Positions 1-57,652 of a stretch of DNA of 57,652 nucleotides are shown piece by piece. The translations under genes and the position numbers were made by a program. Under the pieces are notes generated by a model, which saw nothing but the letters and a program-made list of their open reading frames with translations, did not search any database and was not told where the DNA came from. This DNA comes from Actinomycetes bacterium. GTDB taxonomy: Bacteria; Actinomycetota; Acidimicrobiia; Acidimicrobiales; Palsa-688. Location: NCBI GenBank assembly GCA_021847945.1, contig JAJZNG010000194.1:1-57652 (forward strand), given 5' to 3'. Positions within the stretch are counted from its first letter, which is position 1; every line of letters begins with the position of its first letter.

Positions 1-126
1 TTCCGATTTTGACAGCGCACGCAACAGCAGCACTATCCCCACCTTAATCCCCACCACCTTTGCAGCGGCTCCAAACAAGGCTGGACTGGTGGTCCGGAGC
101 ATTCACAGGCGGTCAGCCGCTGCTCC

Positions 127-552
127 TTACCGCTCGACGCGGAGCCAATCGGTGAGCCCAGCAAAAAGTAGCACCTTATAGACCATGGCGGAGGGCGAGG
201 TGATGACGACGTCACGTCCGCTTTTGCGGATAAAGCACAGCGCACGGTGAACTTCTCGAACTCCCCTTGCGTCGAAAAAGCTTACAGCCACGAAATCCAA
301 CTCAATGAGATGTGGCTCGCCCGTAACACAAGACTTGATGCATACGCTGAATTCCTCGGCGCTCATACCGTCAAGCTCGCCTCGCAACGCCAACACTGTC
401 CGATCCGAAGACTTCATCTTCGAGCACTCGAAACGATGATCATTACCTAGCTCACGGCGGTCATCTTTCCCTGCAGACTCCCACGTCGCGCCTGCTCTCG
501 CTCCCTTCACACCAAACGCAGCCCAGCCTGGCTGACTAGACGCGTCAAACAT
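127..552 (-). CDS. STAS-domain protein, anti-sigma-factor-antagonist-like
   Basis: About 141 residues; the C-terminal 95 resemble a STAS domain (beta strand 'VLALRGELDG', then 'LIELDFVAVSFFDARGVREV', ending 'MVYKVLLFAGLTDWLRV'). In SpoIIAA/RsbV-type antagonists the segment after the second strand carries a phosphorylated Ser ('DSSG'); here it reads 'DARG', so this protein probably cannot be regulated that way. I chose ATG 552 rather than the longer ORF start because a 43-codon upstream ORF ends exactly here (ATGTTTGA overlap). A degenerate relative lies at 33.2-33.5 kb. Role inferred: partner-switching or stress signalling; target unknown. Confidence 0.6.
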   Translation of the reverse strand: MFDASSQPGWAAFGVKGARAGATWESAGKDDRRELGNDHRFECSKMKSSDRTVLALRGELDGMSAEEFSVCIKSCVTGEPHLIELDFVAVSFFDARGVREVHRALCFIRKSGRDVVITSPSAMVYKVLLFAGLTDWLRVER

Positions 553-676
553 CTTGGGATCCACTATTACTCGCATCAGCAAACCGACAACAGCTCAACG
601 ACCGCAAACCCGAGTCCCCCCGACGATCGAACACACCGTAAGCGCAAGCGTTCACCCGCATGCCTTCTGTCGACAT
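545..676 (-). CDS. 43-codon leader ORF coupled to the STAS gene
   Basis: ATG preceded by a strong Shine-Dalgarno run (GAGGAGGAGGTG) and open for 43 codons; its TGA lies inside the first codons of the STAS gene in another frame. The first codons (ATGTCGACA) and upstream sequence match those of the ORF at 33490, so the start is conserved between two paralogous loci. The peptide (begins MSTEGMRVNA) resembles nothing I recognise. It could instead be the original N-terminus of the STAS gene after a frameshift. Confidence 0.5.
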   Translation of the reverse strand: MSTEGMRVNACAYGVFDRRGDSGLRSLSCCRFADASNSGSQDV

Positions 677-721
677 CTACACCTCCTCCTCGACGGTCCC
701 ACCCTTAAGCGGGATCACAGC

Positions 722-770
722 CAGTGCCAAGGGGGCGAGGCCATGGTCTGGAGCGGCGTCACCGAGACGT
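722..770 (-). promoter_or_regulatory. Leader element copy E (GCTCCAGACCATGG)
   Basis: On the minus strand this reads GCCGCTCCAGACCATGGCC. About 45 nt around it match copy F near 33.56 kb almost base for base (GCCACGCCTCCTTGGCACT-like tail). The GCTCC start is 78 nt upstream of the leader-ORF ATG at 676. It shares the core GCTCCAGACCNTGG with five other copies in this window. Confidence 0.6.
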
Positions 771-1399
771 ACGGCACCAAGATCCTACCAAAATGCTCCG
801 CTGGTCACAAGTAGTGGTAGAGCCAGATGCCGAGAAGCGCTGCGTGCTTCGTCCTCAGTCCGATACAAATAGAAATCTGACTTCCCTTCGGCCTAGTCTC
901 CCTCGAAGTCCGAGCGGCGGCTCCCCAAACCCAACGCAGGAGCACCACAGGTCGACACGTCGACGCCACACCCCCAGGGATACATGGAGCGTAGACCGCA
1001 CGGCGCCGCACCCTTTCCACTTAGACGACACAGACACCCGCAACGACTGCCACGAAGTACCGTCCCTGTGATAACCTAAGAGGAGTCTCGGCCACCTTGC
1101 AGCACCTGACCGGAACGCGACGCTCCTACGAACGCCGCCTAGGCCTCTCCAGTCCATGGAGGCTTTCTAACCGTTAGCACTACGGCTCTGAGAAAGTATC
1201 CACCGACACTATGCAGATTAGTTTGTACGACCCTCACAGGTACAGACGGGCACATCTACTACGCCACCTAGTGTCACAGTTGGATCAACTCTCACCGTAG
1301 AGCAATACGCGACCTGGAAGTGAACCTGCTGTAGGCAGGCCTCACCTCAGGTACCTATTTCTAACAATAGAGCGGACTCCGCGTTAAAAGGACCTCATT
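771..1399. other. Intergenic region, no gene recognised
   Basis: About 630 bases between the divergent STAS leader and the exopolysaccharide operon. Short ORFs on both strands have no recognisable motifs and I treat them as chance. It should hold the promoters for both directions; I could not assign -35/-10 boxes with confidence. Confidence 0.4.
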
Positions 1400-2851
1400 T
1401 TGGCAACTACCATTATCCGCCATACCAACCGCTGGTCGGTCCCCGCACTGACAGGGGCCGCCTTAGTAGCTACGGCAATAATAGCAATCACCAAAAGCCA
1501 TCTCGTCGACGTCACGATGATAGCCGGTGACCTTCTCTTCTTCGCAGCCCTACGTTATACCAGATGGCGTGGGTCTACATCCACGTCAACTTCACACACG
1601 GATCCAACCGCTCCAGACTCGAAGTCGCTACCTTTACGTCGACACCCGGCAATCGAATTATTGCTCTATCTATCGCCTGTCATATTTCTCGGAATCGCGT
1701 ATCCATTAATAGCCGGCAGGATCTCGAGCGACCACATCGGTGGAGTACCACTAACGACATTATTGTTAGGATCCTCCGTAACAGTGCCGTGGTTGACGCA
1801 AGCGGTCTGCCTGCCGCTCTACAAAGCCATCGCCGCACAGATCGCTGACGGCGACCCCCACCGTCTCCGGGATCGTGTGTGCGACGTCTGGCCGTCGGCC
1901 TTTCTACGTAGTCTTCCGACGGTCGTCGTATTTGCCATTCCGGTGGAGATCGCGACTCGCTGGTCGATCACAGCCTTAGCCGTGTATGTCTCTCTCTGCG
2001 TTCTTTATGTGGCATTCGCTCAGTCGCTGATCCTAAGCATCGTTCTTCGAGATCGTCTGCTCTGGGCCTTCGCATGGGGAAGTCTCGCCGTGACGCTTCT
2101 CATCGCGCCATCTTTGTGGTTCCTTCCTCCCCTTATCGCCATCGGAACTCAGCTAATACCGCTCCGCAAGCACCTGTACCGCATGACACGACGCCAACCG
2201 ATCGAGAGAGGTGAGGTATTCGTCGACCTCGTAAGGGGCTTGCTCCTCGGTTCGGTTCTCTGGGCTGACAAACTGCTCCTGTTCGTAAAAGACGGTAGCC
2301 ACTTCGCTGTGACTGCGATCTTCATCGGCCTCCTCCCCGCAGTGTTAGCGTACAACTACTACTTTGTTCGCTTGGCACCTCAGTTCGACTCTCACGTGGG
2401 AGATCTGCGTGCCGCCATGGAAGAAGCCGCCCATGAAAGTCTCAACGCGCATTCCAGTGCAGTGTTGCGCTACGTCGCATATTCCCTCAACCGAACTGGC
2501 CTAGCGGGTGCATCGCTGGTGCTTTTGATCACTGCACTCACCGGGCTTGTCGACCCCTCGTCGCTTGCCCTGGTTGCGACCGTGGCTGCGGCCTCTTGGC
2601 TGTTTATGATGACAACACTTGCCTGCTACAAGCTGGACTACATTGGCCAGAGGTTCACAGCACAGTTTTACAGCGGTCTTCACCTCGTGGGGTGTTTCAT
2701 CGTTTTCTCCGTAGTTGCTATTGGGCCGAGCCTCTACCTCTGGCTGATTGCGATTGACACGATTATCTTCGCCCGAGCGTTGTACAGTGTCAACGCTCAT
2801 TGGCGTTCATCCGAATATAACTTGTTCTGGCGTCATGCGACGGCCTGGTAA
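1400..2851 (+). CDS. Polytopic membrane protein, PelG-like polysaccharide exporter
   Basis: 483 residues, about 12 hydrophobic segments spread along the whole chain, including a 'SVLWADKLLLFV' stretch reminiscent of PelG, the inner-membrane partner of the PelF glycosyltransferase. The TTG start is chosen for its AAAAGGA Shine-Dalgarno 8 nt upstream. The next gene is PelF-type and its start region overlaps the end of this gene, so they form an operon. Length agrees with PelG (about 450-480). The family call rests mostly on topology and neighbour; a different flippase-like protein is possible. Confidence 0.55.
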   Translation: MATTIIRHTNRWSVPALTGAALVATAIIAITKSHLVDVTMIAGDLLFFAALRYTRWRGSTSTSTSHTDPTAPDSKSLPLRRHPAIELLLYLSPVIFLGIAYPLIAGRISSDHIGGVPLTTLLLGSSVTVPWLTQAVCLPLYKAIAAQIADGDPHRLRDRVCDVWPSAFLRSLPTVVVFAIPVEIATRWSITALAVYVSLCVLYVAFAQSLILSIVLRDRLLWAFAWGSLAVTLLIAPSLWFLPPLIAIGTQLIPLRKHLYRMTRRQPIERGEVFVDLVRGLLLGSVLWADKLLLFVKDGSHFAVTAIFIGLLPAVLAYNYYFVRLAPQFDSHVGDLRAAMEEAAHESLNAHSSAVLRYVAYSLNRTGLAGASLVLLITALTGLVDPSSLALVATVAAASWLFMMTTLACYKLDYIGQRFTAQFYSGLHLVGCFIVFSVVAIGPSLYLWLIAIDTIIFARALYSVNAHWRSSEYNLFWRHATAW

Positions 2852-2864
2852 GGAGTTCTCTGAA

Positions 2865-4640
2865 ATGTTCGCTAGCCATTTGTTCCGCTCCAAGGCCCAC
2901 GATGCCACGTATCAAGTTCCGCCACGGCCGCAGGATAGTCGAGAGGATCCGAGGGTCGTGGTGCGTGGAGGGCTACACGTGGAAGTCGATGTTGCAATAG
3001 TGGCGGAGTCGACATACCCTTTTCTCAAAGGAGGCGTATCGACGGTTATACATGATATCGTATGCGGAAACCAGGACCTCAGTTTCGGCATCATCCACAT
3101 CACGTGGGACGCTACTTCGGCACGTGAGGATCTTTATGGCATGCCAGCGAATGTAAAGTGGGTTTATCCGGTGTATCTGAGCATGCAGGAGCACCTGGAT
3201 GATTTTGTCAACGTTGATCCCTACTCGCTGAAGCTTCGATCTTCGGAGCGAACTAGGCTTGCGAATCGTATATTCGATGCGCTAGAGGCTATTTCGCAAG
3301 GTGAGAATGCCCTGGCGTTGGATCTCTACGATATCGGAATGAATCCCCGGACTCGCGAATACTCGGTCTGGACGGTGCTGGGAACGAAGGAGTTCATGAC
3401 AGTCGCGAGCAAGCGGCTCAGTGGGCTGGAGCTTTCGCTCGTCGACATGTTCTGGCTTCTGCGGGAGTTCTTCTCTTTGTCCTTCGCTATCCTTGGCGAG
3501 GACATACCGTCTGCTCGCGTATACCATGCGCACACGACCGGATACGCTGCGCTACTCGGAGCGATCGGGGCACGGCAGAACGATTCGGAGTTTCTTCTCA
3601 CCGAACACAACCTCTATGTTCGCGACACAGTCAACACGCTACTGAATCGCAGCTTAGCCTTAACCTTGAGTGGACGCGACTGGCACGAGTTCGACGTCGG
3701 TCCCCTGGAACGCTTGTGGATGGCCTGGTGGATCGAGATGGGCCGCTTCTGCTATCCCATGGCCGCGGTCGTCACGTATCTCTATCCATCGGCCATCACT
3801 GAGGCAGCTGATCTAGGTGCTCCCCTGGAGAAGGCCGTAGTGATCCCTAACGGAATGAAGGTGGACAGTTTCGACGCAGTATACGCTGAGCGTTGCCGGG
3901 CTATCGACCGGATCGAGGTTGAAGGCAGCGATCGGATGTGGAAGCTGGTTTACATCGCACGCATCGTGCCAATCAAGGGCCTCTCCGACCTGATCAGCAC
4001 GGTGGACCTGCTAGTCAGACGGGGCATAACCAATTTCACGCTTGATATTCTCGGGCCTACCGACCACCATCCTGACTACTACATGCTTTGTCGCGAGAAG
4101 GCACGAACCCTTGGAGTAGAGGACTACCTCAACTTTCGAGGTATGGTGAATGTGAGGGAGCTTCTCGGAGAGTTCGACATCTTGGTGCTACCCAGCTACA
4201 ACGAGGGCCAGCCGATCGTCGTGCTCGAGGCGATGACAGCAGGCATACCTGTGGTCGGAACCAATGTTGGTGGTATGGCACAGCTTATATCTGATCCTCT
4301 TACCACCCCCGGAGGAAGGACGTTCGATGCATGCGGTATTCTAGTCAACCCTGACTATATCGTCGGAATGGCCGACGCCCTCCAAGAGGTGATGGAATCT
4401 GCCGACGGCTACAGGCACTTCGCTGAGCAGGCGAGGGGCCGCGTAGTCAATTTCTTCCAGATTGACGACGTGATGGGCTCCTACAACAGGCTCTACAAGG
4501 AGCTCGCACGCCTCCCAGGGAACACCCTCGAAGATGCCGACCTGGACATCCCATTGGTAATCGACCTCACCGACCCCTCCGATGAGAGCACCGCCGCCCG
4601 GGAACCCAACAGGCTCGGGGTTGGATCGCCCCTCAAGTAA
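2865..4640 (+). CDS. pelF: PelF-type glycosyltransferase (GT4)
   Basis: 591 residues from ATG 2865, which has TAAGGAG 9 nt upstream; an earlier in-frame ATG at 2835 overlaps the previous gene. The N-terminus carries the PelF signature 'AESTYPFLKGGVSTVIHDI'. The C-terminal GT-B half has the nucleotide-sugar motif 'NEGQPIVVLEAMTAGIPVVG' (the two Glu of the E-x7-E type). PelF polymerises the GalNAc/GlcNAc-rich Pel polysaccharide in pseudomonads and related systems exist in Gram-positives. Cytoplasmic, predicted to work with the upstream PelG-like protein; the downstream glycosidase fits a galactosamine-containing product. Confidence 0.8.
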   Translation: MFASHLFRSKAHDATYQVPPRPQDSREDPRVVVRGGLHVEVDVAIVAESTYPFLKGGVSTVIHDIVCGNQDLSFGIIHITWDATSAREDLYGMPANVKWVYPVYLSMQEHLDDFVNVDPYSLKLRSSERTRLANRIFDALEAISQGENALALDLYDIGMNPRTREYSVWTVLGTKEFMTVASKRLSGLELSLVDMFWLLREFFSLSFAILGEDIPSARVYHAHTTGYAALLGAIGARQNDSEFLLTEHNLYVRDTVNTLLNRSLALTLSGRDWHEFDVGPLERLWMAWWIEMGRFCYPMAAVVTYLYPSAITEAADLGAPLEKAVVIPNGMKVDSFDAVYAERCRAIDRIEVEGSDRMWKLVYIARIVPIKGLSDLISTVDLLVRRGITNFTLDILGPTDHHPDYYMLCREKARTLGVEDYLNFRGMVNVRELLGEFDILVLPSYNEGQPIVVLEAMTAGIPVVGTNVGGMAQLISDPLTTPGGRTFDACGILVNPDYIVGMADALQEVMESADGYRHFAEQARGRVVNFFQIDDVMGSYNRLYKELARLPGNTLEDADLDIPLVIDLTDPSDESTAAREPNRLGVGSPLK

Positions 4641-4666
4641 ACCGGCTTGGCCGTCGATGGCGGGGG

Positions 4667-5908
4667 GTGAGGAAAACTTCCGGCGTAACCCGCATCGCAA
4701 CCTTCGTGATCCTCGCCGCCAGCGCGACCCTCAGCTGGCCTGGGACGACTGAGAGCTCCATCGTCAACCTTTCGGCTCCGGGTGTCCAGGTGCCTACTTC
4801 GATCCTGGCTTCTGCCGATTCATCCAGTACCCTGCCATGTGCTCAACAGTCGCTACTTCCCGCGTACTTTTATCCCGGGGCGGCATGGCAGAGTGCTCTC
4901 AGCAGCGCTACCCCTGGCTCCTCTATCATCGTTAATCCGTCGAGTGGGCCGGGAACAACGCCCAATGCTGCCTACCAACAAGTCATCGCAGCAGCCCGGT
5001 CCGAGGGCGTGCGCCTCTGGGGTTACATCGATACAAAGTACACTTCTACACCGCTCGGGTCGATCGATAGTCAGATCGCGGACTACCAGGAGTGGTATGG
5101 CATAACGAATATTTTCTTCGACGACGCTTCTAGCAGCGCAGGTGACCTCTCTTACTATCGCCTGGTTAGCCAGGCGGTACGCACCGCAGATCCTGGCGCA
5201 TCGGTGATGCTCAATCCTGGGGACTACCCCGACTCCTCCTATGCCAGCTTGGGGGACGTCCTGGTCGTCTTCGAAGGTGACTATCAGTCTTTCCTCCAAT
5301 CTGAGCCCCCGTCGTGGGTTAATACCCTGCCGGCCGACATGTTTGCCGCCCTTGTCTCGGCGGTACCGGCAGCGCAGATGCCCTCGGTCGTAGCTCTCTC
5401 GTCTGCGCGCAACGTCGGCTACACGTACGTGACCGACCACGTGGATGTGGCGACACTTTACGAGCAGTTGCCCAGTTACTGGACCGCCGAACTACAGGAC
5501 CTCTCTGCGAACTGTGGGTCCGGACCTACACTCACCGCCCCCTCGCAGCCGGGGTCTGCTTCAAGCAGCCAGCCGGGGACGGTAGATCCGCCAGGTCTTT
5601 CGGATCTGCCGCCGGGCGAGCCCGGCGCTCCGGCTGTACCTAGCCCTGCGTCGAACCCAGGTTCGCTCGGAGACAGTCTCGGCTACCGCATGGTGACATC
5701 TACCGGCGGAGTGCTCACCTTCGGCGACGCCGCCTTCTACGGCACCACAGCCTCAAAACACCTCAACGCCCCCATAGTCGCCATGGCCCCAACCCCCGAC
5801 GGACACGGCTACTGGCTAATCGGCGCAGACGGCGGAGTCTTCACCTTCGGCGACGCCGCCTACTACGGCACTGGCGTCTCCCTGAGGCTTCCCGTCGTCG
5901 GAATGTAA
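4667..5908 (+). CDS. Secreted spherulin-4-type glycosidase with short surface repeat
   Basis: 413 residues from GTG. An N-terminal signal-like segment ('FVILAASATLSW') precedes a spherulation-specific family 4 type domain (about residues 60-285: 'LLPAYFYPGAAW', 'IIVNPSSGPG', 'NIFFDDASS', 'VMLNPGDYP'). Members of this fold (Sph3, GH135) cut galactosaminogalactan, which suits the Pel-like neighbours. A Pro/Ser-rich linker leads to one and a half copies of the 'GYWLIGADGGVFTFGDAAYYGT' repeat seen in many Acidimicrobiia proteins, ending abruptly at 'RLPVVGM'. The array is usually longer, so the C-terminus may be truncated. It starts 26 nt after pelF. Confidence 0.7.
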   Translation: MRKTSGVTRIATFVILAASATLSWPGTTESSIVNLSAPGVQVPTSILASADSSSTLPCAQQSLLPAYFYPGAAWQSALSSATPGSSIIVNPSSGPGTTPNAAYQQVIAAARSEGVRLWGYIDTKYTSTPLGSIDSQIADYQEWYGITNIFFDDASSSAGDLSYYRLVSQAVRTADPGASVMLNPGDYPDSSYASLGDVLVVFEGDYQSFLQSEPPSWVNTLPADMFAALVSAVPAAQMPSVVALSSARNVGYTYVTDHVDVATLYEQLPSYWTAELQDLSANCGSGPTLTAPSQPGSASSSQPGTVDPPGLSDLPPGEPGAPAVPSPASNPGSLGDSLGYRMVTSTGGVLTFGDAAFYGTTASKHLNAPIVAMAPTPDGHGYWLIGADGGVFTFGDAAYYGTGVSLRLPVVGM

Positions 5909-5972
5909 GGACCCGGATCGTAGGTTACGGACCAACTCGTCGCATTCGACGCTGTCACTTCCTGTAGAGCAA

Positions 5973-7064
5973 GTGGTACTGTGGGACATGGTAGGTACTC
6001 ATGGTGCTTGGGTGCGTTATGGCGACGTGATTACGGACGCTGAGGTTGACTTCGCAGTTGAGCACTACGCCGTGGCGATACTCCAGCCGTGGGAATCATC
6101 TGTGGCAGTGCGGCTAAAGCAAGCCCGGTCTGACATGACGGTCATATGCTATAAGTGTCTTTCGTCGTCTCGAAGCTACGAGCGTGGCCCGATCTACACT
6201 TCCGGGGTCAGCCACGAGGAGGCCGAAGAGTCCGGGGAGCACTGGTTCGCCCATCGCGAATCCGGTGAACGTATTGAGTGGGCCCACTACACGGGACACT
6301 GGCAGATGGCGGTCTGGGAAGCAGACTACTGCGAACGGTGGTGTGACAATGTTACCGACGAGTTGGCAGACTCGCCATGGGACGGGGTAATGGCCGACAA
6401 CGACGTCTACGACGACTACTACGGCCTGCGTCCACCGATAGAAGGCGGGCGCTCAATGCACGATATCCGCGTCGCGCTCGACCGTCTAGTCCCAATGGCT
6501 GGCGTCCGTCTTAACTCCATCGGAAAGATACTCCTTCCGAACATCGCCGAGTCGCGCCGAGAAAAGGGCCGCTGGGCTCGCCACAGCGCTTTTGGTGGCG
6601 GCTTCGAGGAAGTCTGGCTCGCCTACGGCCCCGACGACTACTTCGACGCACAAACCTGCCTTTCCCAGGCCAACGAGCTACGCGGACCAGGCCTGCGAAT
6701 CCTAAGAACCGCCTCGGATGGCAACGAAAGTCACCCGAACTTTCTTTATGGCCTCGCAGCAATGTGGGTCTTCTTAGGCCCCCACCCAGGCTGTTTCACC
6801 GCGACAGCCCACGACGGATACTCGTCGACTCCGTTCGTAGCCGAGCTCGGCGTCGACCTCGGTGAACCCGACGAAGACCCCTGCCAGCGCGGCAACGGTT
6901 GGTCCAGGTCGTTTAGCGCAGGATGGGCCGCCGTCAATCTCAACTCAAACCGCCGCCGCAAGGTCACCTTCCGGGTCCCCCCCGGACTCCACGACACCAA
7001 CGGAACGCCAGCACCCCCGCAAGTAACTTTAGAACCCCACCACGGCATCCTATACCAACGCTAA
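5973..7064 (+). CDS. Putative glycoside hydrolase, GHL15-like
   Basis: About 363 residues, resembling the hypothetical glycosyl-hydrolase families (GHL15 type): a TIM-barrel-like order of strands with 'DGVMADNDVYDDY' as the probable acidic catalytic region, 'RLNSIGKILLPNIAES' and a C-terminal beta cap ending 'LEPHHGILYQR'. No signal peptide is visible. The GTG at 5973 or the ATG at 5988 may be the start; neither has a strong ribosome site. It follows the Pel-like genes on the same strand and may trim or recycle the polymer. Substrate unknown. Confidence 0.55.
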   Translation: MVLWDMVGTHGAWVRYGDVITDAEVDFAVEHYAVAILQPWESSVAVRLKQARSDMTVICYKCLSSSRSYERGPIYTSGVSHEEAEESGEHWFAHRESGERIEWAHYTGHWQMAVWEADYCERWCDNVTDELADSPWDGVMADNDVYDDYYGLRPPIEGGRSMHDIRVALDRLVPMAGVRLNSIGKILLPNIAESRREKGRWARHSAFGGGFEEVWLAYGPDDYFDAQTCLSQANELRGPGLRILRTASDGNESHPNFLYGLAAMWVFLGPHPGCFTATAHDGYSSTPFVAELGVDLGEPDEDPCQRGNGWSRSFSAGWAAVNLNSNRRRKVTFRVPPGLHDTNGTPAPPQVTLEPHHGILYQR

Positions 7065-7285
7065 GCGCAACAACACACCCTGCTGAGCCTGCAGCCACCA
7101 TCCCCGCGCCATCTACAACTCTCCCATCAGGATCCCCCACTACTAGCTGCACCAAAGGACCAGTGTCCATTAGCAGGGATCGTAGCGGGCTCCCGCCGAT
7201 CACAATTAGCCGGGCCGGATGCGACTCCTTAGCAGTGTGACTGCGTCGATCTAGCAGGTTTATAAACGGTAGCCTGTGATCACTT

Positions 7286-7324
7286 GGCTATCACGGCCAG
7301 TCATCGCGACCAGCCGTGATAACC
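7286..7324. terminator. Inverted repeat between convergent genes
   Basis: GGCTATCACGG and CCGTGATAACC pair at 10 of 11 positions across a 17-nt loop. The hairpin overlaps the 3' end of the minus-strand gene and lies after the plus-strand glycosidase, as expected of a shared terminator. No U-tract is obvious. Confidence 0.4.
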
Positions 7325-7897
7325 GCTGTGGCCCTCGAGAAGATCGTCGAGGTATTCAGACATCCGGCCCCGTATAGTGGTCTGTGTCCGCCGCCCAGAA
7401 AAGGGGCTTGTCCGTCCAGCGATCCGTCTAGCCTCCAAGGCTAGGCGCGCTGCCAGTACGTCAGGGTCTGTGTTGGTCGAAGATTCCTCAAGGAGCCACC
7501 CGACGTCGACACTCTCGGCAGTGTCATGTTGTTGAAAGTTGACTCTAATGTTAGACACGATCCGATCAATCTCAGCTACATTCCTATCGTAGAGAGCATA
7601 GGGGCTAGGTCCAAGAGTCGCTTGTCGCAGTTGCTCTAATAGGGCTGATCGGCGTTGGGTGTCCGATAGAAGAGGTGTCGAAGTGTGACGGCCATTTGGC
7701 AGTTCTTCTAGGATCGGGCACAGAACTGACTGGATGACCGAGTCGTGGATCGCGACAGAATGGCGAAGTTGACCAAGGACATATAGTCGGTTGCTAGCAC
7801 TGTTACTGTCGGTTGCAATTTCTATCAACTCGCTGATCTCTTTGTCATAGCTTACTAAGAGATCTCTGACGCTGGTATCTTCTGTCAACCGTGACAC
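7301..7897 (-). CDS. Hemerythrin-like (HHE) domain protein, tentative
   Basis: 198 residues, mostly helical. 'LRHSVAIHDSVIQSVLCPILEEL' followed by 'FQQHDTAE' resembles the His/Glu spacing of HHE cation-binding proteins, which bind a di-iron centre and often act in oxygen or NO stress. The GTG start has AAGGAAGG upstream. The match is by eye only; some canonical His positions are not evident, so a degenerate or different helical family is possible. Confidence 0.4.
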   Translation of the reverse strand: MSRLTEDTSVRDLLVSYDKEISELIEIATDSNSASNRLYVLGQLRHSVAIHDSVIQSVLCPILEELPNGRHTSTPLLSDTQRRSALLEQLRQATLGPSPYALYDRNVAEIDRIVSNIRVNFQQHDTAESVDVGWLLEESSTNTDPDVLAARLALEARRIAGRTSPFSGRRTQTTIRGRMSEYLDDLLEGHSGYHGWSR

Positions 7898-8488
7898 GGT
7901 CGTTCCTTCCTTAACTTCGTTAGACTACCTGCTTAGCTGGGATCCTGCTAGCTTCAAGTGAAATGCTTCTTTTATGTCATATCCGGTGCGTTAGACATTC
8001 CTATCTCTCCGTATCCTGCTGGTCAGGCATTGACAGGTATAGACTTTCAAACGATCAAGAGTTTCTCGCACTGCGGGACATCGCTGGGGGATGGCGACCT
8101 CGGCCGCAGTGCGAGAAGCTCTCCAGCACTTGTGAATACACCTTAGAGAGCGGTCGACGTTCGAATCGACTTCCGCTCCGTCCGAGCACAACGCACTCCA
8201 AGTCCGTACCTGTCTGCCTGACAACTTACGCCTATCACCTGTACGTCGAGAACTGGCGACCGTGGTCTAGAGCAGCGTAGTGACGACTTGTTTCTGCAAT
8301 CATCATACAGGGGTAAGACGGGAAACACAAGTAGATCTCAGAGCGCCAAGGTGCTGAACCGGTCGAATCGTTCACCCGTCCCGGTTCAGCGCAAGGCTGC
8401 TCGCCGAGGAGGGAGTCCCCTCTACGGCGATCGCTTCCAAGTCAATGTCCGATCCGTAGAAACGGGTTGCGGACATGGCGAACTAGGT
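7898..8488. other. Intergenic region, no gene recognised
   Basis: About 590 bases upstream of the hemerythrin-like gene and downstream of the small membrane-protein gene. The small ORFs have no recognisable features. A pair GTGAATA.../...GCGAGAAGC... type symmetry was looked for without a convincing hairpin. Confidence 0.35.
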
Positions 8489-8653
8489 TCACCAACGGAA
8501 GAAGCGGTGCCGGCCAGAGGTCGAGCCTCGCCCGATGGCAGCGCCCACGAGCCAGACAGCGAGCAAGATCAGAGCTACAATCCACAGCAAATGGACTGCG
8601 AAGCCCACACCTGCCACTATGAGCACGAGTAGTAGAGCTAGTAATAGCAACAT
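8489..8653 (-). CDS. 54-residue hydrophobic membrane protein, copy 1
   Basis: Too short for the ORF track. Begins MLLLLALLLVLIVAGVGFAV, has two hydrophobic segments and ends RHRFFRW, like the short actinobacterial 'hydrophobic protein'/lmo0937-type family. A paralog at 36581-36745 differs at only about ten positions, which supports it being a real gene. It lies directly downstream of the DUF6458-like gene, and the same pair recurs at 36.6-37.1 kb. Confidence 0.75.
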   Translation of the reverse strand: MLLLLALLLVLIVAGVGFAVHLLWIVALILLAVWLVGAAIGRGSTSGRHRFFRW

Positions 8654-8710
8654 TTCAGCCACAACCTTTTCGAGTTGGTAATTTTGATCTTTTCATGCCT
8701 TCACACCTCA

Positions 8711-8959
8711 TCAGGGTCGGTGCTCTTCTTGCGAGACTACCTGTGGTGTCCCGTCGCCAACGACAGTTCGGCTACGTCGAGAGCCGGAGATCGAAAGTGC
8801 TACGATAGAGACGATCGCTCCAAATCCACCGACTGCCATCAAGATGATGCCAACTGTGTGGATGTTGAAGCCATGTTGATAAGGGCTTACTGTCAGAGCG
8901 AACTTCATTACTGCTCCTACAGCGATCGCAACAATGCTTATGCCTAGACCTATTCCCAT
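8711..8959 (-). CDS. DUF6458-like small membrane protein, copy 1
   Basis: About 82 residues. Two transmembrane helices: 'GISIVAIAVGAVMKFALTV' and 'VGIILMAVGGFGAIVSIVAL', joined by 'YQHGFNIHT', then a basic tail. This is the DUF6458 pattern. ATG 8959 is chosen because AAAGGAG sits 8 nt upstream; the track's TTG start is too close to it. Function unknown; usually next to stress genes. Its paralog is at 36802-37050. Confidence 0.7.
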   Translation of the reverse strand: MGIGLGISIVAIAVGAVMKFALTVSPYQHGFNIHTVGIILMAVGGFGAIVSIVALSISGSRRSRTVVGDGTPQVVSQEEHRP

Positions 8960-9241
8960 TTGCAATACTCCTTTTGTTGCCGTGAATATCTTCTACCCAA
9001 TATTCGGGGTCTCTAACCTACAAGTGAGACGTGTTCGCAAAAGTGCCGGCGGCGTTTGCCCGTCCAAAGAGACGTCTTATCTCAAGAGAATAGATGTCAG
9101 CTTGTTCGGCCTCTATCCAGGAGAGCGAGCAACGGGATGCTGACCGTTCCACGTTACGCCAGCAGTCCCAGTATCGGCTCTGCTTCGACGACCCGAAGTA
9201 AGGGCAGGTTGCGCTAGGTGTTTAACACCGGTCGCTTGATG

Positions 9242-9749
9242 TCACTCGGTGAGAGTCCCTCCCTCATCTGCGCGGACTCCTTGTGCTTCGTCGCCATATT
9301 GTTGGCTAGCCGGGGGCTGGGTGCTCGGCGCTGGGCTCTGGAAGAGGATGTAGAGCCATACGAGTGAAGGGACTACGATGACAGCTCCGATTACCAAACT
9401 CGCGAACGTCGCAGTGAGTACCGAGGATGTAGCGGCTGCCGATGAGATCGTGAGCCCAGGATCGAGCAGATGAGGGTATTGCGCTACCGCCCAGGCCCAC
9501 ACAACTGCCGTTACCGCTACGGCGGCAGCGAAACGTGCCAGGACAAAGCGTGAAGCGAACAGCAGTATAAAGGCGGCGATGCCGGCAGCCCCAGAGAGGA
9601 ACACAAGGGCGATCGCCCGGTGGGCCAGTCCATGGGCGAGGACGGGGGCCTTACGATGCAGAAAGACCAAACCCATGGCGGCGATCGCCCCAGCGACGGC
9701 GCCAGCAATCAAGGCCCGGGTACGAAAGTAGGTGACTAAAGTGCCGTCG
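9242..9749 (-). pseudogene. cydB: 3' half of cydB (cytochrome bd oxidase subunit II)
   Basis: The reading frame holds the C-terminal half of CydB: 'VVWAWAVAQYPHLLDPGLTI' followed by 'VIGAVIVVPSLVWLYILFQ' are the diagnostic segments. About 200 N-terminal residues and any start are missing. The fragment opens at 'DGTLVTYFRTRAL' directly against the truncated oxidoreductase gene, so a deletion joined the two. Cytochrome bd is a terminal quinol oxidase for low oxygen; this copy cannot make a complete subunit. Confidence 0.8.
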
Positions 9750-10032
9750 CCCCTGCGGCGGGCGTCGGATCGACGGACGTGACTTCGGCGTTTACGAACT
9801 GGCTTCCGTCATGGTCATGGAATCGGACCGTATCCATATGCATCGTCAACAGGGGGTCACGATCGGCGAAGACCTCCATGGGAATGTTGGGGACAAAGGA
9901 CAGGTAAGGGTTGTGATCGATTACCGTGAGCCTCACCCCACTCCCGGCCAGAGCATGGATAAACCGTGCGGTCGTCAGACCGGCAAAGCTGCTTCCTAAG
10001 ACCACGACATGCGCCTGAGAGGGCGAAGTCAT
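9736..10032 (-). pseudogene. 5' fragment of an NDH-2/SQR-type FAD oxidoreductase
   Basis: About 98 residues from ATG 10032. 'HVVVLGSSFAGLTTARFI' is a Rossmann FAD-binding motif and 'NPYLSFVPNIPMEVFADRDP' matches the start of sulfide:quinone reductase/type II NADH dehydrogenase proteins, which are normally about 400 residues. The frame ends at TAG a few codons after the junction with the cydB fragment. The ATG overlaps the TGA of a 49-codon upstream ORF. Most of the enzyme is lost, so it is very probably non-functional. Confidence 0.75.
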
Positions 10033-10178
10033 GCAACGCCGTCCCAAATCTCGTCTGCCGGCACACCTGACTCCGGCTTGGCAGGTTGCAATTCGACTGG
10101 AGCAGGGCTGGCCGTACTCACCCTCAAACTGCTTGCGAGCCAGTTTGGCGACCGTGCATCATCGGTGGGTGCTGGCAT
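10029..10178 (-). CDS. 49-codon leader ORF coupled to the oxidoreductase fragment
   Basis: Begins MPAPTDDARSPNWL and ends EIWDGVA; AGGAGAGGA lies upstream of its ATG. The stop TGA overlaps the ATG of the next gene (ATGA). The GCTCC start of leader element D is 69 nt upstream of this ATG, the same distance as in copies A, B and C. No family recognised. Confidence 0.5.
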   Translation of the reverse strand: MPAPTDDARSPNWLASSLRVSTASPAPVELQPAKPESGVPADEIWDGVA

Positions 10179-10230
10179 CAGCGCTGATCCTCTCCTGGAC
10201 ATCTTCCGAGCGATCCGCTCAGGGTCTGCG

Positions 10231-10250
10231 TCGCCAGGGTCTGGAGCAAC
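10231..10250 (-). promoter_or_regulatory. Leader element copy D (GTTGCTCCAGACCCTGG)
   Basis: Minus-strand GTTGCTCCAGACCCTGGCGA, identical to copies A and B over 19 bases. Downstream text (GCTCGGAA...CCAGGAG) also resembles copy A. The core contains the dyad CCAG-ACC-CTGG. Confidence 0.65.
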
Positions 10251-10487
10251 GACGTCGCGGTCAAAACCTACCCGGCCGCGACTGCATTTGGCTCCTAGCC
10301 AGTACCACGATGCTCGCGACGATGCAATACACATGCCACGCGTGATCGATTACTAGAGGGGGACAGTATGCGACGCCAGTCAGCCGTGGTCTCGACGCTA
10401 CTGCCCCGGCTTGCACCGGAGCCCTTCGGGTAGTAGGCCTATAAGCAATAGATCCGGCCGATCCCCTCGGGCCCAGTCGGCGACTTC

Positions 10488-10509
10488 GTTGCTCCAGACC
10501 CTGGCGGCG
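10488..10509 (+). promoter_or_regulatory. Leader element copy A, upstream of ftsH
   Basis: GTTGCTCCAGACCCTGGCGG, identical to copy B over 22 bases. The leader-ORF ATG lies 68 nt beyond GCTCC, preceded by AGGAGCAAAGGAGCA, which is also nearly identical in copy B. Confidence 0.7.
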
Positions 10510-10558
10510 CCGACACGAGCCTCAGTGCTCGGAAAGCACGACCAGGAGCAAAGGAGCA

Positions 10559-10720
10559 ATGTTGGAGACCCGCCTATCGGACCAGCTCCATGAGATCAGA
10601 AGGACAGACCAGAGGGGCCGTCGCCCCCGAGGTCTTCGGGCCGAGCCGACGACGACTCGTCAGGCTGTCGCTTCGTGTTGGCTATGCCCCGGACTTCTCT
10701 TATCCGAGGCCCCGACTTGA
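10559..10720 (+). CDS. 53-codon leader ORF overlapping the ftsH start
   Basis: ATG 3 nt after AAGGAGCA, open for 53 codons (begins MLETRLSDQL, Arg-rich). It ends at TGA 10718-10720, overlapping an in-frame ftsH TTG at 10717. Its Shine-Dalgarno sequence is far better than anything before the ftsH start, so ribosomes probably reach ftsH by coupling. Peptide function unknown. Confidence 0.5.
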   Translation: MLETRLSDQLHEIRRTDQRGRRPRGLRAEPTTTRQAVASCWLCPGLLLSEAPT

Positions 10721-12768
10721 GCGGCGCGAACCGGACGATTCCGCCACGCGCTGAACCGACCAACCAGCGGCCTCTGTTCCCAGCGCCAGCACCCGGCGCG
10801 CGGCGCTGGCTCGTATGGATCTTGCCCATCGGCATCGCGCTTGCGCTCCTCCTCCTGCTCCACCCAGGAGCGAAGGGTACGCCGACCCGCAAGTTGACCT
10901 ACACCGACTTCGTCAACGACGTCACAGCGAACGAAGTGTCGACGGCGACGGTCACCCCGGCGGGCTCAGTCACCGGCACGCTTCGAGGGGGCGCCGCATA
11001 CACCTCCCAGATCCCCACCGCCTTGAACGACACCTCGCTGTCCCCGTTGCTTCGTGCGCACAAGGTGCAGGTGACGGGCACCATCCCTTCCACCAACTCG
11101 CTGCTCGGCGTGCTGGACTTCCTCCTGCCCCTCGTCCTCATCATCGGCGTCTTCGTCTGGATCGGCCGCAGGAGCCGCAAACAGATGGGAGGCGGATTCA
11201 GCGGGATCATGGGCATCGGCAAGTCCAAAGCCAAGGTCTACGACGAGGAACGACCCACGACACGCTTTTCCGACATCGCCGGATACGAGGGATCCAAGGC
11301 CGAGGTGATGGAGGTCGTCGACTTCTTGAAGCACCCGGGCCGCTACGCCGCTGCGGGGGCGGTCGGCCCGAAGGGCGTGCTCATGGTCGGCCCGCCCGGC
11401 ACCGGTAAGACCCACCTGGCGAGAGCCGTCGCCGGAGAGGCAGGAGTCCCGTTTTTCGCCTTGTCGGGGTCGAGCTTCGTCGAGATGTTCGTCGGCGTTG
11501 GCGCCTCGCGGGTAAGGGACCTGTTTGCCGACGCCCGGAAGCGTTCACCGTCCATCATCTTCATCGACGAGATCGACGCCATCGGCGGCCGGCGAGGCCC
11601 CGGCGGCTTCGGATCGAACGACGAGCGCGAGCAGACCCTCAACCAGCTTCTCTCTGACATGGACGGCTTCGACCCGGGTGCCGCCGTGGTCGTCATGGCG
11701 GCGACCAATAGGGCCGAGATCCTCGACGCCGCCCTCTTGCGGCCCGGGCGTTTCGACCGGACCGTCGAAATCCCACTGCCAAACCAAAAGGAGCGCGAGG
11801 CGATCCTCGCGATCCATTCGAAAACCAAGAAGCTCGGCCCGCACGTCGACCTCAACGCCGTGTCACGAGGTACGCCCGGGTTCTCCGGCGCCGACCTGGC
11901 CAACCTCGTCAACGAGGCGGCGATCAACGCTGTGCGGTCACGGCGCGCGGTCATCTCCTCGGCCGACTTCGACTCGGCACGCGACCGGCTGCTCATCGGC
12001 CGGCGCGACACGTCGAACGCACTGCTGCCCGAGGAGAAACATGCCGTCGCCGTCCACGAAGCCGGCCACGCGCTCGTCGCGAACCTCTCCGAGCACGCCG
12101 ACCCCGTCGCCAAGGTCACCATCCTGCCCCGCGGCGCCGCTCTAGGGGTGACCGAGCAGCTCCCGATCTCCGAGCGTCACCTCTACCCCGAGAGCTACCT
12201 CACCGACACCCTCGCCGTGCGCCTCGGCGGGCGAGCGGCAGAGATCCTCGTCCTCGGCGAGCCCTCGACCGGCGCCTCGAACGACCTGGCCGGGGCGACC
12301 GACCTCGCCACGCGCATGGTGCGCGAGTGGGGGTTCTCGACCGAGATTGGACCGATCGGCTACGGGCCAGAAGGCCCCAGCCGCGACAACCCCTTCGCTG
12401 GGCGGCCCTACGCCGAGGAGACCCAGAGGGCCATCGACACCGAGGTCGCCCGGCTCCTCCGCGAGTCCGAGCTCCGAGCGACGGCCGTTCTCTGCGCCCA
12501 CCGCGACACGCTCGACCGGGTCGTCGATCTGCTCTTAGAGCGTGAAACGATCGACGGCTCGGACCTAGCAGCGATCACGGGGATACCGAAACGGGTCGCA
12601 CGGCCCAAACGGGTCCGGGTGCCGCAGACCGTGACATTGGCGTCCGCCAACCCCGTCGGGAGATCCAAGGTCGGGAACATACCGAGCGGTGCAACAGGAA
12701 AGAGCGGACTGGGCAACGATGAATCCGGGACCGAACTCAATAGCGACTACAGGAAGGAAACGACATGA
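10684..12768 (+). CDS. ftsH: FtsH ATP-dependent zinc metalloprotease
   Basis: About 694 residues. N-terminal transmembrane helix ('WILPIGIALALLLLL'), FtsH extracytoplasmic region, second helix ('LLPLVLIIGVFVWIG'), AAA module with Walker A GPPGTGKT (about residue 236), Walker B IIFIDEID (about 291) and second region of homology 'TNRAEILDAALLRPGRFDR', then the M41 protease with zinc motif HEAGH (about 457). It degrades misassembled membrane and regulatory proteins. The start is uncertain: ATG 10684 lacks a ribosome site, and the leader ORF stop would suit TTG 10717. The stop overlaps (ATGA) a 14-codon ORF leading to the PRC-barrel gene, so it heads an operon. Confidence 0.92.
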   Translation: MPRTSLIRGPDLSGANRTIPPRAEPTNQRPLFPAPAPGARRWLVWILPIGIALALLLLLHPGAKGTPTRKLTYTDFVNDVTANEVSTATVTPAGSVTGTLRGGAAYTSQIPTALNDTSLSPLLRAHKVQVTGTIPSTNSLLGVLDFLLPLVLIIGVFVWIGRRSRKQMGGGFSGIMGIGKSKAKVYDEERPTTRFSDIAGYEGSKAEVMEVVDFLKHPGRYAAAGAVGPKGVLMVGPPGTGKTHLARAVAGEAGVPFFALSGSSFVEMFVGVGASRVRDLFADARKRSPSIIFIDEIDAIGGRRGPGGFGSNDEREQTLNQLLSDMDGFDPGAAVVVMAATNRAEILDAALLRPGRFDRTVEIPLPNQKEREAILAIHSKTKKLGPHVDLNAVSRGTPGFSGADLANLVNEAAINAVRSRRAVISSADFDSARDRLLIGRRDTSNALLPEEKHAVAVHEAGHALVANLSEHADPVAKVTILPRGAALGVTEQLPISERHLYPESYLTDTLAVRLGGRAAEILVLGEPSTGASNDLAGATDLATRMVREWGFSTEIGPIGYGPEGPSRDNPFAGRPYAEETQRAIDTEVARLLRESELRATAVLCAHRDTLDRVVDLLLERETIDGSDLAAITGIPKRVARPKRVRVPQTVTLASANPVGRSKVGNIPSGATGKSGLGNDESGTELNSDYRKETT

Positions 12769-12809
12769 CAGCTTTGAAAGACTCAGGAAGGGCGGAGGGC
12801 GAATCGTGA
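12765..12809 (+). CDS. 14-codon coupling ORF between ftsH and PRC-barrel gene 1
   Basis: MTALKDSGRAEGES. Its ATG overlaps the ftsH TGA (ATGA) and its TGA overlaps the GTG of the PRC-barrel gene (GTGA); AGGAAGG precedes it. PRC-barrel gene 2 at 25470 also follows a 14-codon ORF with the same GTGA overlap but a different sequence. Confidence 0.5.
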   Translation: MTALKDSGRAEGES

Positions 12810-13468
12810 ACGAAGCCACGAGGTTCACTATCGGTAGCGACGTGTCTTGCAGCGACGGCACATGCGGGGAACTGCGACGCGTAGTCGTCGATCCCGTCGC
12901 CCGGGCGCTCACCCATCTAGTCGTCGATGAGAAGCACCATCAAGGATTGGGCCATCTCGTCCCGATCGAGCTCGTGAGCTCTTCTGGAACCGAGATCCAC
13001 TTGCGCTGCACGGTGGTTCAGTTCCAAGCCCTCGAAGACGCCGAAGAGATCCGGTTCCTGCCCGGACCACGTGGACAGTGGGGCTACGAGCAGGGCCAGA
13101 TGCTCTCCCAGCCCTACTACGGACTGGGCATGAGTGGCATGGGCATGATGGGCGGCGTGGGCATGGGCATGAGTCCTGGTCCCCGGTCGATCACCTCCGA
13201 TCGTGTACCCGTGGGCGAAGTGGAGGTGCGCCGCGGCGAACCCGTCCTCGCCGTTGACGGCCCCATCGGAAAGGTCCAGGGACTGGTAATAGACACTCAC
13301 GATCATCACGTAACACACGTCCTTCTCGACGAAGGCCATCTGTGGGGCAAAAAGAGAGTTGCCATCCCGATCGGCGCCGTAGCCAAAGTAAATGACGGCG
13401 TCCAGGTCAAACTCACCAAAGACGAGGTGCGCGACCTGCCGGCAGTCGGCCTCGCCGACGAGGAGTGA
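12806..13468 (+). CDS. PRC-barrel protein 1
   Basis: 220 residues from GTG with GGAGGG upstream. Two PRC-barrel-like halves ('FTIGSDVSCSDGTCGELRRVVVDP' and 'GPIGKVQGLVIDTHDHHVTHVLL' with 'GHLWGKKRVAIPIGAV') are separated by a Gly/Met-rich linker ('GLGMSGMGMMGGVGMGM'). About 65% identical by eye to PRC-barrel protein 2 and more distantly to protein 3. PRC-barrel domains act in photosynthetic reaction centres, RNA processing and many actinobacterial stress proteins of unknown role. Co-transcribed with ftsH. Confidence 0.8.
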   Translation: MNEATRFTIGSDVSCSDGTCGELRRVVVDPVARALTHLVVDEKHHQGLGHLVPIELVSSSGTEIHLRCTVVQFQALEDAEEIRFLPGPRGQWGYEQGQMLSQPYYGLGMSGMGMMGGVGMGMSPGPRSITSDRVPVGEVEVRRGEPVLAVDGPIGKVQGLVIDTHDHHVTHVLLDEGHLWGKKRVAIPIGAVAKVNDGVQVKLTKDEVRDLPAVGLADEE

Positions 13469-13728
13469 CCGCCGGACACACCTCCCTCGCCACTGTCAGG
13501 GTCGCCAAAGATGCCACACGCTAGCCTGCTACGCTCCGATTGCCGGTCTGCATTTCAGCCGACGATTCACAAAGGGGCGCGCCGTTTGCTCCTCAACACC
13601 CAAGACGTTGACACCCCCTAAGAGGCCACACCACCCTTTGCGCACACCGGCTTGCGCCGTACCGCCACCGGTGGTTGACTAGCGACCAGCAGTTCCGGTG
13701 GAGCCTTGCGGTCCCAGCCGGCGAAAAC
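13469..13728. other. Intergenic region upstream of zwf
   Basis: About 260 bases between the ftsH operon and leader element B. The promoter for zwf-gnd should lie here. No gene recognised; the ORFs are short and contain no motif. Confidence 0.35.
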
Positions 13729-13750
13729 GTTGCTCCAGACCCTGGCGGCG
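13729..13750 (+). promoter_or_regulatory. Leader element copy B, upstream of zwf
   Basis: GTTGCTCCAGACCCTGGCGG again, 69 nt from GCTCC to the leader ATG at 13801. The sequence just before that ATG (AGAGCAAAGGAGCAA) matches copy A. Confidence 0.7.
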
Positions 13751-13800
13751 CTAACCCCGAGTGTTGTGATCGAACGACGCCCAAGAGCAAAGGAGCAACC

Positions 13801-13869
13801 ATGGACACCTGTCCTGGAGGTCACCAGGTTGAGATCACCCGACTAGACGAGCGGGCGTGTCTCACGTGA
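13801..13869 (+). CDS. 22-codon leader ORF coupled to zwf
   Basis: Begins MDTCPGGHQVEITRL, preceded by AAAGGAGCAACC. Its TGA (13867-13869) overlaps the zwf GTG (13866-13868) in a different frame. No similarity to other leader peptides in the window apart from position and ribosome site. Confidence 0.55.
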   Translation: MDTCPGGHQVEITRLDERACLT

Positions 13870-15333
13870 GCGAGTCCACGTCGCAGTCAACCGACGTCCT
13901 GGTCGTCTTCGGTATCACCGGGGACCTCGCCAAGAAGATGACCTTTCGGGCGCTGTACCGCCTCGAAGCGGCCGGCCGCCTTGACTGCCAGATCATCGGC
14001 GTGGCCAAGGAGTCCTGGTCCGAAGATCAGCTGCGGGACGCGGCACGGGCCGCCGTTGAGGGGGCCGGGCAGCCGGTGGACGACGGGGCCTTCGAGCGCC
14101 TCGCCGGGCGGCTCGGCTACGTGCAGGGGGACTTCGCGGACCCCGCCACCTACCAGAGGCTGGCCGAGGCGCTCGGGGGCTTTGCCCGGCCGTTGTTCTA
14201 CCTGGAGATACCGCCGGCGCTGTTCGCGCCGGTGGTGGCCGCCCTCGGCCAGGCCGATCTCACCGGGGGGGCCACGGTGATGATCGAAAAACCCTTCGGC
14301 CACGATCTGGCCTCGGCCCGCCAGCTCAACGCCGACCTGCACAAGGTCTTGGACGAAGACCAGATCCTTCGCATCGACCACTTCTTGGGCAAGCAGCCTG
14401 TCCTGGACATTTCGTTCCTGCGTTTCGCCAACGCGCTACTCGAGCCGGTATGGAACCGCGACCACGTGGCCGCCGTGCAGATCACGATGGCCGAGGACTT
14501 CGGCGTGGAGGACCGCGGTGCGTTCTACGACCCGGTCGGGGCGATCCGCGACGTGGTCCAGAACCACCTCCTTCAAGTGTTGGCTCTCGTCGCCATGGAG
14601 GCACCGGTCGGGCCGGGGCGCCGGGCACTGTGGGACAGCAAGGTCGACGTCTTCCGGGCCATGGCCGACGTCGACCTGGCCCGCTGCGTGCGAGGCCAGT
14701 ACGCCGGGTACTCGAAGGTTCGCGGGGTGCGCAAGGGCTCGAAAACCGAGACTTACGTTGCGCTGCGTCTCGACGTGCAAAGCGGGCGCTGGGCGGGCGT
14801 TCCGTTTTTCATCCGGGCCGGAAAGGCGCTCGACGCCCGTGCCACCGAGGTGAGAGTGATCTTCCGACGGGCCCCACGACTAGCTTTCTTGGACCAACGC
14901 CAACAGGTCGACCCGAACCAGCTGATCATCCGGATCGACCCCGACCCGGGCCTGCGCCTGGTGATGCTCTCCAAGGGTGCGAACGCCAGGGCGTCGGCAG
15001 ACGTGCACATGGACCTTCCCTTTGCGGCCGAGCTGGGCCGCCCTGACGAACCCTACGAGCGGCTGTTGCACGACGCGCTCATCGCCGATCACTCCCTGTT
15101 CACCCGGGAGGACTCTGTCGAAGAGACCTGGCGGGTACTTCAACCGCTGGTCGACCATCCGCCGGCACCGCTGCCCTACCCGCAGGGGTCGTGGGGACCA
15201 GCCAATGCCGACAAGCTCCTCCAAGGCCACACCCCCTGGCAGCAACCGTGGCTGCCCGTCCCGAACGGCGCATCAGCGGGAGCACTCGACAAGGCACGCA
15301 CACCCATCCACCAAGACGACCAACAAGGAGAAC

Positions 15334-15353
<20 letters not shown>
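13866..15353 (+). CDS. zwf: Glucose-6-phosphate 1-dehydrogenase
   Basis: About 495 residues. NADP-binding 'LVVFGITGDLAKKM' near the start and the substrate/catalytic motif RIDHFLGK at about residue 169, followed by 'EPVWNRDHVAAVQITMAEDFGVEDRG' typical of G6PD. It oxidises glucose 6-phosphate to 6-phosphogluconolactone and makes NADPH, the first step of the oxidative pentose phosphate pathway. The GTG at 13866 is preferred over the track start at 13857 because of the GTGA overlap with the leader ORF. It overlaps gnd by 20 bases; zwf, gnd and the HAD gene form one operon. Confidence 0.95.
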
Positions 15354-16374
<1,021 letters not shown>

Positions 16375-16375
16375 A

Positions 16376-17101
16376 GTGGCTGAGGTGGCCGAAGCAGCCG
16401 ACCCTACGAGACCGACGAAGCTGGCGGAGACGGCCAAGCCGATCGTCGTGCTCTTCGACGTCGACGAGACCCTCGTCCATACCGGCGGTTCGGGGGCGAG
16501 AAGTTGGAAAGCCGCGTTCGACAAGCTCTACGGCATCCCCGCCGATATCGGCGAGCACAGCTCGGCGGGCGAGACCGACCCCCAGGTGGCCCGCGCCACT
16601 TTCAACGCTGTCCTTCACCGCGACCCGAGCGACGACGAGCTCGGCCGGCTCTACGCCCAGTACCTGCTGCACCTGGCCGACGACATCGGCGTCTCGGAGG
16701 GCTACCGGGTGCTGCCCGGGGCAGAGCAGGTCCTGGTTCGCCTGGGGGAGGCCGGGGTCATGCTCGGGCTGGTCTCTGGTGCCATGGAAGGCGCGGCGCG
16801 CACCAAGCTCGTCCCCGCCAACCTGAACCGGTTCTTCGTCTTCGGCGCCTACGGGACGGACTCACCGGACCGCGCCGAGCTCACCGGGCTCGCCATCGAA
16901 AAGGCCGCCCGTCTGCACGACCGGCTCACCCCGTCCCAAGTGTTCGTGGTGGGCGACACCCCCCACGACATGGAGGCGACCAACGCGTCGGGCGCGGTGT
17001 CGGTGGGGGTAGCTAGCGGCCACTACTCGGTCGACGAGCTCAAAGCGGCTGGCGGCGCCCACGTGCTCGGCTCACTAGAACAAGGTTTCCCAGGCCTGTG
17101 A
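16376..17101 (+). CDS. HAD-superfamily phosphatase, phosphoglycolate-phosphatase-like
   Basis: 241 residues from GTG, 1 nt after the gnd stop. HAD motif I 'LFDVDETLVHTGG', motif II 'GLVSGAMEG', and motif IV 'VFVVGDTPHDMEAT' are all present with a helical cap between. The DVDET variant (second Asp kept) is a normal catalytic form. The substrate is unknown; in an operon with zwf and gnd a sugar-phosphate phosphatase or damage-control enzyme is plausible. Confidence 0.8.
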   Translation: MAEVAEAADPTRPTKLAETAKPIVVLFDVDETLVHTGGSGARSWKAAFDKLYGIPADIGEHSSAGETDPQVARATFNAVLHRDPSDDELGRLYAQYLLHLADDIGVSEGYRVLPGAEQVLVRLGEAGVMLGLVSGAMEGAARTKLVPANLNRFFVFGAYGTDSPDRAELTGLAIEKAARLHDRLTPSQVFVVGDTPHDMEATNASGAVSVGVASGHYSVDELKAAGGAHVLGSLEQGFPGL

Positions 17102-17374
17102 CAACGCTACCTGTCTTGACTGGCCGACGTCGACTTCGGCGGCTGTCCTCGTTCGACAAGGAGTTCGTCACCAGCCTTCTCCACATCGGGGCGATGGTCG
17201 GCGCGTTCTTCGCGGAGGAAGTCGCGGACCGGATTGTTCGCCATCGGACGCCGACCTGTCGTCTGGTTGCTGATCAGCGAGATCTATCCGGTCGGCATCA
17301 GACGCCAGGCTGAACCACCCTGGATCCTCCGAAGCGCCGCGTTGATAGCGATGACAGCTAATCGGCGAGCTTGA
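17098..17374 (+). pseudogene. Remnant of an MFS sugar-porter transporter
   Basis: One frame reads 'FDKEFVTSLLHIGAMVGAFFAEEVADR', matching transmembrane segments 2-3 of sugar-porter MFS proteins. Another frame continues 'TGLFAIGRRPVVWLLISEIYPVGIRRQA', the signature near segments 10-11. About 250 residues between them are missing and a frameshift sits at the joint. The first codon overlaps the HAD stop (GTGA), so an intact transporter may once have closed the zwf operon. The 3' end overlaps the end of the convergent glucosidase gene. Confidence 0.75.
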
Positions 17375-19463
17375 TGCCGTCTGGTAGTCCGCTGACCTTC
17401 GCCGTGGTGCCCGCCGCCTCGATCGAGAGGCGCGCGTCGGCGAGGAAGAGATTCTCCACGGAGATACTCCCGAAGTCTTCCGGGATGCTCGGAGCGCACG
17501 ATAGGGTCCCCGCGGGAATGGACGGCTCTAGTCGTAGCAGCGTCGTCCGCAGCAACCAGAAGGGGGTGGCAGACGCCCACGCCTGTGGTGCACATGACGC
17601 CGGGTAGGAGACCGGGACGGGGAATGCCTTTCGATCGAAACCGCAGAAGAGCTCCGGTAGACGTCCCCCGAACGCCCGGGCCGCCTCCAAAAGGCCGACT
17701 GTCACAGCTTGGGCCTCCTCCACGAAGCCGTAGCGGGCAAGCCCCGCTGCACAGATGGCGCTGTCGTGAGGCCAGACCGAACCGTTGTGGTAGCTCACCG
17801 GGTTGTATCTACCCATCGACTTAGCGAGCGTCCGTATCCCCCACCCTGTGAACATGTCAGGCCCCGAGAGGTGCTCGACGGTGCGCTGCGCCTTATCGTC
17901 GTCGACGATTCCGCTCCACAGACAGTGGCCGATGTTCGAGGTGAGCGCGTCTATCGGGCGCTTGTCCCCGTCAAGGCCTAGGGCGAAGTACCCTTCTTCC
18001 TCCAACCAGAATCGCTCATTGAAGCGTACTTTGAGACGAGCAGCGCGTTGCTCGTAGTCGGCAGCGAGACCAGTGTCACCTCGCCCTCGGGCGAGTTCGG
18101 ATCGCGCCAGATAGGCGGCGTAGACATAGCCTTGAACCTCGCAGAGCGCGATCGGTGGCTCGGCGATGCGCCCTTTGGCGAAGGTCACACCGTCGAAGGA
18201 GTCTTTCCACCCCTGGTTGCGCAACCCGCGGTCCGTCGCACGTTGGTACTCGACGAACCCGTCGCCGTCCCTGTCCCCGTACTCCTCGATCCATGCGAGC
18301 GCTCGATCGGCATGTGGAAGGAGCTCGGTTACGACCTCCTCGGCCACGCCCCACTGATACAGCGCGCCGAGCGTCACCACGAAAAGTGGTGTCGCGTCGA
18401 TCGAACCGTAGTAGACGGAGCCAGCGCGTGCGTCTGCATCCGTTGGTAGCCCACGGCGCGTCTCGTGTAGGATCTTCCCCGGTTGCTCCTCAGTGATCGC
18501 GTCAGAGCGAGCTCCCTGCATGCGGGCAAGGGTGAGCAGCGTGCCCGAAGCGAGAGCCGGGTCGACGTCCAGGGTCATCAGCGACGTGATTAGCGAGTCG
18601 CGACCGAACAGTGTCATAAACCATGGCGCGCCCGCAGCGATCACGGACCGCTCAGGGTGCTCCGGGTCGAAGATCCGCAGCGCGCCGAGGTCCTGCTGGC
18701 TCTGCAGAAACACTGCGTCAATATCCTTGTCCCCGGTTCGAACTCGGGGCGTCGTCTGGTCCCACGCTCGAAGGAGAGCCGCTGGGGCAGAGAGGTCGTC
18801 TCCGACGAAGCGAGGCTCGACAACTTTACCGTCGACGGTGAGCCGGATCTCGACGGTCGCCCGCCACTGGCCCGCTGGGGGGACGACGACATCCAGACGG
18901 GCCACACCGGCGGTCACGACCGTGCCCGCAGGGAACACCACCTCGATGCCCCTTCGTAGGTCCATGTACTCGTACTGGAAGGACATCACTGGACCGTCGA
19001 CCTTGACGGTCCGTTTACCCCGCGGATGAACCCGGTTCTCCTTCACTTCAAACAGGTGCGCGAAGTCGGCGTCGAGCTCGAACGTCAAGACGCACGCTGT
19101 AGCCTCCCGGCCTAGGTTCTCCAGCACAATGTCGTCTCGCATCCCGTTACCAATGGATCGAAGTCGTTGGAGGAGAAGCGTGCTATCGACCTCTCCGAGC
19201 TCCGGTTGTCCACGCGAGACGAAGATTGCCGAGAACGGGTGATCCGCAATCAGCGCGAGGCTCTGCGGTATTTGGTCGTCGAGTCGTAGCCGCCATGTAG
19301 ATACGAAACGAGTGTCCTCGAAGAACACGCCTTCAGAGCCACCCGGTTCTATGTCGCCGTTCGCCGCCGAGATGACGAACGAAGTCCCTTCGACGAGAGT
19401 GACCGTCGCTACGTGCGGTCCTGCCAATACGGGTTCCCCGACGAAGTTCCAAGGGTCGCTCAC
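17358..19463 (-). CDS. Glycogen-debranching-type amylo-alpha-1,6-glucosidase
   Basis: 701 residues. The N-terminal third is the 'glycogen debranching enzyme N-terminal' beta domain ('ANGDIEPGGSEGVFFEDTRFVSTWRL'); the rest is a six-hairpin glycosidase domain with 'APWFMTLFGRDSLITSLMTL', 'GWKDSFDGVTFAKG' and 'YHNGSVWPHDSAICAAGL'. Such proteins act on alpha-1,6-linked or other oligosaccharides. GTG start with GGGAGCAGGCG upstream, 24 nt after the glycosyltransferase stop, so both are co-transcribed. The exact substrate is unproven. Confidence 0.8.
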   Translation of the reverse strand: MSDPWNFVGEPVLAGPHVATVTLVEGTSFVISAANGDIEPGGSEGVFFEDTRFVSTWRLRLDDQIPQSLALIADHPFSAIFVSRGQPELGEVDSTLLLQRLRSIGNGMRDDIVLENLGREATACVLTFELDADFAHLFEVKENRVHPRGKRTVKVDGPVMSFQYEYMDLRRGIEVVFPAGTVVTAGVARLDVVVPPAGQWRATVEIRLTVDGKVVEPRFVGDDLSAPAALLRAWDQTTPRVRTGDKDIDAVFLQSQQDLGALRIFDPEHPERSVIAAGAPWFMTLFGRDSLITSLMTLDVDPALASGTLLTLARMQGARSDAITEEQPGKILHETRRGLPTDADARAGSVYYGSIDATPLFVVTLGALYQWGVAEEVVTELLPHADRALAWIEEYGDRDGDGFVEYQRATDRGLRNQGWKDSFDGVTFAKGRIAEPPIALCEVQGYVYAAYLARSELARGRGDTGLAADYEQRAARLKVRFNERFWLEEEGYFALGLDGDKRPIDALTSNIGHCLWSGIVDDDKAQRTVEHLSGPDMFTGWGIRTLAKSMGRYNPVSYHNGSVWPHDSAICAAGLARYGFVEEAQAVTVGLLEAARAFGGRLPELFCGFDRKAFPVPVSYPASCAPQAWASATPFWLLRTTLLRLEPSIPAGTLSCAPSIPEDFGSISVENLFLADARLSIEAAGTTAKVSGLPDGIKLAD

Positions 19464-19487
19464 CGCCTGCTCCCACCCAGCCGCGGG

Positions 19488-20657
19488 TCAAGCCGCACCG
19501 AGCACCGCCATCCCCGCCGGCGGGCGCAACACTCCCGGCGCACGCTCTCCAACGGCCATCTCGTAGACCGCCACATGCTGGGCGACCATGCGATCGACCG
19601 AGAAGTGCTCCTCGACCCGAGCCCGGCACGCGGCACGGTCAATCTCGTGGATCCGGCCGAGTGCGTCTACGAGACCGGACCGTCCGTGACGGACGAAGCC
19701 GACCACGCCGTCCTCGACGATCTCGGGCGCGGCCCCGTAATCCGACGAGACTACCGGCGTACCGCACGCCAGCGCCTCGATCATGACCATGCCGAACGGC
19801 TCCGGCCACACTATCGGGTTTAGCAGGCAGTCCGCCCCGCCAAGCAGATCGAGCTTCGCCTGACGGTCGACTTCGCCAACGTAGGTCACGTCAGCGCCGA
19901 GTAGCGGGCGGACAGTCGCCTCGAAGTAGGCGCGCTCCTCCGGTTCGCGCATCTTCGCCGCTATGACGAGGGGCATGCCCGCAGCTCTGGCGATCTGCGC
20001 GGCGAGATGCGGAGCCTTGGTGGGGTGCATCCGTCCGAGAAAGACCGCATAACCCCCGCCGCCCGTTCCGACGGGGAAATCGGCGACGTTCACCCCATGG
20101 TGGATCACGGCGGCAATCTGGACGCCAACGGCACTCGCCGCCTGATCATGCGAGATGGCGATTATAGGAATCCGGCCTGCGATTGCACGGTACAGGTCGA
20201 TAAGCTCTGCGTTGAAAGGCCCATGGTTTGTCGTCACCACAGGGAGCGACGGAAACGCAGCGCTGTAGAGGGGCCCGATCAGAGTGTGATCGTGCACCAC
20301 GTCGAACCCTCGGATCGCATCGTAAGCATGGATAACGTGGCGGATCTCGTCCACCCCGCTTCCAGCGCCCACACCAACCGCGTGCTCGAAAACCGACGAC
20401 GACGGGACCGGACAGGTACTGTCCCCAACGGTACACAACAACACCTCGTGCCCCGCAGCATCAAGCCCCCGAGCAAGACCGTCAAGCACGTTCTCCGTCC
20501 CACCGTAGGCCGGTGGAGGCACAGGTAACCACGGAGGCGCAACGATCGCGATCCGCAGGCGACGATTATCAAGGCCCACCCGATGCTCAGCGCTGGCCTG
20601 GTGAGAAGACGGCATGGCAGCAGGCGGGCCCGGTAGGACACCCGAGAAGGGCTGCAT
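19488..20657 (-). CDS. GT4-family glycosyltransferase
   Basis: 389 residues. N-terminal 'RIAIVAPPWLPVPPPAYGGTENV' is the acceptor-side loop of GT-B enzymes; C-terminal 'NPIVWPEPFGMVMIEALACGTPVV' is the E-x7-E donor site. The hexose donor and acceptor cannot be read from sequence. The partner downstream is the debranching-type glucosidase, which suggests synthesis and turnover of a storage or compatible oligosaccharide. First of a two-gene operon. Confidence 0.82.
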   Translation of the reverse strand: MQPFSGVLPGPPAAMPSSHQASAEHRVGLDNRRLRIAIVAPPWLPVPPPAYGGTENVLDGLARGLDAAGHEVLLCTVGDSTCPVPSSSVFEHAVGVGAGSGVDEIRHVIHAYDAIRGFDVVHDHTLIGPLYSAAFPSLPVVTTNHGPFNAELIDLYRAIAGRIPIIAISHDQAASAVGVQIAAVIHHGVNVADFPVGTGGGGYAVFLGRMHPTKAPHLAAQIARAAGMPLVIAAKMREPEERAYFEATVRPLLGADVTYVGEVDRQAKLDLLGGADCLLNPIVWPEPFGMVMIEALACGTPVVSSDYGAAPEIVEDGVVGFVRHGRSGLVDALGRIHEIDRAACRARVEEHFSVDRMVAQHVAVYEMAVGERAPGVLRPPAGMAVLGAA

Positions 20658-20824
20658 TTAGTGGACCGACCGATCTTCCCCCGGACGAGCGAGGGTACGT
20701 TGGCCCGAAGTGAGCCGTATTCAGCCTACCCTCACAGATCTTTAATCCGATCGAATCCTTCACAAGCTAGATCCGGAGGGATTAACGCTGCATCACATGC
20801 CGAACAAGGTGACGGAGCGGGACT

Positions 20825-21007
20825 CTACTTCTCGTTCACACCCAGAGCATCTTTGACTTTTTCGCCGGCTTGTTTGATGTTGCCCTTGGCCTTGTCGGAC
20901 GTCCCCTCGGCTTCGAGATCGTCTTTGCCGGTCGCCTTACCCGCCGTCTCTTCGGCCTTGCCTCTCAGTTCTTGAGCTTTGTTCTTCACCTTATCAGTAA
21001 ATCCCAT
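20825..21007 (-). CDS. CsbD-family stress protein
   Basis: 60 residues, highly charged: 'MGFTDKVKNKAQELRGKAEETAGKATGKDD', with the alternating Lys/Glu/Ala helical repeat of CsbD/YjbJ proteins. In Bacillus csbD belongs to the sigma-B general stress regulon; biochemical role unknown. The ATG has AGGGAGAAAG upstream. Monocistronic. Confidence 0.88.
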   Translation of the reverse strand: MGFTDKVKNKAQELRGKAEETAGKATGKDDLEAEGTSDKAKGNIKQAGEKVKDALGVNEK

Positions 21008-21494
21008 GGTCTTTCTCCCTACTATTCTCTAATTGATATTGGACGCGGAAGGCGACACGTCGTCATCTCCCGCCTAAAGTACTCACGTTCAAATCCACCG
21101 ATCTGCTCGAGCAGTACCGGGGCGCTTGGCGGCCACACCTGACCCTCCCCGGTATTGACGCACTCGACCGCACTTGGGAGCTTGTGTGATGACCATAATA
21201 GCAACAATCGTCAACTCCACGATACCTTACCGAGTCGAGGACCGCAGGGTGAACTCGGCTGAGCCGATGCGCTGCACCTAGCCACTTCGCCTGTTGGATT
21301 GGTGAGAAGGGCCAACGAGATGATCACCTGCTGGCGCGGAACCATCAATCGCGGGGCCCGTCGGGGCTCATCCATCGCTACACCCCGTACGCACCAGGCG
21401 AGACGCCCCGAAACACCCTGTAGTGATGGGGAACGGTCGAGACGACACAATTATCGAGCAAAGCGAATGTTGGCGTGCCGGTAGGGACCGATAC
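21008..21494. other. Intergenic region between csbD-like and DJ-1 genes
   Basis: About 490 bases between divergent genes. No gene recognised; it should carry both promoters. The ORFs reported here have no motif. Confidence 0.35.
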
Positions 21495-21548
21495 ATGGCC
21501 AGACTGACCTTGGCAATAGTCAATCAGAGGAGATATTTGGATGAGTAA
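21495..21548 (+). CDS. Possible 17-codon leader ORF before the DJ-1 gene
   Basis: ATG GCC AGA... ends in TAA inside the first codons of the next gene (ATGAGTAA overlap), and a GGTAGGGA run precedes it. It resembles the other leader ORFs in layout, but no copy of the GCTCCAGACC element lies upstream, so it may be chance. Confidence 0.25.
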   Translation: MARLTLAIVNQRRYLDE

Positions 21549-22242
21549 GGTACTTTTTGTGGTTACCGGTGCTAGGTACTGGACTCTCGCCGATGGCTCT
21601 AGGCACCCGACTGGCTATTGGGCAGAGGAGTTGGTCCAGCCCTACCTATCGTTTAGCAGAGCTGGGTTCGAGATTGTTGTGGCTACCCCTGGGGGGAGTA
21701 TTCCAGTTGTGGACAAGGCTAGCCTTGCGCCAGCGGCGAATGGCGGCGATTCGAGTGCAGCTGTACTTGCAGAGCAACTTGAGGCAATCAAGGAGTTGCA
21801 AGGTCCTATCGCCTTGGACAAGGTCAACCTCTCTGAGTTTGCCACGGTGTTCTATCCAGGTGGGCACGGTCCTATGGAGGACCTATCTAGCGATAGCTGC
21901 TCGGCTCAGCTCCTGGCAGCAACCCTCAGTTCAGGCAAGCCACTTGGGCTCGTCTGCCACGCTCCGGCCGCACTGCTAGCAACCGAGGATGCGGTGGGCT
22001 CGTCTCCGTTCGCTGGATACCGGCTGACCGGTTTCACTAATGCAGAGGAGATCCAGACAGGACTTGCCGACAAAGCCAAGTGGCTTTTACAGGATAGCTT
22101 CGTTGCCATGGGAGCCACCTTCGAGGAGGCGTCTCCGTGGTCCGAACATATCGTTGTCGACCGGAATCTACACACCGGCCAGAACCCGGCGTCTGCCGGA
22201 CCGCTCGCCGACGAGATCGTCAACACCCTCACAAGATACTAA
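21541..22242 (+). CDS. DJ-1/PfpI (Hsp31-type) class I glutamine-amidotransferase-like protein
   Basis: 233 residues. 'YPGGHGPMEDL' and the nucleophile elbow 'GLVCHAPAALL' (catalytic Cys followed by His) define the Hsp31/HchA-like branch of the DJ-1 superfamily, whose members act as glyoxalase III or protein deglycases and respond to oxidative or carbonyl stress. AGAGGAGAT precedes the ATG. Single gene. Start codon well supported. Confidence 0.85.
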   Translation: MSKVLFVVTGARYWTLADGSRHPTGYWAEELVQPYLSFSRAGFEIVVATPGGSIPVVDKASLAPAANGGDSSAAVLAEQLEAIKELQGPIALDKVNLSEFATVFYPGGHGPMEDLSSDSCSAQLLAATLSSGKPLGLVCHAPAALLATEDAVGSSPFAGYRLTGFTNAEEIQTGLADKAKWLLQDSFVAMGATFEEASPWSEHIVVDRNLHTGQNPASAGPLADEIVNTLTRY

Positions 22243-22447
22243 GAGCTGCGTTGAAGATTTGTCCTAGTGGATGACCGTGGCACGCCGAGCGCAGTCTGTT
22301 TTGGCACTGCAAAAGCCCAGCTGGACGGCCAAGCCGCCAGGAACTTCTTGCACCTGGCTGCCCCGTACCTGGCGTCGTCGTGCAGCTCGGGCAGCGTGCT
22401 GAGTGTTGGACCCAGCCCGGCGGCCGCGACCTACTTGGACTCACCGC

Positions 22448-23092
22448 TCACTGTGAGTCCGCGACGCCAGTATTCACCAGCTCTTCCGCTTGATCTTTGG
22501 TGATGTTCAGGCGGATAGCGCCCTCCAAGTCCGCCACCGACGTGGCTGGTATCGCAAGACTCTTGCGTCCCCAAAGATGCCCTTCTTGAAGAAGCACGTG
22601 AGTGAGATAGTGGTTTGCGAGGTCGACACGGACGCCCCGGAGATGCCCGATGGCACCGTCGACGGCTTGAACGGTGACTGCACGCACACCGACCGCGTTA
22701 GGCGGGAGAGAGTCGTAGACGACCGGATCGAAAGCGTCGCTCTTACCCCCGCCGAGCACACCGAAGCTACTCCTGTTCACATACGACCCTGGGACAGCTT
22801 GGCCAAGGCCGTAACCCCCGTAACCACCGTTGCTTCCCGGAAGCAACCCGGTCCTCTCGCCGCGTTCGAGCTTTTCGAAGTCCGTCAGGCTGCAGGCCAG
22901 CACGATCTGCTCAGCGACGGTGTCCAGCAGGCGAAGAGGTACGAGCCGACCGAGACCGCTACGGTGAAATGGCTCGACGACAAGATAGGTGACCACCAGC
23001 GTTGAGGAATCAACGACGACTTCCGTCAGGTGACCGCACTTTCCGTCGGTGCATTCAACCTCGGTGCCTAGCGTGAGTTCAATAATTGCCAT
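22448..23092 (-). CDS. PRC-barrel protein 3
   Basis: 214 residues, start ATG with AAGGA upstream. Same two-half plan as the other two PRC-barrel proteins ('LGTEVECTDGKCGHLTEVVVDS' and 'GAIGHLRGVRVDLANHYLTHVLLQEGHLWGRKSLAIPATSV') but clearly more diverged, with a Gly/Tyr-rich linker. It lacks the 14-codon coupled ORF of the other two. Function unknown; stress-associated by context. Confidence 0.75.
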   Translation of the reverse strand: MAIIELTLGTEVECTDGKCGHLTEVVVDSSTLVVTYLVVEPFHRSGLGRLVPLRLLDTVAEQIVLACSLTDFEKLERGERTGLLPGSNGGYGGYGLGQAVPGSYVNRSSFGVLGGGKSDAFDPVVYDSLPPNAVGVRAVTVQAVDGAIGHLRGVRVDLANHYLTHVLLQEGHLWGRKSLAIPATSVADLEGAIRLNITKDQAEELVNTGVADSQ

Positions 23093-23262
23093 CTGTTGTC
23101 CTTAGGTTTGCTGAGCATCACAGCTGTCGAAATGGCGCAGTTGCTAGTGGAGCGTCAATGACCCTACCGCAGCGTATCGACCAAAGCGAGCGCACTAAGG
23201 AGGAAATTGCGAGGATCGTCGTGACCTCAGCGCAGCCGCACGTTAGAGCCTGATCTCGTTGG

Positions 23263-23625
23263 TCAGGGCCGTACGTAAGCCCAGCCGTCGTGTTGGCGTC
23301 GCACGAGATGTGATATCCCCGCAGGGATCACGGTGAGACCCGGCATGAGATCCGTGCCAGAAAGGCTGGCAGCGACCATCGAGTTGTTGCAAGCGAGGAG
23401 GAGGACGCCTCGGGTCCTAAGCATCGAGAGGTCGGGCACCAGTCCCGACGTTGCAGTCACTGCCAAGATCACCGGACCGTTGAACACGATCTCGACTTCC
23501 GCTCTTTGGCTGCCTAGGTCGTCGAGCAGGTTGGATACGTCGCAGAGAGCAAGCTACTGACGTTCGGCATTAGACTCGTCGATGTGGACCACCACGCGCA
23601 CGGAGTTATCGGGGTTTGCGGTCAT
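23263..23625 (-). pseudogene. DsrE-family protein interrupted by an amber codon
   Basis: In one frame: 'NSVRVVVHIDESNAERQ', TAG, then 'LALCDVSNLLDDLG...VEIVFNGPVI', 'RTRGVLLLACNNSM' and 'LTVIPAGISHLVRRQHDGWAYVRP'. This is a complete DsrE/DsrF-like fold of the 'intracellular sulfur oxidation' type, whose conserved Cys is the 'LACN' position. The only defect is TAG at 23554-23556, one base from CAG or AAG. Recent inactivation or a sequencing error are the likely explanations. Confidence 0.75.
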
Positions 23626-23729
23626 CCATCGAACTCTACCCGCTCCTCCCATGATCCGAGATGCTGTCGCATCAAAGGACCCAGTGCAGCGGCACCGCTT
23701 CGACCAGCATGGCAGCGAGCTAGACAGGG

Positions 23730-23953
23730 CAGGCTCCAACCTTCGGCTAGTCCAAGGCGCCGGGCGCCTCATACACGGAGGCGGCTACATCGACCTTGAG
23801 GTCGCCTGCATGTTCAGGTCTCTCGGCAGCGGAGTAATCGGGATCGAAGGACGTCCCGAACTGGTAGCCGGCTTGGACCACGACTTCGTTTCTCTAGCAG
23901 CGCGTTGTCACCCAAACAGGTCTTGCACCGCGAAGGCTGCGGATATACAATGA
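23730..23953 (+). pseudogene. Fragment of a pyridine-nucleotide-disulfide oxidoreductase
   Basis: The frame reads 'LIHGGGYIDLEVACMFRSLGSGVIGIEGRPELVAGLDHDFVSL', a damaged NAD-binding motif of the lipoamide dehydrogenase/mercuric reductase family (normally 'VIGGGYIGLELA...LGSxVTVIE'). About 75 of 450 residues remain, with no FAD domain or active-site CxxxxC. Divergent and overlapping in layout with the DsrE pseudogene start region. Confidence 0.6.
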
Positions 23954-23999
23954 GGGTGTATTAGCGGCAATCTCCCTTGGGGACTTCGCCGTCGACATC

Positions 24000-24020
24000 G
24001 TTGCTCCAGACCTTGGTGAT
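24000..24020 (+). promoter_or_regulatory. Leader element copy C, cut off from its gene by an IS
   Basis: GTTGCTCCAGACCTTGG. If the insertion sequence and one copy of its target duplication are removed, GCTCC lies 70 nt from the 14-codon ORF ATG at 25429, preceded by AGGAGAAAAGGAGCGAT, matching copies A and B. Confidence 0.7.
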
Positions 24021-24065
24021 GTCAGCGCCTAGCGTCCTTCGCCCGACGTGCACTCAGGAGAAAAG

Positions 24066-25413
24066 GGCGCTTCCGGGTTTTGAGTGGGTGAATCACACGA
24101 ACAGATGTTCGCTAGAACGACGTCGGGGTCCTCGGCAACGATGGCAAGATGCGTGACACCGAGCTCTACCGCCACCTGTTGGGACTCGTCGCCCCCTGGG
24201 AGGTGAGTCGGGTCGAGCTCTCGGTCGGCGGGGGTCGGGTGGACGTGTGGGCCGAGCATCCGAAGGGCACTCGGTTCGCTTGCCCCGAATGCGGTGCAGA
24301 ACTGGCCGTCTATGACCACGCCGAGGAACGAGCCTGGCGTCATCTCGACAGCTGCGCGTTCTTGACCTACCTGCACGCCCGCCCTCCTCGCGTCAGCTGC
24401 GCCGACCATGGAGTCCGGCAGGTGGCCCTCCCGTGGGCCGAACCGATGAGCCGCTTCACCGTGCTCTTCGAGCGTCTGGCGATCGACGTGCTGCAAGAGT
24501 GTGACGTCGAAGGCGCGGCCCGGCTCCTGCGGCTCAGCTGGGACGAGGCGTGGCACCTGATGGACCGTGCGGTCGCACGAGGGCTCGAGCGAAAGCCCCA
24601 CGTCGTCCCGGCCCGTATCGGTGTCGACGAGAAGGCAGCAGGCCGGGGCCAGGACTACATCACCGTCGTGTCGAACATCGACACCGGCACGGTCGAACAC
24701 CTTGCCGACGAACGGCGTCAGACCAGCTTGGACGGCTTCTTCGAGAAGTTCAGCACTGAGGAGCGCGAAGGCATCGAGGCAGTGGCGATGGACATGTGGG
24801 ACCCCTACATCGCCTCTGCGCGCGAGCACCTTGCCGACGCGGACCAAAAGATCGTCTTCGACCGCTACCACCTCATGAAGTACCTCACCGGAGCCGTCGA
24901 CACCGTGCGCAAGCAGGAGAACCGGGCCCTCGCTGCTACAGGAGACAAGAGCCTTTCGGGGACGAAGTACCTCTGGCTCTACTCGGCGGAGAACCTCCCC
25001 GAGCGCCACCAGGACCGGTTCGCCGCCCTTCGAGGCGGCGACCTGAAGACCGCGCGGGCGTGGGCGATCAAAGAGAGCCTGCGGCACTTCTGGCTCTACA
25101 AGCGCAGGGGCTGGGGGGAGAAGCACTTCCGGCGCTGGTACTTCTGGGCAACGCACTCGCGTCTGCAGCCGGTGATCGACGCGGCACGCACCCTAAAGCG
25201 CCACAAGGCGGGGCTGATGAGCTACTTCGCCCACCGGGTCACCAACGCCGGCGCCGAAGGCCTCAACAGCCGCATCCAGGCGATCCGGGTCTCCGCTCGC
25301 GGCTATCGCAACCGCGAGCACTTCAAGACCGCCATCTGGTTCCATCTCGGCGGACTCGAGCTCGACCCGACCACCCCGTGACCTGGGCTACCCACGGAGA
25401 ACCCGGAAGCGCC
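24066..25413 (+). mobile_element. Intact ISL3-family insertion sequence
   Basis: 1348 bp with terminal inverted repeats GGCGCTTCCGGGTT (left 24066, right ending 25413), matching again at GTGGGT further in. Both sides are flanked by the identical 8-bp GAGAAAAG (24058-24065 and 25414-25421), the target-duplication length typical of ISL3. One full-length transposase ORF. Perfect duplications suggest a recent insertion. Confidence 0.92.
24149..25381 (+). CDS. ISL3-family transposase
   Basis: 410 residues. N-terminal zinc-finger-like 'FACPECGAELAVYDH', then the DDE_Tnp_ISL3 domain with 'RIGVDEKAAGRG', 'AVAMDMWDPYIASA' and 'GAEGLNSRIQAIR' supplying the acidic triad. Full length, no frameshift. It fills the element between the inverted repeats. 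An antisense 375-residue ORF over it is a shadow. Confidence 0.95.
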   Translation: MRDTELYRHLLGLVAPWEVSRVELSVGGGRVDVWAEHPKGTRFACPECGAELAVYDHAEERAWRHLDSCAFLTYLHARPPRVSCADHGVRQVALPWAEPMSRFTVLFERLAIDVLQECDVEGAARLLRLSWDEAWHLMDRAVARGLERKPHVVPARIGVDEKAAGRGQDYITVVSNIDTGTVEHLADERRQTSLDGFFEKFSTEEREGIEAVAMDMWDPYIASAREHLADADQKIVFDRYHLMKYLTGAVDTVRKQENRALAATGDKSLSGTKYLWLYSAENLPERHQDRFAALRGGDLKTARAWAIKESLRHFWLYKRRGWGEKHFRRWYFWATHSRLQPVIDAARTLKRHKAGLMSYFAHRVTNAGAEGLNSRIQAIRVSARGYRNREHFKTAIWFHLGGLELDPTTP

Positions 25414-25428
25414 GAGAAAAGGAGCGAT

Positions 25429-25473
25429 ATGGATATTCTTCTGTACCCACAAGAGAAGAGAGACATATGGTGA
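25429..25473 (+). CDS. 14-codon coupling ORF before PRC-barrel gene 2
   Basis: MDILLYPQEKRDIW, ribosome site AAAAGGAGCGAT, stop TGA overlapping the GTG at 25470 (GTGA). Same length and overlap as the ORF at 12765 but unrelated in sequence. The insertion sequence ends 15 bases upstream of the ATG and leaves its ribosome site intact. Confidence 0.5.
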   Translation: MDILLYPQEKRDIW

Positions 25474-26138
25474 GCGAGGCGGCACAGTTCACTATAGGAA
25501 ACGACGTCTCGTGCACTGACGGCGCCTGCGGCAGACTGGACCGTGTGGTCGTCGACCCGGTAGCCCGGACACTTACCCACCTTGTAGTCGAAGCGAAACA
25601 CCGACAGGGCAAGGGTCATCTCGTTCCGATCGCACTTGCGACTTGTTCTGACGCCGAGATCCAATTGAGTTGCACCATTGCTCAGTTCGATAACTTCGAG
25701 AGGGCCGAGGAGACCAGGTTCCTTCCAGGAGCGCGGGGCCATTGGAGCTACGGTCAGGATCAGATGATCTCCCATGCCTACTATGGGCTAGGCATGGGAG
25801 GCGGCGGGTTGGGAATGGGAGGTATCGGGCTGGGAGGAATCGCTGCAGGTTCCCAGCTGATCACCTCTGACAACGTGCCAGCCGGCGAGGTAGAAGTACA
25901 CCGAAGCGATCCTGTCTACGCCAAGGATGGCCCAATCGGCAAAGTACAAGGCTTGGTCATCGATCCCAGCAACCATCACGTGACCCACGTCCTGCTTAAC
26001 GAAGGGCACCTGTGGGGCAAGAAGAGGGTCGCGATCCCAATCGGGGCCGTCACCCGAGTGGACGACGGCGTCAAGCTCAACCTAACCAAGGACGAAGTGC
26101 GTGACCTGCCACCGGTAAATCTAGCCGACCAGGAGTAA
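25470..26138 (+). CDS. PRC-barrel protein 2
   Basis: About 222 residues, very similar to protein 1 along its whole length ('FTIGNDVSCTDGACGRLDRVVVDP', Gly-rich linker, 'GPIGKVQGLVIDPSNHHVTHVLLNEGHLWGKKRVAIPIGAV'). GTG 25470 is preferred to ATG 25467 by analogy with protein 1 and by the GTGA overlap. The IS upstream separates it from leader element C, so native expression may be lost or driven from the IS. Confidence 0.8.
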   Translation: MSEAAQFTIGNDVSCTDGACGRLDRVVVDPVARTLTHLVVEAKHRQGKGHLVPIALATCSDAEIQLSCTIAQFDNFERAEETRFLPGARGHWSYGQDQMISHAYYGLGMGGGGLGMGGIGLGGIAAGSQLITSDNVPAGEVEVHRSDPVYAKDGPIGKVQGLVIDPSNHHVTHVLLNEGHLWGKKRVAIPIGAVTRVDDGVKLNLTKDEVRDLPPVNLADQE

Positions 26139-26426
26139 CCACCAAAGCGGGGTTGTCCAGCGTCTGGCTTTGGCGCGGAGGTTCCACTGCGACGCGAAGC
26201 AATACCGGCAGGCTTCTAGGCTGATGTGAGAGGAGCGTGCGGTGGCAGACGACACCGCGGGCCAGCTGGCGAGCGCCCGATGCTGTAGCGGGCATCAGAG
26301 CGTCCTCAGTGCTCATCGATACGCGTCGGGTCAGCACGGTCAGCTCGGCATTGCTGGGGCAGCGCGTCAGAGTGCGAAGCTGCCGGCGGATCCGCTTTGG
26401 CGAACTAGCGGCCGGAGCGTGACATC
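26139..26426. other. Intergenic region
   Basis: Just under 290 bases between PRC-barrel gene 2 and the SDR gene. Nothing recognised beyond its likely role in carrying the SDR promoter. Confidence 0.3.
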
Positions 26427-27911
26427 ATGGTATATGGTCAACTCTTCTGTCGCCGCGTCTTGAGCAATCTCCGGGTTCTGGTCACGGGGGCGTCGGGTTA
26501 CGTCGGTGGCCGCCTGGTCCCGGCGTTGCTTAAGCAGGGGGCTGAGGTGCGCTGCCTGGCCCGGACCCCAGCGAAACTGGACGCCGCCCCCTGGAGGGGT
26601 TCGGTAGAAGTCGCCCAGGGTGATGTCGGCGGGGCCCTAGGCGAAGCCATGAAGGACGTGGACGTGGCGGTCTACCTCGTCCATTCGATCGGGCAGGGGA
26701 CCGGGTGGGCGGATCGCGAGCAGCGTGACGCCGCGAACTTCGCCCGCGCCGCAGCCGGCGCAGACGTGCGGCGAATCGTCTACCTCGGAGGGCTCGGACG
26801 GGACGGGGACGCTCTGAGCCGCCACCTGCAGAGCCGACACGATGTCGGCCGCTTGCTGGCGTCGACGGGGGTCAAGGTCGTCGAGCTGCGCGCCGGGGTG
26901 ATAATCGGATCCGGCTCGGCGAGCTTCGAAATGTTGCGTTATCTGGTCGAGGTGCTCCCTGTGATGGTGACGCCCCGTTGGGTGGAGACAAGGTGCCAGC
27001 CGATCGCTATTGCCGACATCGTCAATCTCCTAGTGGACGCCGTAGGCCGCGCAGGAGACCCCGGCGGCGTATACGAGGTGGGCGGCCCTGATGTCGTGAC
27101 GTACGCCGAGATGATGGCGACTTACGCCGATATTGCCGGGCTGGCACGTCGGCGCCTCATTCGCGTGCCGTTGCTCACGCCCGGGCTCTCCTCACACTGG
27201 GTCGGCCTGGTCACACCCGTTCCGGTGCCACTGGCTCGCGAGCTGGTCGAGTCTCTCGTCAACGAGGTGACCGTGCAGGGACGGCCGGCCAGCGAAGCCT
27301 TCTCGATCTCGCCGATGGGTCTGCGGGAGGCGATCCGCCGGGCGCTGGCGGCGACTCGTGACGACAATGTTCCTACATCCTTCGTCGACGCAGACCTCGT
27401 CCATTTCCGGCCCGCGACCACGGACCCGGACTGGTCCGGCGGCACCGTCCTCAAGGACGTCCGTAGCGCAGTGGCCACCGCCGACCCCGATCAGGTGTTT
27501 GCCTGTTTGGAGCAGATTGGCGGTGAGAAGGGCTGGTACAGCGGCGAGTGGCTGTGGCGCGTCCGCGGTGTGACGGACCAGCTCTTAGGCGGTCCAGGCT
27601 TGCGCCGGGGCCGTCGAGCGACCCTACGGGTCGGCGAGGCCCTCGACTTCTGGCGGGTCGAGGATCTAGCTCAGGGGCGGCGTCTGAGCCTCCACGCCGA
27701 GATGCGCCTCCCCGGCGAGGCCTGGCTGAGCTGGGACCTCGAACCGGTCAAGGGCGGGACCAAGGTCACCCAGACCGCCCTGTTCCGGCCGCGGGGGCTC
27801 CTAGGCCGCCTGTACTGGCTCGGCGTCGCCCCGTTCCACCGCTTCGTCTTCCCGGGGATGCTGGCCGGGCTTGTCGCGGACGCGGAAGCGTCCGCCCGGC
27901 GCCAGCCCTAA
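26427..27911 (+). CDS. SDR-type NAD(P)-binding protein with DUF2867 domain
   Basis: 494 residues. N-terminal atypical SDR/NmrA-like Rossmann fold ('RVLVTGASGYVGGRLVPALLKQG', 'VYLVHSIGQGTGWADREQRDAANFARAA'), then from about residue 330 a DUF2867 lipid/polyketide-cyclase-like domain ('FWRVEDLAQGRRLSLHAEMRLPGEAWLSWDL'). This fusion is common in actinobacteria; substrate unknown. The start is ambiguous: ATG 26427 or TTG 26460. Confidence 0.8.
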   Translation: MVYGQLFCRRVLSNLRVLVTGASGYVGGRLVPALLKQGAEVRCLARTPAKLDAAPWRGSVEVAQGDVGGALGEAMKDVDVAVYLVHSIGQGTGWADREQRDAANFARAAAGADVRRIVYLGGLGRDGDALSRHLQSRHDVGRLLASTGVKVVELRAGVIIGSGSASFEMLRYLVEVLPVMVTPRWVETRCQPIAIADIVNLLVDAVGRAGDPGGVYEVGGPDVVTYAEMMATYADIAGLARRRLIRVPLLTPGLSSHWVGLVTPVPVPLARELVESLVNEVTVQGRPASEAFSISPMGLREAIRRALAATRDDNVPTSFVDADLVHFRPATTDPDWSGGTVLKDVRSAVATADPDQVFACLEQIGGEKGWYSGEWLWRVRGVTDQLLGGPGLRRGRRATLRVGEALDFWRVEDLAQGRRLSLHAEMRLPGEAWLSWDLEPVKGGTKVTQTALFRPRGLLGRLYWLGVAPFHRFVFPGMLAGLVADAEASARRQP

Positions 27912-28447
27912 GCCCATGGCGGATTCGAACCCCCTCTGAGCCCGGCCGGTACACCCCCCTGGCGTTCACCGACAGCCATATCGAGACCAGCATCACCCGA
28001 GGTACCGGCGGTGTCGGTGGCGGATCTCGCCGACCGTTCCGACGAAACTACCCGACGCTAAATCCGGACCTCAGGGGATGAGGGCAAGCAGGTTCTTGGG
28101 CGAGCCAATACCGGAAGTAGCGGCTTTATCACGACTGCTCCGTGCAGACGCCAGGTGTATCCCAATTCACAGTTGCGCTGTCCTCCTAGACCTCGGGGTT
28201 GTGCTCGCTTCTAAGCGAGGAGGTCGGTATCTCACGTTTCTCGGTGCCACTCAGACGGTGATCGCTGGACGAATTAAGGCCAGCACGTCCACGTCTCAGG
28301 TTAGCGAAAGGTTTGCGAGCCTGTATCCGTTTGAACGGGCGAGAAAGCCCACCAAGGCGGCTGGCGACGCGCTCTGGTCACAGTCAGTACTTTCGGCTCT
28401 AGCCGGCTACCCCGCAGAGCCGCATACTTTATGGGAGAGCTCAGTTC
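27912..28447. other. Intergenic region upstream of the arcD remnant
   Basis: About 540 bases. The N-terminal two hundred residues of an antiporter would be expected here or nearby but no frame contains them. The 138-residue ORF at 28078 has no recognisable motif. Confidence 0.35.
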
Positions 28448-29257
28448 CTGCCACTCCCGTTCGTTGGTGTCATCGGTTGGTTCTTCGTGACTAGCGCGCA
28501 TTTCGGCCCGTTCAACGCGTCTGGGGGCAGCCTGTACAGCGGAATCGGCATCGTCGCCGGAGTGGCACTGTTCTCCTTCATCGGCGTGGAGGCCGCTACG
28601 GTAATGGGCCTGGTAGCCCACGCCACTTTGGTCAAGACGGGCTCGCCATTCGTCAACGCCTTCCAGACGATATTCCCGAACGAGGCTTGGGCACCGAAAG
28701 TCATTGCTGCCATTGCTGTCATATCCGGTATCGGAGCCCTCAACGGCTGGACTCTTATCGTGACCGAAACGTCAAGAGCCATAGCCCAAGACGACCTGTT
28801 TCCGAAGCCGTTCGCCTGGGTCGACCGTAACGGCACAGCCTGGTTCGGCATAGTCGTCGGAACGATCCTGCCGTCACTGCTCATGTTCTGGCGCTACGAG
28901 TCCAGCTCCGGACTTACCATCTTCACCTACCTGGTCGACCTCACCGTAGTTACGGTAGCCATTCCCTATTTTATGTCGGCCATCGCCCAACTCACCTACC
29001 TCGTCTCGCGGCGCCGGCGGGTGTCCGGGTGGCTTCTAGCCCGAGACCTAACGGTAGCCGGAATCAGCGTGCTTTTCTCGATGTGGGTGACCTTCGCTTC
29101 GGGCTACCAGGTCGTCTACCAAGCGCTGGTGGTGATCTTGGCCGGCCTCATCCTCTACGCCTTCTTGAACGCCCGCCGGCAACGCCTGTGCGAAGCGTCC
29201 GAGCCGGTGGACAACCCGCAAGCCCAACCGGCGCTCGACCTGACCAAGGCCCCGTGA
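28448..29257 (+). pseudogene. Truncated APC-family basic amino acid antiporter (arcD-like)
   Basis: Frame reads 'LPLPFVGVIGWFFVTSAHFGPFNASG', 'GIVAGVALFSFIGVEAATV', 'NGWTLIVTETSRAIAQDDLFP' and later helices of the arginine/ornithine or polyamine antiporter group. The first ~200 residues are absent, and about 40 residues are missing in frame after 'IGVEAAT', where a 'GKVRDPxRTIPRAT' segment is expected. The GTG used by the track is internal. The arc genes follow 47 nt on, so it was the transporter of this operon. A transporter lacking half its helices is unlikely to work. Confidence 0.8.
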
Positions 29258-29304
29258 CCGCCGCACGACATGCAACCGAACCCCTTCCAAGAAAGGAACA
29301 AGCC

Positions 29305-30525
29305 ATGACATTCACCGTCGCTTCCGAGGTAGGCCAACTCCGCCAGGTGATCGTGCACAGGCCCGGGCTGGAATTGTCCCGGTTGACTCCCGACAACATC
29401 GAGTCGCTCCTGTTCGACGACGTGGTGTGGGCATCCAAGGCCAAAGAGGAACACGACGCTTTCACCGAAGCCCTGCGCGAAAGAGGTGTGCGGGTCCACT
29501 ACTACGGCCAGTTGCTGGCCGAGACGCTCAGCCTTCCAACTGGGCGTGCCTTCGTGCTAGACCGGCTGTGCACCCCGCAGCTCTTCGGGCCGTCGCTGGT
29601 AAGCCAGGTGCGGCAACTCTTCGACGACCAAGACGACAAGACCTTGGCGGAGTTCCTGATCGGCGGGATCCTCAAAGCAGACTTGCACCCGCTGCGAGCC
29701 CACAGCCTGAAGTGGAACATGCTTAAAGCCGACGATTTCATCCTCCCTCCGCTGCCAAATCATTTGTTCCAGCGGGACAACTCGTGTTGGATCTATGGGG
29801 GAGTGACTATCAACCCGATGGCTTGGCCTGCCCGCCAACGCGAGTCGCTACACACCCGGGCGATCTACCGCTTCCATCCACCCTTCGCGGACCCCGATTT
29901 CGTCACTTACTACGGTGAGGACGACATCACCTACCAGCCGGCCACCATCGAAGGCGGCGACGTGCACGTGATCGGGCACGGAGCGGTCCTGATCGACATG
30001 GGAGAGCGGACCACCCCTATGGCCATCGAATCGGTAGCCCACTCGATGTTCGACAGCGGCCAAGCTACCAAAGTCGTAGCGATCGAACTGCCGCACAGCC
30101 ACGCGTTCATGCACCTCGATACCGTCATGTCGATGGTCGACGTGGGCACGTTCATTCTCTACCCCTACTTCAATCGACACCTCCGCAGCTGGACCATCTC
30201 GCCGGGCGAAAGCCCGGGCGAACTGTCTATCGTTCGTAACCACAGCCTATGGGACACCTTGGCCGAGATCCTCGAAGTGCCCGAGATCACCGTCTTGACC
30301 ACCGACGAGGACGTCAGGGCCGCAGAGCGCGAGCAATGGGACGACGGCACGAACTTCCTGGCTGTATCCCCTGGGGTGGTAATGGGCTACGAACGCAACG
30401 TCGCTACCAACACCATGCTGCGCAAGCACGGCATCGAAGTGATCGACATCGGCGGTAGCGAGCTCGGCCGCGGTCGAGGCGGCCCGCGCTGCATGACCTG
30501 CCCCATAGAGAGGGACCCAGCATGA
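29305..30525 (+). CDS. arcA: Arginine deiminase
   Basis: 406 residues, ATG with AAAGGAAC upstream. Catalytic signatures: '[13 protein letters not shown]', 'EGGDVHVIG', '[14 protein letters not shown]' (His and Asp), and the nucleophilic Cys in '[15 protein letters not shown]'. It hydrolyses arginine to citrulline and ammonia, step one of the deiminase pathway that yields ATP without oxygen and neutralises acid. It overlaps arcB by four bases (ATGA). Confidence 0.96.
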
Positions 30526-31544
30526 CCAGCACCGACGTCGCAGCTTCCCGCAGCCTGAACGGCAGAAGCCTTCTAAAAGAGGTCGACCTCACCAAGGAAG
30601 AGTTCGTCTCGCTCCTAGATCTTGCTGACGCGCTGAGAACGGAGAAGCGCAACGGGACGGAACGTCAGCGGATGACCGGCCTCAATATCGCCCTCATCTT
30701 CGAGAAAGCCTCGACACGCACCCGTTGTGCCTTCGAGGTCGCCGCCTACGACCAGGGAGCGCGCGTCACCTACCTCGGCCCCGACGGTAGCCACATCGGT
30801 GTCGGTGAGACGATCAAAGACACCGCCCGGGTGCTCGGCCGAATGTTCGACGGGATCGAATACCGCGGGTTCTCCCAGGAATCGGTGGAGACCCTAGCCC
30901 GATTCAGCGGGGTACCCGTGTGGAACGGGCTCACCGACCAGTGGCACCCCACCCAGATGCTCGCGGACGTCTTGACCATCCGCGACCACACCGACAAAGC
31001 CCTTGAGCACGTCACGTACTGCTACGTGGGCGACGCACGCAATAACACGGCCAACTCCCTCCTTGTCACCGGCGCTCTCCTCGGCATGGATGTCCGCATC
31101 GCCGCACCCGAGGATCTGTGGCCCAGCACTGAGGTTCAAGGCATCGCCTCCGGACTTGCCTCTGGTTCGGGAGCACGGATCAACATAACTGCCGACCTCG
31201 ACGAAGGGGTCCGTGGATCCGACTTTATCTACACCGACGTATGGGTGTCCATGGGCGAACCGGACTCCGAATGGAAGGACCGGATCAAACTGCTTCTTCC
31301 CTACCAGGTAAACGCTGCGACCATCAAGGCCACCGGGAACCCGAACGTCAAGTTCATGCACTGCCTGCCGGCGCTGCACAACGCCGACACCGACCTCGGT
31401 AGAAGAATTTCCAGTCTGTACCAACTCGACGCCCTGGAAGTAACCGACGAGGTCTTCGAGTCACCGGCCACCATCGTATTCGACCAGGCGGAGAACCGGC
31501 TTCATACCATCAAAGCGGCCATGGTCGCCTCTCTCGGGGACTGA
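30522..31544 (+). CDS. arcB: Ornithine carbamoyltransferase, catabolic by context
   Basis: 340 residues. Carbamoyl-phosphate loop '[13 protein letters not shown]', '[11 protein letters not shown]' and '[11 protein letters not shown]' are complete. In the deiminase pathway it splits citrulline phosphorolytically into ornithine and carbamoyl phosphate. Sequence alone cannot separate catabolic from anabolic enzymes; position between arcA and arcC makes it catabolic. Confidence 0.95.
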
Positions 31545-31545
31545 A

Positions 31546-32484
31546 ATGCGTATCGTCGTGGCCGTCGGCGGGAATGCGCTCCTCGAACGCGGCGAGGTCC
31601 CCCTAGCCGAGATCCAAGAGAACCACGTTCAGGTCGCCGTCAACGCTCTGGCCCAGTTGGCAGCCGGACACGACCTTGTGGTCACCCACGGCAACGGGCC
31701 GCAAGTCGGGATGCTGGCGAACGAAAGCGCCTCGGACCCGGCCCTGCCCCACCCGTACCCGCTCGACGTGCTCGGCGCTCAAACCCAGGGCATGATCGGC
31801 TACTTCCTACTTCAAGCATTCGAAAACGCGCTACCCGAGCGCGAAATCGTTAGCCTCGTCTGCCAGACCGAGGTCGCCTCCGACGACCCAGCATTCCTCA
31901 CGCCAACCAAGTTCGTCGGACCGCAGTACAGCGACACCGACGGCCACCGAATCGCCGAGGCGCGCGGTTGGCAGATCCGACGGGACGGGCCCTCATGGCG
32001 CCGAGTCGTCGCCTCCCCCGAACCCTTGGCTATCGTCGAGATCGCCACCATCCGAACGCTCCTCGCCGAGCGCTCTATCGTTATCTGCGCCGGAGGCGGC
32101 GGCATACCAGTCACCCGCGGCGCGGACGGGCTGCTTCGCGGCGTTGACGCAGTCATCGACAAGGACCTCACCGCCGCGCTCCTCGCCCGCAACCTCCACG
32201 CCGATGCGCTTCTGATCCTCACCGACGTGCCCAATGTCGAAACTGACTTCGGCACTGCTGGAGCTCACGCCATCGGGCGCACCACGCCCGGAGCGCTACG
32301 CAAGGAGGCTTTCCCAGCCGGATCCATGGGGCCTAAAATTGAAGCCGCATGCCGTTTCGTCGAAGCGACCAGCAACCCAGCTATGATCGGCAGCCTCGAC
32401 GAGGCCGCCGACCTCCTCCAAAAGACGCGTGGCACCATCATCGAACCCGACGACCCGCCGCCAGACCTTCCAGCAAGCCTCTGA
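31546..32484 (+). CDS. arcC: Carbamate kinase
   Basis: 312 residues, starting 1 nt after arcB. Amino-acid-kinase fold: 'VAVGGNALLERGE', 'VVTHGNGPQVGMLANES', 'VICAGGGGIPV', 'DAVIDKDLTAALLA'. It transfers the phosphate of carbamoyl phosphate to ADP, making the ATP of the pathway. Completes arcABC. Confidence 0.96.
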   Translation: MRIVVAVGGNALLERGEVPLAEIQENHVQVAVNALAQLAAGHDLVVTHGNGPQVGMLANESASDPALPHPYPLDVLGAQTQGMIGYFLLQAFENALPEREIVSLVCQTEVASDDPAFLTPTKFVGPQYSDTDGHRIAEARGWQIRRDGPSWRRVVASPEPLAIVEIATIRTLLAERSIVICAGGGGIPVTRGADGLLRGVDAVIDKDLTAALLARNLHADALLILTDVPNVETDFGTAGAHAIGRTTPGALRKEAFPAGSMGPKIEAACRFVEATSNPAMIGSLDEAADLLQKTRGTIIEPDDPPPDLPASL

Positions 32485-32594
32485 CCTGACACCCACTGGC
32501 ACAATGGACCTCGGAGCAACCCGCCACCCGACGCCATCTCCCGACCTAGGGAGACGCCGGTCACGTAGCTACAATGGTGCGACGTCCTGAAACG

Positions 32595-33251
32595 TCAGAG
32601 CGTTTTATGTTTCGCAGCCTGATAGTTACTCGTGGGTAGATCGCCGTCCGGAGACGATACATGACCCGGCAGTCCTCTCTCAAGGCTCGCTACTCCTATG
32701 GCCAACTCAGCGCGGAGGCGATCAACAGGGATTCCCAGCAACTGAGCGCTGCGACGGTCTCGTATGGCCTCTAGGCGCAAAGCTAAAGCTTCTTGTTGTA
32801 GCCCTGAAAGTACCGGTATTCGGTGCGGCGGGGCGCTCGGCATCGTACTGTGAGACTTGTGCAAAGCCTGGGCTGCTAGGTGCACGCGGCCCGCTAATGT
32901 CCTCCAGCGCGCGCGGGGACAGCGTTGGTGTGCAAGACGCGTACTCACCCCGTTTTCATACACAGCCGTTAGGGCATACTCAACTACTTTGAGGGCATCG
33001 TCTGGATGTCCTGACTCCAGGTACGCCAACGAGAAGAGAATCCGCCCAACACCACCGAGTTTATCTGCACTTGGCGAGAATGCTTCGCGGCCCTCGGTCC
33101 GGGGGACTGCGCCCGGCCTATGTTGGGGTCGTGAGGTGTGCTTTTGATACCAGCCACGGCATGCTTGTTGCGCGTCGTCTGCTCCGCACTGCAGATCGTC
33201 CGACTGGCGTGGCTCGCCGCCAGACTTGGATGACAGCTGCGGGAATTTCAC
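32595..33251 (-). CDS. Hypothetical protein, 218 residues
   Basis: No family recognised. The middle is helical and TPR-like in feel ('LFSLAYLESGHPDDALKVVEYALTAVYENG'), and the C-terminal part ('LALRLEAIRDRRSAQLLGIPVDRLRAELAIG') also looks helical. It begins with GTG overlapping the TGA of the preceding ORF (GTGA), and a leader element lies further upstream, which supports expression. The N-terminal 50 residues look unlike typical protein, so it may be partly degenerate. Confidence 0.4.
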   Translation of the reverse strand: MKFPQLSSKSGGEPRQSDDLQCGADDAQQACRGWYQKHTSRPQHRPGAVPRTEGREAFSPSADKLGGVGRILFSLAYLESGHPDDALKVVEYALTAVYENGVSTRLAHQRCPRARWRTLAGRVHLAAQALHKSHSTMPSAPPHRIPVLSGLQQEALALRLEAIRDRRSAQLLGIPVDRLRAELAIGVASLERGLPGHVSSPDGDLPTSNYQAAKHKTL

Positions 33252-33490
33252 AGGCTATAGCTCATTTTGCCCGGCTCTTCGATGGACAGAATTTGAGCTA
33301 TACCTCTTAGCGTTAGCACCTTGTAGGCCATGGCGGGAGCCGACGTGACATCGAGGTCGCCCCCTTCATCTGGGCGGTTCACGAACGCTCCTCGCGTCGA
33401 GACCACCGGGACGTGCGTAGTCGAGCTCGCAGTTCCCTCAGACGAAACAGGCCTGGACTCAACAATTGCTAGCGGCGGACATGTCGACAT
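33248..33490 (-). pseudogene. Degenerate STAS-domain copy acting as upstream ORF
   Basis: 80 codons. The first codons (ATGTCGACA) and ribosome site (AAAGGAGGC) match the leader ORF at 676, while the C-terminus ('VTSAPAMAYKVLTLRGIAQILSIEEP') matches the end of the STAS protein at 127-552 ('ITSPSAMVYKVLLFAGLTDWLRVE'). The central STAS strands are missing. It appears to be a duplicated STAS locus with an internal deletion that fused leader ORF and STAS tail. Its TGA overlaps the next ORF. Confidence 0.6.
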
Positions 33491-33541
33491 ATAAGCCTCC
33501 TTTCGGCGTTAACCCACTGTTACAGCAACAGGTTCAGAGCT

Positions 33542-33590
33542 AGTGCCAAGGAGGCGTGGCCATGGTCTGGAGCGGCGACACCGTGACTCG
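33542..33590 (-). promoter_or_regulatory. Leader element copy F
   Basis: Minus-strand GCCGCTCCAGACCATGGCC, nearly identical to copy E over about 45 nt. GCTCC is 83 nt from the ATG at 33490. It lies between divergent genes, so it could also influence the GAF-ANTAR gene at 33823. Confidence 0.6.
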
Positions 33591-33822
33591 AACTTTGTTA
33601 ACTGTACTGCCAACCGACACTGACCACAAGTACCGGAAGGCTCTGCTGACGGCATGTAGATGTGCAAGACCGAGGTGCCTGATAACATGATCCTTGAGCG
33701 TGTCGGATCTGGCCCACGTTGGACGCCTCTGGTTGCTGAACTTGGGAAAGAGGTCCTACGTGTTCGACAGGGTTGTTGTGATTGATAGCGGTGCCGGGGA
33801 CCACATGGGTAGTGGTACATAG

Positions 33823-34515
33823 GTGCCAGGCAAGGATTTGGAATGGGCTGCCGCAGAGATCGCCGAGAACGCCGGGGGGCTTCCCCAGCCCGGTCGCGTA
33901 GGAGAGGTTTGCCGGGACGCTCTGCACGTCACCGGGGCCGGACTCATGCTCATCTCCGGTGACGGCGTTCAAGGATCTCTCTGCACGACGGATCCTGTCA
34001 GCACCCTCATCGAAGAGCTGCAGTACAGTCTCGGCGAAGGACCCTGTCTCGACGCCTACCGCCAGGACCAAGTCGTGGCGGAGCCTGATCTTTCCAACCC
34101 AGCCACCAGTCGCTGGCCGGCATTCACTTACGCAGCGCTCCGCGGCGGAGCACACGCAGTCTTCTCGCTGCCCCTTAAGACAGGCGGCCTACGCCTAGGC
34201 AGCCTCGACCTGTACATGGACCGGCCTGCCTCCCTGAGCGTGGATCAGATTGCCGATGGGATCGTCCTAGCAGGTCTCGCGGCCGGCTGGGTCATGGCCG
34301 CCCAGGGAGCGACGACTCCGGGCGCCCTCTCCGATATTCTTACCACAGGCGACTTTCATCTAGCCGTCCACAACGCTGCCGGAATGGTATCCGTCCAGCT
34401 CGGGGTACCGGTTCGCGAAGCACTACTCCTCCTCCGTGGGCACGCCTTCGCCCAAGGCGTCGCTCTCAATACGACCGCCCAAGACGTGATCACGGGTAGG
34501 CTACGCTTTGGGTGA
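33823..34515 (+). CDS. GAF-ANTAR RNA-binding regulator 1
   Basis: 230 residues from GTG. GAF sensor domain ('TGAGLMLISGDGVQGSL', 'LGEGPCLDAYRQ', 'FSLPLKTGGLRLGSLDLY') followed by an ANTAR-type helical domain ('AAGMVSVQLGVPVREALLLLRGHAFAQG'). ANTAR proteins bind tandem hairpins in nascent RNA and prevent termination. Targets unknown. Followed by a second protein of the same type. Confidence 0.78.
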   Translation: MPGKDLEWAAAEIAENAGGLPQPGRVGEVCRDALHVTGAGLMLISGDGVQGSLCTTDPVSTLIEELQYSLGEGPCLDAYRQDQVVAEPDLSNPATSRWPAFTYAALRGGAHAVFSLPLKTGGLRLGSLDLYMDRPASLSVDQIADGIVLAGLAAGWVMAAQGATTPGALSDILTTGDFHLAVHNAAGMVSVQLGVPVREALLLLRGHAFAQGVALNTTAQDVITGRLRFG

Positions 34516-34652
34516 TTTACTATTGACGGAAGCCCCTCGACACAGACATGACTCGATCTTGTCCCCGGGCAAAGAATACACAGCAACCGCATTCGTCTGT
34601 AGAGGTAATAAAACTCCATGTAACTGTAGCATCACGACTGAGATCGGCTGAA

Positions 34653-35429
34653 ATGGATACCCAAGACGCAATAATACAAGCGCTAGTTTCGATGGCCGAT
34701 GTGCTCGTCGAAGACTTCGACGTCGTAGACATGCTCACCGGACTAACACGCAAATGCGTTGACTTGTTGGGCATCTCGGCCGCCGGAGTGATGATCGCCG
34801 ATCCGTCCAACGTCCTCCACGTCATCGCTTCTTCAAGCGAAGAGATGCGGGTATTGGAGCTATTCGAGCTCCAATCCGAGCAAGGACCCTGCCTGGATGC
34901 CTACCACAGCGGCGAGAGTGTCCACCACCAGATGCTCCTCACCAGCCCGGCAACGACATGGCCTCTTTTCACCCAGGCAGCCCTCGATGCCGGGTTCCAT
35001 GCCGTGTCGGCCCTCCCGCTACGGCTGCGGGACACAACCATCGGAGCCTTAAACCTTTTCACCACTGGGCGGATGCCCATGGACACAGGAGGCGCTGTCG
35101 TCGCTCGCGCCTTTGCGGACCTTGCCACGATCAGCATCGTCCAGCATCGTTCAACCGACCAGCTGCAGAGGATTAACGACCAGCTCTCCTACGCCCTGAA
35201 TAGCCGGATCCTCATCGAGCAGGCCAAGGGTATCATCGCCGAAAGAGCCAAAGTCGATCTTCAAGAGGCCTTCAATCGTCTCCGCAGGTACACCAGAAAC
35301 AACAACTTACGCCTGACCGACGTTGCTGCCGCCGCTGTAGCCGGCACACTCGACTCGACCGCGTGGACACCTAGAGCCACCGCTCCAACGCCCCCTCTAC
35401 CTCGAAGCGGACCCAGCCGTCCAGCCTAG
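34653..35429 (+). CDS. GAF-ANTAR RNA-binding regulator 2
   Basis: 258 residues from ATG 34653; an upstream in-frame ATG at 34548 would add 35 unusual residues. GAF domain with 'EQGPCLDAYHSGESVHHQ' and 'SALPLRLRDTTIGALNLF', then a clear ANTAR domain 'LNSRILIEQAKGIIAERAKVDLQEAFNRLRRY'. Only distant from regulator 1, so an old pair. Likely a transcription antiterminator. Confidence 0.85.
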   Translation: MDTQDAIIQALVSMADVLVEDFDVVDMLTGLTRKCVDLLGISAAGVMIADPSNVLHVIASSSEEMRVLELFELQSEQGPCLDAYHSGESVHHQMLLTSPATTWPLFTQAALDAGFHAVSALPLRLRDTTIGALNLFTTGRMPMDTGGAVVARAFADLATISIVQHRSTDQLQRINDQLSYALNSRILIEQAKGIIAERAKVDLQEAFNRLRRYTRNNNLRLTDVAAAAVAGTLDSTAWTPRATAPTPPLPRSGPSRPA

Positions 35430-35676
35430 ATACGTTCCAACTGCTTCACGTTAGCTTGGACTTTTAATAGCATTACGCTCATCCCGTTTTACATTTCTCG
35501 TGGCTCCTGACCTCGGCCCCGCTAGCACGATCCGCAGCTGGCGCCCTACGGCGATCGCTAAGTTGACCAGCGATTGGACCTTGAGCCAGCACTTGTAGTC
35601 TTACAAATCTTCCGGGACTATCAGATTCTCTTGCATCCGTCCTTTAGATTTCGCAGCGTGAACAGGAGTTAGGCGC

Positions 35677-36513
35677 ATGACCAGTTTAGTGATCGCCCTC
35701 ATAGTCGTAGCGGTCCTTGCCCTCATAAGTATTGCGCTTTCTCTGCACATTATTCAGCAGTATGAGAAAGCTGTCGTCTTCCGCTTCGGTCGCGTCGTCG
35801 GAGAAAAGGGCCCGGGTCTCGCAGTGATCATCCCGGTCGTAAACACCCTCCGGAAGGTATCGTTTCGGATCGTAACCATGCCGATACAGTCGCAAGGTAT
35901 TATCACTCGCGACAATGTGAGCATCGACGTGTCTGCAGTTGCGTACTACAAAGTAGTTGCTGCAACTAAATCGGTTGTGTCGATATAGAACGTGCGCGAG
36001 GCGATCAAAGAGATCGCCCAGACGACACTACGCAAAGTTGTCGGCCAGCACACGCTCGACCAGATCCTTGCAGAAACAGACAAGATCAACCTCGACGTGA
36101 AACAGATCCTAGACGTACAGACTGACGACTGGGGAGTCCTTGTCACCCTCGTCGAACTCAAGGACATTCTACTACCTGACACCATGAGGCGGTCTATGGC
36201 TAAACAGGCGGAGGCAGAACGCGAGAAGCGTGCGAAAATAATCGCCGCTGAGGGGGAATACCTCGCAGCCTCAGCACTCGGTGAAGCCTCCGACATTATG
36301 ATGGTCCATCCACTAGCGCTCCAGCTTTGTAACCTGCAGACATTGATGGAAATAGGCGTCGACAAGAACACCACCGTAGTGTTTCCAGGGCCGCTAATGA
36401 GCACCATCCAGGAGATGGGGGCGTTCATGTCGAGAGAGACGGCAGCACAAGCACGGATGGCTCAGACTGCCAATGCTGGTCCTCAGTCTGAGCCATCGCC
36501 GGGCGCAACGTAG
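35677..36513 (+). pseudogene. Slipin (SPFH/stomatin-like) gene with internal amber codon
   Basis: One continuous frame of 277 codons: membrane anchor 'IVVAVLALISIALSLHII', then 'YEKAVVFRFGRVVGEKGPGLAVIIP', 'DVSAVAYYKVVAATKSVVSI', TAG at 35986, 'NVREAIKEIAQTTLRKVVGQHTLDQIL' and a C-terminal coiled coil with 'KQAEAEREKRAKIIAAEGEYLAA'. Slipins normally have Glu at the stop position ('VEN'), so GAG to TAG is the simplest change. Otherwise full length. Slipins form membrane microdomain scaffolds. Confidence 0.82.
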
Positions 36514-36580
36514 CCCAACAGAATCCTACGAAGCTCCCGGCGATGGCCGACCGGGCAGCCTTGGGGGCTTAACCCTTTGT

Positions 36581-36745
36581 TTACCAACGATAGAAGCGGT
36601 GGCGTCCTGCGCTTTCGCCTCTGCCGAGGGCAAAACCTATCAGCCAGATGGCGAGGAGGACGAGAGCCAGGATCCACAACAGATGGACGGCGAATCCGAA
36701 GCCCGCCACTATAAGCACTAATAGTAAAGCTAGCAGTAGCAACAT
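36581..36745 (-). CDS. 54-residue hydrophobic membrane protein, copy 2
   Basis: Begins MLLLLALLLVLIVAGFGFAV, ends RHRFYRW; paralog of the gene at 8489, same length and about 80% identical. Too short for the ORF track. It follows the DUF6458-like gene as in copy 1. Confidence 0.75.
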   Translation of the reverse strand: MLLLLALLLVLIVAGFGFAVHLLWILALVLLAIWLIGFALGRGESAGRHRFYRW

Positions 36746-36801
36746 GTCAGTCTTTTCCCTTCAACTTCGAACGCCATGATTTCCCAATATTTCTAGAGCC
36801 G

Positions 36802-37050
36802 TTAAGCATTGCTTTCCTCTTGCGTGACAACCTGCCTTACACCGTCGTCGACTATCACCCGTCTGCGCCGGTAGCCAGAGGTAGCGATACCTATTATTGA
36901 CAGAACTGCGCCCAGCCCGCCGACGACCATCAAGATGACGCCGACAGTGTGAACGTTGAAGCCATGCTGATAAGGAGTTACTGTCAGTGCAAACTTCAAG
37001 ATTGCACCAACGGCGAGTGCCACGATACTTACGGCTAGACCTGCTCCCAC
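36802..37050 (-). CDS. DUF6458-like small membrane protein, copy 2
   Basis: About 82 residues, paralog of 8711-8959 ('AVSIVALAVGAILKFALTVTPYQHGFNVHTVGVILMVVGG'). GTG 37050 is chosen: AAAGGAGGA lies 6 nt upstream, matching the position of the ATG in copy 1. Two transmembrane helices and a basic tail. Function unknown. Confidence 0.7.
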   Translation of the reverse strand: MGAGLAVSIVALAVGAILKFALTVTPYQHGFNVHTVGVILMVVGGLGAVLSIIGIATSGYRRRRVIVDDGVRQVVTQEESNA

Positions 37051-37306
37051 TATCACTCCTCCTTTTCTTTCGGTGAATCTGTTCTACCCCAAAGACAAAT
37101 TCTCAAACGGGAAGTTCAGTTCATTTACTTCCACCTGGCGTTCGGTGTCGATAGACGTTCGTCTACTTGCCAAGAGTTGACCGCCCAGGCCAGAAAGAGT
37201 CGGTGAGTCACATGTTTCTGCAGGGTCTTGTGCCGACATCGCAGCATTTGGCACGGTCCGCTATGCCGTTATAATCGGGACCCATGACTCACAGGGAACA
37301 CCTGGA

Positions 37307-38080
37307 TTGAACTTGGAGTTGACCGTCGTGGATGCTTTCGCCAAACAGGCATTCACTGGCAACCCCGCTGCTGTGGCGCTCGTAGAGAAGTTCCCCTCTG
37401 ACGACATGATGCGACGGGTAGCAATGGAGATGAACCTCTCAGAGACAGCCTTCGTGCGCCCCCGTACCGATGGCGATTACTACCTGCGTTGGTTCACCCC
37501 CGCGGCAGAGGTTGAGCTTTGCGGACACGCCACTTTGGCCGCCGCCAGTGTCTTGGGAGGAAACCCCAGGTTCCACACGCTGAGCGGGATGCTTGGCACC
37601 CGCAACCTGGCTGACGGAAGGGTGGAACTGGACTTCCCGGCGGATCCGCCCAGACCCGAGGTTATTGATACCCGGCTCGTCGCGATGGGAGCCGTAGCAT
37701 GCTGGAGGGGACGCTTCGACCTGCTGGTGGAACTGCCAGATGCCGAGGCGGTTCGCAACCTTGCCCCGGATCTGGGGGTTATCTCAGGTCTGGGAACCAG
37801 AGGAGTGATCTTCACCGCCGCCGGGGACCGCCTGGGAGTGGACTGCGTAAGCCGGGTGTTCTGTCCCAACGTGGGAGTGCCGGAGGATCCCGTTACCGGC
37901 TCTGCTCACTGCACGCTTGCCGTGCTGTGGGGTCACAGGCTGGGTAAGGAGGTCCTGCTGGGAGAGCAGGCCTCGGCCCGGGGTGGCGAGGTCGGCATGT
38001 CTTTAGATGTGGACAGGGTCCGGCTTTCCGGACGGGCGGTACGTGTCGCCCGGGTGGACATGTCTGCTCCAGGGCTCTGA
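37307..38080 (+). CDS. PhzF-family isomerase-like protein
   Basis: 257 residues. 'VDAFAKQAFTGNPAAVALV', catalytic Glu in 'NLSETAFV', 'ELCGHATLAAA' and 'DPVTGSAHCTLAVLWG' are the PhzF family landmarks. PhzF itself isomerises a phenazine precursor, but most family members are of unknown substrate, and no phenazine genes are near. The start is TTG 37307 or a nearby GTG. Monocistronic, ending at a hairpin. Confidence 0.88.
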   Translation: MNLELTVVDAFAKQAFTGNPAAVALVEKFPSDDMMRRVAMEMNLSETAFVRPRTDGDYYLRWFTPAAEVELCGHATLAAASVLGGNPRFHTLSGMLGTRNLADGRVELDFPADPPRPEVIDTRLVAMGAVACWRGRFDLLVELPDAEAVRNLAPDLGVISGLGTRGVIFTAAGDRLGVDCVSRVFCPNVGVPEDPVTGSAHCTLAVLWGHRLGKEVLLGEQASARGGEVGMSLDVDRVRLSGRAVRVARVDMSAPGL

Positions 38081-38094
38081 GCTCGAGCAGCAAG

Positions 38095-38134
38095 GTGTGA
38101 GTCCGGACGGGTCTTAGACCGGCCGGCCTCACAC
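38095..38134. terminator. Bidirectional terminator hairpin
   Basis: GTGTGAG and CTCACAC, extended by internal CCGG pairing, form a stem between the convergent phzF-like and icd genes. Confidence 0.55.
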
Positions 38135-38171
38135 TCATGCTTTGGTAACTGTGCGCCGGCTTAGACGTTGA

Positions 38172-39668
38172 TCACTGGCCCTGGCCGAGCGAGAAACCAG
38201 GTTGGCCGTCGAAGGTGAACAGGCCTTCCGTCTTGATGAACTCGAGTCCGCGATCGGCGAGCCGTGACAGCAGGTCGATTATCTGTCGGTGGTTTACCGG
38301 GTCTCCGGGTTTGGCCGCTTGGAATCGGCAGCGCCAGTGGTCCACGCAGAACGTCTCGGGCAAGCCTCCCGGGTATACCTTCTGGCCACGGTTGCTGATC
38401 ATGACGAGAGCAAGGTCGGGCCCGGCGTTTTGCTCCAGAAGTCTGCCGAGCTCGTCTGTAGGCCCACGCCAGTCCAGGAACACGTCCATGCCTACGAGCT
38501 CCTTGTGAGCGGGGGTACGTTCCGACACCTTCACAGCAATCGGCTCGGCGTAAGACGAGTACTCGACCGCCTTGAGAGTGGAAGGGGTCTCTCCGAGGCG
38601 GGAGATGACTGCTTCTGCGAACTCGGCGGTGCCGACCTTGGTCTTGGACACCGACGGGTCGAAGACGTCGTAGGTGTGGATTCCGTCTTCGATCGTGCGA
38701 AGCCATGCGTTGTGAACTCGGGTTGCCGCCTCGCCTTGACCTATGTGGACGAGCATCTGGACAGCGCCCAGGAGAAGACCGGACGGGTTGGCCAGGTTCT
38801 GGCCGGCGCGCCGCGGGGCCGAGCCGTGGATCGCTTCGAACATGGCTACGTCGGGGCCGATGTTCGCGCTGCCGGCCAGACCGACCGAGCCGGCGATCTG
38901 GGCTGTCACGTCAGAGAGGATGTCCCCGTAGAGGTTGGGGAGTATGACCAGGTCGAACGCTTCTGGGGTGTCGGCGAGTTTTGCTGCTCCTATGTCGACG
39001 ATCCAGTGCTCCGACTCGAGATCTGGGTACTCAGCGGCCACTTCGTCGAACACCTGGTGGAACAATCCGTCGGTCATCTTCATGATGTTGTCCTTGGTGA
39101 AACACGTCACCTTGGACCGACCGTAGCGGCGGGCGTACTCGAACCCGTAACGGATAAGACGTTCGCTGCCCGGACGGGTTATCAGCTTGAGGCATTGGGT
39201 GACGTCCTCAGTCTGGCGATGCTCGATCCCTGCGTAGAGGTCCTCCTCGTTCTCCCTGATTATCACGACGTCCATTCCTGGATGCTTGGTCGCGACGTAC
39301 GGGGCGTAAGAGGGGCATGGGCGGACGTTGGCGAACAGACCAAGCGTCTTGCGCACAGTCACGTTCAAGCTTTTGAACCCTCCCCCCTGGGGAGTCGTGA
39401 TCGGCGCCTTCAAGAATACCTTCGTCCGCCGCAGAGACTCCCACGCTGAGGGTTCGATGCCAGCAGTAACGCCTTCGGAGTAGACGGACTCACCGATCCG
39501 GATCGTCTCAGGTGCGAGTGACGCCCCGCCGGCAGTGATGATAGCCAGGGTCGCGTTCATGATCTCAGGGCCGATCCCGTCTCCATAGGCGACGGTGATC
39601 GGAGTGCCCCCCTCCGACTGCGAGGCGGGGGCGGACCCGGCCTTGACGTCAACGCTCGACGGTGCCAT
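38172..39668 (-). CDS. icd: NADP-type isocitrate dehydrogenase, long form
   Basis: 498 residues from ATG 39668 with GAGGAGGTCGAGG upstream; the track's longer start is unsupported. 'VAYGDGIGPEIMNATLAI' and 'VDIGAAKLADTPEAFDLVILPNLYGDILSDVTAQIAGSVGLAGSANIG' identify the isocitrate/isopropylmalate dehydrogenase family. The extra ~140-residue C-terminal domain ('GRLLEQNAGPDLALVMISNRGQKVYPGG') matches the Thermus/Rickettsia-type isocitrate dehydrogenase. TCA cycle, NADPH formation. Confidence 0.85.
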   Translation of the reverse strand: MAPSSVDVKAGSAPASQSEGGTPITVAYGDGIGPEIMNATLAIITAGGASLAPETIRIGESVYSEGVTAGIEPSAWESLRRTKVFLKAPITTPQGGGFKSLNVTVRKTLGLFANVRPCPSYAPYVATKHPGMDVVIIRENEEDLYAGIEHRQTEDVTQCLKLITRPGSERLIRYGFEYARRYGRSKVTCFTKDNIMKMTDGLFHQVFDEVAAEYPDLESEHWIVDIGAAKLADTPEAFDLVILPNLYGDILSDVTAQIAGSVGLAGSANIGPDVAMFEAIHGSAPRRAGQNLANPSGLLLGAVQMLVHIGQGEAATRVHNAWLRTIEDGIHTYDVFDPSVSKTKVGTAEFAEAVISRLGETPSTLKAVEYSSYAEPIAVKVSERTPAHKELVGMDVFLDWRGPTDELGRLLEQNAGPDLALVMISNRGQKVYPGGLPETFCVDHWRCRFQAAKPGDPVNHRQIIDLLSRLADRGLEFIKTEGLFTFDGQPGFSLGQGQ

Positions 39669-40057
39669 TACCTCGACCTCCTCGCAGCAGGGACTGTGGG
39701 CTCGCCTGAACAGGAGCCCCTGTCGGCGGCCAGCTCCCCCAGGGCGACTCGTCCTGCGGGTGGGATGAACGGATGGGCCGGGGAGGACAACCTCATAAAA
39801 GACGCTCCTTAAGTTGCGAACTATACAACAGTATTTACCCTGGGAGGCTTGGCGTGAACCCGGCAACCCCCATCCTGGACTCGACTGTGCGCGCGAGTCG
39901 AGTCGGCGGCCGGCAGACCGTGGAGATCCCGAAGGTGGCGCTCGTGGCGCGCTCCGGATGCGGAAGTGCCTTCAGTCCTCCACCGACCGCTGCATCTTGC
40001 AGCAAGTCAGCCCAAGATGACAGCATCTAATGCATCGGTGACTGCTAGCATTCTGAT
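39669..40057. other. Intergenic region upstream of icd
   Basis: About 390 bases between divergent icd and the antitoxin gene. No gene recognised. Confidence 0.35.
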
Positions 40058-40267
40058 ATGGCTTCATCGAGAACGACTTTCACGCTCGACGAGGAGTTGG
40101 CGCGACGGGCCAGGCAACTTGGTGTCAACATTTCGGCCGCTGCCCGCCAAGGAGTCACCGATGCCGTACGTACCGCCTTAGCGCGAGCCGACAGTGACGC
40201 ATATCTTCGACGGCCGGAACGCGCCGACGCCTTCTGGACCGACGCCGAAGCATGGGGTGAGCCTTGA
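40058..40267 (+). CDS. CcdA/ribbon-helix-helix-type antitoxin
   Basis: 69 residues: 'TTFTLDEELARRARQLGVNISAAARQGVTDAV' resembles the N-terminal ribbon-helix-helix DNA-binding part of CcdA-type antitoxins, followed by an acidic tail that would wrap the toxin. It overlaps the toxin gene (TTGA). It should repress its own promoter. Confidence 0.75.
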   Translation: MASSRTTFTLDEELARRARQLGVNISAAARQGVTDAVRTALARADSDAYLRRPERADAFWTDAEAWGEP

Positions 40268-40572
40268 AACGCGGGGAGGTGTGGTTGGCCGAGGCCGGTC
40301 GCAAGACGCGGCCCGTTGTGGTGTTAACCCGATCCGGAGTGCTCGACGCGCGCAGCCTCGTGACGGTTGCTGAGATCACCACCTCTATCCGTGGCCTCGC
40401 CGCCGAAGTCGACATCGACCACGTCGAGGTCGGGCTGGACCGACCGTCGGTCATCAACTGTGACGGTCTCCATACCGTCGAACAGGCATCTCTAACCGGC
40501 CCGGTTGGACAGGTCGGCGGCGACACTATGCAACGGGTCTGCTCAGCGATAAGTTACGCGCTCGCCTGCTGA
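40264..40572 (+). CDS. MazF/CcdB-like toxin
   Basis: 102 residues from TTG overlapping the antitoxin stop. 'KRGEVWLAEAGRKTRPVVVLTRSG' is the N-terminal MazF/PemK barrel with the conserved RPVVV strand, and 'PSVINCDGLHTV' the second conserved strand. MazF proteins cleave mRNA at short motifs. Pairing of a CcdA-like antitoxin with a MazF-like toxin is known in actinobacteria. Confidence 0.82.
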   Translation: MKRGEVWLAEAGRKTRPVVVLTRSGVLDARSLVTVAEITTSIRGLAAEVDIDHVEVGLDRPSVINCDGLHTVEQASLTGPVGQVGGDTMQRVCSAISYALAC

Positions 40573-40930
40573 TGTTGACGAGTTAGCAGTTCGAACAAGG
40601 AGATCTGGTCGCGTTCTGCGTGATCCTAACTCGACGCAGCGGGGACACTTTCGCATGTGGCTGCGAAGCCAGTGCCAGGCGGCAGCGCCTGGGCGTGGAC
40701 GCCCGGGTGGCCGCAGGCACCGCAATGAATGGTTGTCATGACTCATCACCTCCGCTCCGGAGCAGTCGCTCCATCCCTTACGTGGTCTGGGAGGCGGGTT
40801 GACAGTATGCAATCGGTCACATTCGTTGCGGAGGACGGACGCGGCGGCTACGACGTCGGTTTGACGTTCAGCGGCTGCGTCAGCTGGTAACGGGAGCACC
40901 GCGAAGGGTCTCGCGCCGTGACAAAAATAG
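40573..40930. other. Intergenic region, no gene recognised
   Basis: About 360 bases between the toxin and tRNA-Val. No gene, array or integrase remnant seen. Confidence 0.35.
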
Positions 40931-41004
40931 TGGGCGCTGAGGGACTCGAACCCCCGACCCCCGCCTTGTAAGGGCGGTGCTCTAACCAACTGAGCTAAGC
41001 GCCC
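40931..41004 (-). tRNA. tRNA-Val (anticodon TAC)
   Basis: 74 nt. Acceptor GGGCGCT pairs with AGCGCCC before discriminator A; D arm GCTCAGTTGGTTAGAGC; anticodon stem CCGCC/GGCGG around loop CTTACAA (TAC, reads GTA); T arm GGGGGTTCGAGTCCCTC. No encoded CCA. Confidence 0.95.
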
Positions 41005-41141
41005 GGGAGCCACTAATGATAGGCGCGACGCCCCGAGCCCGCTACCCCCACCCGCAGGTGCGGGAACACCCCGGTCTGGTAGAAGTAGATGCTGAACTTA
41101 GCTAACTATTCTCACGCCTGTCTTTACCGGAAGGAACCACA

Positions 41142-41864
41142 ATGCCAGACACCGTCCAAATCGACACCGCCGACGCCAAGATGGGTCTCTACGTGGCCCG
41201 GCCCGCGACCACAGCTACAGCGGCCGTCGTGGTCATCCAGGAGGCTTTCGGGGTGAACGACCATATAGAGGACGTCACCCGCCGCTTCGCCGGTGAAGGG
41301 TACCTGGCTGTGTCACCCCATCTGTTTCACCGCTCCGGCGACCCGAAGCTCTCCTACGAAGACATAAGCCAGGTGATGCCCCACATGCAGGCTCTCAGCT
41401 CCGAGGGTATCGCTAATGACCTTGGAGCAACTTTCGACTTCCTGGCCAAGGAGGGCCTCGAAGCCAAGCAGATCGGAATCGTCGGGTTCTGCATGGGCGG
41501 AACGGTCGCGTTCATAGCCGCAACCCGCTACCCGCTGGGTGCGGCGGTCAGCTTCTACGGCGGAGGGATAGCACAAGGACGTTTCGGCCTTCCAGCCCAG
41601 ACGGACGTCGCCGGGGACCTGAAATGCCCTTGGCTCGGCTTGTACGGGGATCTCGACCAGAGCATTCCCGTCGCCGAGGTGGAGACGCTACGGGAGTCGG
41701 CGTCTCGTTCAGGCGTGAAGGCCGAGGTGGTGCGTTACGCGGACGCCGGGCACGGCTTCCACTGCGACGCAAGGGACTCCTACCACGAGGCTTCGGCGAA
41801 GGACGCCTGGGGCCGCTGCCTCTCGTGGTTCTCCGACAACCTGCTCGGGCCGGCTGAGGCCTAG
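41142..41864 (+). CDS. Dienelactone hydrolase family protein
   Basis: 240 residues, AAGGAACCACA before the ATG. Alpha/beta hydrolase with the dienelactone-hydrolase nucleophile 'GFCMGGTVAF' (Cys), Asp in 'LYGDLDQSIPV' and His in 'DAGHGFHCDARDSY'. Family members open dienelactones in aromatic degradation or hydrolyse other esters; no aromatic-degradation genes are adjacent. TAG stop. Confidence 0.9.
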   Translation: MPDTVQIDTADAKMGLYVARPATTATAAVVVIQEAFGVNDHIEDVTRRFAGEGYLAVSPHLFHRSGDPKLSYEDISQVMPHMQALSSEGIANDLGATFDFLAKEGLEAKQIGIVGFCMGGTVAFIAATRYPLGAAVSFYGGGIAQGRFGLPAQTDVAGDLKCPWLGLYGDLDQSIPVAEVETLRESASRSGVKAEVVRYADAGHGFHCDARDSYHEASAKDAWGRCLSWFSDNLLGPAEA

Positions 41865-41914
41865 GCAGGTCCGGCCGGAGAGCGTCCAGCCGACGTTCGG
41901 ACGAGCTGGTCGGG

Positions 41915-43441
41915 TTAGCGGCCGGCCAGTTCGTCGCGGATCACGCGGCGAAGGAGCTTGCCCGTCTCGTTGTAGGGCATCTCCGGGCGGAACTGCACCA
42001 AAGTTGGCGCTTTCGTGGACCGCAGGCGTTCCCTCACCCAATGTTGAAGCTCTTCGACGCTGACCGAGGCCCCTGGTTCGACGACAACGGCGGCTGCGAC
42101 CGTTTCGCCCCACTCCGGGTCGGGCACACCGACCACGGCCGCCTCCGCAACCGCTGGGTGTTCCATCAGAACCGCCTCTATCTCCCCCGGGGAGAGGTTC
42201 TCGCCTCCCCTGACGATGACGTCGTCGAGCCGGCCGTCGAGGAACAAGAACCCGCCCTCGTCAACCCAGCCGGAGTCACGCGTCGGGAACCACCCCTGGG
42301 CGTTGAGGGCGCTTTTGCCGATGTACTCGCCTGCCACCTGCTCTCCCCTGACCCACACCTCGCCGCGCTCGCCTGAAGCGACCTCGTTACCGTCGGCGTC
42401 GCGAATCGAGACTTCCACCGACGGCAGCGGGCGTCCAACCGACCCGAGGCGGGCGCGCACCGCAGGGTCCGAACTTGCCATCGAGCCCCTATGGTCCTCC
42501 GGGCCGAGCACGGCGACAGTCGACGAGGTCTCGGTGAGGCCGTAGGCGTTGACGAAATTGACGTCGGCCAGCAGGGTCATCGCCCGCTCGATCGTCTCGA
42601 CCGGCATACGACCGCCACCGTAGGAGACGTGGCGTAGCGTCGAGACGTCACAGCCCGACGTCTCGATCTCGTCGAGGATCCTCCCGAGCATCGTCGGTAC
42701 GACCATGGCCTGGGTTATACCTTCGGACTCGACGGTGCGAACCCACGCTCCCGCGTCGAAGCCGGGCAGGTAGACGAGCCGGCGTCCGCTGTAGAGACTT
42801 GACAGTATCGAAGACACACCGGCTATGTGGTAGGGGGGGACGCTCACCAGCTGAGCCTCGTCCTCGCCTGCGGACAGGAACTCGACGCTGGAGAGGATGT
42901 AGGAGGCGAGGTGACGGTGGCGGAGAACCGCCGCCTTAGGCTCACCGGTAGTCCCACTCGTGAAGAGGAGGACCGCCACTACCTCAGGGTCAACCCACTG
43001 TGACTCCCCGCTCGCCGGCGATGCCCCTGCGGTGCCGTCCCCCCCGTGCGTGCCTGAGAGCGCGTCAGCCATGACCGTGTCGGTGACGACGACGTCGAGG
43101 CCCTCGATCCCCTTGGCGCGCGAGGCCATCTCCGCTCCGACAACGGCGACGCCGGGAGTGACCCTGGCTAGGATCGCCTTGAGTTGGGAGTCAGCTAGCC
43201 GGTAGTTGACCGGCACGAAGGCCGACCCCGCCAGGGCGGCGCCGAAGAAAGCTACGGGCAGTGCCTCGGAGTTGTAGTCCAACCACACGACGTTCTGCGC
43301 GCCGGAAGACGTGAACGCATGTGCAGAGCGACGGGACGCCTCAAGCAGTTGCCCTGCCGTCAGGCCATTCGTCCGGCTCCCGACGACGACACGGTCTCCG
43401 GCCGCTTCGGCGACCATTTCTAGCAGCATCGGCACGTTCAT
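41915..43441 (-). CDS. Class I adenylate-forming acyl-CoA ligase
   Basis: 508 residues from ATG 43441; the track's upstream extension runs into the previous gene. AMP-binding 'LLFTSGTTGEPKAAVLRH', 'NAYGLTETSSTVAV', 'DSGWVDEGGFLFLDGRLDDVIVRGGENLSPGEIE' and the C-terminal Lys in 'YNETGKLLRRVIRD' are all present. Activates a fatty or aromatic acid as acyl-AMP then acyl-CoA. Substrate unknown. Downstream of the inositol monophosphatase gene by about 40 nt. Confidence 0.9.
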   Translation of the reverse strand: MNVPMLLEMVAEAAGDRVVVGSRTNGLTAGQLLEASRRSAHAFTSSGAQNVVWLDYNSEALPVAFFGAALAGSAFVPVNYRLADSQLKAILARVTPGVAVVGAEMASRAKGIEGLDVVVTDTVMADALSGTHGGDGTAGASPASGESQWVDPEVVAVLLFTSGTTGEPKAAVLRHRHLASYILSSVEFLSAGEDEAQLVSVPPYHIAGVSSILSSLYSGRRLVYLPGFDAGAWVRTVESEGITQAMVVPTMLGRILDEIETSGCDVSTLRHVSYGGGRMPVETIERAMTLLADVNFVNAYGLTETSSTVAVLGPEDHRGSMASSDPAVRARLGSVGRPLPSVEVSIRDADGNEVASGERGEVWVRGEQVAGEYIGKSALNAQGWFPTRDSGWVDEGGFLFLDGRLDDVIVRGGENLSPGEIEAVLMEHPAVAEAAVVGVPDPEWGETVAAAVVVEPGASVSVEELQHWVRERLRSTKAPTLVQFRPEMPYNETGKLLRRVIRDELAGR

Positions 43442-43482
43442 GCGATTAGAAGCTCCCCGGCTTGAAGGTGGCTCAGAGGACT

Positions 43483-44268
43483 CTAACCTCCCTGGGCGCC
43501 GCCACGGCGGCGAACAGCGATCGCCTCGTCCAGCAGCTCCCTGGTCGCGGCGGCGACGACCGTTCGGCGCTCGTCGCCGGAGGTGACGATCAGGTCCCGA
43601 CCCTCCAAGTCCTCGACGCACGCTCCCGCCTCGCGACACACTAGAAGACCTCCGAGGTAGTCCCACGGGGCCAGAGACCGGTCCGCAAAGTCGATGAACA
43701 CGTCTAGGGCTCCCGACGCCACGGCGCATATGTCCAACGCAGACGCACCCAGGGACCGAAACTGCGACCAGCCCAGGTCCGATCCGGGATAACCGGACAC
43801 CGCCACGATCGATTCTGCGATGGTCGCGCTGGTGCTGGGACGCACCGGGCGACCGTCGCAGGTAGCGCCCTCACCGCGCAACGCCTCGAAGCGCTGCCCT
43901 GTCGCCTGGTTGACGACGACAGCAGCGAGGGGGCCTTCGCCGTCGAGCGCGCACAGGCTGGTAGCCCACCACGGCAAGCCACGCGACGCGTTGGTGGACC
44001 CGTCGACAGGGTCCACCACCACCCTGATCGGCCGTTGCGGGTTGTGCAACCCTGACTCCTCGGAGAACACCCCCAGGCCGGCAGCCGAAAGGACCTCGAT
44101 CGCAGCGGCGTCAGCCACCAAGTCGCTGCGGTACTGGCCTTCACGGGTCCCGGCCAGACCCCAGTCCGACAGCCCTTCGAGGGCTTTCTTGACAGCGGAC
44201 GCTGCTGCACCTAGGACCTGAAGGACGTCGGACGGCTTCATTTTTTCGTCGTGGTAGGTCACCGACAT
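43483..44268 (-). CDS. Inositol monophosphatase family protein
   Basis: 261 residues. Metal-binding 'VFSEESG', 'VVDPVDGSTNASRGLPWWATSL' and 'LAPWDYLGGLLVCREAG' are the family signatures; Li-sensitive, Mg-dependent phosphatase fold. Possible substrates are inositol 1-phosphate, fructose 1,6-bisphosphate or PAP. The start may be ATG 44268 or the internal ATG nine codons on. Confidence 0.88.
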   Translation of the reverse strand: MSVTYHDEKMKPSDVLQVLGAAASAVKKALEGLSDWGLAGTREGQYRSDLVADAAAIEVLSAAGLGVFSEESGLHNPQRPIRVVVDPVDGSTNASRGLPWWATSLCALDGEGPLAAVVVNQATGQRFEALRGEGATCDGRPVRPSTSATIAESIVAVSGYPGSDLGWSQFRSLGASALDICAVASGALDVFIDFADRSLAPWDYLGGLLVCREAGACVEDLEGRDLIVTSGDERRTVVAAATRELLDEAIAVRRRGGAQGG

Positions 44269-44319
44269 GGCAAGCTAGCGGAATCCGGTAGCTGGAAGTC
44301 CCGCCGTCCCGGTATCGTC

Positions 44320-44886
44320 ATGTCCATGGCGGTCATCGACGTCGCTGGTTACGTAGCGGAACTAAAAGACCATGCAGTGGACCACGGGTTCCACGTGCAC
44401 GACGAGCGCCACTTCGTGGAGACCTACTCGCTGCGCCAAGCCTGGGAAGTGGACGTGCACCCCGAGGAGGCCTGCAACGGCCCGCTGGACCTTCACCTGG
44501 CTCTGGAGGTCGACCCCAGGGTGCTGCTCGCTTTCGAGGACGTCGTCGTAGACCTACCCGACGGTGAAGACCCACCCGACACGTTCCATTTCCCCCTTAC
44601 GTTCACCTGGGGTCTTCCCCCCCTCCCCCAAGGTCCGGACTTGCTCCGTCTCGCCATCGACCTGGCCGGCATAGGAGGGATAGAGCTACCTTTGGAGTCG
44701 TCGGCGATCGACAGTTACGCCTCAGCGACAGATCCGGCCGAACGGCGTATAACGATCGTCGCTCGCCAGCAGGTGTCCCTCGCCAGGGTCCTAGCCGGCG
44801 AGGAGTTGCTCTGCGAGACTTTCGACAAGGCCCTCGCTGTGAGCCAGTACCTCCTCGAACGCGCTCCGGCCTGGCTGGAGACTTGA
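44320..44886 (+). CDS. Conserved-looking hypothetical protein
   Basis: 188 residues, acidic, no membrane segment. 'VAELKDHAVDHGFHVHDERHFVETYSLRQAWEVDVHPEEACNGPLDLHLALEVDPRVLLAFEDV' reads like a well-ordered alpha/beta protein but I recognise no family. Start chosen at ATG 44320 (ATG 44326 equally possible). Divergent from the phosphatase gene, with about 50 nt between starts. Confidence 0.6.
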   Translation: MSMAVIDVAGYVAELKDHAVDHGFHVHDERHFVETYSLRQAWEVDVHPEEACNGPLDLHLALEVDPRVLLAFEDVVVDLPDGEDPPDTFHFPLTFTWGLPPLPQGPDLLRLAIDLAGIGGIELPLESSAIDSYASATDPAERRITIVARQQVSLARVLAGEELLCETFDKALAVSQYLLERAPAWLET

Positions 44887-44930
44887 CAAACCCGTTGGGG
44901 TAGCGTTGACTTGGAGTAGGGCGGGTCCCC

Positions 44931-45203
44931 TCAGGCGTCGCGGTCGTTATTACTCAAGGCGTTGAGGCGGTCAGCCCTGTTTTTTACGTATGTGGCGGTG
45001 GCCAAACCCATGCCGACTACTAGCACAGCCACGACCAGGCCGAACGTCGGGCTCAAAGCAGCGACTACCGCCACTACCGCCAACGGAACCCCGATGAGAG
45101 CTGCCCTGACTCCAACCCTGAGCGCCGCCCACTGGTCGCGAAGGGGTGGTACCGACTGTCGAGTCGCCTGGTCGTCGGGCCCGTGTGTGCTCACCCCCGC
45201 CAT
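44931..45203 (-). CDS. Small membrane protein, two predicted helices
   Basis: 90 residues: a charged N-terminus, hydrophobic 'AALIGVPLAVVAVVAAL' and 'FGLVVAVLVVGMGLATATYV', and a basic C-terminus. No family recognised. Divergent from the SDR gene with a 57-nt gap. Confidence 0.55.
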   Translation of the reverse strand: MAGVSTHGPDDQATRQSVPPLRDQWAALRVGVRAALIGVPLAVVAVVAALSPTFGLVVAVLVVGMGLATATYVKNRADRLNALSNNDRDA

Positions 45204-45260
45204 ATTGGCACGTCCGCAGAGAAGTTGCGCCGGTAGTGACCGGCGGCCAAGATCTCTCGT

Positions 45261-46007
45261 GTGACTTCTACGATTGACCTCAGCGGTAAGACGGCGCTGG
45301 TGACCGGTGCGTCGAAAGGCATTGGTGCTGCTATAGCAAAGCTACTGGCTGAGAGCGGGGCGAACGTAATGCTCTCGTCGCGCAAGATGGACGCTTTGGA
45401 GCAGGCGGCCGCCGGCATAGACGGGGACACCGCCTGCTTCGCTGCGAACGCAGGACGGCCCGACGAGGCCCGAGCCGCCGTAGCTGCGACCATCGAGCGT
45501 TTCGGCTCTTTGGACATCCTGGTGAACAACGCCGCCACCAACCCCTACTACGGGCGTTCGATCGACATCGACCTCCCCCGCTTCGACAAGATCTTGGAGG
45601 TCAACCTTCGCGGTCCGCTGGTGTGGACCCAGGAGGCGTGGAAGCAGGCGATGGAGGACAAGGGCGGGGTCGTGATCAACATCTCGTCGGTCGGCGGTCT
45701 CAAATTCAGCGGGCCTATCGGCATCTACGACACCAGCAAGGCAGCTCTGATACACCTCACCAAGCATCTCGCGTCCGAGCTTGGGCCCAAGGTGAGGGTC
45801 AACGCTATAGCCCCAGGGCTGGTCAAGACCGACTTCGCCCGCGCTCTGTGGGAGCCGAGCGGGGTCGACGCCGAGCGTCCCTGGCCGATGCGACGTCTAG
45901 GCCTGCCGGTCGACATCGCCCAGGCAGCTCTGTTTCTCAGCAGCGACCTTTCGTCTTGGATCACCGGCGAAGTGCTGACCGTCGACGGCGGAAGCATGGT
46001 CTTATAG
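45261..46007 (+). CDS. Short-chain dehydrogenase/reductase
   Basis: 248 residues from GTG. Classical SDR: 'TALVTGASKGIGAAIAKLL' cofactor loop, 'LVNNAATNP', catalytic Ser in 'NISSVGG' and 'YDTSK' (Tyr-x3-Lys), and C-terminal 'SSWITGEVLTVDGG'. FabG-like length; substrate unknown. Confidence 0.92.
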   Translation: MTSTIDLSGKTALVTGASKGIGAAIAKLLAESGANVMLSSRKMDALEQAAAGIDGDTACFAANAGRPDEARAAVAATIERFGSLDILVNNAATNPYYGRSIDIDLPRFDKILEVNLRGPLVWTQEAWKQAMEDKGGVVINISSVGGLKFSGPIGIYDTSKAALIHLTKHLASELGPKVRVNAIAPGLVKTDFARALWEPSGVDAERPWPMRRLGLPVDIAQAALFLSSDLSSWITGEVLTVDGGSMVL

Positions 46008-46081
46008 GACCAACAAGCTCCCGCCCCCGAAAGGCCGCCGGGCATGTGCCGGGATCCCCCGAGGCCTATCGCTGGTCAGGT

Positions 46082-47407
46082 CTAGCGGATATCGGATGCT
46101 GCGCTAACCGTATTGCCACCGTTCCTCTTGGACTGGTACAAAGCCACGTCCGCCGCCTTCATCAGCGCGTCGGCATCCCGGCCCGCGGAGGGGTAGACAG
46201 CCAATCCAATCGAGGTCTTCTGCTCCCAACCAGGTGCGAGCTCACTTGCGCATCCGGCCACGCACCCCGCCACGATCGCTTCACCAACACGCAGGCCGTC
46301 CCTCTCGCTCATCCCGGGGCACACGACCATGAACTCCTCCCCTCCCATCCTTATGACAGTGTCCGCCTTTCGGACACTGCCCTGGAGGAACTCGGAGAAT
46401 CTCCGCAGGACGTCGTCGCCAGCCGCGTGACCGAACGTGTCGTTCGCCTGCTTGAAGTTGTCAAGATCCAAGTAGATAAGACACAGGTAGTCATCCGACA
46501 TCTCCGCCAGCTTGAGAACCCGGTTCAGAATCGAGATGCCGTGGCGACGGTTGGCGACGCCGGTGAGCGAGTCGGTCTGAGCCTCGGCGAGGAGGCGCTG
46601 GCGTTCCGCCGCGCGGGTCATCGCAGCCGCAAGCAGACCGATCATGTCGGTCACGGTCTTTTCGTCCTCCGGCTGGGGGGGGACCGCCCAAGCCACGCCA
46701 GCCTCGATCGTGCCATCGGGCAGCACCAAAGCCGGCAGCTGCTCTTGAGGATCCAAACCTGAAGCGAGAGTTATATAGCCTCCCACCGCGGGGTGCGTTA
46801 TTCGCAGGTTGACGCCCGACAGCTTCGGAAGGTAGGACATGGCCTCTACGAGGTCTCGAAGGTCGGGCCCGGTCGGCTCGTCCCCGAGACCGTGTATAAG
46901 CCTCGCCGCGTCCCCGAGCGCCGCCTGCCGGCGAATACGCTCGGACTCCGACACTATGAGGAGACCGGAAGCCACCTGCTCGCTGACGGCGTCGACCAAT
47001 TCCTGAGATCCGACGTCAGCTAGCTCGAAAAGGCATGTCAGGTCCCCCGAGCCCTGGTCGCCGAGAGCCAGCGGGCTGCGAACCGCTTCTTTAGGAACAC
47101 TCGCTGATAACTTCCCGGCTGGAGCGTCTAACTTCCCGGCTGGAGCGTCGCCGCGCTCGGCTGCTATCGGTGGCACGCCGGCTATCTCACAGGTGAGCTG
47201 ACTCCACTGCACGGGAAGAAACTGGTCGACGATGGAGATCGCCGCCTCGGAGTAGGTGGAAACGTCAGTCACGTGAGCGGAAAGCCGAGCCAGCTCGAGG
47301 AGGCACTCGGTGTGTACTAGCCGGATCATCAACTGCGCCCTGTCTGACTCGCGGAACTCTGCCAGGCGTTCGGCTTCGCGTTCGGCGAGCGCTCTCAACG
47401 CGCTCAT
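46082..47407 (-). CDS. GGDEF-domain diguanylate cyclase
   Basis: 441 residues from ATG 47407, overlapping the HDOD stop (ATGA). The N-terminal 270 residues are a GAF-like/unknown sensor with no transmembrane helix; the C-terminal GGDEF domain has 'DSLTGVANRR', 'YLDLDNFKQAND' and the active GGEEF motif. The inhibitory site RxxD ('RKAD') lies five residues before GGEEF, so product inhibition is likely. A 21-bp tandem duplication encodes 'DAPAGKLDAPAGKL' in the sensor part. Confidence 0.9.
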   Translation of the reverse strand: MSALRALAEREAERLAEFRESDRAQLMIRLVHTECLLELARLSAHVTDVSTYSEAAISIVDQFLPVQWSQLTCEIAGVPPIAAERGDAPAGKLDAPAGKLSASVPKEAVRSPLALGDQGSGDLTCLFELADVGSQELVDAVSEQVASGLLIVSESERIRRQAALGDAARLIHGLGDEPTGPDLRDLVEAMSYLPKLSGVNLRITHPAVGGYITLASGLDPQEQLPALVLPDGTIEAGVAWAVPPQPEDEKTVTDMIGLLAAAMTRAAERQRLLAEAQTDSLTGVANRRHGISILNRVLKLAEMSDDYLCLIYLDLDNFKQANDTFGHAAGDDVLRRFSEFLQGSVRKADTVIRMGGEEFMVVCPGMSERDGLRVGEAIVAGCVAGCASELAPGWEQKTSIGLAVYPSAGRDADALMKAADVALYQSKRNGGNTVSAASDIR

Positions 47408-48222
47408 ATATCCGCTCCGAGCCGGGTACTGAACCGGGCGAAGGACTTCCGGGTTGCTCGAAGCACTTGGGCGGGCTTCACCCAGAGGCGGCATTCGTCG
47501 ATGACCTCCTCAAGAGGCCTGGAATCCTCGTGGCAGGAAAGTCCGACGGCCTCTGCTACGGCCGCCTCCCCGATGGCAACCGCTTTCGTCAGCTTCCCGG
47601 CGCCTACGAGGGGAAGGTGGTGGTCTCTCACGGCTTCGACGAGGCTCTTGGGGAAACCCCACTTGGCGACGGCAGCGGCGCCCGCCTCGGGGTGGTCGGT
47701 GCCGAAAGCCGACCGCTCGTGCTCGAGGAGTCTCTCCCCGCCACGACGCACCACGGTGGCATAGAGAGCTGGGTCGCGAAGGTGCAGCAGGACGGCTCCG
47801 ATGTCGTGGAGCAACCCGGCGGTGAAAGCCTCCCCAGCCCCCACCTCCAGCTCAGCTGCGACGGTCGACGCCGCAGCGCCGACCTCCATGGCGTGAGGCC
47901 AGAAGGAGTCAGGACCGAGATCCACGCCGTCGGATAGCAGCGGGAACGCGGCCGCGGCGGTTATCGCTTGGACCGCCGACGAGCCGAGCATCATCACGGC
48001 TCTGGTCGCAGAAGCGACCCCTCCCCTAGTTCCGTAGGCGGCCGAGTTCGCCATCCGAAGCACCCGGGCGGAAAGTACCGGGTCTATCTCGACGATCTCG
48101 GCGAACTGCGACAGCGAAGCATCGGGATCGTCGATCAACTCGAACAGTCGGGTCGCCGTCGATGGCCTGATAGGCAACCTACGAGCCAGCTCGTCCCAGT
48201 CAACCGAAGCGCCCTTACCCAC
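47404..48222 (-). CDS. HDOD-domain signalling protein
   Basis: 272 residues from GTG. 'LPIRPSTATRLFELIDDPDASLSQFAEIVEIDPVLSARVLRMANSAAYG' and 'FTAGLLHDIGAVLL' (the HD-like pair) identify an HDOD domain, a regulatory relative of HD-GYP that often lacks phosphodiesterase activity. Translationally coupled to the diguanylate cyclase, so both likely act in one cyclic-di-GMP-related circuit. Confidence 0.88.
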   Translation of the reverse strand: MGKGASVDWDELARRLPIRPSTATRLFELIDDPDASLSQFAEIVEIDPVLSARVLRMANSAAYGTRGGVASATRAVMMLGSSAVQAITAAAAFPLLSDGVDLGPDSFWPHAMEVGAAASTVAAELEVGAGEAFTAGLLHDIGAVLLHLRDPALYATVVRRGGERLLEHERSAFGTDHPEAGAAAVAKWGFPKSLVEAVRDHHLPLVGAGKLTKAVAIGEAAVAEAVGLSCHEDSRPLEEVIDECRLWVKPAQVLRATRKSFARFSTRLGADI

Positions 48223-48247
48223 AAGCGCTGATATTAATCACCGCTGC

Positions 48248-49318
48248 CTAAGCAACCGTAGCTTTTCGTGGCCTGCTACCACGGGGGTGGCGGTCCCGCC
48301 CGTTTGCCGCAGCGGAACGGCTCTCGGTTGCGGCGACGTCCGCGACCCTGGCCAGCCTTCTGAGCACTGTCCTGACGAGAACCTGAGCAAGCCGGTCCCC
48401 AAGCGACGGCGCCTCACCCGCCGGCGGCACGCCGGACCCCAAAGAAGAGGCCGGCGCGGCTGATACGTCAAGTCGGGGCAGTCGTATCCTGGCTCCGGCG
48501 CGCAACTCGCAGCGCTCCGGGTCCACGGCGACAACCGCCATCGAGATCTCACCATGAGCGCTCATCCCGCCTGGCATGGAAGCTTCGAACGAGATACCTA
48601 CCTGGGCACTGCCTTCTCCGCTTCGGGATCCCGGAATGTCTGAGTCTTCGGCTCGGCTGAGAGAAGCCGAAGACACGACGTGCACCGGCAGCCACGGCCG
48701 TGCGTCCACGACGATCCTGTTGCGCAGCTCTTCGACCTCGTGAAAAGCGCCGGCTAAAACCTCGGTCAGAACCTGCTCTCGTCTGAGAACTGCCAGAACC
48801 TCGGAGAGTCCGGCCTCGACTTGGATCGAGTCAGCTACGGCGACGCTTGGATCAGCTGACCTGTGAGAGTCCTCCGGGCGGCGCACCCTGCCGGCTTCTA
48901 TGTCCTCGTCGCGGCGAACTAGGTCGGCCAGACTCGTCGAACGCAGAACCTCGCGAAGGGCTTCGGTCGCGGAACGCCACGTCTCGTGCAGTGGGCACAC
49001 GGCGTCCCACCGGCAAGGCCCTTCTCCAAGGGCGCATCTCTCGGCTCGCAGCGGCCCCTCCCCGGCTTCGACCACCTCGACGAGGCTGACCTGCTCGGGG
49101 GGAGAGGCGAGACGGTACCCGCCGTCCTTGCCGGCCTTGGAGGTCGCGAGACCAGCTCGTACCAGGTCGGCGAGGATCTGCGACGCGAAAGTCTGGGGCA
49201 CCCCCATCTCGGCTACCACTTCGCGGATTTTGCGCGCTTCGCCGCTCGGGTAGGCCCTGGCGAGCGAGAGCGCCGAGCGGACCACGTAGTCCCCCCTCTT
49301 CGACAACGTCATATTCAC
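48248..49318 (-). CDS. Rrf2-family iron-sulfur regulator with C-terminal extension
   Basis: 356 residues; Rrf2 regulators are normally about 150. N-terminal winged helix ('LSKRGDYVVRSALSLAR', 'VPQTFASQILADLVRAGLATSKAGKDGGYRLA') followed by 'RCALGEGPCRWDAVCPLHETW', three Cys as in NsrR/IscR-type cluster ligands. The remaining ~200 residues do not belong to Rrf2; they look like a beta-rich SRPBCC-like domain but this is weak. Divergent from the electron-transfer genes; palindrome in between is the probable operator. Start GTG 49318 or ATG 49312. Confidence 0.85.
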   Translation of the reverse strand: MNMTLSKRGDYVVRSALSLARAYPSGEARKIREVVAEMGVPQTFASQILADLVRAGLATSKAGKDGGYRLASPPEQVSLVEVVEAGEGPLRAERCALGEGPCRWDAVCPLHETWRSATEALREVLRSTSLADLVRRDEDIEAGRVRRPEDSHRSADPSVAVADSIQVEAGLSEVLAVLRREQVLTEVLAGAFHEVEELRNRIVVDARPWLPVHVVSSASLSRAEDSDIPGSRSGEGSAQVGISFEASMPGGMSAHGEISMAVVAVDPERCELRAGARIRLPRLDVSAAPASSLGSGVPPAGEAPSLGDRLAQVLVRTVLRRLARVADVAATESRSAAANGRDRHPRGSRPRKATVA

Positions 49319-49324
49319 AACAAT

Positions 49325-49369
49325 AAGTATAGCTCAGGACTTGACATATGTCACTACCTTAGTTATTCT
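49325..49369. promoter_or_regulatory. Divergent promoters around palindromic Rrf2 operator
   Basis: Perfect palindrome TGACATATGTCA at 49342-49353. Rightward promoter: TTGACA, 17-nt spacer, TATTCT. Leftward promoter: GTGACA, 17-nt spacer, TATACT. Both -35 boxes lie in the palindrome, so one bound dimer would block both genes. Seen directly; function inferred. Confidence 0.75.
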
Positions 49370-49422
49370 TATCAACGTTGAGCGTCACACCCTAGGAAGA
49401 GTGTTCGAAGAAAGGTACCTAG

Positions 49423-51024
49423 ATGACGATCGTCGCCCCCGATGACCAGCGTCCCCAAGCAACCCAAGCGCCACCTCTGGCACGCCCCGCTCCAGTGGCC
49501 GTCAGGCTGCGGCCCCCAAGCCGCGAGGGTCTAGTCGAGCACTTCGCCCCGACCGACCCTCCTCGCTCCTGGGACCTCACACGCAACCCACGGGTAGCGA
49601 AGCTCGTCCGTAGCCGCAAGTTCCAGTTCCTTTTGATCCTGCCGAACCAGATCATCTTCTGGACGGTCATCTTCCTAGGGATCTTGGGCACGGTAGTGCC
49701 CGGCATCAACTTCGCCACCGCAATCACTTGGTACATCTGGTTCTGCCTCGTCTTCGTCTTGATGGTCGTCGTCGGACGCGGCTGGTGTGCGATGTGCCCG
49801 TTCGGCGGGTTCGCCGAGTGGCTCCAACGCCGCACGTTCTGGCAGCGCACACAAAAGACCCTCGGACTCGGGAGGAAGCTGCCTGAACCGGTCGCCCGCT
49901 ACGGGCTGCTCCTGTCGGTCGGCACGTTCGTGGCACTGACTTGGATCGAGGAGCGCTTCAACATCGCCGGGCCCGGCAATCCCGCAGACACCGGCTTGAT
50001 GGTCGTCGGGATCGTGGCGAGCGCCGTGGCCGTGTTCCTAGTGTTCGAGAGGCGCACTTTCTGCCGTTACCTCTGTCCGCTGTCGGCTCTGATCGGCAGC
50101 GTCGGGGCGATGGGATCAGCCGCCGGGTTCCGCACCAGGGACCGGGAGGTATGTCTCACCTGCCAGACCAAGGACTGCATGCGAGGCGGCGAGGAAGGCT
50201 ACGGCTGCCCCTGGTACACCTGGCCTGGCAGCGCCGACTCGAACCTGACCTGCGGGCTGTGCAGCGAATGCTACAAGGGCTGCCCCTCCGACAACGTCGG
50301 ACTCTTCATCCAGCCCCCGCTCAAGTCGGTGATAGCCCCGCAGAGGCGCCGGGCCGACGTCGCCTGGTCCGTAGCGTTCCTTTTCGGATTGGTCCTATAC
50401 CAGCAGATCAACTCCACCAGCGCGTACGCGAGCCTGGACAGCTGGCTCAACCGGGTCACCCACATCGGTCCCTACCCCAACCCCGTCGACTACCTGGGCA
50501 TGATCGTAGGTCTGGGGTTCGCAGTAGCTGGGCTCGCCTGGGCGGCGAGCAGGCTCGTCATGAAGGACCCAGCCCGGCTTCCCGTCACCGACAGGCTGGC
50601 GGCGCTTGCCCGCTCCAAGTCCTTCGTGGACCGTGCCAGCCAGTTCCGCTCCTTCTTCGTACCCGTCGCCTACGGCCTCATCCCCGTCGTAGGGTCGGAC
50701 TTCCTGGCCCGCCAGTTGCCGAAGTTCTTCAAGCATTCGCTGCGCATCATCCCGGCGATCGGCTCGTGGTTCGGCGCCGGCTCCACCCACTCAAGCCTCT
50801 ACAACACCCACATCCTCACCAACCCCCAGATCGTGATCGCCCAACTGGTGGTCGTCGGCCTCGGGATGGTCGCGTCGCTGTGGGCCACCCACAAGATTGC
50901 GTTGAGAGACCTCAGGCCTTCCGCAGCCCGGCCGATCGCCGCCGAGGTGAGCGGGATCGCCATGGTCCTCGTGTCAGCCGGAGTGGCCGGGTTCTTGTAC
51001 GTGATCATGCACGCCGCTTCTTGA
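49423..51024 (+). CDS. NapH/NosR-like polytopic 4Fe-4S membrane protein
   Basis: 533 residues, about six to eight helices. Cys motifs 'GRGWCAMCPFGG' and 'RRTFCRYLCPLSALIG' are the NapH/NosR/CcoG-type signatures, followed by 'CLTCQTKDCMRGG' and 'CGLCSECYKGCP' ferredoxin-like clusters. It passes electrons through the membrane to or from a periplasmic or quinone partner. SD GAAAGG before the ATG. First gene of the Rrf2-controlled operon; partner gene follows 20 nt on. Confidence 0.8.
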   Translation: MTIVAPDDQRPQATQAPPLARPAPVAVRLRPPSREGLVEHFAPTDPPRSWDLTRNPRVAKLVRSRKFQFLLILPNQIIFWTVIFLGILGTVVPGINFATAITWYIWFCLVFVLMVVVGRGWCAMCPFGGFAEWLQRRTFWQRTQKTLGLGRKLPEPVARYGLLLSVGTFVALTWIEERFNIAGPGNPADTGLMVVGIVASAVAVFLVFERRTFCRYLCPLSALIGSVGAMGSAAGFRTRDREVCLTCQTKDCMRGGEEGYGCPWYTWPGSADSNLTCGLCSECYKGCPSDNVGLFIQPPLKSVIAPQRRRADVAWSVAFLFGLVLYQQINSTSAYASLDSWLNRVTHIGPYPNPVDYLGMIVGLGFAVAGLAWAASRLVMKDPARLPVTDRLAALARSKSFVDRASQFRSFFVPVAYGLIPVVGSDFLARQLPKFFKHSLRIIPAIGSWFGAGSTHSSLYNTHILTNPQIVIAQLVVVGLGMVASLWATHKIALRDLRPSAARPIAAEVSGIAMVLVSAGVAGFLYVIMHAAS

Positions 51025-51044
51025 TTCTTGAGAGGAACACGACA

Positions 51045-52802
51045 ATGACGATTACCGCCCCATCTCACATAAATTCCGCCTCGCAAGAGGGCATCGTCTC
51101 TCCGACGATCCACGTTCTCATCGACCGCTGCGCCGGCTGCCAGGAGTGCATCGTAAGATGCCCGACGCAAGCCCTCCACATGGATCCAGTCACGTGGACC
51201 GCCGTCGGCGACGACCAGCTATGCGTCGGGTGCCGCCAGTGCGAGCGCACCTGCCCGTACTCTGCGATATACGTGGAAGGCCCTCAACTCGTGGCGGGCA
51301 GGGTGAACCTTGAGACAGTGCACCCCGATCAGCTCGCCTTCGACCGCAGCGAGACCCGCCGGGCTATCACCACCTGGCACGAGGCTCTCGACGAAGCGAG
51401 CCGCTGCCTCGACTGCCCGGATCCGACTTGCGTGCGCGGCTGCCCCGCACACAACGACATCCCCGGTTTCATCAAGGCGTTGCGCTCAGGTGACCTCGAC
51501 GAGGCTCACAAGATCCTGCGCCGGACCAGCTACCTGCCCGACGTCTGCTCGCGGGTCTGCGACCAGGCAGTCCAATGCGAAGGGGCCTGCAGCTGGTCAC
51601 TTGCCGGCAGCAGCCCTGTCGCCATCGGAGCCCTGGAACGCTTCATCGCCGATAATGCTCCTGTCCCGCCCATCGAAGTGGCCGAATCCGGAGAAAGCGG
51701 TCGAGTGCCGCGCGTGGCGATTGTCGGGTCCGGTCCTGCTGGCATCGCAGCAGCTGCCGAGCTGCGAGTCGGAGGTGCCGACGTGACCGTGTTCGAACGT
51801 GACGACACACCTGGAGGCCTCCTCATCTGGGGTATACCCGACTTCACGCTGCCCGAACCGGTCGCTAGACGCCCTTGGAAGCACTTAGTCGACGCGGGCG
51901 TGCACCTGCAGACGAACCACGGCGTGAACGCAGACGAGCTCGCTTCGCTCACCGAAGATTTCGACGCGGTGCTCGTCGCCGCCGGCGCGAGCGTAGCGAT
52001 GCGGGCGCCGGTTCCGGGGGCCGACCTGGACGGCGTGTGCGACGCCACCGAGTTCCTCCAAGCAGCCCGCCTGGCGATCGCGAGCGGAACCCCCATGGCG
52101 GCACTCGCCCCAAGGGCCGTCAACGCGTCCACCCCGGGCGACACCCGGCCTGCCAGAGTCCTCGTGCTCGGAGCCGGGAACACGGCTATGGACGTGGCCC
52201 GCAGCGCCCGACGCCTCGGCGCAAATGCCACCTGCATCGACTGGATGGACCGCCGCTTCGCCCCGGTGCGCCCCGACGAGCTCGACGAGGCGACCGCCGA
52301 AGGCGTAGAAGTCCGCTTCTCGACCACCCTGCGCCGTCTACTCGGAGACCAGGGGCACGTCAACGAAGCGGAGCTAGCGGAGACGGAGCAGCCGAAAGCC
52401 TCCAAGCGGCCCAAGGTGCTCGAGTCTAAGACGTCGAGGCTCCAAGTGGACATGGTGGTCATGGCGATGGGTTATCGCGTCGAGGCGGACATCGCAAAGC
52501 TGGGAGGAGATGTACCCGTAGCCAAGAAGGTCCAAGGCCTCGCCGACCGGCGCTGGATCGCCAGCGGGCTGCTGGCAAACCCCGCTCCGCCGGCCGCCCG
52601 CTACCAGCCCGTCGGGCTCTTGGCGCTGGGCCGTGAGAAAGGCGAAGCGCAGGCGGCCTACCCTCGGGGAAAGCGCACCTGGTTCGCGGGGGACTGCCTG
52701 GTCGGACCGTCGACTGTCGTGGAGGCGATGGCCCAAGGCAAGGTCGCCGCAGCTGCGATCCTCGCCTCGTTGTCGGCGGGGGAGCCCGACGGGGGGGTCT
52801 GA
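51045..52802 (+). CDS. Ferredoxin-fused glutamate-synthase-small-subunit-like oxidoreductase
   Basis: 585 residues from ATG 51045 (GAGAGGAACAC upstream). N-terminal two [4Fe-4S] ferredoxin motifs ('CAGCQECIVRCP', 'CVGCRQCERTCP'), then the GltD-type domain with its own Cys set ('CLDCPDPTCVRGCP', 'CDQAVQCEGAC'), FAD site 'VAIVGSGPAGIAAAAEL' and NAD(P) site 'VLVLGAGNTAMDVARSARRLG'. It likely moves electrons between NAD(P)H and the upstream membrane iron-sulfur protein. The physiological acceptor is unknown. Confidence 0.85.
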   Translation: MTITAPSHINSASQEGIVSPTIHVLIDRCAGCQECIVRCPTQALHMDPVTWTAVGDDQLCVGCRQCERTCPYSAIYVEGPQLVAGRVNLETVHPDQLAFDRSETRRAITTWHEALDEASRCLDCPDPTCVRGCPAHNDIPGFIKALRSGDLDEAHKILRRTSYLPDVCSRVCDQAVQCEGACSWSLAGSSPVAIGALERFIADNAPVPPIEVAESGESGRVPRVAIVGSGPAGIAAAAELRVGGADVTVFERDDTPGGLLIWGIPDFTLPEPVARRPWKHLVDAGVHLQTNHGVNADELASLTEDFDAVLVAAGASVAMRAPVPGADLDGVCDATEFLQAARLAIASGTPMAALAPRAVNASTPGDTRPARVLVLGAGNTAMDVARSARRLGANATCIDWMDRRFAPVRPDELDEATAEGVEVRFSTTLRRLLGDQGHVNEAELAETEQPKASKRPKVLESKTSRLQVDMVVMAMGYRVEADIAKLGGDVPVAKKVQGLADRRWIASGLLANPAPPAARYQPVGLLALGREKGEAQAAYPRGKRTWFAGDCLVGPSTVVEAMAQGKVAAAAILASLSAGEPDGGV

Positions 52803-52815
52803 GGTCTCAGACCCC
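52794..52815. terminator. Perfect hairpin spanning two convergent stop codons
   Basis: GGGGTCTGAG-GT-CTCAGACCCC lies across the ends of the plus-strand oxidoreductase and just before the minus-strand regulator stop. The two genes are 4 nt apart, so the terminator is embedded in coding sequence. Confidence 0.6.
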
Positions 52816-53691
52816 GGACCAGTAGGTTCCCGAAGCCTCCGCTGACTCGTCGAGCATCTCCATTCGAGACTCGGCGGTTAGCGGGTCGGCTTCGCACATA
52901 GCATCCACCAGCAATCCCAAGGTTACGAGCACCGCCGGATGGACGTCGAAGGTCAACCCCGAGCCGACCGGGAGGGCTAGGCTCCACGCCGGCTGCACAC
53001 CAGGTATCGGGGGCATCGCCCGGTCGCAGACGAGAGCGATCCGATATCCGAAACCGACAGCCGCCTGGATCATACGGATCATCTCGGACGGATAGCGGGG
53101 CATGCATAAGGCCAAAAGGACGTCCGCTCCGGCCGCCCTGGCCCCTAAAAGCGCGTCGAGGGCTTTGGAGTCGGCCTCCGCTACCGACAGCACATGGGGA
53201 TGGACCTTTCCGGCCAGGTAGGCGAAATATTCTCCCAGATAGGCTGAGGCCCTAACCCCGGCGACTACCAGCGGCTTCGACGCTACTAGTGCCGCTGCGA
53301 GACCGTCAGCTCCGACCAGGACATCTGACGTCCTCGCAGCTTCTGCGACGTGACTGGCTTCTTCGCTGACGACCGCCTGAGCGTGGGTCAGTCCCCGAGG
53401 CGCACTGTGAAATTGCGCGTCGTCGACGAGAAGGTTTCGCAGGTGGTCCCGAAGAGCGCCGTAGCCGTCGAATCCGAGCGATGCGGCAAGGCGGCTGACA
53501 GAAGGTTGGCTGACGCCGACTCGCTCCGCTAGTTCCCTGGCGCTCAACCATGCAAGCTGGTGTGGGTTCTCCAACAGCAGGGCCAGGATCCTACGTGAGG
53601 TCGGGCTCAGCTTGGTCCCAGAAGCAAGGTAACGAAGCTCCTCGCCTGGAGTCAGAGACTGGGTCGGCGCCACCGGCCGAGACGCCGTCAC
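52807..53691 (-). CDS. MurR/RpiR-family regulator with SIS domain
   Basis: 294 residues from GTG 53691, overlapping the hutI stop (GTGA). HTH_6 domain 'KLSPTSRRILALLLENP', 'SARELAERVGVSQPSVSRLAASLGFDGYGALRDHLR', then a SIS sugar-phosphate-like domain ('PLVVAGVRASAYLGEYFAYLAGKV'). RpiR proteins usually sense phosphosugars, but this one is the last gene of the hut operon and is a good candidate for its regulator. Confidence 0.85.
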   Translation of the reverse strand: MTASRPVAPTQSLTPGEELRYLASGTKLSPTSRRILALLLENPHQLAWLSARELAERVGVSQPSVSRLAASLGFDGYGALRDHLRNLLVDDAQFHSAPRGLTHAQAVVSEEASHVAEAARTSDVLVGADGLAAALVASKPLVVAGVRASAYLGEYFAYLAGKVHPHVLSVAEADSKALDALLGARAAGADVLLALCMPRYPSEMIRMIQAAVGFGYRIALVCDRAMPPIPGVQPAWSLALPVGSGLTFDVHPAVLVTLGLLVDAMCEADPLTAESRMEMLDESAEASGTYWSGV

Positions 53692-54944
53692 CAACGCCCC
53701 CCAGGTGGAGCTCCGGCTACGAGCTCACCGAGCCGGAAGACAGCTGAGACCATCGGAACACCCGGGCGGTAGGCGATCCACGACGCGCTGGGCGCGTCGA
53801 GGACCACGAAATCCGCCCTTTTGCCCACCTGTAGCCTGCCGACGTCGTCGCGCCTCAGAGCGTCGGCGCCGCCGCCCGTCGCAGCGTGCAGCGCTTCGGG
53901 TAAGGTCATTCCGAGCTCTCGCACCGCCAGCGCTACGACGAAGCTCATAGAGGTGGTATAAGACGTGCCGGGATTGCAGTCGGTAGCCAGCGCCACCCTC
54001 ACGCCGGCGTCGAGGAGCCGCCGGCCGTCAGGATAGCCCGACCTCGTAGAGAACTCAGCTGCGGGTAGTAGAGTCACTACCGTCGGCGAGCCGGCGAGGG
54101 CTTCGACGTCGGCGTCGGACAGGTGGGTGCAGTGGTCTACCGAGGCAGCGCCGACGGCTGCTCCCAGCGAAGCCCCCGGACCGTGGCGGAGCTGGTTGGC
54201 GTGCAGCTTGAGACCAAGACCCGCCCTGCGCCCGGCTTCGAGGACCGTTCTTGCCTGGTCTGCGTCGAAGGCTCCCTCCTCGCAGAACACGTCGATCCAT
54301 CGGCATTCCCCACGGCAGGCTTCGAGCATCTGCCCGCAAACTAGGTCCACGTAGTCGTCGCTACGCCCCGCGTACTCAGGGGGGACCACATGGGCTCCGA
54401 GGTAGGTCACCTCGTCGGTCAGTGTCGCTGCTACGCGGACCAGCCGTGCTTCGTTAGCCACGTCGAGGCCGTAGCCGCTCTTGACCTCTATGGTCGTCGT
54501 TCCACCTTCGAGCGCTTCGGCTACCAGCCTGTGCGCCCGCCTTGACAGCTCCGGCGTGGTCGCGGCTCGGGTCGCCTCGACAGTTCCGACGATGCCGCCG
54601 GCGACGTAGGCGCGTCCCGCCATGCGCGCCTCCCACTCCCCCGCCCTGTCGCCTGCGAAGACGAGATGCGTGTGACTGTCGACGAAACCTGGTATCACGG
54701 CCCTTCCGGCCACGTCGAGGCGTGAACTTCCCGCAGCCTCCGGCAGGGTCCTCTCAGGGCCCACCCAAACGATCCGGCCTTCCTCTACGACGATGGCCAT
54801 CCCAGCTGCCGGCGACGAACCCGTCCCGTCACACAACTCGCCGATACCGGTGACCACGACGCTGGCCCCGCCGTAGCCGCCTGCTATGCAGCTACGAATC
54901 TCACCGCTACGAGCGTCGGCGACCTCGCGCTCGTAGCTCGTCAT
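53688..54944 (-). CDS. hutI: Imidazolonepropionase
   Basis: 418 residues from ATG 54944, overlapping the hutF stop (ATGA). Amidohydrolase with 'PGFVDSHTHLVFAGDRAGEWEARMAG', 'TTTIEVKSGYGLD', 'LHANQLRHGPGASLGAAVGAASVDHCTHLSD' and 'LATDCNPGTSYTTSM', all HutI signatures. Opens imidazolone propionate to formiminoglutamate in histidine breakdown. Confidence 0.95.
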   Translation of the reverse strand: MTSYEREVADARSGEIRSCIAGGYGGASVVVTGIGELCDGTGSSPAAGMAIVVEEGRIVWVGPERTLPEAAGSSRLDVAGRAVIPGFVDSHTHLVFAGDRAGEWEARMAGRAYVAGGIVGTVEATRAATTPELSRRAHRLVAEALEGGTTTIEVKSGYGLDVANEARLVRVAATLTDEVTYLGAHVVPPEYAGRSDDYVDLVCGQMLEACRGECRWIDVFCEEGAFDADQARTVLEAGRRAGLGLKLHANQLRHGPGASLGAAVGAASVDHCTHLSDADVEALAGSPTVVTLLPAAEFSTRSGYPDGRRLLDAGVRVALATDCNPGTSYTTSMSFVVALAVRELGMTLPEALHAATGGGADALRRDDVGRLQVGKRADFVVLDAPSASWIAYRPGVPMVSAVFRLGELVAGAPPGGRW

Positions 54945-56425
54945 TCGCCGCGGCCCATGACCGTTGCGATAGCTTCTGACATGTGCTTTGCCACGTCGTC
55001 CAAGCCTAGGTGGTGGCCGTCTTTCACGACCGTCCTTCCGGCTACGACCACCTCTTGGGGAGAAGCCCCGCGCGTAGCGAAGACCAAGGCCGACGCGGCG
55101 TTGGCCCCTCCGGCGCTGAAAGTGCCCGCCACGTCCACGCCGGACAAGTCGAAGCTGCACAGGTCAGCCTGGGCGCCTACTGCGATCCGCCCGACGTCCT
55201 CCCAGCCCAACGAGCGCGAGCCGTTGCCTGTGGCCGCTTGGAGCAGGTCCGCTGGGCTGTGGGACCCGCGCCGGCCGCTGGCCAGGCGCTCGTCGAGCTC
55301 GACGGCTCGCGCTTCTTCTAAAAGGTCTATCACCGCGTGGGAGTCGCTTCCCAGGCAAAGCGGCACCCCGGCACGTCTCAGGGCGACCGTAGGTCCGATC
55401 CCGTCCGCGAGGTCGCGCTCGGTGGTCGGGCACACGCACACCGAAGAACCCGACGCTCCGAGCAGGTCGACGTCTCGGGCTTCGAGATGGGTGGCGTGCA
55501 CAGCAGTGAACGCCGGTCCGAGCAGGCCCGCTTCGCCCAGCAGCTGCGTCGGGGTCAGCCCCCAAGCGCGCACGCAGGCCGCGTTCTCGGCTGTTTGCTC
55601 GCTGACGTGAGCGTGAATCGGCCTACCCGAACGCCCCGTGCCGGACGGCGCCGTGCCGCTCGGCCCTGTGCCGCTTGGCGCTGTGCTGGACGGCGCCATG
55701 GCGGCGGCGATCTCGTCCAGAGCTTCACGGGGCACGGCCCGAACGGAATGCACTGCAGCCCCGAAGCGCACCGTCGGTCCGCTGAGGGATCTCGAAGCGG
55801 CTTCGAGGCGGGCCAGCCAGCCGTCTACGCTGCCATCGCTGAAGCGCCGCTGCGCGCCTTGGAGCGGCACGGCGGGGAGCGTTCCGACGCCGGGTCCCAC
55901 ACTTGGACTCGCCTCGCTCGCCGGTCCTATCCCTGCGGTCAAGTAGCAGGTGTCGAGCACGGTTATCCGTATTCCTGCGGTGCGCGCAGCCTCGACGATC
56001 GCAGCTTCCATAGCCTGGTTCTGGTAGGCACGGCCATTTCGGTCGTGGTGCAGGTAGTGGAACTCGCCGACCGTGGTTATGCCTGCTAGAAGCATCTCTG
56101 CGTATACGGCGCTCGCTAAGTCCAAGTAGGTATCCGGTTCGATCCTCTCGGCGACCCGGTACATGAGGGTCCGCCAGGACCAGAAGTCTCCGCCAGCGGA
56201 TTGAGTCCAGGCGCGCAACGCCCGGTGGAACGCATGGGAATGGCAGTTGACGAGACCGGGGACAGTCAACCCTCGCAGAACCTCGATACCGGGGTTCTCA
56301 GGGCGCGGCGCTCCGGGGACCACGTCGATTATGGTCCCGTCTGCGTCGCAGTCGATGCGGACGCCGCTGACCGCGTCGGGCCCGCCGAGCCAGGCCATCT
56401 CGGCCCACCAGGTGCGGGCGGTCAT
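54941..56425 (-). CDS. hutF: Formimidoylglutamate deiminase
   Basis: 494 residues from ATG 56425, overlapping the hutH stop (ATGA). Amidohydrolase: 'PGLVNCHSHAFHRALRAW', 'HAHVSEQTAENAACVRAWGLTPTQLL', 'HATHLEARDVDLLG', 'LCLGSDSHAVIDLLEEARAVE'. Its presence defines the five-step hut branch (deiminase then HutG). A Ser/Thr/Ala/Pro/Gly repeat ('SGTGPSGTAPSGTGRSG') of about 20 residues is inserted before the metal-binding 'HAHVSEQ' and is unusual. Confidence 0.93.
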   Translation of the reverse strand: MTARTWWAEMAWLGGPDAVSGVRIDCDADGTIIDVVPGAPRPENPGIEVLRGLTVPGLVNCHSHAFHRALRAWTQSAGGDFWSWRTLMYRVAERIEPDTYLDLASAVYAEMLLAGITTVGEFHYLHHDRNGRAYQNQAMEAAIVEAARTAGIRITVLDTCYLTAGIGPASEASPSVGPGVGTLPAVPLQGAQRRFSDGSVDGWLARLEAASRSLSGPTVRFGAAVHSVRAVPREALDEIAAAMAPSSTAPSGTGPSGTAPSGTGRSGRPIHAHVSEQTAENAACVRAWGLTPTQLLGEAGLLGPAFTAVHATHLEARDVDLLGASGSSVCVCPTTERDLADGIGPTVALRRAGVPLCLGSDSHAVIDLLEEARAVELDERLASGRRGSHSPADLLQAATGNGSRSLGWEDVGRIAVGAQADLCSFDLSGVDVAGTFSAGGANAASALVFATRGASPQEVVVAGRTVVKDGHHLGLDDVAKHMSEAIATVMGRGE

Positions 56426-57652
56426 CCCAACTTCCCGCAGACGGCCTCCGCTGCTTCCAGCAGACGGCCCGACGCCACGGCGTGCACTGCGGCTTCGACC
56501 TCCGGGGCGACCCATCGGTCAGGGCCGGGACCTGACACGCTGCGGCGCAGTTCGTCTCGGGCTGCTGCTGTTGCCGGGGCAGGCTCCAGCGGAGCCCTCA
56601 GGTCCAAAGCACGGGCGCCTACGAGCAGCTCTATTGCGACAACCCGGCGCAAGCCGTCCAGTGACTTGCGGAGTTTTCTGGCGGCCGACCAGCCCATCGA
56701 GACGTGGTCCTCTTGCATGGCGGAGCTTGGTATCGAATCCACGCTCGCCGGTGAGGCGAGACGCTTCAGCTCGCTGACTATCCCCGCCGCGCAGTACTGG
56801 GCGATCATGTAGCCGGAGTCGACGCCAGGATCGTCGGCGAGGAAAGGCGCAAGCCCGTGCGAGCGCGCAGGGTCCAGCATCCGGTCGCAGCGGCGCTCAC
56901 TCATCGACGCGAGGTCGGCGGCGACTATCGCTAGAAAGTCCGCCACGTAGGCGAGCGGGGCACCGTGGAAGTTGCCGTTGGATTCGACGCGTCCGTCTGC
57001 TAGCACCACGGGATTGTCGACGGTGGCGGCGAGCTCGCGTCCGAGCACCGTCGCCGCGTGCGACAGCGTGTCGCGTACCGCTCCTGACACCGCAGGTGCG
57101 CAGCGCAGCGAGTAGGCGTCTTGGACCCGGGTGTCGCCCAGCCGGTGCGACCCGACGATCTCGGAGTTTCGCAACAGACGCGACATGTTGTCCGCCGCTG
57201 CGACTTGGCCGGGATGGGGTCTCAACGGCCCGTGCAGGTCGGCTGCGAACACGCGGTCGGTTCCCAAGAGCGCTTCGACGCTCATAGCGGCCGCCAAGTC
57301 GGCTGTCTTGCAAAGCACGGTGAAATCGTTCACCGCCATGATCAGCATGCCAAGCATGCCGTCAGTGCCGTTGACTAAAGCCAGGCCTTCCTTCTCCTCG
57401 AGCTCTAGGGGTTCGATTCCTGCTAGGGCGAGGAGCTCTGCCGCCGGGCGTAGCTGACCGGCGCGGTCCCGGCCTTCTCCTTCTCCCATCATGAACAAAG
57501 CCGTGTGGGCTAGGGGTGCTAGGTCGCCGCTGCAGCCGAGGGACCCGTACTCTGGCACTGTCGGGGCTATCCCGGCGTTCAGGGCAGACGCGTAGGAGGT
57601 CGCTACTGACGGCCGGACGCCCGTTCGTCCCGACGCCAGGGTCGCCAGGCGG
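56422..57652 (-). CDS. hutH: Histidine ammonia-lyase, 5' end beyond window
   Basis: The frame is open to the window edge ('RLATLASGRTGVRP...APTVPEYGSLGCSGDLAPLAH'), so the gene continues right. The MIO cofactor forms from the tripeptide after 'GSLG'; here it is Cys-Ser-Gly instead of the usual Ala-Ser-Gly. 'QDAYSLRCAPAVSGAV' and 'NFHGAPLAYVADFLAI' are further landmarks. First step of histidine degradation. The downstream genes overlap it stepwise; hutU may lie beyond the edge. Confidence 0.95.
   Translation of the reverse strand, partial: RLATLASGRTGVRPSVATSYASALNAGIAPTVPEYGSLGCSGDLAPLAHTALFMMGEGEGRDRAGQLRPAAELLALAGIEPLELEEKEGLALVNGTDGMLGMLIMAVNDFTVLCKTADLAAAMSVEALLGTDRVFAADLHGPLRPHPGQVAAADNMSRLLRNSEIVGSHRLGDTRVQDAYSLRCAPAVSGAVRDTLSHAATVLGRELAATVDNPVVLADGRVESNGNFHGAPLAYVADFLAIVAADLASMSERRCDRMLDPARSHGLAPFLADDPGVDSGYMIAQYCAAGIVSELKRLASPASVDSIPSSAMQEDHVSMGWSAARKLRKSLDGLRRVVAIELLVGARALDLRAPLEPAPATAAARDELRRSVSGPGPDRWVAPEVEAAVHAVASGRLLEAAEAVCGKLG

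Follow-up and report, generated by a model that had tools for sequence, protein, structure and literature searches.

The locus

The window, i.e. the whole stretch of 57,652 nucleotides that was analysed, carries an Rrf2-family regulator gene (hereafter rrf2-ext) that is divergent from two genes encoding iron-sulfur proteins. The genes and the domains of the regulator are the following:

48248–49318, minus strand: rrf2-ext, Rrf2-family regulator with a predicted C-terminal START/SRPBCC-like domain, 356 aa, GTG start
48899–49312, minus strand: Rrf2 domain, residues 3–140 of rrf2-ext
48299–48856, minus strand: predicted START/SRPBCC-like domain, residues ~155–340, beta-alpha-alpha-beta4-alpha
49423–51024, plus strand: NapH-like polytopic 4Fe-4S membrane protein, 533 aa
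51045–52802, plus strand: ferredoxin-GltD fusion, NAD(P)H/FAD oxidoreductase with four 4Cys motifs, 585 aa

The first-pass annotation had named this iron-sulfur electron-transfer pair as the target of the regulator, and the comparison of orthologs agrees with it: the napH-like and ferredoxin-GltD genes adjoin the regulator gene at most ortholog loci, usually in divergent orientation. The NapH-like protein contains 13 cysteines, each conserved at a level of 96% or more among orthologs, and in the GltD fusion none of the four 4Cys motifs varies. Judging from their families, the two proteins would form a membrane-linked NAD(P)H electron-transfer unit. Downstream of rrf2-ext lie an HDOD-like ORF (47404–48222, minus strand) and a GGDEF-like ORF (46082–47494, minus strand), both named from reading of the sequence; an HDOD gene also follows rrf2 in the sister species and at one other locus (L130).

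The Rrf2 domain and its putative cluster

The N-terminal part of rrf2-ext matches PF02082 over residues 5–135 (E = 3.5e-30; 105.3 bits for a cut-off of 30), and the protein scores 103.2 bits with TIGR00738, above the cut-off of 73.3, which places it in the Rrf2 superfamily. With the four equivalog models IscR, NsrR, RirA and CymR, the scores are far below the cut-offs (e.g. 65.1 vs. 207.55 bits for IscR and 47.8 vs. 182 bits for NsrR). The nearest solved chains by sequence are those of T. potens IscR and S. coelicolor NsrR (ScNsrR). As in Fe-S Rrf2 regulators, three conserved cysteines are found towards the C-terminal end of the Rrf2 domain. Among 24 orthologs, C95, C108, H111 and D10 are invariant, and C102 is conserved in at least 90%. 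C95, C102 and C108 align with the cysteines of ScNsrR, and D10 aligns with its Asp8, reported as a cluster ligand (PMC5411485). These residues suggest that rrf2-ext may bind an Fe-S cluster.

NsrR of Streptomyces coelicolor, a [4Fe-4S] NO-sensing regulator, is also similar to rrf2-ext in its Rrf2 fold and in the size of its operator, 23 bp (PMC9338935), which is that of the candidate site described below. The regulator could then be a pure NsrR-type sensor, in which D10 and the three cysteines would hold a [4Fe-4S] cluster; its destruction by NO would release napH-gltD and a diiron gene (see below) in a nitrosative-stress response. We nevertheless consider this unlikely: besides the low score with the NsrR equivalog model, the C-x6-C-x5-C spacing is unlike that of ScNsrR, the operator sequence and the targets differ, the latter not being known NO-detoxification genes, and the extra domain is left unexplained.

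A START/SRPBCC-like extension

The additional domain noticed in the first pass is real and conserved, but its dimensions have to be revised: the extension covers about 216 residues (141–356) rather than 200, with a folded domain at residues ~155–340 followed by a fast-evolving tail. A Pfam scan of the window's own rrf2-ext identified no family beyond the Rrf2 part. The full-length AlphaFold model, built with 24 orthologs, has a pLDDT of 82.5, and the isolated extension domain, modelled alone, has a pLDDT of 88 and a pTM of 0.83. In the full-length model, a strand (159–167) and two helices (171–178 and 181–202) are followed by four strands (213–222, 237–247, 253–266 and 269–279) and a long C-terminal helix (306–340), i.e. 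the helix-grip topology (beta-alpha-alpha, antiparallel sheet, long C-terminal helix).

A Foldseek search of the PDB with the full-length model returned Rrf2 proteins at the top (best structural matches: RsrR 6hsm and IscR 4cic), then START-type proteins, namely 2pcs, the ZhuI aromatase/cyclase and PYR1. The isolated domain again matched START-type proteins, including the catalytic domains of Rieske oxygenases. These are matches of modest TM-score (for 2pcs, 0.41/0.54), some of them with a large rmsd. When orthologous extension domains were scanned singly, 16 out of 36 matched PF10604 (best E = 1.8e-5); the match of the first member covers the entire profile, although its score of 20 bits is below the gathering score of 27.4. 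A profile search of PDB sequences with the extension returned only fimbrial chains, which we judged to be a composition artefact.

Because of the AlphaFold models, the Foldseek matches and the weak PF10604 matches, we describe the extension as START/SRPBCC-like with a reduced sheet, a predicted ligand-binding fold. It shares with SRPBCC/START proteins (PF10604 Polyketide_cyc2, 2pcs, the abscisic-acid receptor PYR1) the beta-alpha-alpha-beta(n)-alpha topology and the long C-terminal helix, but differs from them in its fusion to an Rrf2 DNA-binding domain and in its fewer strands. As its sheet lacks some strands of the complete START barrel, any functional pocket is a putative one.

Conservation, origin and losses of the extension

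Orthologs were collected from a search of 61 genomes and from a search of a genome collection. The latter gave 79 loci, nearly all from actinobacterial or Acidimicrobiales MAGs, plus Aciditerrimonas ferrireducens MV1. The Rrf2/START-like fusion is kept at about 80 loci of Acidimicrobiales, in several families, and most full-length orthologs carry the extension. To our knowledge, the characterised Rrf2 regulators (IscR, NsrR, RirA, RsrR, CymR) are small and sense via a cluster or a cysteine; IscR and RsrR, which share the Rrf2 fold with rrf2-ext, have about 160 aa and no extra domain. Our search of the published literature on Rrf2 proteins with SRPBCC or additional domains found no description of such a fusion. 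The earlier remark that the extension is unusual for Rrf2 proteins is thus borne out, yet it is a clade-wide architecture and no quirk of one genome.

Solo homologs of the extension domain are widespread in the class and the phylum according to a domain profile search, whereas, among the phylum matches inspected for a fusion, those outside the regulator's own family were confined to other families of this order. The simplest reading is that a solo actinobacterial domain was fused to an Rrf2 regulator within Acidimicrobiales. The window's genome has its own solo relative of the extension (C139:12965–13450, L161; E = 2.9e-30).

The START-like domain might be no sensor at all. It could stabilise the dimer, tether the regulator to a protein or a membrane lipid, or be a decaying relic, the Fe-S cluster alone ensuring the regulation. 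Between the window and the sister species, dN/dS is 0.02 for the Rrf2 part, 0.17 for the extension and 0.64 for the last 26 residues; the rate for the extension is about eight times that of the Rrf2 part, and the length of the extension is variable. It also lacks some strands of a full START domain and was lost in several lineages. On the other hand, it was kept at about 80 loci in several families with invariant residues (H, R, D-x-E-R), and a dN/dS near 0.2 points to purifying selection. A non-sensory role is for these reasons possible but somewhat unlikely, and the extension may well provide a second sensory input.

As several lineages lost the extension, some together with the cysteines, it is not required by every copy. 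Six loci (L103, L105, L108, L109, L110 and L116) have a short napH-divergent Rrf2 copy of 176–210 aa. In the four that were read out (L103, L105, L108 and L116), the START-like domain is missing, as is the CPLHETW/cysteine region; at loci with such a short copy, a second, full-length rrf2-ext copy lies downstream of gltD. At L038/L088 (G006) and L118, a stop soon after the DSHR linker shortens the extension, while L121 lost the extension and kept the cysteines.

Promoters and the 12-bp palindrome

The intergenic region contains the following proposed elements:

49341–49369, plus strand: napH promoter TTGACA-N17-TATTCT (−35 at 49341–49346, −10 at 49364–49369)
49326–49331, minus strand: rrf2 −10 TATACT, 7 nt before the GTG
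49342–49353: 12-bp palindrome TGACATATGTCA, the operator proposed in the first-pass annotation

The rrf2 −35 would be GTGACA on the minus strand (49349–49354), with N17 to TATACT. TTGAC is present in all 43 ortholog promoters, with TAnnnT at 16–18 bp in 32 of them, and a TAnnnT ending 6 or 7 nt before the rrf2 start was counted 39 times in the 43 promoters. Because the −10 ends so close to the start codon, the rrf2 mRNA is probably leaderless.

As had been stated, the palindrome does lie on both −35 boxes, overlapping 5 of the 6 bases of each. However, this perfect 12-bp palindrome is highly implausible as an operator. With up to 2 mismatches, TGACATATGTCA occurs in only 2 out of 43 non-redundant orthologous promoters, and the sister species has TGACTTATGTCA at this position, a single substitution that breaks the palindrome. 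The genome search suggested by the earlier annotation yielded two exact copies of the 12-mer, the other one (C126) being beside an unrelated amidase-like ORF. The palindrome is also shorter than the 23–39 bp operators of characterised Rrf2 proteins (PMC9338935). We rejected it as unconserved, and interpret it as two divergent −35 hexamers meeting each other.

A conserved 23-bp dyad

The conservation that the 12-mer lacks is displayed by another site. From the 43 promoters, we obtained the consensus dyad ACGTnnAGT-N5-ACTnnACGT (23 bp), usually present in two copies per promoter. In the window, these are:

49325–49347: O1, candidate dyad AAGTATAGCTCAGGACTTGACAT, 3 mismatches, covering the rrf2 −10 and the napH −35
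49375–49397: O2, candidate dyad ACGTTGAGCGTCACACCCTAGGA, 4 mismatches, at the predicted napH start, supported by its position in orthologs

Motif search from random starts first gave a 14-bp palindrome, ACTnnACGTnnAGT, with sites at fixed distances of 8, 27, 61 and 80 nt from the start codon. It was rejected because it belongs to the 23-bp dyad. Widening the motif from 14 to 23 positions raised the likelihood score from 401 to 775 and yielded AcgTnaagT-N5-ActtnAcgT (23 bp). Genome-wide, ACTnnACGTnnAGT is barely more common than its control (47 vs. 39).

The dyad was counted as ACGTNNAGT-N5-ACTNNACGT in the 43 non-redundant orthologous promoters and in shuffled sets. With up to 2 mismatches, 46 sites were found in 35 of the 43 promoters, against 0.08 per shuffled set; with up to 3 mismatches, there were 73 sites in 42 of the 43 promoters (shuffled sets: 0.4). 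At this last threshold, the spacer of 5 gave the 73 sites and other spacers gave 0–29. The pattern was derived from the very promoters in which it was counted, and three controls therefore matter. Firstly, a motif trained without the window's genus ranks O1 first in the 57.6-kb window (13.99 bits, the next site having 10.49), as does a motif trained with this genus included. Secondly, among 39 non-divergent rrf2-ext promoters outside the training set, 10 contain the dyad with up to 3 mismatches, for an expectation of 0.03. Thirdly, the dyad marks the promoter of another gene family (see below). O2 scores weakly in the window (rank 60–70), and is weak in this genus.

In the orthologs, the centre of O1 is mostly located 16.5–17.5 nt upstream of the rrf2 start, and the distance between the centres of O1 and O2 is about 50 bp, with a mean of 51.5 and a mode of 53 (n = 30). 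The idea of one operator for both divergent promoters, raised in the first pass, can be retained with a change of site: one candidate operator appears to serve both, but it is O1, whose centre is about 12 bp from that of TGACATATGTCA and which spans the rrf2 −10 and the napH −35. Such positions, with O2 over the napH start, are typical of repression, and it is quite unlikely that the regulator activates napH-gltD instead. Activation would be compatible with the usual pairing of the dyads about 50 bp apart, an arrangement that is not exclusive to repressors, and IscR is known as a dual regulator.

Candidate sites elsewhere in the genomes

Genome-wide scans were done by pattern matching. Dyads with up to 1 mismatch are few in 40 relatives and mostly found at napH loci. 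One of them (G002, contig C100) lies upstream of a gene encoding an AurF/R2-like diiron protein. In the window's genome (G000), a homologous dyad with 2 mismatches (C65:248–270) precedes the same diiron gene, most of which is on contig C16 (C16:9975–10976). The dyad overlaps an apparent −35 and is conserved between the window's genome and the sister species (L188). In A. ferrireducens and at two other loci, the diiron gene is preceded by a weaker dyad, with 3 mismatches, but this does not hold for every locus with the gene. The diiron gene is near the rrf2-napH locus in several genomes; with any match at 1e-30 in only 16 out of 61 genomes, it is absent from most of those searched.

Further dyads with 2 mismatches in the window's genome are on contigs C120, C122 and C152, and their number, like that of the exact 12-mer, is near the control count. 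A dyad with 1 mismatch was also observed in another genome (L190:599–621; G015, contig C19), near a molybdopterin oxidoreductase gene (2475–5429).

Proposed regulation

The reading that we favour, and hold to be fairly probable, is that rrf2-ext encodes a local, autoregulatory repressor of its own gene and of napH-gltD with two inputs, a putative Fe-S cluster and a ligand of the START-like pocket. An NsrR/IscR-type Rrf2 dimer, probably with an Fe-S cluster, would bind the 23-bp dyads. Its binding to O1 would make the rrf2 −10 and the napH −35 inaccessible at once, and the other copy of the dyad, located at the napH start some 50 bp further on, would tighten the control of napH-gltD. The START/SRPBCC-like domain, presumably recruited from the solo actinobacterial family, would most likely bind a hydrophobic small molecule, and this binding would modulate the binding to DNA. 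The electron-transfer pair and, where present, the AurF/R2-like diiron enzyme would be switched by the two inputs. More tentatively, and with a clearly lower probability, this single chain combining Fe-S cluster and START receptor may control a NapH-like/ferredoxin-GltD unit feeding the diiron enzyme, the ligand being a substrate or product of the pathway.

A clade-wide START-like fusion would give the Rrf2 family a second sensory input, and would probably place the electron-transfer pair under the joint control of a redox or iron signal and of another chemical signal. ECF41/SigG1-type sigma factors are likewise bacterial transcription factors with a fused C-terminal small alpha+beta domain, but the regulator family differs and their domain has a SnoaL-like fold (PMC3426412, PMC7730460). 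With the conserved 23-bp operator, the regulon could be read in uncultured acidophilic actinobacteria, and there is now a lead on the function of the unstudied NapH/ferredoxin-GltD/diiron system. This system is testable, because a named strain, Aciditerrimonas ferrireducens MV1, has the same arrangement (L062).
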